Positions 1 through 40,629 of a DNA stretch of 40,629 nucleotides are shown here, in pieces. Within the stretch, counting starts at the first letter, position 1; the number at the start of each line of letters is the position of its first letter. Both the position numbers and the translations under genes were made by a program. Location: positions 1 to 40,629 of the forward strand of contig JADZFU010000007.1 in NCBI GenBank assembly GCA_020854265.1. Reading direction: 5' to 3'. Origin of the DNA: Candidatus Uhrbacteria bacterium (GTDB lineage Bacteria; Patescibacteriota; Patescibacteriia; 2-12-FULL-60-25). The notes under the pieces are model-generated. The model made no database searches. It was not told the DNA's origin and was given only the letters and a program-made list of their open reading frames with translations.

Positions 1-335
1 AATCAGCATGGCTCTTACACCTAGGGCTACACACGTGCTACAATGGCCAAAACAATGGGTTGCCAAGCCGAAAGGCGGAGCTAATCCCACCAACATTGGC
101 CTCAGTTCGGATTGGGGGCTGCAATTCGCCCCCATGAAGCCGGATTTGCTAGTAAACGCCTATCAGCCACGGGGCGTTGAATACGTTCTCGGGTCTTGTA
201 CTCACCGCCCGTCAAGTCAAGAGAGTTGGATATACCCGAAGGTCCCGATGAGGGAACGAAGGTAGAGCCAGCGATAGGGACTAAGTCGTAACAAGGCATG
301 TGTAGCGGAAGCTGCGCATGGATCACCTCCTTTCT
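1..335 (+). rRNA. rrs: 16S ribosomal RNA, 3' end (partial)
   Basis: The window opens in the conserved block around E. coli position 1200 (the CACACGTGCTACAATGG motif is at about 33-49). It continues through the decoding-site region (CACCGCCCGTCA near 203, AAGTCGTAACAAGG near 283) and ends with the anti-Shine-Dalgarno GGATCACCTCCTTTCT at 320-335. About the last 335 nt of the gene are present; the 5' part lies outside. The anti-SD is intact, so SD-led translation is possible. The text between AACAAGG and GGATCACC differs strongly from common bacteria, consistent with a candidate-phyla lineage. No tRNA or 23S gene follows. Confidence 0.97.
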
Positions 336-385
336 AGGGAGTCTTTACTTCGATCTATGATCGGAGAAAACAACCTAAGGTCGAT

Positions 386-406
386 GGTCCGACGTCACGT
401 CGGACC
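386..406 (+). other. Perfect inverted repeat in the 16S trailer
   Basis: A 10-nt arm (386-395, GGTCCGACGT) is followed by one C and its exact complement (397-406). As RNA it would fold into a 9-bp stem with a 3-nt loop about 50 nt after the 16S 3' end. No T-tract follows, so it is not a terminator. It may be an RNase processing or protective stem in the 16S trailer. The role is inferred; the repeat is directly visible. Confidence 0.6.
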
Positions 407-501
407 GCGGTGTTCATACGGATGACGGTACCCTCGAAGGGCCGCCATTACGTGAATACTTTACAAGATTTGGTCGAGGCTCCAATCACTCTCCTGTTGT
501 C

Positions 502-530
502 AAAAAAACGCCCCTCGCGGGGCGTTTTTT
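502..530 (+). terminator. Rho-independent terminator of the 16S transcript
   Basis: AAAAAACGCCCC, a TCGC loop and GGGGCGTTTTTT form a GC-rich stem with a T-tract. It ends the 16S unit about 170 nt after the rRNA and before the next protein gene. This supports the view that the 16S is transcribed without a 23S. Confidence 0.9.
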
Positions 531-545
531 GTTTGTATCTATCCA

Positions 546-574
546 TTGACAAAGCTCTCATTTTCGTGTAAGAA
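546..574 (+). promoter_or_regulatory. Promoter candidate for the response regulator
   Basis: A perfect TTGACA (546-551) is followed after 17 nt by TAAGAA (569-574), a weak -10. The GGAGG ribosome binding site (588-592) and ATG (597) lie downstream. The -35 is convincing and the -10 is not, so the exact start is uncertain. Confidence 0.45.
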
Positions 575-596
575 GCATTGTCCATATGGAGGTTTC

Positions 597-1025
597 ATGA
601 AGGACAAAAGGCAGCCGCTCATTCTTCTTGCTGATGACGATTCGTTGCTTCTGCACGGGTTGCATCGGCAAGTCGTCAGGTGGACCAGTATGGAGCTCGG
701 CCGTGATGCAGAGCACGTCCGTATCCAGAAATTCCTTTCACCCAGCGAGGCTTCACTCGCCGTACTGCGCCAATCGGAGAAGGAGTTCTCGGTCGTGATG
801 CTGATCACCGACGGGGACATGCCGGAGTTCGATGGCCCGGCCTTCGCTCGCTCGGTCAAGAGCATATTCGAGAACCGCCTCGTATCCGTGGTGATCTTCA
901 GCGGCACCATCGAAGATTATAGGGACTCGATCTCGAAAGAAGGATGGAGCGCGGTCCTCAAGCCCGATCTGGAAGGCAAGCTGCGACATCATCTCGTGGC
1001 GTTCCTGAAAACCCTCACGTTCTGA
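597..1025 (+). CDS. Stand-alone response regulator receiver (REC) protein
   Basis: A 142-residue single-domain REC protein. Visible features are the acidic pocket D13-D14-D15 after the first strand, the likely phosphoacceptor D72 in the LITDGDMP motif, the switch S102 in IFSGT, and conserved K122 in VLKPD. There is no output domain, so it probably acts by protein contact in a phosphorelay or chemotaxis-like circuit. No histidine kinase is nearby, so the partner is unknown. The start at 597 is chosen because GGAGG sits at 588-592; an upstream ATG at 546 would lie inside the TTGACA box. GC-rich codon use and the strong SD resemble the accessory genes at 13498 and 16153-17781 rather than the housekeeping genes. 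The 12 nt GGAGGTTTCATG around its start also occur at the 16153 gene. Confidence 0.85.
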   Translation: MKDKRQPLILLADDDSLLLHGLHRQVVRWTSMELGRDAEHVRIQKFLSPSEASLAVLRQSEKEFSVVMLITDGDMPEFDGPAFARSVKSIFENRLVSVVIFSGTIEDYRDSISKEGWSAVLKPDLEGKLRHHLVAFLKTLTF

Positions 1026-1044
1026 CATCCCGCTGATGAATACA

Positions 1045-1071
1045 AAAACCCGCCGGCTCTCGGCGGGTTTT
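1045..1071. terminator. Bidirectional terminator between convergent genes
   Basis: AAAACCCGCCG, a GCTCT loop and CGGCGGGTTTT give an 11-bp stem flanked by A and T runs. It can stop transcription of the response regulator from the left and of tRNA-Val from the right. Confidence 0.88.
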
Positions 1072-1075
1072 CTCG

Positions 1076-1152
1076 TGGTGGACGGCAGAGGAGTCGAACC
1101 TCTGACCTTCACAATGTCAATGTGACGCTCTAACCAACTGAGCTAGCCGTCC
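1076..1152 (-). tRNA. tRNA-Val(GAC)
   Basis: On the minus strand the acceptor stem GGACGGC pairs with GCCGTCC. The D-arm is GCTC...GAGC, and the anticodon stem TCACA/TGTGA encloses the loop TTGACAT with anticodon GAC (Val). The T-arm AGAGG-TTCGACT-CCTCT is canonical. The discriminator is A and the 3' CCA is encoded (1076-1078). The gene is convergent with the response regulator and shares its terminator. Confidence 0.95.
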
Positions 1153-1213
1153 AGGCGAATAGCGGGAAAATCCTATCTAAAATCCATTTGTCCGTCAATG
1201 TCCCCAGTCTTGT

Positions 1214-1242
1214 TTGTAGGCATGTTCTAGGGGTGCTATACT
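1214..1242 (+). promoter_or_regulatory. Extended -10 promoter for the 1286 gene
   Basis: TATACT (1237-1242) is preceded by TGC, giving an extended -10. A partial -35, TTGTAG, lies at 1214-1219 with a 17-nt spacer. The predicted start near 1249 leaves a 37-nt leader without a visible Shine-Dalgarno. Confidence 0.6.
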
Positions 1243-1285
1243 ATGCGTATCAATCATTAATTTCACTGCTGTTCTTTTCGTCGCT

Positions 1286-1759
1286 ATGTCCGAAGAAACA
1301 AAAATGAAACCAGTGCGTCGCCGCGCAGCCAAAGCTGCCTCGTCGCCCATTCCCATGGGTCCTGCTTGTGGCCACGAAGGCGGCTGCGGTGAAGGCGGTT
1401 GCAAGGTCCGATATGTCGGTCCGGTTTCGCATCTCACCGACCATCATTCATATACGGCTGCCCGCGCATCCAGCCATATCTGGGGCGCAGCTCTTATCAC
1501 CAGCTTAGCCTTGGTGGTCACCGGTGCCGTTGCTTTTAACTCGGTCGAAGCAGCTCAAACCAAAAAGGCACAGGAGATGTACCGTCAGAACGCCAACCGC
1601 GGCGATATCGAAAAGATCATCACCCAGCTCAACCGGATAGAGCGTAATACAAAAGAAACACTGGAATTTCTCCTTAAAGGTCAAACGCCAAAATCAGCAG
1701 AAGAGGTAATGGATAGCACCCGCCCAAAGCCGCCAACCGGCACTCTCCCTACTGAATAA
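1286..1759 (+). CDS. Unknown one-TM protein with N-terminal Cys/His cluster
   Basis: 157 residues. A basic N-terminus (residues 1-20) is followed by a compact Cys/His motif, CGHEGGCGEGGC, at about residues 28-39. Next comes one hydrophobic segment (about 66-84, IWGAALITSLALVVTGAVAF) and then a polar, probably helical segment with KIITQLNRIERNTKETLEFL. The C-terminal tail is Pro/Thr-rich. The Cys/His spacing suggests a small metal site on the side opposite the helical domain. With a basic N-terminus inside, the coiled-coil-like part would face outward. No family is recognised. No SD precedes the ATG; the start follows an extended -10 promoter. It stands alone between tRNA-Val and tRNA-Gln and has its own terminator. 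Confidence 0.75.
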   Translation: MSEETKMKPVRRRAAKAASSPIPMGPACGHEGGCGEGGCKVRYVGPVSHLTDHHSYTAARASSHIWGAALITSLALVVTGAVAFNSVEAAQTKKAQEMYRQNANRGDIEKIITQLNRIERNTKETLEFLLKGQTPKSAEEVMDSTRPKPPTGTLPTE

Positions 1760-1778
1760 ACAAAAACCCTTTTCCTCT

Positions 1779-1807
1779 CCAAAACCCCGCCATGCGGGGA
1801 TTTTTGG
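1779..1807 (+). terminator. Terminator after the 1286 gene
   Basis: CCAAAA and CCCCGC pair with GCGGGG and TTTTTGG around a CAT loop, giving a long stem with a T-run. It ends the 1286 transcript just before the tRNA-Gln promoter. Confidence 0.85.
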
Positions 1808-1817
1808 TGGTTATCCG

Positions 1818-1846
1818 TTGACGATCTTGGTCAGATCACGTACTAT
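1818..1846 (+). promoter_or_regulatory. Promoter of tRNA-Gln
   Basis: TTGACG (1818-1823) and TACTAT (1841-1846) are separated by exactly 17 nt. The predicted start at about 1853 is a few nucleotides before the mature tRNA 5' end at 1857. Confidence 0.7.
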
Positions 1847-1856
1847 CTCGGCACAT

Positions 1857-1930
1857 TCCGGGGTCGTCTAACGGTAGGACTACTGCCTCTGGAGCAGTGT
1901 ATCTTGGTTCGAATCCAGGCCCCGGAGCCA
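1857..1930 (+). tRNA. tRNA-Gln(CTG)
   Basis: The acceptor stem TCCGGGG pairs with CCCCGGA. The anticodon stem ACTGC/GCAGT encloses CTCTGGA with anticodon CTG (Gln, CAG codons). The T-arm is CTTGG-TTCGAAT-CCAGG. The discriminator G (1927) fits glutamine tRNA, and CCA is encoded at 1928-1930. Confidence 0.94.
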
Positions 1931-1966
1931 ACAATATCCCGTCCCAAAAGGACGGGTTATTGTTTT
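1931..1966. terminator. Terminator after tRNA-Gln, probably shared with the C39 gene
   Basis: ACAATA and CCCGTCC pair with GGACGGG and TATTGT around a CAAAA loop, followed by TTTT. It lies between the tRNA and the convergent peptidase gene, so it may work for both strands. Confidence 0.8.
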
Positions 1967-1968
1967 GA

Positions 1969-2637
1969 TTAATTGAATAAATCCCAGAAAAAATTTGAAA
2001 TTTTTTTCAGGAAGTCCATGACGGTAAGGTCCGGTTCCGGTGGCGAGGTAAATAAGACGGTCGGAACGCCGCTTGCTTCTCGTGTAATCGGGTCGTAGTC
2101 ATGCAAAGCGGCCATAAGCCTCGTGTAGCTAAATCGTCGCGTGTCTCGAGCCGGATCGCGAACAATGAATTCCTTTTTTGCAACATCAAATCCGCTGATA
2201 ACTAAAACATGGTATGAGTCACCAAGATCGCGTTCCGCATACAGGTCAAACATATCAACCATGGCAATGACCGGGCGTCCGGCAGAAAGCTCGTCCTTGA
2301 TGGAATCAAGCGAGGGATTACGGATGATATGCGCTTCAAATGCCGCATGTTCATCGATTAGCCGCCGGGTTTCGTCGGCATCCGTATCGTCAAATTTGTT
2401 AAAAACAACCATTTCCCAATCGATCATGGATTGCATCCTTTTTTTTGCAATTTGCTCATCTACTACGATGTTTTTTTCGTAATATCCCTCAACCATGAGC
2501 AAAGACGCTTCCTCGCAAGCCTCATCCCAAGGCGCAACCCAGCGGCCGTCAATGGCTTGCGGAACATAAGGAACCGGCAGCTCAATCATTGATGTAGCTG
2601 CGGTTGCAGCCATTGCCATTGCCAAAAACCAACTCAT
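1969..2637 (-). CDS. Secreted C39-like cysteine peptidase (Peptidase_C39_2 type)
   Basis: 222 residues. A short hydrophobic N-terminus (1-16, Ala/Met-rich) looks like a signal peptide or anchor. The papain-like catalytic set is in the C39-like order: Q27 in PYVPQ (oxyanion), C41 in WDEACEEAS (nucleophile), H143 in SYHVLVISGFD and D161 in VRDP. No ABC transporter domain is attached, so this is the stand-alone type, common in candidate-phyla genomes, with unknown substrate. It probably acts on extracytoplasmic peptides or surface proteins; the neighbouring 1400-residue surface protein is a possible but untested substrate. The minus-strand ATG lies exactly where an extended -10 (TGG TATGGT) predicts the transcript start, and no SD is present. 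Confidence 0.85.
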   Translation of the reverse strand: MSWFLAMAMAATAATSMIELPVPYVPQAIDGRWVAPWDEACEEASLLMVEGYYEKNIVVDEQIAKKRMQSMIDWEMVVFNKFDDTDADETRRLIDEHAAFEAHIIRNPSLDSIKDELSAGRPVIAMVDMFDLYAERDLGDSYHVLVISGFDVAKKEFIVRDPARDTRRFSYTRLMAALHDYDPITREASGVPTVLFTSPPEPDLTVMDFLKKISNFFWDLFN

Positions 2638-2643
2638 AAGAAC

Positions 2644-2652
2644 ACCATACCA
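2644..2652 (-). promoter_or_regulatory. Extended -10 giving a leaderless start for the C39 gene
   Basis: On the minus strand TGG-TATGGT (2652 down to 2644) is followed by six bases and then ATG. The predicted +1 is 2637, the A of the start codon. No clear -35 is seen. Confidence 0.5.
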
Positions 2653-2681
2653 TCCGGTAAAAGCGGATGACAGAGAACAGA

Positions 2682-2704
2682 AAACACCCCGTGACGGGGT
2701 GTTT
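2682..2704 (-). terminator. Terminator of the 1400-residue surface protein gene
   Basis: AAACACCCC pairs with GGGGTGTTT around GTGAC, just after the minus-strand stop codon. A short A/T flank exists on both sides. Confidence 0.8.
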
Positions 2705-2708
2705 AATG

Positions 2709-5700
2709 TTATTTGATGAGATTGTTCAATTTAGCTCTCGTGTCGGCATCCAGCCTTCCGCTTTGGTTCAACCCATTCGCTTTCTGGAAGTTTTTCACAC
2801 CAAGCTCGGTAGCTGGTCCAAAATTTCCCGTGGAGCGTTGTTCCGGATAAATTTCAGGGCCAAGCTCGATCAGGATGTATTGCAGGTAGCGGATATCGAT
2901 TGAGGCAGGGGAGTTGATTCCGAGGTTTGCGTTGAACGTGTATCCGGCAGGGATAGCGGACGGACGATCAAAGTCTTGGATAGTCGTGGCCGGCTGGCTG
3001 GCGGCAGGAGTTCCTGCAGGGCAGGCTGGTACGAATGCAAGAGGTGCGCTATCCGTATTTCCGACGATGCGCATGCTATCGCTTGGATACGTGACGCTGG
3101 CGACGAGCGAACTTGAAACAAGCTCAGCAACCGTAACCGCATCCGGACCAAATTGGTAATTGGTAAAGAATGCGTCCGAAATATCGTCTATCTGCTTGTT
3201 CCAAGCTGGACCCAAGAGTTCTTTTGCGAACGCTTCGCTCGGGATGCCGCGCAGGACGCCGCCTTTTGTCACAATATATACCTTGTTATCCGTGGTAAAT
3301 TTCACAAGTTTGGTTCCTGGTCGGTAGGTTACATTGCCGCCAAGTCCAATCGAGGCCAGAACGGATGGTGAAACAATGGAAACCGACGAGAAGTCGCAGT
3401 ACCATGAGAAATAAACCTTGCTATTTGGGAAAGCGTGACGGAGCCCGTCTGCACCGACATAGTAAACAGCGCTATCCTCCTGTGTTTTTGGATTTTTATC
3501 GTCCGGAAGCTTGATCAGGTTATGGACGGCGACAGGCAATGTCTTTAGACGTTCTTCGATTTGTTTGCGGATCTCGGCGTCATTCGAGGTTTGGAATGTA
3601 GGAGCGAGTACCGTACCGCCTCCGCCGCCCCCACCACCACCTCCGCCCCCGCCACCGCCCCCGCCACCGCTCGATGAAGGCGCGCTAAACGTGTCGCTGC
3701 TCGCCGTGCCTGATTCGATGGTTGTTCCGTCCGAGAGCGTGGTGGTGATGGTATAAGTACCGGCTCCGCCTGCTGTGCTCGGATTAACAATGGAGTTAAC
3801 CGTACAAGTTTGTGCGCCTGCCGGTTCAAAAGTTCCGCCGGTACGAGTAATGATGATTTGGGTTCCGCTGACACTCGTTACAAAGCTCCCATCCATGCTG
3901 GAACAAGTGCCGCCAGTCGCTCCGGAAAGATTAAAGCCGGAAGGGTACGTAATCCTTACAGAACCATTGCTTGGAATACCCAGCGCTTGGGTAAAAGTAA
4001 TTGTATGGTTGGCACTTGCGCTCGTGGTGAGCGAGGAAGGGGCGACATCGAGCGAGGTAAGCGTCCCGGCAGCCGAGAATGTATCGGAAGCAACCGAAGT
4101 ATTTTCATCAATGACGACGTCGGCATTCGTAAGGGTACGGATGATATAGGTTCCGCCTGCCCCGGCCGACACGGGGGAGCGGACATTTGCGATGGTACAG
4201 GTAAATACGGCGGATTCCGTTGTTGTAGAGCCGCCGGAGCGCAATGCAGTAACGGTTTGTCCGCCCACACTCGTCGACAGCGTGCCCGAAAGACCGCTGC
4301 ATGCCATGCCGGAAGCGCCAACACCGGTCAGGCCAAAGCCGGCAGGGAAATTGACCGAGATTTTTCCATCAGACGGAACCGGATTGCTGGTGGTAAACGT
4401 AACGGAAGCTGTGGAGGTGCTATTGATAAGTAAGCTGTCAGGTTGGACATTGGCCGAGGTGATGGCCCCAGCGGTAAATGTATCTCCAGAAACGGCTGCA
4501 GCCGTGGCAATGGTGACATTTGTAGAATCGTACAAGACAAAGCTGTACGTGCCTCCGACGCCGCTTACAGTTTGGTTTTTGATGGATGTCATGCTGCATG
4601 ATGCCGTACCAGAAACCGTGCCTGTCGAGCTTCCGTCGCGTGTTATGACGAATCCATGCGTACCTGATGCCGAGGCGGTGAATCCTCCAGACAGGCCAGC
4701 ACATGAACCGGTTGTCGGAGTCACGCCGAATGCGGAGGGATACTCAACAACGAGCTTGGCATCATATGGCCATCCGTTCGCAAAGCCGAATACTGCCGTA
4801 GCCGTTGTGGTTGCTCCTGCCGCAAGCGAGGTTGGGGTAACGTCAGGCGTGGTAAGCGCACCGGGAACGGTAATAGTGTCAGCGGTAACGCCCCCTGTAC
4901 CTCCGCTCATCATAAAACCAGCTTTATCTTTGATCGCAATAGTATATGCACCGGTTGTTCCAATGCCCACAGGGTTCCTGATCCCAAGCACGCGGCAGGT
5001 ACGAGCGCCTGCGCCAAGCGTCGTACCGTTCCCGCTTCGTGTGAGACTGATAACCGACCCGCTTGTAGTTGCGGTAAGGCCTCCATCTATACCAGGGCAG
5101 CTGACGCTCACCGTGGTACCCGTCGTATTAAATCCGGCGCCGTACGTAAACTCGAATTTCGATTCTATCGGGAAATTTTGGCTGAAGGTAAAGGTGATGT
5201 CGTGGTCCGTCAAAACATTCTGGACCAAGCTGACTGGCTGGATATTTGTGAGGGTGAGTGCCGGCGGGACGACGTATGTATCCGCAGCTGCCGTTGACCA
5301 GTCGATAGGCGTGTCAAAGGAATTGGTTGTAGTAACATTGTATGTCCCGCTTGCACCTGCTGTTACACGGTTTCTTACGTCATTTATCGCACAATCTACC
5401 GCGGTGGAAACGGTTGATGTGGTGCCGCCTACACGAGTCAGAATGATCGATTGGCCGCTCGTAGCAACCGAAATGGTTCCATCCAAGCCGCTGCAAGTAG
5501 AAGATGTTACCGGCGTCAGATCAAATCCGGCAGGGTAGGTGACAAAAATTTTTCCGTTTCCAGGGATTGGATTGACCGTTGTAAAGCTTACGGTGTGGAT
5601 GAGAGTCGAGCTGCCCACCAAATTCTCTGGAACAATATCAGTTCCGACCATGGTGGCTGCGACCAAAGTATCGGCTGCTACTGCAGTATCCGAGGAAATA

Positions 5701-6911
5701 AGCACGCCAGGGGATGTGAGATCCAGCAGCTGAATTGAATACGAACCGGTTGATCCGGAAAAACGCGGGTTACGGACATTCGAAATGATACAAGATTCGG
5801 AACCAGCCGCTTCGCTTACCGGCATGGCGGTTTGGATAGTGAGAGTCTGTGTACTTGTGGTGAATGTTTCCGCTCCTGCTATGGTCGAACAATCAACCGA
5901 TGTCGCATGCGACAAATCAAAATCAAACGGGAAGGTGATGCGGATTTTTGAGCCGACTGGAGTAGAGGTAACGGTTGTAAACGTAACCGTTACAATCGTA
6001 GAAGCGCCTGCAATGAGGGATGTGGGCTGGACATTGGCGACCGAAAACGACGGCGCTGTAAAGAGCGGATCGACAAAAACCGTGGATGTCGCGTCCGTCG
6101 GATTGTTTAATCCGTCGCGTGTCTGTATTTCATAAAAGGTTGTTGTGCTTCCTGCGCTAGGGCTGGCTATGCCTTCAAAAGTACAGGTTTCGGCACCAGC
6201 CGTTTGATCTGTTCCCGAGCCGTCTCTGGATATAATAACGGTTTGGCCTGAAGTGCTTACGCTGAACCCGCCATCCATCGTAGAGCACGCCGGCGTACTC
6301 GCGTTATTGAGATTGAATCCTGCCGGGTAGGTGACAGCGATTTTTCCGTCACGGGTAAGCACATTGATGTTCGTAAAAGTAACCGTGTGGCCAACAGTGG
6401 CAAACTCTACTTGGTTAATGGGTTGAACATTTGCTACGGCAAATACACCGGGGACAATGATGGTGTCCGCGGCCACGGCAGTATCCTGGTCGAGAACGGT
6501 ATCGGTCGAGTCGGTGATTTGGATGGTATAGGTCCCGGTTGATCCTGTTGCAGAAGGATTGGAAATGAGGGCGATAGTACAGGTTTGTGCGCCGATAGGT
6601 TCCAATGTTCCCGTATTATCGCGCGTAATGGTAACGGTTTGGCTTGAAACGCTTGTCCCAAACCCGCCATTCATGGTGCTGCAGGTGCCGCTAGATGCCG
6701 AAGCGACATTGAAGCCTGCCGGAAAAATAATCTTCACTTTTCCATTTGCCGGGAGCGCGGCAGCCGTGGTGAAAGTCACGGTTACCGTTGTGCGATTGCT
6801 CTGCACGAGATTTGCCGGCTGGACATTGGTTGCCGACATGGCAAAAGCCCCGGTAGGGAAAAGAAAAATCGCGGCAAAGAGCGGCAGGATTTTCAAAAAG
6901 GGACGGAGCAT
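2709..6911 (-). CDS. Giant secreted repeat protein with peptidoglycan-binding domain
   Basis: 1400 residues. Signal peptide at 1-24 (ends TGAFA). Eight tandem Ig-like beta repeats of about 130 residues follow, from 26 to about 1075. Most start with a NVQP-like strand and contain the FPAGF/YPAGF motif, and each has two Cys about 40 residues apart (for example GTCSTM and QTCTI), suggesting one disulfide per repeat. A polyglycine linker sits at about 1080-1098. A domain with YYVGADGLRHAFPN and ISDAFFTNYQFG follows (about 1115-1290); I remember this arrangement from other candidate-phyla surface proteins. The C-terminus (about 1345-1400, FGPATELGVKNFQ, GRLDADTRAKL) is a PG_binding_1-type domain that probably anchors it in the wall. 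It is likely an adhesin or surface-layer component. The start is supported by an extended -10 (TGT TAAAAT) 6 nt beyond a leaderless position; no SD is seen. Confidence 0.88.
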   Translation of the reverse strand: MLRPFLKILPLFAAIFLFPTGAFAMSATNVQPANLVQSNRTTVTVTFTTAAALPANGKVKIIFPAGFNVASASSGTCSTMNGGFGTSVSSQTVTITRDNTGTLEPIGAQTCTIALISNPSATGSTGTYTIQITDSTDTVLDQDTAVAADTIIVPGVFAVANVQPINQVEFATVGHTVTFTNINVLTRDGKIAVTYPAGFNLNNASTPACSTMDGGFSVSTSGQTVIISRDGSGTDQTAGAETCTFEGIASPSAGSTTTFYEIQTRDGLNNPTDATSTVFVDPLFTAPSFSVANVQPTSLIAGASTIVTVTFTTVTSTPVGSKIRITFPFDFDLSHATSVDCSTIAGAETFTTSTQTLTIQTAMPVSEAAGSESCIISNVRNPRFSGSTGSYSIQLLDLTSPGVLISSDTAVAADTLVAATMVGTDIVPENLVGSSTLIHTVSFTTVNPIPGNGKIFVTYPAGFDLTPVTSSTCSGLDGTISVATSGQSIILTRVGGTTSTVSTAVDCAINDVRNRVTAGASGTYNVTTTNSFDTPIDWSTAAADTYVVPPALTLTNIQPVSLVQNVLTDHDITFTFSQNFPIESKFEFTYGAGFNTTGTTVSVSCPGIDGGLTATTSGSVISLTRSGNGTTLGAGARTCRVLGIRNPVGIGTTGAYTIAIKDKAGFMMSGGTGGVTADTITVPGALTTPDVTPTSLAAGATTTATAVFGFANGWPYDAKLVVEYPSAFGVTPTTGSCAGLSGGFTASASGTHGFVITRDGSSTGTVSGTASCSMTSIKNQTVSGVGGTYSFVLYDSTNVTIATAAAVSGDTFTAGAITSANVQPDSLLINSTSTASVTFTTSNPVPSDGKISVNFPAGFGLTGVGASGMACSGLSGTLSTSVGGQTVTALRSGGSTTTESAVFTCTIANVRSPVSAGAGGTYIIRTLTNADVVIDENTSVASDTFSAAGTLTSLDVAPSSLTTSASANHTITFTQALGIPSNGSVRITYPSGFNLSGATGGTCSSMDGSFVTSVSGTQIIITRTGGTFEPAGAQTCTVNSIVNPSTAGGAGTYTITTTLSDGTTIESGTASSDTFSAPSSSGGGGGGGGGGGGGGGGGGTVLAPTFQTSNDAEIRKQIEERLKTLPVAVHNLIKLPDDKNPKTQEDSAVYYVGADGLRHAFPNSKVYFSWYCDFSSVSIVSPSVLASIGLGGNVTYRPGTKLVKFTTDNKVYIVTKGGVLRGIPSEAFAKELLGPAWNKQIDDISDAFFTNYQFGPDAVTVAELVSSSLVASVTYPSDSMRIVGNTDSAPLAFVPACPAGTPAASQPATTIQDFDRPSAIPAGYTFNANLGINSPASIDIRYLQYILIELGPEIYPEQRSTGNFGPATELGVKNFQKANGLNQSGRLDADTRAKLNNLIK

Positions 6912-6923
6912 AGGACTCCGCCC

Positions 6924-6932
6924 ATTTTAACA
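6924..6932 (-). promoter_or_regulatory. Extended -10 for the giant repeat protein
   Basis: Minus-strand TGT-TAAAAT predicts +1 at 6917, leaving a 6-nt leader before the ATG at 6911. No good -35 is found at 17 nt; a TTGACG lies too close (13 nt). Confidence 0.5.
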
Positions 6933-6959
6933 CGTTTTTTATCGTCAAGTAACGGATTT

Positions 6960-8072
6960 TTACACTCCGGTCATCTGCCAAAAACGGAAACGATACATCT
7001 GATTCCTGATCCAAACCAAAAATTGCGAAGAAACGCTGATTTTCCAGCCTAATTCGAGCAATCCTTTGCGTCCGGCCGTAATAATCACTCCCTTGCTGTG
7101 ATGTTTGTATGTGGATAGTTTTCTTCCTTCCAGGTATCGAACGATGTTTCTGGCAAGGACAGGGGCCATTTCCATGGCAACCTGTGCAGTCTTTGGAGCG
7201 GCATTGCCCGGATTCAAAATGCCGGCTGCATCACCCGCAGCAAACGCGCTCTCATCAGCTTGCAAGGTACGGTCAACGGAAATATTTCCTGCCGGATCAT
7301 TTGGGAGCGAGGGCTGGGTATCGATATGGTTTGGACGGATACCGCCGGCCCAGATAGTTATTTGAGCTGCAATCTTACTACCGCTTTTAAGTCTCACCCC
7401 ATCCTGCTCTACCGCAACAACCGGATCTCCCTCCATCATGGAGACCGAAGCCGCCGCAAGCTCGTGTTTTGCATGATCGACAAGCCGCTGGCTAAAACCT
7501 GGGAGAATACGAGGCGCAGCCTGTATCAGGCAGATTTTTGCCTTTTTTCCTTTTGATTCCAAGTATTCGCGCAAGGCAAAGACCGTTTCCATGCCTGTTG
7601 GACCTGCACCGACCACATTGATGGAAACTTGCTCATCAAAGGTATCAAGTTTTGCACGCAGCCGTTCGACATGATCGGGTGTTTTAAGCTGGTATGCGTA
7701 GGATTCTGCGCCAGGAATGCCGAAGAAATTGGTGCTTGCGCCTTGGCAGAGTGCCGCCGCATCAAACAACACGGTCTGCTGTCCATTTGCAGTTTCTATG
7801 ACCGCTTCTTTCTTTTTATAGTCCAAGTGGGAAACCGTTCCATGGATAAAAGTAAATCCGTCGCGTTTTGCGATATCGGATAAATCCGCGCTCATTTGTT
7901 CGAGCGGTATACTGCCGGCAAGTAAGTCGACCAGCCATGGGGTAAAAATGAAATGCTTGGACGTGGACACGAGGGTGACTTCGCCGTTTTTGAGCATTCC
8001 ACCGGCTAAGAGGGTTGCTGTACGCAATCCGACAAAGCCTCCGCCAACGATGAGAACGCGTTTTTTATCCAT
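6960..8072 (-). CDS. ndh: Type II NADH dehydrogenase (NDH-2), FAD-dependent
   Basis: 370 residues. It transfers electrons from NADH to quinone at the membrane face without pumping protons. The FAD Rossmann motif GGGFVG is at residues 10-15, a second nucleotide-binding motif VGAGPTG lies mid-protein, and FAAGDAAG is the FAD-binding block near residue 285. The C-terminus is amphipathic and aromatic (FLVWIRNQMYRFRFW), suiting membrane attachment. The start at 8072 is chosen because MDKKRVLIVGGG opens the Rossmann fold; further upstream the frame overlaps the preceding gene. It lies 19 nt after the epimerase-RmlA fusion on the same strand. A TACACT hexamer at 8084-8089 would give a 5-nt leader, so it may be transcribed alone or with the sugar genes. 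A disulfide reductase or sulfide:quinone reductase is less likely because no redox Cys pair is seen. Confidence 0.85.
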   Translation of the reverse strand: MDKKRVLIVGGGFVGLRTATLLAGGMLKNGEVTLVSTSKHFIFTPWLVDLLAGSIPLEQMSADLSDIAKRDGFTFIHGTVSHLDYKKKEAVIETANGQQTVLFDAAALCQGASTNFFGIPGAESYAYQLKTPDHVERLRAKLDTFDEQVSINVVGAGPTGMETVFALREYLESKGKKAKICLIQAAPRILPGFSQRLVDHAKHELAAASVSMMEGDPVVAVEQDGVRLKSGSKIAAQITIWAGGIRPNHIDTQPSLPNDPAGNISVDRTLQADESAFAAGDAAGILNPGNAAPKTAQVAMEMAPVLARNIVRYLEGRKLSTYKHHSKGVIITAGRKGLLELGWKISVSSQFLVWIRNQMYRFRFWQMTGV

Positions 8073-8083
8073 AATTCGAGGGT

Positions 8084-8089
8084 AGTGTA
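8084..8089 (-). promoter_or_regulatory. Possible -10 for ndh
   Basis: Minus-strand TACACT abuts the upstream stop codon (8092-8094) and predicts +1 at 8077, 5 nt before the ndh ATG. There is no TGn extension and no clear -35. Confidence 0.3.
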
Positions 8090-8091
8090 GC

Positions 8092-9720
8092 TTATTTGTT
8101 GTTAAAATACTCGTTCGCGCGAGCCAAGCTCTCATGCGTACCCGCATCCGTCCAAAAACCGCGAACGGGTTTTGCTTGCAGGCTTCGTCTCTGCAAAAAC
8201 GCATTGTTCACATCGACAATCTCAAGTTCTCCGCGGAGTGAGGGTTTGAGCGTACGGATGACGTCAAACACCGACCGGTCATAGATATACAAACCGACTT
8301 GGGCAAAATTTGTTTTTGGATTTGTCGGCTTTTCTTCAATCGAAAGAACATTTCCATACGCATCAACTTCCACCACCCCAAAGCGATGTGCATCTGGAAC
8401 GGCTTTGTAAAAGGTCATGGCACCTCCTTGGAACGAAGAAACCGGAGCCATGAAATTGTCTTCGAACAAATTGTCTCCAAGGATGACCGTCGCATGGTCA
8501 TTACCGACAAAGTCTTCGGCCAATGCCAAGGCATGCGGAATACCGCCCGCTTCGTCTTGGATGCGGTAGGTGATACGGCAGCCAAATGCAGAACCAGAAC
8601 CGAGAAGATTCATAAAATGGCCGGCATGGTCAGGTCCGGTAATGATCATCACGTCCCGGATGCCGGCATCAAGCAAAGTCTGCAGGGGATAAAGGATCAT
8701 CTGCCGCTTTCCGATCGGGAGCAGGTGTTTATTGGTGATATTCGTCAGCGGAGCAAGGCGCGTTCCTTTGCCGCCTGCCAAGATTACGCCTTTCATTTTG
8801 GGAATGCTTGTCGATTGAAACGCAAAGTCGGGAGTTTCGGACTTGAGGAAGCTCGGCATCCCTGGATATTCTTTGCGGATTTCGCGTTTCACATGTTGCG
8901 CATACTTGGACATGACATCCCGCAATGCGACATCAATCGGCCTCATTTCGATGCCGAGCGATTTGAGCCGTTCGCTCTGCATGATGCAATTCGAACGTAT
9001 AGATTTTGCGAGGCCTCGGCTCACCAGCTCTTCATTGGTGATCCATTCATTCTGATGATTCGGATCCACCAGCTCGCGATACAGCGACATCAGATCACGA
9101 TGGCGCATGATTCCGGGGTTCACGGTGTGGAATATTCCGGTGGCGCGCTTTTGTATCAGCTTATAGCAAACGTCTATCAAATCGCTCACCACGGTCACGC
9201 TGTTCCGGACATCGATGATCGGATTATATTTTGATAATTTGGTGATGAGATTGCGTTCGCCGAGTCGGTCATCGATCGGCATTCGTAGACGCGCGATTGC
9301 GACATTCGGATATGTTGTAAGTACAAGCTCCGCCGAATATTTGGAGCGCGAATACATCGATGTGGGATTGGGATGGTCCTGTTCCGTCCAGCCTCGCGGA
9401 TCGGGCGAGTCACCGTAAAAAATGCACCCGGAAGAAAGGTGGAGAAGGTAGAGATTTTTTTCATGGCAGGCTTCAGCCAAGATCACGGCGCCGGTAACAT
9501 TTCCGCGTATGGTTTCGGCTTGATGCGTTTCGCACCAATCAACATTCGGCCGTCCGGTCTTGCCCGCCGCATTCACCACCGCATCCGGCTTATGCATCTC
9601 AAGAGCCTTCAAAACAGCTTCTTTATCATCAATTCGTGCATCCGTGCCAACCGCTTCAGGCCAGGATTCCAGCATTCTTCCGCCAATGAAGCCTTTGCTT
9701 CCAAAAACAAGGATTTTCAT
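8092..9720 (-). CDS. Fusion: plant-type 3,5-epimerase/4-reductase + RmlA nucleotidyltransferase
   Basis: 542 residues in one frame. Residues 1 to about 290 form an SDR-type reductase: GSKGFIGG near 7-14 binds NAD(P)H, NAAGKTGRPNVDWCETH lies at 50-66, SSGCIF at 96-101, and the catalytic Y123-S-R-S-K127. GRPNVDWCE, GCIF, LRMP and ITKLSKYN closely match my recollection of plant NRS/ER and RHM C-terminal domains, which both epimerise C3/C5 and reduce C4. Residues 309-542 are a glucose-1-phosphate thymidylyltransferase: LAGGKGTRLAPLT, HLLPIGKRQM, a GDN metal motif in VILGDNLF, and FWTDAGTHESL. At about 234 residues this half is slightly shorter than free-standing RmlA. With the adjacent RmlB it could complete dTDP-L-rhamnose synthesis without RmlC or RmlD. 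The gene lies 25 nt after rmlB with no SD. An internal ATG at 8796 could also yield free RmlA. Confidence 0.85.
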   Translation of the reverse strand: MKILVFGSKGFIGGRMLESWPEAVGTDARIDDKEAVLKALEMHKPDAVVNAAGKTGRPNVDWCETHQAETIRGNVTGAVILAEACHEKNLYLLHLSSGCIFYGDSPDPRGWTEQDHPNPTSMYSRSKYSAELVLTTYPNVAIARLRMPIDDRLGERNLITKLSKYNPIIDVRNSVTVVSDLIDVCYKLIQKRATGIFHTVNPGIMRHRDLMSLYRELVDPNHQNEWITNEELVSRGLAKSIRSNCIMQSERLKSLGIEMRPIDVALRDVMSKYAQHVKREIRKEYPGMPSFLKSETPDFAFQSTSIPKMKGVILAGGKGTRLAPLTNITNKHLLPIGKRQMILYPLQTLLDAGIRDVMIITGPDHAGHFMNLLGSGSAFGCRITYRIQDEAGGIPHALALAEDFVGNDHATVILGDNLFEDNFMAPVSSFQGGAMTFYKAVPDAHRFGVVEVDAYGNVLSIEEKPTNPKTNFAQVGLYIYDRSVFDVIRTLKPSLRGELEIVDVNNAFLQRRSLQAKPVRGFWTDAGTHESLARANEYFNNK

Positions 9721-9745
9721 GAATCCCGTCTTACCAATCCAGCTT

Positions 9746-10717
9746 TTACTTCACAAGTGGCCTCCACCAAGCTTCATTCTTTTTGAACCAATCCACCGTA
9801 TCTTTTAGGCCGGATTCGAACGTTTTTTTTGCCTTCCATTTGAGCTCGGTTTTCGCTTTTGTCGAATCAATCGCATATCGCCGGTCATGGCCTTTTCGAT
9901 CTTCGACAAATGTGATGAGGCTTTCCGGCTTGCCTGTCAGTTCCAAAATCTTTTTTACGACATCGATATTATGCATCTCGGCATCTCCGCCAAAGCAATA
10001 CGTTTCACCAATATCTCCTTTTTTCAATACAGCCTCGATACCGCGGCAATGGTCCTCAACATGGATCCAGTCGCGGATGTTTTTTCCGTCTCCATAAACC
10101 GGCAACGGCAAATCGCGTAGCGCATTCACGATCATGAGCGGAATCAGTTTTTCCGGGAAATGATAAGGCCCGTAATTATTCGAGCAATTCGAAATCGTGA
10201 TCGGTAATGTATGCGTATGGAAATACGAACGGACTAAATGGTCCGAAGCTGCTTTTGAAGCAGAGTAGGGGCTGCGCGGATCATATGGAGTCGTTTCGGA
10301 AAATTTTTGTTCGGATTCCATCGGCAAGCTGCCGAACACTTCATCCGTTGAAACATGATGGAAACGCTTGATTTGATTGCCCAGACGCAGGGCTTCTTCC
10401 AAAAGTACTTGCGTACCAAGAACATTCGTCTCCAAAAATATGCGGCTGCCGTCTATCGAGCGGTCGACATGGGACTCGGCGGCAAAATGGACGACCGTAT
10501 CAACTCCTTCCATTGCCCGTCGCACGTCTTCCGGTTTCCGGATGTCTCCATGGATAAAAACATGGCGGTCTGGATCAAGTCCGCGGATATTTTCAGGGTT
10601 TCCGGCGTAGGTGAGTGCATCGATATTCACGATCACATCATCCGGATGATGGGCGAGCCAAAACCGGATAAAATTTGATCCGATAAAGCCGGCGCCGCCA
10701 GTCACAAGAAGTTTCAT
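9746..10717 (-). CDS. rmlB: dTDP-glucose 4,6-dehydratase
   Basis: 323 residues. It converts dTDP-glucose to dTDP-4-keto-6-deoxyglucose, the second step of dTDP-rhamnose synthesis. It has the NAD-binding TGGAGFIGSN at the N-terminus, FAAESHVDRS, STDEVFGSL with the dehydratase Asp-Glu pair, YSASKAASD (YxxxK) and NCSNNYGPYHFPEKLIPL, all in family order. The start at 10717 (MKLLVTGGAG) is preferred over 10753. A hexamer GAGAAT (10724-10729) with TTGGAC 18 nt upstream predicts a transcript that starts exactly at this ATG. It heads the minus-strand operon rmlB - fusion - possibly ndh, and is divergent from three glycosyltransferases. Confidence 0.93.
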   Translation of the reverse strand: MKLLVTGGAGFIGSNFIRFWLAHHPDDVIVNIDALTYAGNPENIRGLDPDRHVFIHGDIRKPEDVRRAMEGVDTVVHFAAESHVDRSIDGSRIFLETNVLGTQVLLEEALRLGNQIKRFHHVSTDEVFGSLPMESEQKFSETTPYDPRSPYSASKAASDHLVRSYFHTHTLPITISNCSNNYGPYHFPEKLIPLMIVNALRDLPLPVYGDGKNIRDWIHVEDHCRGIEAVLKKGDIGETYCFGGDAEMHNIDVVKKILELTGKPESLITFVEDRKGHDRRYAIDSTKAKTELKWKAKKTFESGLKDTVDWFKKNEAWWRPLVK

Positions 10718-10723
10718 AGGCGC

Positions 10724-10753
10724 ATTCTCGCCGATGATTGACTGTCTGTCCAA
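10724..10753 (-). promoter_or_regulatory. Promoter of rmlB (leaderless start)
   Basis: Minus-strand TTGGAC (10753-10748), an 18-nt spacer and GAGAAT (10729-10724) predict +1 at 10717, the A of the rmlB ATG. On the plus strand the same 59-bp gap holds TGC TAACGT (10757-10765), a weak -10 for the divergent glycosyltransferase. Confidence 0.4.
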
Positions 10754-10776
10754 CCATGCTAACGTTGAATGGTTTT

Positions 10777-11529
10777 ATGGCTGAAGCAAGCCAAAATATC
10801 ACGACCATTATCGTTTCCTGGAATGTCCGGGACACGTTAATAAAAAATCTCGAGCAGCTCTCGGGGGATATTGTCGTCGTTGACAATGCATCGAGCGATG
10901 GATCAGTCGAAGCGGTCCGTGCCAAGTTTCCGCACATTCGAGTGATCGCCAATCAAAAGAATCTCGGTTTTGCCAAAGCCTGCAACCAAGGGATCGCCTT
11001 GGCCAAAGGCCATGTCTTGCTGCTGAATCCGGATATGCTTGCGTCTGAAGAAGCGGTAGCAAAAACAGCGGCGTATCTCGATGCGCATCCGGATGTGGCC
11101 GTCGTCGGTGCCAAGCTTTTGGACCAGAACGGAAAAGCCATGCACCACATGCGCCGATTTCCGACTTGGAAAGACCAGCTTGTGATTTTGCTCAAAATGA
11201 ATCGCGTATTTCCTTCCATCATCGACCGGTACATGGGAAAGGATCTTGATCTTGAGCGTGAACAGGATGTGGACACGGTTCGCGGATCTTTTTTTGCCAT
11301 CAATCGCACAGCGCTCGATAACATAGGCGCATTGGATGAGCGGTATTTTATTTGGTTCGAAGAAGTGGACTACTGCCGTCAGGCAAAAGCGCATGGGATG
11401 CGTGTGCGTTATGTGCCGGACATTGTTGTAAAAGATTTAGTCGGAAAGAGTTTTGCCAAACGCAATCGTATCTGGAAACGGTGGCAATTCACCAAAAGCT
11501 TGCTCAACTATTTTTGGAAATGGCTATGA
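10777..11529 (+). CDS. GT2 glycosyltransferase, rhamnosyltransferase-like
   Basis: 250 residues from ATG 10777. A GT-A fold: ITTIIVSWNV first strand, VVVDNASSDGS nucleotide-binding loop, NLGFAKACNQG, LLLNPDM in the place of the metal-binding DxD, and FIWFEEVDYCRQA near the acceptor site. The NLGFAxxxNxG and LNPD features occur in WbbL/RfbF-type rhamnosyltransferases, which suits the adjacent dTDP-rhamnose genes; the sugar donor is inferred. Alternative in-frame ATGs lie at 10738 and 10756. I prefer 10777 because the fold begins shortly after it and a weak TGC TAACGT would then leave a 5-nt leader. It is the first of three overlapping glycosyltransferase genes. Confidence 0.85.
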   Translation: MAEASQNITTIIVSWNVRDTLIKNLEQLSGDIVVVDNASSDGSVEAVRAKFPHIRVIANQKNLGFAKACNQGIALAKGHVLLLNPDMLASEEAVAKTAAYLDAHPDVAVVGAKLLDQNGKAMHHMRRFPTWKDQLVILLKMNRVFPSIIDRYMGKDLDLEREQDVDTVRGSFFAINRTALDNIGALDERYFIWFEEVDYCRQAKAHGMRVRYVPDIVVKDLVGKSFAKRNRIWKRWQFTKSLLNYFWKWL

Positions 11530-12374
11530 AACTCGCGATTCAAATCGTTCTGTATAAAAGCGAAGAGAAGCTCCCGACTTTGCTCGAATCGCTCAAGAAC
11601 CAAACATACCGTGATTTTGAAGTGTTCATGCATGACAATTCCCAAACAAATCTGGGTTTTGCCGGCGGACATGCCAAGCTGTTCGACCAGCATACGGCAC
11701 CCTTCGTGATGCTCTTGAACGATGATGCCAAGCTCGATGCCGGGTACCTCGAAGCCGTAATGAAACGCATCGAATCCGACGAGCGCATCGCATCGATTAC
11801 GGGTCTTGTGTATCGCATGGACGGGCAGAGTATTGATACATCCGGTCTGGTGTATCACTCCCTTGCACGGATCGTTGATCGGCATGAAAACGCGGATTCG
11901 GGCGAGGTATTTGGCGTCTCCGGCGCCGTCGGTTTGTACCGACGCTCCGCCATCCAAAAAGCGGGCGGCTATCTCTTTGATCCGGCATGGTTCATGTACA
12001 AAGAAGACGTCGATCTCGCAATCCGGCTGCGCCGCGCCGGCTTTATCGCATGGTATGAACCGTCTGCAGTGGCTTGGCACACGCGGGGGATTAAGCCTGG
12101 CGATAGCCATGCCCGCCGGCCGGCTCTTCTCCGCCAGTACAGCTATGTAAACCAGCATCATCTCTACACCTTGCACGCGGCGTGGTCGCTTGGAGTTGAT
12201 GACTTTCTTCTTTCTCTTCTCCAAGAGATCGGACGAACGGCCTTGGTTTTCATCGCTTCCCCGATTGTTTGGGTTCGTTCCGTGCGGTCTCTGGCCAAGA
12301 CCTTTTCTTACATGTGGAAACGCCGCAAGGCCTTGGAGACGCTTGGACTTAGACATATCCGCATGCGCGTATGA
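11526..12374 (+). CDS. GT2 glycosyltransferase
   Basis: 282 residues. It starts at the ATGA overlap with the previous gene (ATG 11526, upstream TGA 11527-11529), which implies translational coupling; an ATG two codons earlier is also possible. Family marks are IQIVLYKSEEKLPTLLESL, FEVFMHDNSQTNLGFAGGH, LLNDDAKLDAGYLEAV with the DD metal site, GVSGAVGLYRR, and FMYKEDVDLAIRLRRAGF near the catalytic base. A hydrophobic amphipathic stretch near the end (LVFIASPIVWVRSV) may contact the membrane. The donor sugar cannot be read from sequence; rhamnose is plausible from context. Confidence 0.85.
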   Translation: MKLAIQIVLYKSEEKLPTLLESLKNQTYRDFEVFMHDNSQTNLGFAGGHAKLFDQHTAPFVMLLNDDAKLDAGYLEAVMKRIESDERIASITGLVYRMDGQSIDTSGLVYHSLARIVDRHENADSGEVFGVSGAVGLYRRSAIQKAGGYLFDPAWFMYKEDVDLAIRLRRAGFIAWYEPSAVAWHTRGIKPGDSHARRPALLRQYSYVNQHHLYTLHAAWSLGVDDFLLSLLQEIGRTALVFIASPIVWVRSVRSLAKTFSYMWKRRKALETLGLRHIRMRV

Positions 12375-13465
12375 CGTACCCGAAAGTCGGCATTATCTAT
12401 CTGAATTTTCCCACCAAAAATTGGGAACGCGACATCGACCGCGCGATGCGTTCTTTCGAGAAGCTGAATTACCCAAAAGACAAAGTGGAGCTCATCCTTG
12501 TCGAGCCCGAAAAAACCGAGCCTCGCATCAAGGATTGGTTTTTCAAGAATTGGATGTTCAAATCAGGCACATCGCTCCCGAATTTGCATTACGTCTTCAA
12601 TAGCGGCGATGATATCGGTTTTTCTGCCAATAATAATGTAGGACTCGCCAAGGCTCGCGAGCTTGGATGCGAGTATGTCCATCTCACGAATGAAGATACC
12701 GAGGTCGATCCCGACTATCTCATCCGAGCCGTCGAAACCGCGGAGTCAAATCCAAAAATTGCCATCGTCCAGTCTCTCATTCTTCTCGGGCAAGACCGCG
12801 ATCAAATCAATACTGCAGGAAACGCGTATCACTTTTTGGGTTTCGGCTACTCCGATGGTTATAAGCAGCCTGTTTCTGGTTTTCATTTTCAAAACGAAAT
12901 AGGCTACGCCTCAGGCGCTGCCGCTTTGGTCCGGCTCTCTGCTCTCGAAGGAGAAAAGCTCTTCGATGAAAAATTTTTCATGTATCACGAAGACACGGAT
13001 CTTTCGCTCCGACTCCGTTCACGCGGATGGAAAATTGTTCTTGAGCCGGCATCTATCGTTTGGCATTGGTATGAATTCGGCAAAAGTAAAAATGTATTCT
13101 ATTTAATGGAGCGCAACCGCTTGGCTCTCGTCCTTTCGTATTACAAAATCTGGACCCTTGTCATCATTGCTCCGATGGCATGCGTGATGGACCTCGCACT
13201 CATTGTTTTCTCCTTGAAAAACGGCTGGTTCGACATGAAATGGAAGCAGATCAAAGAGATATTCGATCCGAATTTTTGGAAATGGATCAAGGCCCGCCGC
13301 ATGGTGATCCATGCAATGCGCACGGTTTCCGACAAAGAGCTGCTCCATCTCGCCGTTGCGGATATCCGTTTCCAAGGCGATTCCGTCCGCAATCCCGTAC
13401 TCGAATATATCGGCAATCCTGTGATGAGAGCATATTGGTGGATGGTAAAAAAATTATTGGTATAA
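12371..13465 (+). CDS. GT2 glycosyltransferase with C-terminal membrane segment
   Basis: 364 residues, again starting in an ATGA overlap (ATG 12371, upstream TGA 12372-12374). Marks are VGIIYLNFPTKNW, DDIGFSANNNVGLAKA, HLTNEDTEVDPDYL (EDTEVD at the metal position), GYASGAAALVRLSAL, and FFMYHEDTDLSLRLRSRGW. A hydrophobic segment follows (about 261-280, LVIIAPMACVMDLALIVFSL) and then an amphipathic tail, so the enzyme is likely held at the inner face of the membrane. It is the last gene of the three-glycosyltransferase unit, closed by a bidirectional terminator. Together with rmlB and the fusion gene, the unit looks like assembly of a short rhamnose-containing surface glycan or glycoprotein modification. 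Confidence 0.87.
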   Translation: MTYPKVGIIYLNFPTKNWERDIDRAMRSFEKLNYPKDKVELILVEPEKTEPRIKDWFFKNWMFKSGTSLPNLHYVFNSGDDIGFSANNNVGLAKARELGCEYVHLTNEDTEVDPDYLIRAVETAESNPKIAIVQSLILLGQDRDQINTAGNAYHFLGFGYSDGYKQPVSGFHFQNEIGYASGAAALVRLSALEGEKLFDEKFFMYHEDTDLSLRLRSRGWKIVLEPASIVWHWYEFGKSKNVFYLMERNRLALVLSYYKIWTLVIIAPMACVMDLALIVFSLKNGWFDMKWKQIKEIFDPNFWKWIKARRMVIHAMRTVSDKELLHLAVADIRFQGDSVRNPVLEYIGNPVMRAYWWMVKKLLV

Positions 13466-13466
13466 A

Positions 13467-13495
13467 AAACGGGTCCGACAGCGTCGGACCCGTTT
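13467..13495. terminator. Bidirectional terminator between convergent genes
   Basis: AAACGGGTCCGAC, AGC loop and GTCGGACCCGTTT form a perfect 13-bp stem between the glycosyltransferase stop (13465) and the stop of the convergent 13498 gene. Confidence 0.88.
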
Positions 13496-13497
13496 GC

Positions 13498-13950
13498 TCA
13501 GTTCTTGGCGGCCGGAGGTGTGGCCATGGTCTGGATCGGCTCGTCCTTCGGGCGCGAGAGCGCGGGGAGCGTATCCATGGCCTGTAGGACGATCGGCAGG
13601 AACTTCAGAAAGAAGTCGCGGTGGCCGAAGCGGCCACCAAGCGGGATCTCGAGCTCGATCTCAGCTTCCTTCACCGTGTCGCCGTCGAGAATGTGCGCAT
13701 CGATGGTAAGCGGCGCCGAGACGACGCCCGCCACCGGATCCTTCACGGCATTGAGCAGCTCGAGCAGTCCTTCGCGGTTGACGAGTCCGAAGCGCACGTA
13801 TCCTGCGACTCCGCCGCGTGAGATGTACTCGAGACAGATCATGCCCACATCGCGCTCCCAAGCCTCGATCGACACCCGGCACATGAGTCCGGACTCCTCG
13901 TCCAGAATCTCGGATTCGAATTTGACCTCGGTACTACGCTCGTTCGGCAT
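13498..13950 (-). CDS. Unknown conserved-looking 150-residue protein
   Basis: 150 residues, no signal peptide and no TM segment. The sequence alternates strands and loops (VKFESEILDEESGLMCRVSIEAW, YVRFGLVNREGLLELLNAV, APLTIDAHILDGDTVKEAEIELEIPLGG), suggesting a small beta-rich domain, followed by a short helix and a Pro/Ala-rich tail. No family is recognised. The start is firm: AAAGGAGA at 13954-13961 precedes the ATG. Codon use is GC-rich, as in the lipoprotein and E1/E2 genes, and unlike the adjacent rpmE and prfA. A TTGACC/TTAGAT promoter lies upstream, back to back with the rpmE promoter. The sequence may be of recent foreign origin. Confidence 0.75.
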   Translation of the reverse strand: MPNERSTEVKFESEILDEESGLMCRVSIEAWERDVGMICLEYISRGGVAGYVRFGLVNREGLLELLNAVKDPVAGVVSAPLTIDAHILDGDTVKEAEIELEIPLGGRFGHRDFFLKFLPIVLQAMDTLPALSRPKDEPIQTMATPPAAKN

Positions 13951-13979
13951 AGATCTCCTTTGGATAAAGAACCTTGCTT

Positions 13980-14008
13980 ATCTAAGCCGAAAAATAGGCA
14001 GAGGTCAA
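13980..14008 (-). promoter_or_regulatory. Promoter candidate of the 13498 gene
   Basis: Minus-strand TTGACC (14008-14003), 17-nt spacer, TTAGAT (13985-13980). The leader then contains the AAAGGAGA site. The -35 is strong and the -10 moderate. It is divergent from the rpmE promoter, with only 3 nt between the two -35 boxes. Confidence 0.45.
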
Positions 14009-14011
14009 CCC

Positions 14012-14040
14012 TTGCCAGATCGGTCTAATTCTGCTAATAT
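14012..14040 (+). promoter_or_regulatory. Promoter of rpmE (near-leaderless)
   Basis: TTGCCA (14012-14017), 17-nt spacer, and TAATAT (14035-14040) preceded by TGC. The predicted +1 is 14047, 3 nt before the rpmE ATG; no SD can fit. Confidence 0.6.
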
Positions 14041-14049
14041 CTGCGCACT

Positions 14050-14355
14050 ATGAAGGCAACCATCCACCCGACGTATCAGGAGGCCACCATTACTTGCGTA
14101 TGCGGTAATGCCGTTTCCGTGGGCAGCACCATGCCGTCCATCAGCGTCGAATTGTGCAATCAATGTCACCCGTTCTACACGGGGAAGCAAAACCTTATCG
14201 ATACGGCCGGCCGCATCGACAAGTTCGCGCGTCTCGCCAAAGCCAAAGAAGACCGCGCTGGCGTCGGCTCCAAAAAGAGCAAGAACGTCAAACGCGCCGC
14301 CCAAAAAGCGGAAAAGAAGGCCCGCAAGAGCCCGACTTCGTTGAACGAATCGTAG
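14050..14355 (+). CDS. rpmE: Ribosomal protein bL31
   Basis: 101 residues. The bL31 signature is present: two Cys in the CVCG motif and two in CNQCHPFYTGKQ give the zinc-binding (C+) form, followed by DTAGRIDKFARL. The C-terminal 35 residues are a Lys/Ala-rich basic extension beyond the usual length of about 70, probably contacting rRNA. It sits directly before prfA, a common bacterial order. Its promoter places the transcript start about 3 nt before the ATG. A terminator separates it from prfA, so the two genes have separate promoters. Confidence 0.93.
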   Translation: MKATIHPTYQEATITCVCGNAVSVGSTMPSISVELCNQCHPFYTGKQNLIDTAGRIDKFARLAKAKEDRAGVGSKKSKNVKRAAQKAEKKARKSPTSLNES

Positions 14356-14364
14356 ATACGTTCC

Positions 14365-14392
14365 AAAAACCGGCTGCTTAAGGCCGGTTTTT
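14365..14392 (+). terminator. Terminator of rpmE
   Basis: AAAAACCGGC, TGCTTAAG loop and GCCGGTTTTT. Its T-tract runs straight into the TGA-TATGCT extended -10 of prfA (14392-14400), so terminator and next promoter touch. Confidence 0.85.
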
Positions 14393-14400
14393 GATATGCT
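14392..14400 (+). promoter_or_regulatory. Extended -10 of prfA (leaderless start)
   Basis: TGA-TATGCT; the first hexamer base is 14395, so +1 is predicted at 14407, the A of the prfA ATG. No -35 is obvious because the upstream 25 nt are the rpmE terminator. Confidence 0.55.
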
Positions 14401-14406
14401 GAAGAT

Positions 14407-15474
14407 ATGTCCTTGATCGACCAGGCAAAAATTGCCCTTGAAGAAGTCCGAAAAGCGGAGGAGCTTGTTTCCTCACCCGCTGTTCTTGGCGATCAAAAAA
14501 AATTGAAAGAAGCATCAATCGCCTTTACCCATGCTCGTGAAAAAGCCGATGCTGCTCGAAAGCTATTGGATCTTGATCAGGCGCTTGCCGATGCTAAAGA
14601 AGCCTACGCCTCCGATGATGCCGACATGAAAGAAATGGGAGCATCCGAGCTCTCACGAATCCAGCCAGAGCTCGATGCGGCGCGCGAAGCATTCGAGTTG
14701 CTCCTCGTCCCGCCGGATCCGCATGATGCAAGCGACGTCATCATTGAAATCCGCGCTGGTGCTGGCGGGGATGAAGCCTCGTTATTCGCCGGCGATCTTT
14801 TGCGTATGTATGTTCGTTATGCCGAACGCAAAGGCTGGAAGACAAGCCTTGTTTCCGAATCGACGAATGAAACCGGCGGCTACAAAGAAGTCGTTATGTC
14901 GGTTGAAGGCAATGGTGCCTACGGCCGTTTGAAATTTGAGTCCGGTGTACATCGTGTTCAGCGCGTTCCTGTGACCGAAAAAGCCGGCCGCATTCATACA
15001 TCCACTGCTACGGTTGCCGTATTGCCGGAAATCGAAGAAACCGAAATCCATATCGATGCCAAAGATCTCCGTATCGACACGTTCTGCGCGGGAGGAAAGG
15101 GCGGACAGTCGGTAAATACCACCAAGTCGGCCGTACGTATTACCCATATCCCGACCAATACCGTCGTGTCGTGTCAGGACGAACGCTCCCAGCTTCAAAA
15201 TCGTGAACGTGCCATGACGGTGCTGCGTGCTCGTGTCTGGGAAGCGGAGCAGGAAAAAAAGCGTTCCACGCTTGATGCAGAGCGCCGCTCGCAAATCGGC
15301 TCCGGCGACCGTTCTGAAAAAATCCGAACCTATAATACGCCGCAGGACCGCATCACCGATCATCGCATTAAAAAGTCTTGGCACAATATCCCGCTTATTC
15401 TGGATGGCGACATCGACCAGATGATCGATGCCGTCCGTTCTGGAAAAAAAGGCGAAGAGCAAGACGAAGAATGA
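14407..15474 (+). CDS. prfA: Peptide chain release factor 1
   Basis: 355 residues, close to the family's usual 360. A coiled N-terminal domain is followed by the codon-recognition domain with [23 protein letters not shown]; the PVT tripeptide is in the RF1 PxT position. The GGQ loop lies in [16 protein letters not shown] and promotes peptidyl-tRNA hydrolysis at UAA and [19 protein letters not shown] and the Thr-Tyr-Asn-Thr-Pro-Gln block near the C-terminus are family marks. TGA must be read by another factor, not in this window. The transcript is predicted to begin at the ATG. Confidence 0.96.
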
Positions 15475-15480
15475 TCCGGC

Positions 15481-15489
15481 TGGTACCAT
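15481..15489 (+). promoter_or_regulatory. Extended -10 of the 15496 gene (leaderless start)
   Basis: TGG-TACCAT just after the prfA stop; +1 is predicted at 15496, the A of the ATG. TACCAT matches TATAAT at 4 of 6 positions. No clear -35. Confidence 0.4.
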
Positions 15490-15495
15490 AGCAGC

Positions 15496-16119
15496 ATGCC
15501 CCAACGCGCCACCAAAAAAGACCTCGGTGTCTCCATGGGAAAAATCATTTTTCATGGACAGGATGCCAAGCGCATCGAGCGCCGGCTCTCCAAAATTGAT
15601 CAGACCAAGATGAAGGACGCGCTTTCGCGCCGCGGTATTTCCGGAATCGATAACCGCGATATCGCCAAAGTCATGGCAGGGGAGCATCGGTCCGGCATGA
15701 GCCAGTCCATGTTAAAAAATGTGGTAGAAGCTCTGCAGGAAGTTGGCGTGGCGCGTAAAGCAAAAAGCGCGAGCCAAATGGTGCTCAAAGCAAGTAAGGA
15801 TGCGCAGGATACATTGAATCCGGGATTAACAAATCAGGCCGTGAAGGCCCGTCTCAAAAACCTTGCCCGAGAACGCAGACAGGAAGCCGATGCCGTTCCG
15901 CAAGAGGAGTCCATGAGCATTCTCGACCGCATGCGCGGCGCCATGGGACGGGCAAATAAAGTCGGTAGCACCGAGCCCGTCGACGAGACTCAAAACGAAG
16001 CGCCCGCCAATGCCACCGTCCGCAAAATTCGCGAGTCGGCACGAGAAGATTTAAAGCTCCGCCCAAAGCTCGTCATCCCAAAATCCGAAGACGGGGATTT
16101 TGACAAAACTACATTTTAA
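15496..16119 (+). CDS. Unknown basic, helical protein
   Basis: 207 residues, rich in Lys, Arg and Ala, with no signal peptide and no TM segment. The N-terminal half (HGQDAKRIERRLSKIDQTKMKDAL, then GISGIDNRDIAKVMAGEH) and the middle (MLKNVVEALQEVGVARKAKSASQMV) read as helices. The C-terminal 80 residues look disordered. The gene begins 21 nt after prfA and has its own -10 placed for a leaderless start. I recognise no family. The basic helical content could suit nucleic-acid binding, but no motif proves that. Confidence 0.7.
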   Translation: MPQRATKKDLGVSMGKIIFHGQDAKRIERRLSKIDQTKMKDALSRRGISGIDNRDIAKVMAGEHRSGMSQSMLKNVVEALQEVGVARKAKSASQMVLKASKDAQDTLNPGLTNQAVKARLKNLARERRQEADAVPQEESMSILDRMRGAMGRANKVGSTEPVDETQNEAPANATVRKIRESAREDLKLRPKLVIPKSEDGDFDKTTF

Positions 16120-16152
16120 TACTATCCTCGAATCAGCACATTTGGAGGTTTC

Positions 16153-16860
16153 ATGCGGTTCCTCTGGTACTACGTTTCCAGTGTACCGATCTTGATGGGC
16201 TGCGGCCTCATTCTCGATTTCGATCCCCCTCCTCTTCCGCCTATCATGGATGGCGGTTCCGATCTCGACGCAATGATCAACCCGGCCGACTCCGGCGGAG
16301 ACGGTCTCGATTCATCAATTGCCGATTCTTCGGTAGACGCAATGTCCGTCCTGCGGGATGGAGAAATTCCCGATGGATTCGTCCTCGATGGATCCTTCCG
16401 CGACGGGGATCTGCCTGATGCCGGACGCATCGATGGCTGCGAAGACGAGCTCGGCTTGTGCCTTGAGGTCAGCGAGTTCGCGCCCGATCGCGACGTCCTG
16501 CACTGGCGACACAATGTCGTCTGGACCTTGCCCGGCGGCGCTCTTTTCACCACGGACTGGGCCGCCGAACCGTGCATTGGCGGTCTCCGCCATTTGGGCG
16601 ATGGGCAGACGCAGTGTCTCATCCCAATCCGCGATCCAGGGATGGAGGTGGTCGGCTCGGCCGTTGTCTACGCCTATCCGGTCATGGATGATTTCGTGCC
16701 TTTGTGCACGGATACGACTTGTCCTGGTTTCCCCAGCTCGTTCCGAGTCTGGTACGACACGGTCGAGATCCCGGTCGACGCAGGCATCGGGCTGGCAACG
16801 CTCGAGCGCCGGCCGGATACGCCCTATGGGCTCTTGTTTTGTCTGCGCATCGTTTTGTGA
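16153..16860 (+). CDS. Asp-rich lipoprotein, paralogue of the 17008 gene
   Basis: 235 residues. A signal peptide ends in a lipobox (ILMGC, lipidated Cys about residue 17). Residues 35-95 are an acidic Asp/Gly/Ser/Pro linker with DGGSDLDA, DSGGDGLDSS and DGSFRDGDLPDAG. The C-terminal 130 residues form a folded domain with four or more Cys: CEDELGLCLEV, WRHNVVWTLPGG, EPCIGGLRHLGDGQTQC, VVYAYPVMDDFVPLC and TTCPGF. The same motifs in the same order occur in the next gene. The start at 16153 follows GGAGG (16144-16148). A TACTAT at 16120-16125 is a possible -10, but a TTGACA lies only 14 nt before it. Function is unknown. The acidic linker style resembles myxobacterial and deltaproteobacterial lipoproteins (recalled, not checked). 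Confidence 0.8.
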   Translation: MRFLWYYVSSVPILMGCGLILDFDPPPLPPIMDGGSDLDAMINPADSGGDGLDSSIADSSVDAMSVLRDGEIPDGFVLDGSFRDGDLPDAGRIDGCEDELGLCLEVSEFAPDRDVLHWRHNVVWTLPGGALFTTDWAAEPCIGGLRHLGDGQTQCLIPIRDPGMEVVGSAVVYAYPVMDDFVPLCTDTTCPGFPSSFRVWYDTVEIPVDAGIGLATLERRPDTPYGLLFCLRIVL

Positions 16861-16874
16861 GCGTTCCCCCTGAA

Positions 16875-16900
16875 TCCCTCGTAGAAATACGGGGGATTTT
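16875..16900 (+). terminator. Terminator of the first lipoprotein gene
   Basis: TCCCTCGTA, GAAA tetraloop, TACGGGGGA, TTTT. A 9-bp stem with one G-T pair. Confidence 0.8.
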
Positions 16901-16920
16901 CGCTATATAGAGCCAAACTG

Positions 16921-16949
16921 TTGACAAAACATGTATTTTATGGTAAAAA
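16921..16949 (+). promoter_or_regulatory. Strong promoter of the second lipoprotein gene
   Basis: Perfect TTGACA (16921-16926), 17-nt spacer, TGG-extended TAAAAA (16944-16949). The predicted start near 16956 gives a 52-nt leader. The leader contains a small stem (GGAAGC 16966-16971 with GCTTCC 16985-16990) directly before the AAAGGAGA ribosome binding site. Confidence 0.7.
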
Positions 16950-17007
16950 GAGCTGTTCAGATTTTGGAAGCCGTACCTTCAAAAGCTTCCTGAAAGGAGA
17001 TAGAGAC

Positions 17008-17781
17008 ATGCAACGTTTCCGAGAGGGAGCTCAGTTGGCGGTCTTCGCTTGCTTGGTTCCCATGTTCCTGTCGGGGTGTCTGCTCGATCGTTCCGTCCTC
17101 GGGTGCCCGGTTGGCACCATGAGGGGGGAAGGTGAAGCAGGCTGCATTCCGCAGATCGACGGCGACGTCCCCGATGCCTTCGTTCCCGAGGATGGCAACG
17201 TCCCCGACGCCTTCATGCCGGATACCGACAGCGGTCCGGACATCCCCGACGCCGGTACCGATGCTGCCGTGGATCCCGACGCGGGTTCCGACGCCGGTAC
17301 CGATGCTGCCGTGGATCCCGACGCGGGTTCCGATGCAGGACGTCCCGACGCGGGCGGCTTCAACAGCTGCTCCGACGAGCTCGGTATCTGCCTGCGCTTC
17401 GAGAATGCGGCCGGCAGTCCTTCCGTCACCGGCTGGATGATCAACATCATCTGGACGAGGTCGGCAGCGGCTGGCGGCGGCGTCATCGACACCGGCTGGG
17501 TGTCGGAAACCTGCATGGGCGGGATCAGGCGCGATGGCGCTTTCACGACCGAGTGTCGCTTCAACATGCCGGCTCGCCCGGCCGATGCGACCGCGGATCT
17601 GGCGCTCGTCTACCTCTACCCGGTCTACGCGGGATTCGTTCCCGCATGCTCCTCATCGTCGTGTCCGAACTACCCCGGTGGCTACACCATCTGGAAGGAC
17701 ATGGCGGTGCAGACCCACTCCAGCGAAAGCCGCTCCGGCACCCCTGCCGGGACGCTCTTCGTCCTCAGGACGGCTATCTAG
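17008..17781 (+). CDS. Asp/Ala-rich lipoprotein, paralogue of the 16153 gene
   Basis: 257 residues from ATG 17008, chosen because AAAGGAGA (16993-17000) precedes it. The signal peptide has lipobox LSGC (Cys about residue 24). An acidic linker (about 48-115) carries repeated DVPDAF and DAGTDAAVDPDAGS units. The C-terminal domain parallels the previous gene: CSDELGICLRF, GWMINIIWTRS, ETCMGGIRRDGAFTTEC, LVYLYPVYAGFVPAC and SSCPNYPGG. Two adjacent lipoproteins sharing a Cys-rich domain and varying linkers imply a local duplication. The domain lies at the cell surface and is probably disulfide-bonded; the ligand is unknown. GC content is clearly higher than in the flanking housekeeping genes. Confidence 0.82.
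   Translation: MQRFREGAQLAVFACLVPMFLSGCLLDRSVLGCPVGTMRGEGEAGCIPQIDGDVPDAFVPEDGNVPDAFMPDTDSGPDIPDAGTDAAVDPDAGSDAGTDAAVDPDAGSDAGRPDAGGFNSCSDELGICLRFENAAGSPSVTGWMINIIWTRSAAAGGGVIDTGWVSETCMGGIRRDGAFTTECRFNMPARPADATADLALVYLYPVYAGFVPACSSSSCPNYPGGYTIWKDMAVQTHSSESRSGTPAGTLFVLRTAI
17248..17331 (+). repeat. Two identical 42-nt tandem repeats
   Basis: Units 17248-17289 and 17290-17331 are identical and encode DAGTDAAVDPDAGS twice in frame inside the lipoprotein linker. The lack of synonymous change points to a recent duplication or slippage, so the linker length may vary between strains. Confidence 0.9.
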
Positions 17782-17784
17782 CCC

Positions 17785-17835
17785 AGACGCCCCGTGCTCC
17801 TCCGACTAACTGTCGGAGTGAGCGCGGGGTGTTTC
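17785..17835 (+). terminator. Long-stem terminator after the second lipoprotein
   Basis: ACGCCCCG...CTCC-TCCGAC pairs with GTCGGA...GCGGGGTGTTT around a short loop, with internal mismatches and a modest T-run. It separates the lipoprotein gene from the rpsB promoter. Confidence 0.75.
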
Positions 17836-17849
17836 ATTTTGCTTAACTC

Positions 17850-17878
17850 TTGCCAAATTTTAGGAAATCCGGTATGGT
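17850..17878 (+). promoter_or_regulatory. Promoter of rpsB-tsf
   Basis: TTGCCA (17850-17855), 17-nt spacer, TATGGT (17873-17878). The predicted start at about 17885 gives a leader of about 104 nt. Confidence 0.65.
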
Positions 17879-17884
17879 CTTCGG

Positions 17885-17988
17885 GCTTAAATAACCCCGT
17901 TCGTCCACCATAACCGGAGTTTCCCGCTCTTTGGCCCGATCCGTCGGGCTAGGGAATCCCAGGACCTACGTATAAAGGAGCAATCAAT
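17885..17988 (+). promoter_or_regulatory. Structured 5' leader of rpsB
   Basis: The leader contains a hairpin GCCCGA-TCCG-TCGGGC (17934-17949). It is enclosed by TTCCC (17921-17925) pairing with GGGAA (17952-17956). The Shine-Dalgarno AAAGGAG follows at 17974-17980. A structured leader before rpsB fits autogenous control by S2, as known in other bacteria, but no match to a known motif is claimed. It is the only clearly long leader of a housekeeping gene in the window. Confidence 0.5.
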
Positions 17989-18750
17989 ATGGCAAAAATG
18001 CCTTCCTTGGCCGAGATGCTGCAAGCCGGCATCCACTTCGGTCATCAAACGTCCAAATGGCATCCCAAGATGCGCAAATTCATCTTCGGAGACCGTCAGG
18101 GCATCCACATCATCAACCTTGAAGAAACTCAAAAGGCGCTTGAAGAAGCCCTTGGTTTCCTCCGCAAAACCGCAGCTCGCGGCGGCGTGATTTTATTCGT
18201 CGGTACCAAAAAGCAGGCTTCTTCTATCGTAGAAGTTTCGGCCAAGGCTTGCGGCATGCCGTACGTGAATAAGCGCTGGCTCGGCGGTACGCTCACTAAC
18301 TTTTCGAGCATTTCGGCCCAGATCCGCAAATTCAAAGATTTGAAACGCAAACAGGAAAAGGGCGAGCTCGCAAAATACACCAAATTCGAACAGTTGAAGT
18401 TCTCGGAAGAAATCGAAGTGCTTGATGAAAAGATCGGCGGCATGCAGGAGCTTTCCCGCATCCCGGACGTCCTCTTCATCTTCGATGTTAAAAAGGACAA
18501 AACCGCTCTCGAAGAAGCGCTTAAACGCGGCGTCAAAGTGGTCGCGGTCTGCGACTCCAACGTCGATCCGACGGATATCGATTTCCCGATTCCGGCAAAC
18601 GATGACGCCGTAAAGGCCATCGCCATGATCGGACAGCTCGCCGCCGAAGCCGTCAATGACGGGAAGAAAGAATGGGAAGGCGCCCGCGCCCGTTTGGGAA
18701 CATCGCTGGTCAATACCGGCGCCCAGCTCAACAAGTCATTCGCTAAATAA
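17989..18750 (+). CDS. rpsB: Ribosomal protein uS2
   Basis: 253 residues, close to the family's usual length. Signature blocks: MLQAGIHFGHQTSKWHPKM, FIFGDRQGIHIINLEET, ILFVGTKKQASSIV, YVNKRWLGGTLTNF, and PDVLFIFDVKKDKTALEEA with CDSNVDPTDIDFPIPANDDA. It is a small-subunit protein that helps hold S1 and the mRNA path near the anti-SD. It has a real SD (AAAGGAG, 8 nt before ATG), unlike most neighbouring housekeeping genes. It is the first gene of the rpsB-tsf operon. Confidence 0.97.
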   Translation: MAKMPSLAEMLQAGIHFGHQTSKWHPKMRKFIFGDRQGIHIINLEETQKALEEALGFLRKTAARGGVILFVGTKKQASSIVEVSAKACGMPYVNKRWLGGTLTNFSSISAQIRKFKDLKRKQEKGELAKYTKFEQLKFSEEIEVLDEKIGGMQELSRIPDVLFIFDVKKDKTALEEALKRGVKVVAVCDSNVDPTDIDFPIPANDDAVKAIAMIGQLAAEAVNDGKKEWEGARARLGTSLVNTGAQLNKSFAK

Positions 18751-18771
18751 TCTTTAGAAAAAACAAAACAT

Positions 18772-19386
18772 ATGGCAATCGACTCCAAACTCGTCATCGA
18801 GCTTCGCAACCGCACCTCGGCCGGCATGGTCGACTGCAAGCAGGCGCTGGAGGAGGCAGGAGGGGACATGGATAAGGCCATCGAAATCCTGAAAAAGAAA
18901 GGTTCGATCAAGGCCGCCAAAAAAGCCGCCGAGCGTACCGCAAGCGAAGGATTGCTCGCGACCTATCTCCACCACAACAAAAAGCTTGCCGCGATTGTCG
19001 AGCTTGCATGTGAAACGGATTTCGTGGCACGCAATGAAGCCTTCATTGCTCTTGCAAACGACCTTGCATTGCAGGTGGCTGCCATGGATCCGATGTATGT
19101 GAGCCCGGAAGCCATCCCGGCTGATGCGGTCGAAAAAAAGAAGCAGGAATTCATGGCGGAAATGGCCGACGACAAGAAGCCGGAAGATATCAAGATGAAA
19201 ATCATCGAAGGCAAGCTGAACAAATGGTATACCGAAGTCTGCCTCACCAAGCAGAATTTCATCAAAGACGATACCAAGGTCATCGAACAGCTGATCTCGG
19301 AGCTCTCGGGAACCATCGGTGAAAAAATCATGGTCACGCGTTTCCAGCGCATGCAAATGGCCGCCCATGCGACTAATGCCTGCTAA
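18772..19386 (+). CDS. tsf: Elongation factor Ts
   Basis: 204 residues, short for EF-Ts (about 200-290 in bacteria); the second core subdomain appears reduced. The N-terminal UBA-like module has LRNRTSAGMVDCKQALEEAGGD, and AIEILKKKGSIKAAKKAAERTASEG follows. ELACETDFVARNEAF is the core that contacts EF-Tu. It catalyses GDP release from EF-Tu. It follows rpsB by 21 nt with no clear SD, so it probably relies on the rpsB transcript. A strong hairpin follows the stop codon after 27 nt. Confidence 0.95.
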   Translation: MAIDSKLVIELRNRTSAGMVDCKQALEEAGGDMDKAIEILKKKGSIKAAKKAAERTASEGLLATYLHHNKKLAAIVELACETDFVARNEAFIALANDLALQVAAMDPMYVSPEAIPADAVEKKKQEFMAEMADDKKPEDIKMKIIEGKLNKWYTEVCLTKQNFIKDDTKVIEQLISELSGTIGEKIMVTRFQRMQMAAHATNAC

Positions 19387-19413
19387 CCCTTGATCCAAAG
19401 AGAATAAAATGAT

Positions 19414-19438
19414 AAGGACCTCCCGCAAGGAGGTCCTT
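19414..19438 (+). promoter_or_regulatory. Hairpin that sequesters the SD of the E2-like gene
   Basis: AAGGACCTCC (19414-19423), loop CGCAA, GGAGGTCCTT (19429-19438): a perfect 10-bp stem. Its 3' arm contains GGAGG (19429-19433), the only SD for the ATG at 19444. The stem could also act as the tsf terminator, but the following T-run is poor (TTTC). On a transcript reading through from tsf the SD would be paired. A start inside the hairpin would free it; TTGATC 19390-19395 with TAAGGA 19413-19418 would predict +1 near 19425, but that promoter is weak. Confidence 0.7.
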
Positions 19439-19443
19439 TCAAA

Positions 19444-20736
19444 ATGCACGCTATTCCTCCGCACCTGCTGCCGGAGTCGCGTCGTAAGCCGGTCAAGGCC
19501 GCAATCGACGGCTTCACGAATATTCCGCTCCTGCTCGTCCCCGACAAGCAGGCAGCGGCGCTCGATCGCAAGAAGCTCCGCAAGACGGAAGCGCGCATCG
19601 GAGACCGCATCTATCCGGCGCTGACGCCCCATCTCGGTACCGTTACCTACACGCGCGACGAAGAAGAACATGCCAAGCTCCACTACGAGGAGCAGGAGCT
19701 CCGCAATCACAATCTCGCGTATGTGAAAGACGTGGCCCAGGATCTTTCCCGCTTGACGGGCCTCACCGTCCACCTGCATTCGCCCAAGGCGGTGCGGGTC
19801 GAGCCGCTTCCAGCCAAACCGGACGAGTTCCATGTCATCTTCGGCGCCATACCGACCGGACCGTTTCGCGCGCTCAACGACATCGACAAGGTCTTCGGAC
19901 AGACGCTCGACAATAAGGCATGGTATTTCCGGCGCATCGAGCCGGTGAAGGGTCGGGGTCTCGCTTTGTATGATCCCGAGGATAAAGACAAAAAGTCGAT
20001 TGTCCAAATGGTCAGCCGTACAGGCTATATGCTCATTCCCGTGCTCTCTGTCACTAATCGGGGAGCGGTAGCCAAGATCTTTCGCGGCCTGTTGAATCTC
20101 GTATTCCAAGGTTTGTCGCAAACGGCAAAACACAAAGCGAAGAGGATTTCTTCCTCCCAGACATTCGCGAAGCACCATCTGGCCATCCGAGAGGAGTCGC
20201 ACGACTGGCGTAAGGACAGGATCAAGGAGCAAGAAGTGGCAGCTGAGAAAGCGCTCAAGGATTACCAGAGAGCGCTCGAAGACTTGAGATTTTGGAAGTT
20301 CGTCGATCAAGCCGACTCGGACGAGAATCGCAAAGCGGTTCGCGCTGGATCTGCCAGACAGGACTACGCAAGAATCCGAAACATGGCTGAAGTCGAGCGG
20401 ATCGAATTCGTGGACGAAGGCCTGCATGTTGTCACCCGGGTAATCTCGGCTCAATTCGACGGCAAGTCTTACCGTCTCGGACGGTACGCAATTCGGATCG
20501 CTCGAGATCAATTCTCGCTCTTCTGCACTGAGTCATGCCACCCCAAGGGAATCATCCACCCGCATTATCCCACTGACGGGGTGCCCTGCTGGGGGAATGC
20601 TGGTATTCCGATCACGCGGGCCTACCAGGAAGGCAGGCTCGGCGATTTCGTCGAGCTCGTCATCAAGTGGCTGACGCAGGGCTACGAACCTGCCTTGGCC
20701 GATACCAAGATCGAGGAGTGGCCGCATGCGTCTTAA
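19444..20736 (+). CDS. Putative E2-like (UBC-fold) conjugating protein with long N-terminal region
   Basis: 430 residues. The C-terminal part (about 300-420) has the order expected of a UBC fold. Beta strands (GLHVVTRVISAQF, KSYRLGRYAIRIA, FSLFCTES) lead to HPHYPTDGVPC (372-382), and a long helix (ITRAYQEGRLGDFVELVIKWL) follows. The spacing H-P-x5-G-x2-C equals that of the eukaryotic E2 motif HPN-x4-G-x2-C. C382 is the candidate thioester Cys, and His replaces the Asn of HPN. The N-terminal 1-225 is not recognised; about 235-295 is a charged, coiled-coil-like helix (WRKDRIKEQEVAAEKALKDY). The next genes encode an E1-like protein and a beta-grasp protein, which supports the call. The gene overlaps the E1 gene by 11 nt. 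GC-rich codon use suggests acquisition. Function as a conjugase is inferred. Confidence 0.68.
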   Translation: MHAIPPHLLPESRRKPVKAAIDGFTNIPLLLVPDKQAAALDRKKLRKTEARIGDRIYPALTPHLGTVTYTRDEEEHAKLHYEEQELRNHNLAYVKDVAQDLSRLTGLTVHLHSPKAVRVEPLPAKPDEFHVIFGAIPTGPFRALNDIDKVFGQTLDNKAWYFRRIEPVKGRGLALYDPEDKDKKSIVQMVSRTGYMLIPVLSVTNRGAVAKIFRGLLNLVFQGLSQTAKHKAKRISSSQTFAKHHLAIREESHDWRKDRIKEQEVAAEKALKDYQRALEDLRFWKFVDQADSDENRKAVRAGSARQDYARIRNMAEVERIEFVDEGLHVVTRVISAQFDGKSYRLGRYAIRIARDQFSLFCTESCHPKGIIHPHYPTDGVPCWGNAGIPITRAYQEGRLGDFVELVIKWLTQGYEPALADTKIEEWPHAS

Positions 20737-21385
20737 TTGGTCGCATCAAAAAGCGTTGTTCAACCCGCTTCATGCCAAGCCGGTAACCCTCATCGGTGCC
20801 GGATCGGTCGGAAGCAATATCGCTTTGCTACTCGCGCGGCAGGGGATCGAAGACCTGCTTGTTCTCGATGCTGACGAGGTCGCCTCGCACAATGTGCCGA
20901 TGTCTGCCTATCGTCCTTGTGATGTAGGTCGACCCAAGGTCGAGGCTCTCCATGATCTCGTGCGCGAAGCAACTGCGCTCAAGATCGGCGCTGTCGGTAA
21001 TTGGTATACCGACCAGCCGCTACGCGGTACGGTCATCGCCAGCGTAGATACCATGGATGCGCGTTCTGCGATCTGGAAAACAGTGCGCATGAACCCTGCT
21101 GTCGATATCCTCATCGATACACGGCTCTACGAGCGTTATGGCGAAGTCTACTTCGTACGCCCGTGTCTTCCAGAAGATATGCTGGCGTACGAAGCAAGGC
21201 TCTATCCGCAGGACACGACCGTCAAGCGCACCTGCGGCAATCACGGGATTGCTTTCATGGCGAATCTCGTCGCTTCACTCGCCGTTGCGGGTTTGACTGA
21301 CGCTTGGGCCGGTGATAAGACCGGCTTCGCCAAGCGTCTGTTTCTGGGAGATCCTCCCAGGCTCGAAACGGTCAACGCAACCTAG
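20726..21385 (+). CDS. E1/ThiF-family adenylyltransferase
   Basis: 219 residues, a minimal ThiF/MoeB/E1 adenylation domain. VTLIGAGSVGSNIALLLARQGI (20-41) is the ATP-binding Rossmann motif. VLDADEVASHNVP (46-58) gives the D48/D50 and N56 positions, GRPKVEAL has K71, and SVDTMDARSAIW (106-117) gives the metal-binding Asp and Arg. C147 (VRPC) and C170 (KRTCGNHG) are the candidates for a thioester Cys. The two CxxC zinc pairs of ThiF and MoeB are absent. It would activate the C-terminus of a beta-grasp protein. SD GAGGAG lies inside the upstream gene, and the genes overlap, so expression is coupled. It lacks thiamine or molybdopterin neighbours, so a sulfur-carrier role is less likely than protein conjugation. 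Confidence 0.85.
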   Translation: MRLNWSHQKALFNPLHAKPVTLIGAGSVGSNIALLLARQGIEDLLVLDADEVASHNVPMSAYRPCDVGRPKVEALHDLVREATALKIGAVGNWYTDQPLRGTVIASVDTMDARSAIWKTVRMNPAVDILIDTRLYERYGEVYFVRPCLPEDMLAYEARLYPQDTTVKRTCGNHGIAFMANLVASLAVAGLTDAWAGDKTGFAKRLFLGDPPRLETVNAT

Positions 21386-21393
21386 GAGGCAGC

Positions 21394-21690
21394 ATGTTCG
21401 GAAAGAAGATGTCCATCGTCGTGGAGATGATCCCCACCGAAGGGGAGACGGTCCGCAAGGAGGTCGAGGTGTCCTCGAGCGCAACCGTCGAGGATGCACT
21501 CAAGGCTGCCGGCATCGATCCGAAGAACAAGAACTTCGAGGTCGACCGCAAGGTCGCCAAGCTCGATTCCAAGATCGCCGATCTCCACAGCAAGCCTGTG
21601 GTCACGGCCATCGACAAGAGCGAGCCTCGCCGCAAGTCGCCGCCGCCGAAGCCCCACATCTCGGCCAGCGAGCGCGTCGCCGGCTCATGA
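21394..21690 (+). CDS. Putative ubiquitin-like (beta-grasp) modifier
   Basis: 98 residues. Predicted order is strand (MSIVVEMIP), strand (VRKEVEVSS), helix (ATVEDALKAAGI), then short strands (NFEVDRKVAKLD, KPVVTAID). This is the beta-grasp layout of ThiS, MoaD and ubiquitin, and helix start ATVEDAL followed by FEVD recalls MoaD/ThiS. A basic, Pro-rich tail (75-98) follows and ends Ala-Gly-Ser, not Gly-Gly, so either the tail is trimmed or the chemistry differs. No JAB protease is found nearby. The AGGAGG SD (21384-21389) overlaps the E1 stop codon. The gene closes the operon, which is ended by a strong terminator. The assignment rests on predicted pattern plus operon context. Confidence 0.6.
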   Translation: MFGKKMSIVVEMIPTEGETVRKEVEVSSSATVEDALKAAGIDPKNKNFEVDRKVAKLDSKIADLHSKPVVTAIDKSEPRRKSPPPKPHISASERVAGS

Positions 21691-21693
21691 TCT

Positions 21694-21728
21694 GACACCC
21701 CGTTCCACACGAAGGAACGGGGTGTTTC
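21694..21728 (+). terminator. Terminator of the E2-E1-modifier operon
   Basis: GACACCCCGTTCC and GGAACGGGGTGTTTC form a 12-13 bp stem around ACACGAA. It isolates the operon from gapA. Confidence 0.9.
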
Positions 21729-21731
21729 TAT

Positions 21732-21745
21732 TTTTGTTGTATACT
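21732..21745 (+). promoter_or_regulatory. gapA promoter -10 region, shared 14-mer with eno
   Basis: TTTTGTTGTATACT, with the -10 TATACT at 21740-21745. The predicted +1 at 21752 is 3 nt before the gapA ATG (21755). The same 14 nt occur before eno at 24790-24803, in both cases right after a terminator. Confidence 0.55.
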
Positions 21746-21754
21746 TGTTGCATT

Positions 21755-22762
21755 ATGCCCCGTATCGCCATTAATGGGTTTGGAAGAATCGGCCGAAATG
21801 TATTCAAAGCCGGTTTCGACAAACCAGGATTCGAAGTCGTCGCCATCAATGATTTAGCTGACACGAAGACGCTTGCGCACTTGCTTAAACACGACACCGT
21901 CTATCGGGTATGGGACCGAAATGTTTCTTCGGATACCAAGTCCATCAAAGTCGGCAATCAGACCATCGCGGTCTTTGCCGAGAAAGATCCTTCCCTGCTT
22001 CCTTGGAAAAAGCTCGGCGTGGACATTGTTCTCGAATGCACGGGCCGATTCACCGAGGTAGAGGGAGCGTCCAAGCATATTGCCGCCGGAGCCAAACGCG
22101 TCATAATCAGCGCGCCGGCCAAAGGCGGGGAGATCCCGACCCATGTGATCGGTGTAAATGAAAAAGAGGCCGGGAAAAAAGCCCAGATCATTAACAATGC
22201 AAGCTGCACAACCAACTGCATCGCTCCGGTTGCCGCGGTGATGCATGACGCATTCGGCGTCAAAAAAGCCATGATGACTACCATTCATGGATACACGGCC
22301 GACCAAAATCTTGTTGATGGTCCGCACAAGGATCTGCGCCGTGCCCGCGCCGCCGCCGAGAATATCATTCCGACAACCACCGGTGCCGCGATCGCAACAA
22401 CCGAAGTCATTCCGGAGTTGAAGGGCCTGTTCGACGGATTTTCCATCCGCGTGCCGGTCCCGGTGGTTTCCTTATGCGATTTCACTCTACTTCTCAAAAA
22501 GAAGGTCACCATCGAAGAAGTGAACGAAGCATTCAAAAAAGCTGCAAAAAATGCCCGCTGGAAAGGCGTGCTGGAGGTCACGACCGAGCCGCTCGTCTCG
22601 TCCGATTTCATAGGCAACTCTGCATCCAGCATTGTCGATCTTCCTTTAACGAAAGTAGTAGACGGCGACTTTGTAAAAGTCATCGCTTGGTACGATAACG
22701 AATGGGGATACTCGCACCGCTTGGCCGAAATGTGTCTGACGGTTGCCAAAAACATTTCCTAA
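21755..22762 (+). CDS. gapA: Glyceraldehyde-3-phosphate dehydrogenase, type I
   Basis: 335 residues. It oxidises glyceraldehyde-3-phosphate with NAD to 1,3-bisphosphoglycerate in glycolysis. NGFGRIGRNVFKAG at 7-20 is the Rossmann motif, and an Asp follows the second strand (AINDLAD), favouring NAD. The catalytic C151 is in NNASCTTNCIAP, the partner His in TTIHGYT. RRARAAAENIIPTTTGAA and WYDNEWGYSHRLAEM are family marks. The start MPRIAINGFG at 21755 is clear; the frame extends upstream through the terminator without meaning. Transcript start is predicted 3 nt before the ATG. pgk follows after 1 nt. Confidence 0.97.
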   Translation: MPRIAINGFGRIGRNVFKAGFDKPGFEVVAINDLADTKTLAHLLKHDTVYRVWDRNVSSDTKSIKVGNQTIAVFAEKDPSLLPWKKLGVDIVLECTGRFTEVEGASKHIAAGAKRVIISAPAKGGEIPTHVIGVNEKEAGKKAQIINNASCTTNCIAPVAAVMHDAFGVKKAMMTTIHGYTADQNLVDGPHKDLRRARAAAENIIPTTTGAAIATTEVIPELKGLFDGFSIRVPVPVVSLCDFTLLLKKKVTIEEVNEAFKKAAKNARWKGVLEVTTEPLVSSDFIGNSASSIVDLPLTKVVDGDFVKVIAWYDNEWGYSHRLAEMCLTVAKNIS

Positions 22763-22763
22763 C

Positions 22764-23957
22764 ATGAAGCTTTCGCTCCGTCCTGTCCCATCCAAACAGC
22801 GCCTCCAAGGCGTGCCTGTACTGGTACGTGTTGATTGGAATGTTCCGTTAAAAGAGGGGAGCTTCGAGTCATCGCTTAAACTTTCACGCTCCATTCCTTT
22901 CGTGAAACAGCTTTCTAAGCGGGGAGCCGTGGTCATTCTGCTTACCCATATCGGCCGTCCCAAAAAATACGATAACCAGCTTTCGTCCAAGCGTTTGGTG
23001 AAAATCATGGACAAGTACGGACTGGATATCCAGTTCCATCCAGAAACAGTTTCCAAAAAATCCGAGCGCATGCGCCTCAAGCTGAAATTATCCAAGGCTA
23101 AACCCGGATCGGTTCACCTGTTGGAGAATGTCCGTTTTGAAAAAGGGGAAGAACAAAACGACCGGCGTCTGGCGCAAGCCTATGCCGAGTTAGGGGACAT
23201 GTTCATCAATGATGCCTTTGCATCTTCGCATCGCATGCATGTTTCCGTGGTTGGGATCGCCAAACTCCTGCCTTCATATGCCGGTCCATCGCTTATCGAA
23301 GAGGTAAGCAAACTTGGGCGTCTGCTAGCCAAACCTCCGACGCCTTTCATCGCGATTATCGGTGGAAAGAAGCTCTCGACCAAGATCCCAGTCATTAAAC
23401 AGCTTCTTTCCGTTTGCGATAAAATCCTTGTAGGCGGAGCCATGGCCACGCCGTTTTTTGTCGGTCAGGGAAAATCCGTCGGCGTCTCCTACCTTGAACG
23501 CGAATCAATCAAAGAGGCGAAGCGTTTATCCAAAAATAAAGAGATTTTACTCCCGAGCGATGTCATGGTGACTGACCGATTGTCCGTGTCTCCCGTGGTG
23601 CGTCGTGTCGATATCGGGAAAATCGAAAAAAAGGACATGATCGTCGACATCGGCCCAAAGACCATGGCTGAATGGGCAAAATTAATCGATACGGCAAAAA
23701 CTATTTTATGGAATGGCCCCGTAGGCTTGTCCGAGTGCAAGCCTTGCGGAAATGGTTCGCGTTTTATCGCACGCGTGGTTGCCGCCCGTTCCAACGGAAA
23801 AGCCTTTGGCGTAGCCGGCGGAGGAGATACGCTCCCGATAATTGAACAGACCCGTACCGGCAAGTGGCTCGACTTCGTTTCTACCGGCGGAGGAGCCATG
23901 CTTGAGTTCATCGCCCTGAAAGGAAAGTTACCCGGAATAAACGTACTTTTGAAATAA
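22764..23957 (+). CDS. pgk: Phosphoglycerate kinase
   Basis: 397 residues, the family's usual size. It makes ATP from 1,3-bisphosphoglycerate. Seen: RVDWNVPL (D24, N26; Trp replaces the usual Phe), THIGRP, HLLENVRFEKGEE, FINDAFASSHRMHVSVVGI, IGGKKLSTKI, LWNGPVGLSE, GGGDTLP (Thr replaces the common Ser), and STGGGAMLEFIALKGKLPGI. The start is the ATG at 22764, one base after the gapA stop, with no SD; the pair is an operon. Confidence 0.96.
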   Translation: MKLSLRPVPSKQRLQGVPVLVRVDWNVPLKEGSFESSLKLSRSIPFVKQLSKRGAVVILLTHIGRPKKYDNQLSSKRLVKIMDKYGLDIQFHPETVSKKSERMRLKLKLSKAKPGSVHLLENVRFEKGEEQNDRRLAQAYAELGDMFINDAFASSHRMHVSVVGIAKLLPSYAGPSLIEEVSKLGRLLAKPPTPFIAIIGGKKLSTKIPVIKQLLSVCDKILVGGAMATPFFVGQGKSVGVSYLERESIKEAKRLSKNKEILLPSDVMVTDRLSVSPVVRRVDIGKIEKKDMIVDIGPKTMAEWAKLIDTAKTILWNGPVGLSECKPCGNGSRFIARVVAARSNGKAFGVAGGGDTLPIIEQTRTGKWLDFVSTGGGAMLEFIALKGKLPGINVLLK

Positions 23958-23958
23958 G

Positions 23959-23967
23959 TGCTATAAT
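23959..23967 (+). promoter_or_regulatory. Extended -10 of the SIMPL gene (near-leaderless)
   Basis: TGC-TATAAT, a perfect -10 with extension, overlapping the end of the pgk region. +1 is predicted at 23974, 4 nt before the ATG at 23978. Confidence 0.65.
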
Positions 23968-23977
23968 ACATTCATCT

Positions 23978-24757
23978 ATGCCTCCAAAACCAAATGCCAA
24001 TATGAACGGATTCAAATCATCCATCTATCGCAGTGCGTGGTCCGGCGTCGCGATCGTTCTCATGGTTTTTCTTGGGATCCTCGCCATGAAAACCGTGAAA
24101 GAAATTAATCAGGTCGGATATGAACCGCGAGGACGCGACACGATCACCATTTCCGGCGAGGGAAAAGTCTCGGCCAAGCCGACATTGGCACAAATCAGTC
24201 TCGGTCTCTACACCGAGGGTGCGGATGTCCCAACTATCCAAGACCAAAACTCGCGCAAAACGAATGCCATCATTCAGGGGTTGAAAGACATGGGCTTGTC
24301 CGAAGCCGACATGCAAACGTCCAACTACTCCATCCAGCCGCGATACGACTATACCGACGGACGCCAAAGCATTATCGGCTACTCGGTCTCCCAGAACCTC
24401 TCCATCAAGGTCCGGGATCTCTCTAAAGTAGGAGCCGTGATCGCGAAAGCAGGCGAGCTCGGATCAAACCAAGTGAATGGCGTAACCTTTACCATCGACG
24501 AGCCCTCTGCGCTCCAGCAAGCAGCACGAGCCGAAGCTATCCAAGACGCACGCAAGAAAGCCATGGAGCTTGCAAATGCCATGGGCGTCTCCTTGGTCAA
24601 GGTCGTGACCTTCTCGGAATCGTCAGGCGGCAATGTTCCGCCAATGCCGTTCTATCGCGATGCAGCAGTAGCACAAAACGCGGTTACCGCACCGGAGATC
24701 CAGCCAGGCGAACTTGATGTGACGGCCAATGTCTCGGTGACATTCGAGGTCCGTTAA
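23978..24757 (+). CDS. SIMPL-domain (DUF541) membrane-anchored protein
   Basis: 259 residues. One N-terminal TM segment (about 19-38, WSGVAIVLMVFLGILAM) is followed by the SIMPL domain: ITISGEGKVSAKPTLAQISLGLYTEG, a NAIIQGLKDMGLSEADMQTSNYSIQPRYDYTDG block, GYSVSQNLSIKVRDL, and AIQDARKKAMELANAMGVSL, ending in a conserved last strand (DVTANVSVTFEVR). The domain lies outside the membrane. Family members such as BP26 form ring assemblies, but the cellular role is not known. A Gly/Pro/Met loop around 215 is typical. The gene has its own extended -10 promoter and terminator, so it is a single-gene unit between the glycolytic genes. Confidence 0.88.
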   Translation: MPPKPNANMNGFKSSIYRSAWSGVAIVLMVFLGILAMKTVKEINQVGYEPRGRDTITISGEGKVSAKPTLAQISLGLYTEGADVPTIQDQNSRKTNAIIQGLKDMGLSEADMQTSNYSIQPRYDYTDGRQSIIGYSVSQNLSIKVRDLSKVGAVIAKAGELGSNQVNGVTFTIDEPSALQQAARAEAIQDARKKAMELANAMGVSLVKVVTFSESSGGNVPPMPFYRDAAVAQNAVTAPEIQPGELDVTANVSVTFEVR

Positions 24758-24769
24758 TCTTCCGCACGC

Positions 24770-24793
24770 AAAACGCCCCAATCGGGGCGTTTT
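24770..24793 (+). terminator. Terminator of the SIMPL gene
   Basis: AAAACGCCCC, AATC loop, GGGGCGTTTT. Its T-run is the first part of the eno promoter 14-mer. Confidence 0.9.
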
Positions 24794-24803
24794 GTTGTAT
24801 ACT
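24790..24803 (+). promoter_or_regulatory. eno promoter -10 region
   Basis: TTTTGTTGTATACT with TATACT at 24798-24803; +1 about 24810 leaves a 24-nt leader without SD. A second hexamer TAAAAT (24815-24820) would leave 7 nt. Confidence 0.5.
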
Positions 24804-24833
24804 CCAGACATCACTAAAATAAAAAAGCACTTT

Positions 24834-26105
24834 ATGTTTGGAAATGGAACAAAAATTAAAGCCATACGTGCGCGCGAAGTTCTTGATTCGCGCGGCAATC
24901 CGACCGTCGCCGCACGCGTCTGGCTCAATTCGGGCGCAACCGCTGAAGCGGGCGTCCCATCCGGCGCCTCGACCGGCTCTCACGAAGCGCTCGAGCTTCG
25001 TGATGGAGGAAAACGCTACGGCGGCAAAGGCGTACTCAGGGCCGTTGATAATGTAAATAAAAAAATTGCCAAAGTACTGCACGGACTGGATGCGGCCAAA
25101 CAACGGGAGCTTGATGGCATCATGATTGGCCTGGATGGAACCGAAACAAAATCCAAGCTCGGAGCAAATGCCGTTTTGGCCGTTTCGCTTGCCCTGGCAC
25201 AAGCCGTAGCTGTTCATCGCAAGCAGCCGCTCTGGAAATCATTGCGCCACACCTTTGATTTTCATCGTGCGGCCAAGCTTCCGATTCCCACCATGAATGT
25301 TCTAAACGGGGGTGCACATGCAGATTGGTCCATAGACGTACAAGAATGCATGATCGTGCCGAAACAAAAAAAGTTCTCCGAAAGAATCCGTGCCGGAGCG
25401 GAGACCTTTCACGCATTGGCAAAAATTCTTAAACAAGAAGGTTTTGCAACGACGGTAGGCGATGAGGGCGGCTTTGCGCCCAAGCTCAAAACCGTCGAAA
25501 ACGCCTTCGATGTCTTGGTGCGCGCCATTAAAGCAGCCGGATACAGGCCCGGGAAAGATATTTCCTTAGCCACGGATGTTGCGAGTTCGGAAATGTACGA
25601 TGCAAAGTCAAAAATATACCGATTCCGCACCGAGGGACGCGACTACACGGCCGATTCTTTGCTTGCAAGATACCAAGAGTGGCAGCACGCTTATCCGATC
25701 GAGTCTATCGAGGATCCGTTTGCAGAGGATGATTGGGATGCGTGGATTCGCGCATTGCCCAAACTCAAAAAGCGAAGCGTAATTGTTGGCGACGACTTTT
25801 TTGTGACGAATGTGAAGCGCCTGAAGCGCGGGATAGAGGAAAAGGCGGCTAATGCCATACTCGTCAAAGTAAACCAAATCGGCTCGCTTACCGAGTCGGT
25901 AGACGCTATTAACTTGGCTCATAAAAACAGTTTCAGAACATCCATCTCGCACCGTTCCGGTGAAACATCCGATACGACAATTGCGGATTTAGCCGTCGCT
26001 TGCGGATCTGAATACATCAAAACTGGATCCCTATCGCGTTCGGAACGCGTCGAAAAATACAATCGGCTGCTTGAAATCGAATTGGAAATGCAGGGGAAAG
26101 CCTAG
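24834..26105 (+). CDS. eno: Enolase
   Basis: 423 residues. It dehydrates 2-phosphoglycerate to phosphoenolpyruvate with Mg2+. Family marks: AREVLDSRGNPTV, PSGASTGSHEALELRDG (the flexible loop), LGANAVLAVSLALA, LNGGAHADWSIDVQECMIVP, TTVGDEGGFAPKL, IESIEDPFAEDDW (metal Glu/Asp), LVKVNQIGSLTE, and SHRSGETSDTTIADLAV (catalytic region). The start is the ATG at 24834; an upstream in-frame start would lie in the promoter. No SD is visible in the A-rich leader. The stop codon overlaps by 4 nt the 3' end of a small ORF on the other strand. Confidence 0.96.
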   Translation: MFGNGTKIKAIRAREVLDSRGNPTVAARVWLNSGATAEAGVPSGASTGSHEALELRDGGKRYGGKGVLRAVDNVNKKIAKVLHGLDAAKQRELDGIMIGLDGTETKSKLGANAVLAVSLALAQAVAVHRKQPLWKSLRHTFDFHRAAKLPIPTMNVLNGGAHADWSIDVQECMIVPKQKKFSERIRAGAETFHALAKILKQEGFATTVGDEGGFAPKLKTVENAFDVLVRAIKAAGYRPGKDISLATDVASSEMYDAKSKIYRFRTEGRDYTADSLLARYQEWQHAYPIESIEDPFAEDDWDAWIRALPKLKKRSVIVGDDFFVTNVKRLKRGIEEKAANAILVKVNQIGSLTESVDAINLAHKNSFRTSISHRSGETSDTTIADLAVACGSEYIKTGSLSRSERVEKYNRLLEIELEMQGKA

Positions 26106-26263
26106 CTCCCTTGGATCCGTTGTTTGATAGAATCGGCAAATTTCGAATCGGCGTCTTTTTGGATGGAGTCAACGCTCTTGAAATGCGTGTGTTTGATTAC
26201 TGCCAGTTTTTGTTTGAAACGGCCGTATGCACTGCGAATTTTCTGCTTCATGTCATCATTCAT
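26102..26263 (-). CDS. Small basic ORF (53 residues), convergent with eno
   Basis: On the minus strand an open frame of 53 codons starts MNDDMKQKIRSAYGRFKQKL and ends DSIKQRIQGS. It is Lys-rich and looks helical throughout. Its stop (26102-26104) overlaps the eno stop. It explains a gap of about 230 nt that is otherwise empty. The second ATG (26251, giving 49 residues) lies about 7 nt after the start predicted from a TATACG hexamer, the same pattern as other genes here. No family is recognised. The plus-strand frame over the same bases runs into the next signal peptide and looks like a shadow. Confidence 0.45.
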   Translation of the reverse strand: MNDDMKQKIRSAYGRFKQKLAVIKHTHFKSVDSIQKDADSKFADSIKQRIQGS

Positions 26264-26292
26264 ACGTATAAAGGCGTTTATCCACGCATGTT

Positions 26293-26321
26293 TTGTCGGT
26301 TAAATACCTATCCAGTATACT
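26293..26321 (+). promoter_or_regulatory. Promoter of the dockerin-like surface gene
   Basis: TTGTCG (26293-26298), 17-nt spacer, TATACT (26316-26321). +1 is predicted at 26328, 7 nt before the ATG at 26335; no SD. Confidence 0.6.
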
Positions 26322-26334
26322 TGATTCGAGAAAA

Positions 26335-27135
26335 ATGCGCTCAAGGCAATCTTCCGTCCTTTCGTTCTGCCTTAGTTTGGCGGCCGTGATTAGTATTCCC
26401 TTTGTCGCGATAGCCGCTACTTCTACAAACTTCGACCTAAATCAGGAGCGCGGCGGTCCGGTTGAGTATACGGGCGGATCAAGCAATTACGATATCAAGG
26501 CCGAAATCGGACATCCGGGTGTCGGCCGCTCTACGTCCACAAATTTTATCTACGATCACGGGACGATTTGGTTTACCAGCGCTACCGGAATCAATGTCAC
26601 TATCCAGTGGGCCGTGCCGGAGCTTCGCGTAGGAGCCACTTCCACGAATGATGATGCGGTTTTTTATCTTACATTGCGAACGGCAGGTGACACTGATGAC
26701 GTGATTGTCGAGACCATGGCATATCTGGCCACCACTTCGGTCGACGGTTCATATTCCACCACGGTTTCATTCAATGCGCCGGTCGGTACATACGATATCG
26801 GTATCAAAACCCAACAGCATATCACCAAGGTTTTGCAGGACGTCCTCCTGACAGATACCACCACGACCGTACTTAATTTCACGAATGCAACTAATAGCAC
26901 CATCTACGGCGCCTTGCGCCTATTAGGCGGGGATGTGAGCGGTCTGGGTACATCCACATCCACATTAGGCGACGATGTGGTAAATTCCGTAGACATTTCA
27001 ATTGTTCTCCCGATTCTGGACAATGACGATCCGACCGGAAACGAGATCCGTTCAAATATCAATCAGGATGTCGTAGTGAATTCAGTGGATTTAAGCATTT
27101 TTTTGAAAAACTTGGACCTTAACGGGGAAAATTGA
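26335..27135 (+). CDS. Secreted protein with C-terminal dockerin-like repeats
   Basis: 266 residues from ATG 26335. The signal peptide (1-28) ends in VAIAATS. A beta-rich domain (about 35-205) follows, with strands such as VFYLTLRTAGDTDD and VGTYDIGIKTQQH. The C-terminus carries two dockerin-type motifs: DDVVNSVDISIVLPIL and NINQDVVVNSVDLSIFLKNL. The calcium ligands are partly degenerate (first Asp lost or Asn, Val after the central Asp). Dockerins bind cohesins; none is visible in the window. It is the first gene of the surface locus; the next starts 5 nt after its stop. Confidence 0.78.
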   Translation: MRSRQSSVLSFCLSLAAVISIPFVAIAATSTNFDLNQERGGPVEYTGGSSNYDIKAEIGHPGVGRSTSTNFIYDHGTIWFTSATGINVTIQWAVPELRVGATSTNDDAVFYLTLRTAGDTDDVIVETMAYLATTSVDGSYSTTVSFNAPVGTYDIGIKTQQHITKVLQDVLLTDTTTTVLNFTNATNSTIYGALRLLGGDVSGLGTSTSTLGDDVVNSVDISIVLPILDNDDPTGNEIRSNINQDVVVNSVDLSIFLKNLDLNGEN

Positions 27136-27140
27136 TTTCT

Positions 27141-29690
27141 ATGTCCAGACTCTACCGCATCTTCTCGATTGCCGCGCTTGTCTTGCTGGGTTCTTCGGCT
27201 GTCTCGGGAGCATGGGCCGCCTCCCCCTCGGGAGCTGACTGGTTCCAGCTTCTGACGAATCAGCAAACTGGTGCAGATAATACGGGTGACGGCGGAAGCG
27301 GTAACGGCGATGATCTCAACTATTACTATGTTGGTCAGACGTTTACCACGGTCATGCAGATACGAGCCACCGGCCCTGGGGCAACAGCTGCCAATATCTG
27401 GATCGATTATCAATCCACGTCCGACACGGCTTCGGGTTTGACGACAGGATCCTTTTTCAACTCTTGGAGCGGACAAACCGTGAGTTCCACTATCTCGGCC
27501 GGAGTCGGCCGCGTATTCTCGACTGGATTCAATATTCCCGTCACGCAATCGAGCGGTACTGGTACCTTCGGTAACGTAAGTTGGACCGTTGTACGTCCTT
27601 CCGCGCCTGCGTATTCAACCTCTTCGCCACGCACGCTTGATATCAATGTCGGAACCATTGGATTAACGACCGAGTCGAACATCTCCCTTGCCGGCGTCGA
27701 CATCCTCGATGATGAAGAGGACTTCATGTTTAACGCATGGGCCGATATCACCAAGCCCTTTTCAGAAACCAATAACGTCGCCTCTGGTGCCACCGGTGTT
27801 TTGATCGATGCGGACTATCTCTTCCGGCTGTTTGATACCAAGCGCGGACAAGGATTCTCTACCTCGACTGCATATAATGCAGGAGGTGTCGGAACAGGCG
27901 TAAACACGGCTACACCGCCAGGAGTTTTGGCACTTTCACCGGCCCACTTCACCCCGACTTCATTTGACGCCTATTCCTGCTCGGGTGTTTGGGGAACAAA
28001 TGTCTGTAATGTGACCATGGATCCGCCAAGCCCGCTTGCCATTGTCGGCGATACGCGCAATTGGCAATACAACCAGCTCTATCAATTTTGTATTAGCGGA
28101 TATCAGGACTTTGCCTCGACCACGCAAGATCAATTGGGAGATTCGAATGGCCCGAATACCATGGACTTCACCTGTTACACCTTCACAACCGAGCCTGACA
28201 TTGTCGCTCCGCAGGTTGTAAGCGAGATCCCGGTAGCCGGTTCCAGCGGGAATTCCGTCAATACCAATATCACGGTCAATGTTGAAGATCGAAAAACCTA
28301 TCCATCCGGCCCTTCGGGCACGGGCGTTGCAACCACCACATGTGTATTTGATGTCTGGACCACGAGTCAGGCAACCACAACCTACTCCCTGCCTTCTGGT
28401 TTGGTCACCATCAATCCAATTTCCTACGGTTTCCAGTATGTAATTAATCCCGCAGTCGATTTCCCGCAAAACGAGCGCGTTTATGTCCGTACGACGGCTT
28501 GTCAGGATTTGGTTGGGAACACCATGACGCCTGATACCTGGTTCTTTGATACCGCCGATACAGATCCTCCTTATGTCGCGCTTCAAAATCCGGCCAATGA
28601 CACCATAGTCCCGACTTCATCAGCCAGCATACAGTTATCTGTATTCGATCTTGGAACCGGTGTCGATTTGTCTGAAACCGTCATCTTCATCAATGGAAAC
28701 TACTACACGTCCGGCGGCGGAGCTGGCACGGTCACCAATGTTGGAACCCTTATCTCTTTCACGACTTCAAGTGACTTCACGGCATTCGTTTCAAATACTT
28801 CGACCAATCAATATAACTTTAACTTTACTCCGCTAACATTTACGGACGGTGAAGCGGTGCCGATCATTGTGTATTCGGAGGATATTGGCGGCAATCTGAT
28901 GCCGCGTGCCGTATATGCATTAACGGCAGCGGGGACCGGAGTTTGTCCTTCGGGCGCAACCTACTGCGGTTCGAATACGTCATGGAACGGCTCGCAGTGT
29001 ATCGGAACGGCAACAACCAGTACGTCAACTTCATGTCCGTCGAGCGGCGGGGGAGGGGGAGGGACCTTTGTGAACGAGGTGAATCAGCCAACGGTGTATA
29101 TCGCGCAAATCGATGAAGATTCAGTATTGGTGACGTGGACGACCAATCGTCCGGCGACTTCGCGTGTCGTATTTGGCAAAGAATCTTCAACGGATATGAA
29201 CATTCGTCCAAATTATGGATACTCGAATACGACGCCCGAATATCCTGACAATGATACTTACCATTCGGTCATCATCGACGGTTTGGAAAATGGCGTGCTC
29301 TACTATTTCCGAGGTATATCGGAAGCAAATGGCGTAGAGGTGTATAGCCGCGAACTCCGCATGGCTCCGGTATTTGCAACCACTATAGTGAAAGAAGACG
29401 GAGAGATTGTTGGCGAACAGCCTATTTGTCCTGTTCAGCCGCCGCTGAATCCGGTCGGAGAAACCTTGCCCACCATTCCGGCTCCTGCGATACGTCCTTC
29501 GCGCCGTGGCCCGGTCCCGACGAATGTCGTTCCTCAACCCGTACGCACAACGCCTTCCGCACCAGCGCCAGCTCCTGTTTCAAGCGGCTCCGGATCAGGC
29601 GTGAAAATCACGGATATCCAGCGTACCGGGTCAAATTATACGTTTAAAGGAATCGGTTCTGGGAAGATTCGTGTATTCATCGTCAAATAA
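27141..29690 (+). CDS. Secreted Ig/Fn3 multi-domain surface protein (C-terminus probably cut by frameshift)
   Basis: 849 residues from ATG 27141 (a TTG three codons earlier is possible). A signal peptide ends near GAWAASP. Beta domains follow with Big_5-like blocks (PQVVSEIPVAGSSGNSVNTNI, VALQNPANDTIVPTSSASI), several Cys pairs, a Gly linker at about 635, then a fibronectin-like domain (LVTWTTNRPATSRVVFGK...VIIDGLENGVLYYFR). A Pro-rich stretch precedes a final piece, KITDIQRTGSNYTFKGIGSGKIRVFIVK. That end reads as the first half of an Ig-like domain whose second half is encoded in the next frame from 29671. Likely role: host-attachment or surface scaffold (inference). Confidence 0.8.
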   Translation: MSRLYRIFSIAALVLLGSSAVSGAWAASPSGADWFQLLTNQQTGADNTGDGGSGNGDDLNYYYVGQTFTTVMQIRATGPGATAANIWIDYQSTSDTASGLTTGSFFNSWSGQTVSSTISAGVGRVFSTGFNIPVTQSSGTGTFGNVSWTVVRPSAPAYSTSSPRTLDINVGTIGLTTESNISLAGVDILDDEEDFMFNAWADITKPFSETNNVASGATGVLIDADYLFRLFDTKRGQGFSTSTAYNAGGVGTGVNTATPPGVLALSPAHFTPTSFDAYSCSGVWGTNVCNVTMDPPSPLAIVGDTRNWQYNQLYQFCISGYQDFASTTQDQLGDSNGPNTMDFTCYTFTTEPDIVAPQVVSEIPVAGSSGNSVNTNITVNVEDRKTYPSGPSGTGVATTTCVFDVWTTSQATTTYSLPSGLVTINPISYGFQYVINPAVDFPQNERVYVRTTACQDLVGNTMTPDTWFFDTADTDPPYVALQNPANDTIVPTSSASIQLSVFDLGTGVDLSETVIFINGNYYTSGGGAGTVTNVGTLISFTTSSDFTAFVSNTSTNQYNFNFTPLTFTDGEAVPIIVYSEDIGGNLMPRAVYALTAAGTGVCPSGATYCGSNTSWNGSQCIGTATTSTSTSCPSSGGGGGGTFVNEVNQPTVYIAQIDEDSVLVTWTTNRPATSRVVFGKESSTDMNIRPNYGYSNTTPEYPDNDTYHSVIIDGLENGVLYYFRGISEANGVEVYSRELRMAPVFATTIVKEDGEIVGEQPICPVQPPLNPVGETLPTIPAPAIRPSRRGPVPTNVVPQPVRTTPSAPAPAPVSSGSGSGVKITDIQRTGSNYTFKGIGSGKIRVFIVK

Positions 29691-29694
29691 CCAT

Positions 29695-30684
29695 ATGGAA
29701 GACCAAGACATCATCGCATCAAGTACTGCCCAGACCGGCGCGGACGGAAATTGGCAGGCGGACATCCCTTCAAATATCGAAGCTGGACTGCATAAAGTCG
29801 TGGCTGTCGATGAGTCTGGAAATCAGGATGAGGCGTTATTGTTTGTAGAGCGCGGCTGGATCGCGCAAGCGACCACGCTCATCCCGCCGGCATTTGGTTT
29901 TTCCATCTTGTTCTTTTTGTTGGTGATTGTCGTTTTGGCGGTAAACTCCGTACGTTTAGGCAAAAAAGCAGATGAATCAATAGCCACGAAGACAAAGCGC
30001 AAGTACATGCTTCACGCTATATACTTCTCAAGCTTTATGGTGGTTTTGTCGCTCGTTGTCGGGATTGCCATGAATTTCTCGACCGGGATTTTGGGACGTG
30101 CACTCAATCCATTCATGCCCATCCAAGCGGCCGACATTCCAACGGATGTATCAGGCTCTATCACGGACATATTTGGCCGTCCGGTCGAAGGCTTGTCCGT
30201 GCATGCGGGGGATACCAGAGTAACAACCGGTGATAGCGGCATGTATGCGTTTAGCGGTATATCAAAAAATGACGGTCTGACTATCACGCATCCGCGCCTT
30301 TCGAAAGCAATCAATAAAGAGATCGATGACACGGCGACCATGAACTTTCTATTCGATCTGGATGTGATGCAGTCCTTGCTTGATGTCGTTGATCTGGAAT
30401 CCCGTGGAGATCTGCGCTCGCTTTACAAACAGGTCTTTGTCGATTCAATGAAAACAAAAGTAAGCCAGCAAGACTTCATTGCAAACTATCCCGCCAATTT
30501 CAACGGCTCCAGCCGAAACGATCGTGCGGTGTATATCGGAAAAGTCACCAGTATCGAGGACTACTCTTCAGATGTGGACAAACAAGTTTATCCACAAGCT
30601 ATTAACATCGAAGTTTTTAGCTTAAAAGGCGTCGTAAACTATATTTTTACGCTAGAACAAGGCAAATGGAAGCTGATTTTCTAA
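29695..30684 (+). CDS. Membrane protein with Ig half-domain; probable continuation of the 27141 gene
   Basis: 329 residues from ATG 29695; the open frame reaches back to GTG 29671 inside the upstream gene. No signal peptide is present, yet residues 1-52 read as the second half of an extracellular Ig-like domain (GADGNWQADIPSNIEAGLHKVVAVDESGNQ). Two TM segments follow (about 66-85 and 108-128). An extracellular carboxypeptidase-regulatory-like segment comes next (VSGSITDIFGRPVEGLSVHAGDTRVTTGDSGMYAFSGI), then a C-terminal domain with RSLYKQVFVDSM and VNYIFTLEQGKWKLIF. A +1 shift near 29680-29690 would join both frames into one protein of about 1180 residues. Alternatively this is a separate gene translated by coupling. 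Confidence 0.7.
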   Translation: MEDQDIIASSTAQTGADGNWQADIPSNIEAGLHKVVAVDESGNQDEALLFVERGWIAQATTLIPPAFGFSILFFLLVIVVLAVNSVRLGKKADESIATKTKRKYMLHAIYFSSFMVVLSLVVGIAMNFSTGILGRALNPFMPIQAADIPTDVSGSITDIFGRPVEGLSVHAGDTRVTTGDSGMYAFSGISKNDGLTITHPRLSKAINKEIDDTATMNFLFDLDVMQSLLDVVDLESRGDLRSLYKQVFVDSMKTKVSQQDFIANYPANFNGSSRNDRAVYIGKVTSIEDYSSDVDKQVYPQAINIEVFSLKGVVNYIFTLEQGKWKLIF

Positions 30685-30686
30685 AA

Positions 30687-30716
30687 TTGGCTTGTTAGAG
30701 CAAAATTTGCTAAGAT
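30687..30716 (+). promoter_or_regulatory. Promoter of the giant fibre gene
   Basis: TTGGCT (30687-30692), 18-nt spacer, TGC-extended TAAGAT (30711-30716). +1 about 30723 leaves a leader of about 42 nt with no SD next to the GTG start. Confidence 0.5.
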
Positions 30717-30764
30717 ATATATAGAGGAATTGGGCGCCAGAAAAGCGTCCGATTCTTTGTACCT

Positions 30765-33700
30765 GTGAAATTTTTACACGCATTTATCCGCCCGTTCTTT
30801 TCCGCCATGGGATCGCCCATAGGCCTTTTGGCGTTCATTGCGGTCACAGTTGCATGGATGTCGGCTGTTCTTCCGGCGTCAGCAGCCATCCCAAAAGAAA
30901 TTAACTATCAATCACGTCTCCGCGATGCGAGCTTGAATCCGATTACAACCGCAACGGATATTCAATTCACGATTTATTCTTCGCCGACGCTTGGGACATT
31001 CTCCGATCCTGCCACCGCCGGTGGTCCCTTGCTCTGGAAAGGTGTTTACGATGGATCAACTTGTCCGCAAATCACCCCAGATACAGATGGATACTTTGCT
31101 GTTCAGCTAGGATCATCCTGTGCGGTATTTCCTTCATACATCGACTGGAATCAAACCCTGTATCTTGGCGTCCGTATCGGAACCGATGCCGAAGCAACTC
31201 CTCGCGTTCAGCTTTCCGCGCATCAGTATGCACTCAACTCGGATGCGGTTGATACATTCAGCGCTTCATCCACAGCAGCTTCAGGAACGCTCTTGGCTTT
31301 AGACGCCAATCTCAATTTCAATATCCTTACGGGCGGATTCTTCGGCGGATATTTCAACATGGCCTCCACCACGGCCTCATCCACCATAGCGGGAAACTTT
31401 GAGGTAGCTGGAAATGTCGAATTAGGCGACTCGACCGCTGACCTTATTACCGTAAATGGTCGCTTCAACACCGATTTGATCCCGGCTTTTGATCTCCAAT
31501 ACAGCCTTGGCAATTCCACAAACCGCTGGAATGCCGAGCTTGGCTCGGTAACGGCTACGGCGGTTACGACAACCAATCTTTTTGTCAGCCAACTGACATT
31601 CTCATCCGCAACCGGTGTTTCATTGAATCTGACAGATACGCTTTACATCAATACCATCGCGATAAATGCAACGGGTACAACCTCTACCAACTCTGGTGCG
31701 TGGCTCATCGGCGTGTATGATGAATTCGATTTCTCCAATGCGACCAATGTACAGGATGTTCTAGATGATATTGATGCGCAGATAGCGCTCGCTTCGGCAA
31801 CGGATACGCTCCAAACCGTAACGGCGGCGGGCAATACAACCACCAATGCTATCCAATTCGCCGGAGGAACCTCCACGGGCGTTTTCAACATCACGGGGGT
31901 CGGCACTTCTACCGTCAGTAACAACTTTGAAGTCGAGGGCCATGTTTCGTTCGGTAATTCCGGCCGTATTGATGGAGGAGATATTTTTGCAAGCACACCG
32001 GCCTCGGTAGTCGTAAATGTAGAAGAGCTTTTTACGGGAACTTTGCCCGATTTTACACGCGGCATCACGTCTTTTATCAAGGTGAATGATTCGGGCGTTT
32101 CATCCGCGGCAAGCATTGCGGGTTATGAATCAGAAGCGTCTACGGAGGCAGGTGATACGACAAACTACACAAATTTTTTGACGGGTATCCGTGGTCAGAC
32201 AAACCACTATGGCGATGGGATCTTGAGCAACTCCTATGGCGTGCACGGTCTCAATGGTCTTGCAGGTCCTGGCACCATTACAAATGCCTACGGCGTACTG
32301 GGTCAGAGCTATGCATTCACCGCCGGCACGATGACGAATGCCTACGCGCTCTATGCTCAAGCATTCGACAATACGGGCGGTGCGGCCGTCACCAATAACT
32401 ATGGTCTCTATCTTGAGGACCAGTCCGGCGTCGGTACAAATGCATGGAACTTCTATTCGGACGGCGCAACCGCTCAGAATATCATCGAGGGTATGCTTGG
32501 TATCGGAGTCGCGACGGCAACATCAAAACTCCATGTAAACTCCGGACTTGCGACCATTGTCCCTATTTTTACCATGGGAAATGCCGCTGCCGATGTACAG
32601 CTGTTCAACTCAACGGGTACGCCCGAAGGTTTTGTTACGGGTTCCATGGGTGATTTGGCATTTGATCCGGTGAATGGCCGCCTCTATATCAAGCAAACGG
32701 GGACATCAACCGCTACGGGTTGGGTTCCTTTCGCAACAGGCACCACATCAGAAGTCGACACGCTTCAAACCGTTACAGCCCGCGGCGCAACGACTACGCT
32801 TACAACGTATTTCCAAAACACCTCAACCTTCCGCGACATTGTTCCGGAAACGCATAATACGTATTCGCTCGGCACCACATCAACCCGTTGGAAAGAATTG
32901 TATGCGGTGACCACGTTTGTTGGCTCAAGTACATGGGCCTTGGAACAAGCAACAAATGGTGGTTTCTCGGTCAGAAATACAGGAAATATAAACGATTCCA
33001 TCCGTATCGACTCAGATGGCGATGTTGGTATCGGTACTTCGGAGCAAGGGATGGCTCCGCTCGCACGTTTGCACGTGCTCGGTGGACAAGTTCTCATGGG
33101 TGGAAATCTAGGTGAAGAAATTTTCAACATAGATCCGTCCACAGTTACAGTTTCTATTGGTGATTACAGTGCGTGGAATTCAAATACCTACATCCAAGTT
33201 GATGACGGAAATCAGCGCATCATCATGCCGAATGGTCGTGTTGGTATCGGTACGGCTAATCCGATTTCACGCCTGCATGTTGCAAATCCGCTTTCGACAA
33301 CTTCTGGAAATGCAATTTTGACTCTTGCGAATATTTCCGGTGATTCCCAGTTCTTCAATGTCACATCAAGCCCTGAAAATGCCATCTTCGGTTCCATTGG
33401 CGACGTAGCTATCGATGTCGTAAACGGCGTGATGTACGTAAAAAGCACGGGGACCTTCACCAATGTTGGCTGGATTACGATCGCGACAAGTACAAGCGGC
33501 CAGGCTACATCAACAATTTCGCTAAACGCTGCATACGATGGGGCGAGCGGAAATGGCAGCGGTCGGGTAGTCACCATAGACAGCGGTCCGATTCAACTAA
33601 ACACCAGTCGAGGACTGTCCGGCGGGCTTGATTATTTCCCTTCCGTCCAAATCCAAAGCGTGACGGATACGGCGGGCGGCCTCTCGTTCGGGGTATTTGA

Positions 33701-36700
33701 TTTTGGATCGTCAAGCGGTACGGTTGCTGTATTCGGCCCAGATTTATCAAACTGGACGGCAACCCAAACGGGCTTTATTTCACATACCAAAAATACGAAT
33801 GAATTTTCGATCGGCTTATTGAATTCGGGCGGCAGTCTAGAATTCAGACCGACAGGTGCCATTTTGGATGCTACCGATATAGATCTGAATGGAGATGGGC
33901 AGATCTCGATAACAGGATATGGGACCGATGGTGCGGTGCTGATTTACAATAATTCGACAGCTCCGGAAACCAGCGTACTGCGTTTGGCCAATAATGTTGC
34001 TGCGATGAATCAGTATGTTGGAACTGGCGATCCGGAAGGTGTCGTGTCAGCGACAATCGGATCCATGTTCTACCGCACTGATTCAAGCGGAAGCTCATCC
34101 ACGCAAGTGTATGTAAAAATCGCAGATGGCGGCGGTACGACAGGATGGGTTGCGCTCGCGGATGTTTCATCACTTGGAGTGTCGACAAGCAATACTCTCC
34201 AGACTGCCTATAATGGCGGGAACACCATTCAAACGTCCGGAGTTTCATCTCCAATACACATTCAGGTTCCGGAACCTGCGGCATTCTCAAGCGTGCCTGG
34301 CTTGGTAATCACCTCGACTTCATCAAATCGCGGGCTGACATTTGGGAGAAATAATTTCGGGTCCGACTTTACTTCGTTTGGAATGGCGGAGGACGTCACG
34401 AACCCATCATCAGCCTCCGGCGCATTTGCATTCTACAATCACAATACAAGCCGGTTTGGGTTTTCATTGTTGGGAAATGCCGGGAACTCGGTCGGGACAT
34501 TCTCGCTGAAAAATACGGATAATGGAGATACGTCGGCATTTGAATTGAATAACTCTGCCGATGTCGATTTTCATCGCATCCTCGATTTGGGAAATGTGTA
34601 TGGCAATATCGTCTTCCAAGCATCCACGGGTACGCCGGAAGGAAACTATTCAGGTGACGCGGGAGATGTGTACTTCGACATGGAAGGGAATACCTCGGGC
34701 GGACAGATGTATGTAAAAACAACTTTCGGCGGAAATACTGGCTGGGTAGGTGTTGCCACGGTTGATATGCTCGGATCGATCACGACCTCAACCGAAACGC
34801 TCCAATCCGTGACCAATAACGGAAACACGACAACCAATTCAATGGAGATTATCCGTCAGCTTCCGGAAGCAGACTCAACGCGTGCTCCGTATCTTGTATT
34901 GCGCGATACCACGACGACCGATCAGGGGCTTGTCTTGGCGCGATACAACTCCGGAGGGGGGAGCGATACCAATAGCTTGATCGCATTCACGTCAGATATC
35001 AGCGATCCGAATTCTGCAACGAGCGTTGTTCTTGATTACGGTCACCAGAACAATTATCTTAACATGCAGGTATATGACGGAGGCAGCTTCCAAGCAAGTT
35101 TTGCACTAGGTCAGGTCATGCAATTTACTTCCATGCTTGATCGGGGATTGGGCCCGGACTCTTCAATCTCGATTACGAATTCCGGAAATATCCGTGGATT
35201 CTTGGGCATCAGCAATCCTCAAACGGCAATCGATTTCTTCTTGGCAACGGGCACTCCCGAAGGCAATGAAACAGCAAACTCGGGATCGCTTTGGTTCAAT
35301 CACAATGCAACCTCGGGCGACCACCTCTACATCAAGACAACGGATGGTCCCTCTACCGGCTGGGTCCGTATCGCTACACTGAACGACATTCCTACTTCAA
35401 CCACAGCTTCAACCGATACTCTGCAGTCGGTAACGGCTCGCGGAGCAACCACAACGCTTCAAACATACTTCCAAAACACCTCAACGTTCCGCGATATTAT
35501 CCCGGAGTCTAATCTCGCCTATAACCTCGGTGTTTCAACATCCCGCTGGAATAGTCTTTGGACTGGAACGGCAAATATTGGAACTTCAACCTGGTCGCTT
35601 ACAACCAAAGGTGAAGATCGATTCTCGATCAACTCTATGCCGAACGGAAACGGCACCGAGACCATTTCGATCGCGAATACCACAGGAAATGTGGGTATTA
35701 ATTCCAATGCGCCTACGTCCAAGCTCTTCGTGAATGTCGGTAACGTGGACGGTATTATGGTTCGGACTACGAATTCAGGTTATATAGGCGTGGGCACAAC
35801 CCCATCCACGGAGTGGAGACTTGCAAATAACTTTTTCACTTCAAACCGCTTTGATCTTTTGTACAATGGCGGCTCGGTAATGGCTGTCACAACGGCTGGA
35901 AGTGCCGCATTCGGGACGGCGCCAGTCGCCTCAAATCGTCTCAGCGTAAACGGGGCCGTGGCTATCGGTGGAACCGGCTACTCGGACACTGCAGCGCCAG
36001 CCAACGGTATGATCGTGCAAGGGAATGTAGGCTTTGGAACCTCAGCGCCAGCGACCAAACTTCATGTAGATAGCGGTGCCGCTTCGACAACAGCAATCAT
36101 GACGGCAGGTAATTTGGCAGGGAATTTCCAGTTATTCAATGCTTCAGCATCACCTCAGGGTGCAATTACCGGCTCGGTAGGGGATCTCGTGATCGACTCT
36201 ACCAATGGAAGAATGTACTTCAAAGAAACGGGCGACTCCACCAATACCGGCTGGTCTTTGGTAGCTACTGGCACAACTCCGGTGAATGCATTTGTCCAAA
36301 ACGGCAACTCCTTTGGCGCGACGGCCGTCCTTGGCACGAATGATAACAACTCCTTATCGCTTGAAACCCTGAATCAGGCTCGAGTTACAATTGACAGCGT
36401 CGGTCACGTTTCCATTGCTTCAGCATCGTCAGGTGCTCCGACACTCACGGTAAGTGCTGCCGGTGACAGTAGCGGAATTCGCCTAGCCGGTACGTCAGAC
36501 ACGATTTATCGCCAGCAAGGGGGTGGTACGGACGTATTTACTATTCGTACCGCAGGCGCTGATACCTATTTGAATGCACTTACAGGAAACAATCTTCACT
36601 TAGGCGCAAATGGCGGAACAACCCAGTCGGATTTGGTGATTACGAGCGGAAATATCGTGCAATCTAATCGGGAGTTCCGTGTTGTAAATACGCTTACCGG

Positions 36701-39700
36701 TTCTGGAACTGCTCGCATCGGTCAGCGAATTGCAAGCGCGACGAACTCCGGAAATCAGACCGGCGACACCACGCAGTTGCTTATTGCTCCTGATGATGGG
36801 GGACTGAATTCAACGGGCTTAAATATCGGCCTTGACGTAACTCTCGCATCGCTGTCTGGCGGAACAAATCTCGCGGCACGATTCAATACTGGTACAACAA
36901 ATACGCAGGGAATTCTCACGATTGCTAATGCCGGCGGAGATTTCCAACTGTTCCGAATAGACGCCCTTCCAAATGGAAACACGACCGGATCCATCGGCGA
37001 TATTGCTGTTGACTCTACCAATGGCCGCATCTACCTCAAAGAAACCGGTACAAACACAAACACTGGTTGGGCGGTTGTAGCGACAGGTACAGCCTCTATA
37101 CCAACTTTGCAGCAGGTAACAACCGCAGGAAACACCACCACTCTCCCGATCTACGTTCAAAACACATCTACATTCCGAGATATCATTCCGGAATCGAGTC
37201 TCGCATACAATCTTGGCGTTTCAACGTCCCGCTGGAATAGTCTTTGGACAGGTACGGCGAATATCGGTACTTCAACATGGTCTCTTACGACCAAGGGTGA
37301 TGATCGTTTCACGATTAACAGCAGCTCAGATGGCGGCGGATCAGAGGCATTTACAATTTTGAAAGGTGGAGCAAATGTCGGTATTGGAAACACCAACCCT
37401 ACAAACCGCTTGTCGGTTGGAGATGGGTCGACCAGTATTCAGCGCATCGATGTGAATGGCGGCGTTCAGTCGCTGATCGAATTTAAGGAGGCTGGCGTAA
37501 ACCGTTTCATGCTGGCCAGCAACGATATTTCCGGTGCATTCGGTCTCTATAACTTTGCCGACACCCGCTACAACTTCCTGGTCGGCTCAACGGGCAATGT
37601 TGTATTCGGAGGAGATAATATCAACCCCTTTGTTACGACAGCACGCACACTCACAGTATCAGGTGCTGTTAACCAGCGCGCTATGTTGAACCTCCGTACA
37701 ACGGAAAGCGATAATTCCGGAAATACCAGCATTCTGAACTTCTTGTCCGAAGCAAATACAGGTGCCGCCGACGAGCGTATGGCATCCATCCAGATGATCT
37801 CGACCGGAAACACGGCTAATAATCGGGGTTCGAATATAGAGTTCTATACCAAGCCGGACGGCGGGGCATTGGCTCGCTCAATGACCATCCACTCAGATGG
37901 CCGTGTTTCAATTGGAACGCAGACAGGTTCTTCAGCCTTGAACGTTATCTCATCATCAAGCACGTCATTATCCTTGCTTACATTAAGCAATTCATCTGCT
38001 ACCTCTTCATTCTTTGCTGTTACCACATCTCCAGAAGGTACTATCACTGGTTCAAGAGGTGATATCGCAATCGATTCAACCAATGGTCGCATGTACGTTA
38101 AGGAATCAGGCATTGGAACAAATACGGGTTGGGCAGCAGTAGCAACAGGAACAGTTCCGACAATATCCCTTCAGTCTGCATATAACGGAGGCGGGACGGG
38201 TCTTGGTCGCTTTGTCACGACAACCAGCGGCCTTCCTACAACCTTGATCGCAGGCTCATCTACGGTCGGAGAAACCGTATTACGTTTACAGGACAAGCAG
38301 GGATCGAATGATGTCTTCCTGTTCCAGACGCGTGACAATGATGCCGGACTTGAACTGACAACAATGACGATTTCCGACGGTGATGCAACGAATGTGAACC
38401 GCATCCAACACATCGTTGGCAATGGTTTCTTGAATATCCAAGGAACGAGCAATTCGACTGATGCACGAGCGCTTTCCGTGAACGGCCAATATGGATTGGT
38501 ATTAAGCTCGAATGCAACAGGTCAGGTTCATATTCAGTCAGGACTCGGCACATCTAGTACGCGCGTGAGTCTCGTAACGCCGAATGTTCCTTTCTTCGAA
38601 TTAGCAGATCCGTTTCAGACGGTAGGTATCTACACAACAAACAGCGATCCGAATTTGAGCTTGGGTGCAGCTACCGGTTCGCTAGCCGTCGATTACGCGA
38701 GCGGAGCATTGTATATTCGTGAGGGCGTTGTCTCTACGACCTGGAGCCGTCTCGTTACTGATGGTTCTGCATTCGTTCAAAACGGCAATGCATTCGGAAC
38801 GCTTGCAACGCTTGGTACGACCGATGCGAATGATTTGAGAATTATTACGAATGGCACGGAGGCGCTCCGTATCGAAAGCACGGGTGATGTCGGAATCGGT
38901 CAAGTTGATGCCCGTGCAACCGAATTGGTGAATATTCTTGGAGGTGACACGATCGGAAAGAATGCGTATTTGAAACTCGATGCGGATGACGGATCGGCAG
39001 GCGGGTACGGTGCTGGTATCTATTTGAACTCCGATTACTTGGGCGGTGGCGGAGGTCCATTTATCAATTTCAATGAAAACGGAAACCTTAAAGGTACGAT
39101 TGGTACCGAAACAGGAACCGGTCTTATTTTTACAACCGGCACAAGTACAAGCGAGAGTATCTCTTTAAGGACGAGTTCCACCTTGCGAATGGCAATTAAT
39201 GCTGATGGGAATATTGGGATAGGTACCAGCACGGCTGCATATAAGCTGCATTTGGCTACAGCCGCCGACACGCAGGCCCAATTCTCCACAAACAACTTCT
39301 CCACAATCGCAGGACAGATAGAAGGAGCATGGAATGGGCTTACGAATCCGTTTGTCATCCAAGGACTTGGGACGGCGCATGATATTGCAATTACTCCAGT
39401 AACGAATTCACCGACTGACGGCATTGTAATCACAGCAGCCGGAAATGTCGGAATTGGTGCAACTGGCCCTGGAGAAAAATTCGTCGTGCTAGAAAATAAT
39501 GCGGGAAGTATTCACACGGCATTCTTCGTCAATGATGCGAATTCGACCGCTGCATTTGGAGTCGCTATTCGTGCAGGCTCAAACAGCTCAGCCGGAGCAT
39601 CCATGATGACATTCTTGCGTCCGGACGGTACATCGATCGGCAGCATCTCTCAAAATGCAGCCAATACGGTTGCTTATAATACGACTTCGGACAAACGCTT

Positions 39701-40629
39701 AAAGACCGACCTTGGAAGCGTAGACATCGGCTTGCAAGATGTTCTTGATCTCCAAGTCAGAAAATATGGCTGGATAGATGATACAAGCGGCGAGGTAGAT
39801 TACGGCTTCTTTGCTCAGGAGCTCGGTGAAATATATTCGGATGCGGTTTCCGTTGGATCAGATGAAGTAAATGAGCAGGGCAAGTTGAAAAAGCCATGGG
39901 CCGTAGATTACGGTCGCATGACTCCGCTCTTAGTCAAAGCGATCCAGGATCAGAACGGACTAATTGTTGATCTTCAGAACCGTATTCCAACAAGCACGGG
40001 AACCGCTACAGTCTCCAGCGCTCAAGAAGCTCCAGAGATCTTCGTATCGACCACGACCTTTGAAGGCTCGATCATCGTCAAAGATCACGTCTCCTTCGGA
40101 CGCGACACCGTGGGTCAAGCAAAAATGCTTCCCGGAGCAACTCTGATGCGCGTTGTCTTCGAACGTCCATATGAGAAGCAGCCTATTGTCACGATCACTC
40201 CGATCGGACTCAATGCTATTGACTACGGTGTAGAAAATGTAACCGTCGAAGGATTTGATATCGCCATGCGGCCGGAGCAGACCGTGCCCATCCTGTTCAA
40301 CTGGATCGCCTTTGGCGCCGAGGAGGGGATTATCTCGATTTCCGATGGGACAACTTCTACCATCGACATTGTGGTTGGAGGCCCAATCCTACCTGACCTG
40401 ACTCCTGACACGGGAATCGAACCGCCGCCAGAATTCCCTCCGCTTCCTCTTATCGATGAGCCGGCAGCGAGCAGCACCGAGCCAGTCCCAGAGCCTGAAC
40501 CTGCACCTGCACCAGAGCCAGCGCCAACACCAGAGCCTGTACCGGAACCGACTCCCGAGCCTGCTCCAGTACCTGAGCAAGAGCCAGCGCCAACACCAGA
40601 GCCTGTACCGGAACCGAATCCCGAGCCTG
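30765..40629 (+). CDS. Giant surface fibre with internal Peptidase S74 chaperone domain (partial, runs off the window)
   Basis: An open frame of 3288 codons without stop, truncated by the window edge. GTG start; signal peptide to about residue 41 (LPASAA). An N-terminal beta domain (IPKEINYQSRLRDASLNP...LYLGVRIGTDAEATPRVQLSAHQYALNSDAV) is of the kind found before tail-fibre proteins. Then come about nine copies of a module like GTPEGxxTGSxGDLAxDxxNGRxYxKxTG...TGWxxxAT (nt about 32610, 33370, 34035, 34630, 35250, 36150, 36970, 38030, 38645). These alternate with QNTSTFRDIxPExxxxYxLGxSTSRW blocks. TSDKRLKTDL at about 2974-2983 opens a Peptidase_S74 domain, with Ser and Lys spaced as in the autocleaving dyad, and it continues to about 3070. 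Unusually a further beta domain (about 3090-3205) and a Pro/Glu-rich tail follow. Probably a trimeric host-attachment fibre. Confidence 0.9.
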   Translation, partial: MKFLHAFIRPFFSAMGSPIGLLAFIAVTVAWMSAVLPASAAIPKEINYQSRLRDASLNPITTATDIQFTIYSSPTLGTFSDPATAGGPLLWKGVYDGSTCPQITPDTDGYFAVQLGSSCAVFPSYIDWNQTLYLGVRIGTDAEATPRVQLSAHQYALNSDAVDTFSASSTAASGTLLALDANLNFNILTGGFFGGYFNMASTTASSTIAGNFEVAGNVELGDSTADLITVNGRFNTDLIPAFDLQYSLGNSTNRWNAELGSVTATAVTTTNLFVSQLTFSSATGVSLNLTDTLYINTIAINATGTTSTNSGAWLIGVYDEFDFSNATNVQDVLDDIDAQIALASATDTLQTVTAAGNTTTNAIQFAGGTSTGVFNITGVGTSTVSNNFEVEGHVSFGNSGRIDGGDIFASTPASVVVNVEELFTGTLPDFTRGITSFIKVNDSGVSSAASIAGYESEASTEAGDTTNYTNFLTGIRGQTNHYGDGILSNSYGVHGLNGLAGPGTITNAYGVLGQSYAFTAGTMTNAYALYAQAFDNTGGAAVTNNYGLYLEDQSGVGTNAWNFYSDGATAQNIIEGMLGIGVATATSKLHVNSGLATIVPIFTMGNAAADVQLFNSTGTPEGFVTGSMGDLAFDPVNGRLYIKQTGTSTATGWVPFATGTTSEVDTLQTVTARGATTTLTTYFQNTSTFRDIVPETHNTYSLGTTSTRWKELYAVTTFVGSSTWALEQATNGGFSVRNTGNINDSIRIDSDGDVGIGTSEQGMAPLARLHVLGGQVLMGGNLGEEIFNIDPSTVTVSIGDYSAWNSNTYIQVDDGNQRIIMPNGRVGIGTANPISRLHVANPLSTTSGNAILTLANISGDSQFFNVTSSPENAIFGSIGDVAIDVVNGVMYVKSTGTFTNVGWITIATSTSGQATSTISLNAAYDGASGNGSGRVVTIDSGPIQLNTSRGLSGGLDYFPSVQIQSVTDTAGGLSFGVFDFGSSSGTVAVFGPDLSNWTATQTGFISHTKNTNEFSIGLLNSGGSLEFRPTGAILDATDIDLNGDGQISITGYGTDGAVLIYNNSTAPETSVLRLANNVAAMNQYVGTGDPEGVVSATIGSMFYRTDSSGSSSTQVYVKIADGGGTTGWVALADVSSLGVSTSNTLQTAYNGGNTIQTSGVSSPIHIQVPEPAAFSSVPGLVITSTSSNRGLTFGRNNFGSDFTSFGMAEDVTNPSSASGAFAFYNHNTSRFGFSLLGNAGNSVGTFSLKNTDNGDTSAFELNNSADVDFHRILDLGNVYGNIVFQASTGTPEGNYSGDAGDVYFDMEGNTSGGQMYVKTTFGGNTGWVGVATVDMLGSITTSTETLQSVTNNGNTTTNSMEIIRQLPEADSTRAPYLVLRDTTTTDQGLVLARYNSGGGSDTNSLIAFTSDISDPNSATSVVLDYGHQNNYLNMQVYDGGSFQASFALGQVMQFTSMLDRGLGPDSSISITNSGNIRGFLGISNPQTAIDFFLATGTPEGNETANSGSLWFNHNATSGDHLYIKTTDGPSTGWVRIATLNDIPTSTTASTDTLQSVTARGATTTLQTYFQNTSTFRDIIPESNLAYNLGVSTSRWNSLWTGTANIGTSTWSLTTKGEDRFSINSMPNGNGTETISIANTTGNVGINSNAPTSKLFVNVGNVDGIMVRTTNSGYIGVGTTPSTEWRLANNFFTSNRFDLLYNGGSVMAVTTAGSAAFGTAPVASNRLSVNGAVAIGGTGYSDTAAPANGMIVQGNVGFGTSAPATKLHVDSGAASTTAIMTAGNLAGNFQLFNASASPQGAITGSVGDLVIDSTNGRMYFKETGDSTNTGWSLVATGTTPVNAFVQNGNSFGATAVLGTNDNNSLSLETLNQARVTIDSVGHVSIASASSGAPTLTVSAAGDSSGIRLAGTSDTIYRQQGGGTDVFTIRTAGADTYLNALTGNNLHLGANGGTTQSDLVITSGNIVQSNREFRVVNTLTGSGTARIGQRIASATNSGNQTGDTTQLLIAPDDGGLNSTGLNIGLDVTLASLSGGTNLAARFNTGTTNTQGILTIANAGGDFQLFRIDALPNGNTTGSIGDIAVDSTNGRIYLKETGTNTNTGWAVVATGTASIPTLQQVTTAGNTTTLPIYVQNTSTFRDIIPESSLAYNLGVSTSRWNSLWTGTANIGTSTWSLTTKGDDRFTINSSSDGGGSEAFTILKGGANVGIGNTNPTNRLSVGDGSTSIQRIDVNGGVQSLIEFKEAGVNRFMLASNDISGAFGLYNFADTRYNFLVGSTGNVVFGGDNINPFVTTARTLTVSGAVNQRAMLNLRTTESDNSGNTSILNFLSEANTGAADERMASIQMISTGNTANNRGSNIEFYTKPDGGALARSMTIHSDGRVSIGTQTGSSALNVISSSSTSLSLLTLSNSSATSSFFAVTTSPEGTITGSRGDIAIDSTNGRMYVKESGIGTNTGWAAVATGTVPTISLQSAYNGGGTGLGRFVTTTSGLPTTLIAGSSTVGETVLRLQDKQGSNDVFLFQTRDNDAGLELTTMTISDGDATNVNRIQHIVGNGFLNIQGTSNSTDARALSVNGQYGLVLSSNATGQVHIQSGLGTSSTRVSLVTPNVPFFELADPFQTVGIYTTNSDPNLSLGAATGSLAVDYASGALYIREGVVSTTWSRLVTDGSAFVQNGNAFGTLATLGTTDANDLRIITNGTEALRIESTGDVGIGQVDARATELVNILGGDTIGKNAYLKLDADDGSAGGYGAGIYLNSDYLGGGGGPFINFNENGNLKGTIGTETGTGLIFTTGTSTSESISLRTSSTLRMAINADGNIGIGTSTAAYKLHLATAADTQAQFSTNNFSTIAGQIEGAWNGLTNPFVIQGLGTAHDIAITPVTNSPTDGIVITAAGNVGIGATGPGEKFVVLENNAGSIHTAFFVNDANSTAAFGVAIRAGSNSSAGASMMTFLRPDGTSIGSISQNAANTVAYNTTSDKRLKTDLGSVDIGLQDVLDLQVRKYGWIDDTSGEVDYGFFAQELGEIYSDAVSVGSDEVNEQGKLKKPWAVDYGRMTPLLVKAIQDQNGLIVDLQNRIPTSTGTATVSSAQEAPEIFVSTTTFEGSIIVKDHVSFGRDTVGQAKMLPGATLMRVVFERPYEKQPIVTITPIGLNAIDYGVENVTVEGFDIAMRPEQTVPILFNWIAFGAEEGIISISDGTTSTIDIVVGGPILPDLTPDTGIEPPPEFPPLPLIDEPAASSTEPVPEPEPAPAPEPAPTPEPVPEPTPEPAPVPEQEPAPTPEPVPEPNPEP
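35395..35640 (+). repeat. Fibre module copy, matching 37080-37325
   Basis: This segment encodes LQSVTARGATTTLQTYFQNT followed by the STSRWNSLWTGTANIGTSTW block. A second copy at 37080-37325 encodes almost the same residues with many synonymous differences, and a weaker copy begins at about 32760. Conserved protein over diverged DNA shows selection on the module rather than recent copying. Confidence 0.75.
40514..40629 (+). repeat. 66-nt-period direct repeat in the Pro/Glu tail
   Basis: 40514-40563 and 40580-40629 match over 50 nt with one difference (C40552 versus A40618). They encode EPAPTPEPVPEPTPEP-like tails in frame. The near identity indicates a recent expansion; the repeat may continue beyond the window. 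Confidence 0.85.

Follow-up and report, generated by a model that had tools for sequence, protein, structure and literature searches.

The three genes that lie between tsf and gap in the 1.0-Mb genome of a Candidatus Uhrbacteria bacterium raise the question of whether they constitute a complete ubiquitin-like conjugation system and, if so, how such a system would operate with a modifier ending in Ala-Gly-Ser and with no JAB protease encoded beside it. The window analyzed here is the whole 40,629-nucleotide stretch that makes up contig C7 of that genome. We propose, with a probability of about 0.8, that the three genes are a functional and self-contained E1-E2-ubiquitin-like (Ubl) conjugation cassette with predicted catalytic activity.

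Organization of the cassette and its insertion between tsf and gap

Three plus-strand open reading frames, overlapping or abutting as the earlier note had described them, occupy the interval between tsf (18772-19386) and the start of gap (21755). They and the associated expression signals are as follows.

19444-20736, plus strand: E2-like gene, 430 aa
20726-21385, plus strand: E1-like gene, 219 aa
21394-21690, plus strand: beta-grasp modifier gene, 98 aa, ending in ERVAGS
19414-19438, plus strand: hairpin with the Shine-Dalgarno AAGGAGG of the E2 gene in its 3' arm (RNA fold)
21694-21726, plus strand: strong intrinsic terminator between the modifier gene and the nearby start of gap (terminator scan)

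The E2 and E1 genes overlap by 11 nt, and each of the three genes is preceded by a Shine-Dalgarno-like sequence. The suggestion that a hairpin and a terminator bound the operon holds at its downstream end, where the terminator is real, and fails at its upstream end, where only the minus strand gives the hairpin a terminator-like score. Since this upstream element folds on the plus strand (-19.2 kcal/mol, z -4.1, RNA fold) and carries the Shine-Dalgarno sequence in its 3' arm, it looks more like a structure that sequesters the ribosome-binding site than an operon boundary. No plus-strand promoter-like site was detected in the scanned region; hence, the genes could be expressed by read-through from the rpsB-tsf unit. 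An Rfam search returned no matches.

In the genus-mate G456, whose tsf is 86% identical, and in G072, gap directly follows tsf with a spacing of less than about 85 bp, and the cassette is therefore an insertion. The profile of the E2-like protein detects members in only 1 of the 41 genomes of the window's own family, in 4/10 and 9/43 genomes of two other families, and in 3 of 380 genomes sampled across the phylum. This patchy occurrence, together with the adjacency of tsf and gap in relatives, indicates that the cassette was probably gained horizontally. Its GC content (0.56-0.59) is slightly above that of the flanks and is not decisive for transfer; no long repeats were found flanking the insertion, and no phage genes flank the cassette. 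As had been observed from the sequence, its neighborhood is devoid of thiamine or molybdopterin genes, and there is no defense gene or effector among its neighbors. Elsewhere in the window, two adjoining lipoprotein-like genes rich in Asp, Ala, and Gly are found at 16153-17781, the second with a 42-nt tandem repeat (17246-17333), and a giant open reading frame of at least 3288 aa (30765-40628) runs off the contig end.

An E2-like protein outside the searched family libraries

The product of the first gene combines a C-terminal domain resembling E2 enzymes with a distinct N-terminal region.

19444-20736, plus strand: domains of the E2-like protein, namely, an N-terminal alpha/beta module, a helical/coiled-coil linker, and a C-terminal UBC-like domain at about residues 290-430
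20290-20733, plus strand: UBC-like domain as modeled, residues 283-430 (AF2 pLDDT 89, pTM 0.84)
20557-20589, plus strand: E2 active-site motif HPHYPTDGVPC, residues 372-382, with predicted catalytic Cys382 (sequence, profile alignment to UBE2L3)

The motif HPHYPTDGVPC is present at residues 372-382, where it had first been recognized, and the AF2 model of residues 283-430 is a confident UBC-like model around Cys382 in which the order of the elements is E2-like. A model of the relative L032 contains the same domain. When a profile of 25 UBC domains of the family was compared with all of the PDB, human UBE2L3 came first (E 0.009), most of the matches were E2 enzymes, and the family's HPHv..dGkpC was aligned exactly on HPNIDEKGQVC of UBE2L3, that is, HPH..C on HPN..C. 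Structural comparison points the same way, with UBC and RWD domains filling most of the VIA-align list; its Z scores (best 6.4 over 108 residues at rmsd 4.3, typically 5-6 over 105-120 residues) all lie below 8, the range of chance resemblance if taken alone. Foldseek alone returned nothing significant (best E 0.14). In the predicted E2 assignment, the profile and the motif thus carry the weight, and the modeled topology is supportive. The protein has no match to any Pfam, NCBIfam, PHROGs, or PADLOC model, and none of the 25 family members matches the Pfam E2 models (Prok-E2, UBC) at E <= 5.

The HP..C residues are also kept in homologs that were found through their E1 alone, in which the adjoining E2 is of the same family and carries [HAG]-P-H-x(7)-C-x-G-[NT] or a motif near it. 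The two exceptions are paralogs: L042 has an extra copy with APNV..GQAY, and L035 has one with HPLIRNGIPF. They look like catalytically dead E2 copies, comparable to inactive UEV-type partners. Both loci encode several E2 paralogs in a row, some of which lack the catalytic Cys.

In the N-terminal part of the protein, long helices come after an alpha/beta module. The structural matches of this module are glycosidase domains with Z of about 6.5, within the chance range, and in L037 and L042 the module is repeated inside one protein. We considered the module as a replacement protease and rejected this, as its invariant residues (P, G, R, Q, and Y) form no catalytic set and related modules also recur in relatives that encode JAB.

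The E1-like protein and the beta-grasp modifier

The second and third genes encode the other two components expected of a conjugation pathway.

20726-21385, plus strand: E1-like single-domain adenylating enzyme whose predicted catalytic residue, Cys170, is part of an altered motif, CGNHG (PF00899, E 1.5e-14)
21394-21690, plus strand: beta-grasp ubiquitin-like modifier, 98 aa, ending in Ala-Gly-Ser (family profile matches)

The PF00899 match places the E1-like protein in the ThiF family, all curated equivalog models falling far below their cut-offs, and ThiF is also its nearest relative in the PDB (E 4e-13). No other ThiF-family protein in the window's genome scores over the cut-off. All the main E1 adenylation motifs that the earlier note had listed are present, namely, GAGSVG (24-29), D48/D50/N56, K71, and SVDTMDAR. 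The protein also has Cys170, and G24, G26, D48, D50, N56, K71, R113, R133, and C170 are each invariant in all 60 of the aligned E1 relatives.

The modifier on its own yields only sub-threshold matches (RnfH, ThiS, and SAMP2). A profile of its family retrieves ThiS-like PF1061 (E 2.5e-4) and SAMP2 (E 3.4e-4) from the PDB; these matches bear out the beta-grasp pattern first read from the third gene and support its prediction as a beta-grasp Ubl. Together with the UBC-like model around Cys382 and the HP..C residues kept in homologs, they run counter to each of the outcomes that the earlier note had named as refuting its reading.

A wider E2-JAB-E1-Ubl family

Direct peptide-pattern searches of genome and viral collections with the window's E2 and E1 gave no matches because the window is a divergent member of its family, for which profile and motif searches are needed. 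Scanning one genome from each species for the DNA motif recovered 32 loci, nearly all with an E1 adjoining the E2, and a viral scan recovered a further 16, most with an E1; as such scans select for the motif, motif counts in them are not independent evidence of conservation. The hosts in the former are metagenome-assembled genomes (MAGs) named Uhrbacteria, Buchananbacteria, and Kaiserbacteria, along with many from Myxococcales. A neighborhood search in other Patescibacteria, which the earlier note had recommended, thus finds E2 relatives beside the same E1 there, and also in Myxococcales MAGs and phage contigs. As both families lie side by side in dozens of loci, their co-occurrence is far beyond chance. 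The window belongs to the same assemblage: its E2 and E1 are members of these families and adjoin each other, and its E1 falls in one tree with the others. The earlier suggestion of an undescribed system applies only with respect to the searched family libraries and papers, and it needs amending in that the cassette forms a single branch, devoid of JAB, within a much larger E2-JAB-E1-Ubl family of Myxococcales, phages, and other Patescibacteria.

In Myxococcales, the layout is Ubl-E2-JAB-E1 wherever the whole set is visible, and a single MAG can have up to four such operons (L074, L080-L082, L084, and L090-L105). At L074, the one Myxococcales locus scanned downstream, genes for a DUF6908 protein, a Rad52-family protein, and a PD-(D/E)XK nuclease follow, suggesting a mobile or phage-derived element. 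Flavobacterium and crAss-like phages also possess related E1 and JAB genes. In Flavobacterium phage FpV4 (L072) and the crAss-like cr126_1 (L073), genes labeled “thiamine biosynthesis ThiF” are E1 relatives beside a JAMM protease, and the thiamine annotation is probably wrong. Another viral contig (L109:7915-13221) carries three different E2-like genes of the family near one E1 and a JAB.

A JAB-less clade with a fixed Gly-Ser end

In nearly all relatives, a JAB gene is present whose product shows the complete JAMM signature (E, HxH, S, and D invariant). The operons that lack it and have a Gly-Ser modifier, 10 loci including the window, fall in a single E1 clade with support of 100/100. The absence of a JAB protease first noticed in the window is real and is a feature of this clade: there is none in the window's operon and none in its genome by PF14464 or by the family JAB profile. 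The latter profile likewise detects no JAB in any of the eight whole genomes whose sole known operon is JAB-less (seven of the Gly-Ser clade, the window's included, and the L039 genome), and it found a JAB in all four control genomes. One genome, G406, has both a JAB-less Gly-Ser operon (L032) and a JAB-containing Gly-Gly operon (L047); hence, a JAB could act in trans there.

The unusual end of the modifier is also conserved. In 10/10 loci of the clade it is exactly Gly-Ser with nothing beyond (RPQGS in most), whereas in JAB-containing operons it is mostly Gly-Gly followed by 0-4 variable residues (e.g., GGAR, GGSK, GGM, and GGAHHA). The E1 differs as well: position 60 is Ser in all 10 clade members versus Gln in 46 of 48 others, and the catalytic Cys is followed by G-x-H in all 10 versus T/S-x-R/K in most others. 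In canonical E1s, the catalytic cysteine is marked by the signature C-T-x-R/K. Two loci separate these features. L035 has a JAB and a canonical E1, yet its modifier ends in AGS; L039 is JAB-less with a modifier ending in GG, and it lies elsewhere in the E1 tree than the Gly-Ser clade. The Gly-Ser end and the absence of JAB arose once and count as one event, so that their association is suggestive rather than a statistic; a Fisher test of the two gives p 6e-8, which is not a valid probability since the loci share that event.

Proposed mechanism

We propose that the modifier, once bound with ATP by the E1, would be adenylated at its C terminus and then captured as a thioester on Cys170, from which it would be handed to Cys382 of the E2. 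The UBC-like domain would transfer it to a target chosen either by the N-terminal module of the E2 or by the modifier itself, no E3 being encoded. In the wider family, which we take as ancestral, trimming of the modifier to Gly-Gly is probably the task of the JAMM protease, which can also take the modifier off. In the Gly-Ser clade, the missing JAB and the fixed Ser go together with a changed E1 active site, and this is most simply read to mean that the modifier would be activated with its Ser untrimmed and would not be taken off again; with the loss of JAB, conjugates would not be actively reversed. We advance this version, in which a remodeled E1 activates and conjugates the modifier via its C-terminal Ser for irreversible tagging, only tentatively. 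Such activation would be unusual because putting Ser in place of the C-terminal Gly eliminated both Cap2 thioester formation and conjugation in CBASS (PMC10097602).

That same result, along with the activation of Gly by canonical E1-E2 systems and the invariant Gly just before the Ser, lends itself to another explanation, namely, that a housekeeping carboxypeptidase or other protease unrelated to JAB trims the final Ser and that the pathway is otherwise a conventional Gly-ended one. One would expect a residue destined for removal to vary, which is what the JAB operons show, whereas this Ser is fixed in 10/10 loci; furthermore, it is on this branch that the E1 active-site motifs were altered, and the genome search found no JAB-family protease. 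Balancing these points, we hold the removal of the Ser about level with its direct activation, each being a serious contender that falls somewhat short of an even chance.

Possible biological role

For conjugation by either route, the gene content and the patchiness make a Bil-like role, the tagging of phage or foreign proteins with no separate effector, the best-supported guess from comparative analysis, at a little under even odds. A somewhat less favored possibility, which competes with this role and not with the biochemistry, is that a phage- or mobile-element-derived module has been kept for a non-defense function, such as modifying host translation or replication proteins. The relatives in phages and phage contigs, where a role beneficial to the phage is possible, the Rad52 and PD-(D/E)XK genes carried by L074, and the solitary position of the window's cassette between tsf and gap would fit such a function. 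However, no phage genes lie on either side of the cassette, its presence in a single one of 41 family genomes resembles that of defense cassettes, and Bil and related bacterial Ubl operons are mainly directed at phage defense (PMC12687455). A sulfur-carrier pathway, in which the E1 adenylates a ThiS/MoaD-like protein that then becomes a thiocarboxylate and the E2-like protein has some other function, would suit the ThiF and PF1061 affinities of the E1 and modifier but is very improbable given the UBC-like domain with its conserved predicted catalytic Cys beside the E1 throughout, the lack of thiamine or molybdopterin genes nearby, the JAMM protease of most relatives, and a Gly-Ser end that is not a sulfur-carrier tail.

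If the conjugation reading is correct, there is an E2 family outside current models that has the classical HPx...C motif and is closest by profile to eukaryotic E2s, and its presence in small-genome bacteria, Myxococcales, and phages would bear on the origin of eukaryotic ubiquitination. The Gly-Ser branch without a protease would allow the need for a terminal Gly in a Ubl to be tested cleanly, and it would show what a conjugation system does in a cell of about one megabase of DNA when no enzyme is dedicated to removal. The way in which ubiquitin-like tags are attached here may turn out to be chemically new, and G406 would be useful for studying cross-talk between the JAB-less and JAB-containing operons.

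Comparison with known systems

In its predicted general chemistry, the cassette resembles Bil, Bub, and Cap2, but the features tested exclude it from Bil, Bub, type II CBASS, and Iyer class 6d as those systems are described. Measured against the searched family libraries and literature, the E2 family is a putatively new one.

Like Bil (BilABCD), the cassette encodes its Ubl, E2, and E1 in separate genes, lacks a distinct effector, and is patchily distributed in bacteria. Bil encodes a JAB (BilC) and a two-domain Ubl; its E2 bears a CEHH motif, and its E1 combines tandem adenylation domains with a Cys domain (PMC11354881). In contrast, the window has no JAB, a single beta-grasp domain, an E2 motif of the HPx8C type as in eukaryotic E2s instead of CEHH (HPHYPTDGVPCWGN), and an E1 of 219 aa in place of the tandem-domain form with its Cys domain. 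Bub likewise unites a Ubl, an E2-like protein, and an E1 in a single operon. However, its solved E1 chain, BubCD from Citrobacter (PDB 9ea4), is 458 aa long, whereas the window's E1 is a separate single-domain gene of 219 aa that matches 9ea4 distantly (E 9e-7, against 4e-13 for ThiF).

With type II CBASS Cap2/Cap3 (Iyer class 6b), the cassette has in common the general E1 and E2 chemistry. Cap2 fuses the E2 and E1, and the modifier is a CD-NTase ending in Gly or Ala (PMC10097602); in the window, E2 and E1 are separate, no CD-NTase or effector is present, and the neighbors are tsf and gap. Iyer classes 6d and 6e are also operons with a Ubl, an E1, and an E2-like protein, with or without a JAB. 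Class 6d has a JAB protease gene and an E2 that lacks a His upstream of the Cys, and 6e has an inactive E2/RWD domain, usually with a JAB-E1 fusion (PMC1779556). Unlike 6d, the window's E2 has HP upstream of the Cys, and there is no JAB gene.

The JAB-containing relatives, including the Ubl-E2-JAB-E1 operons of Myxococcales and those of Buchananbacteria and phage contigs, have the same E2 and E1 families as the window. They differ from it in possessing a JAMM protease, modifiers that mostly end in GG plus an extension, and E1s that mostly retain the canonical C-T/S-x-R/K.
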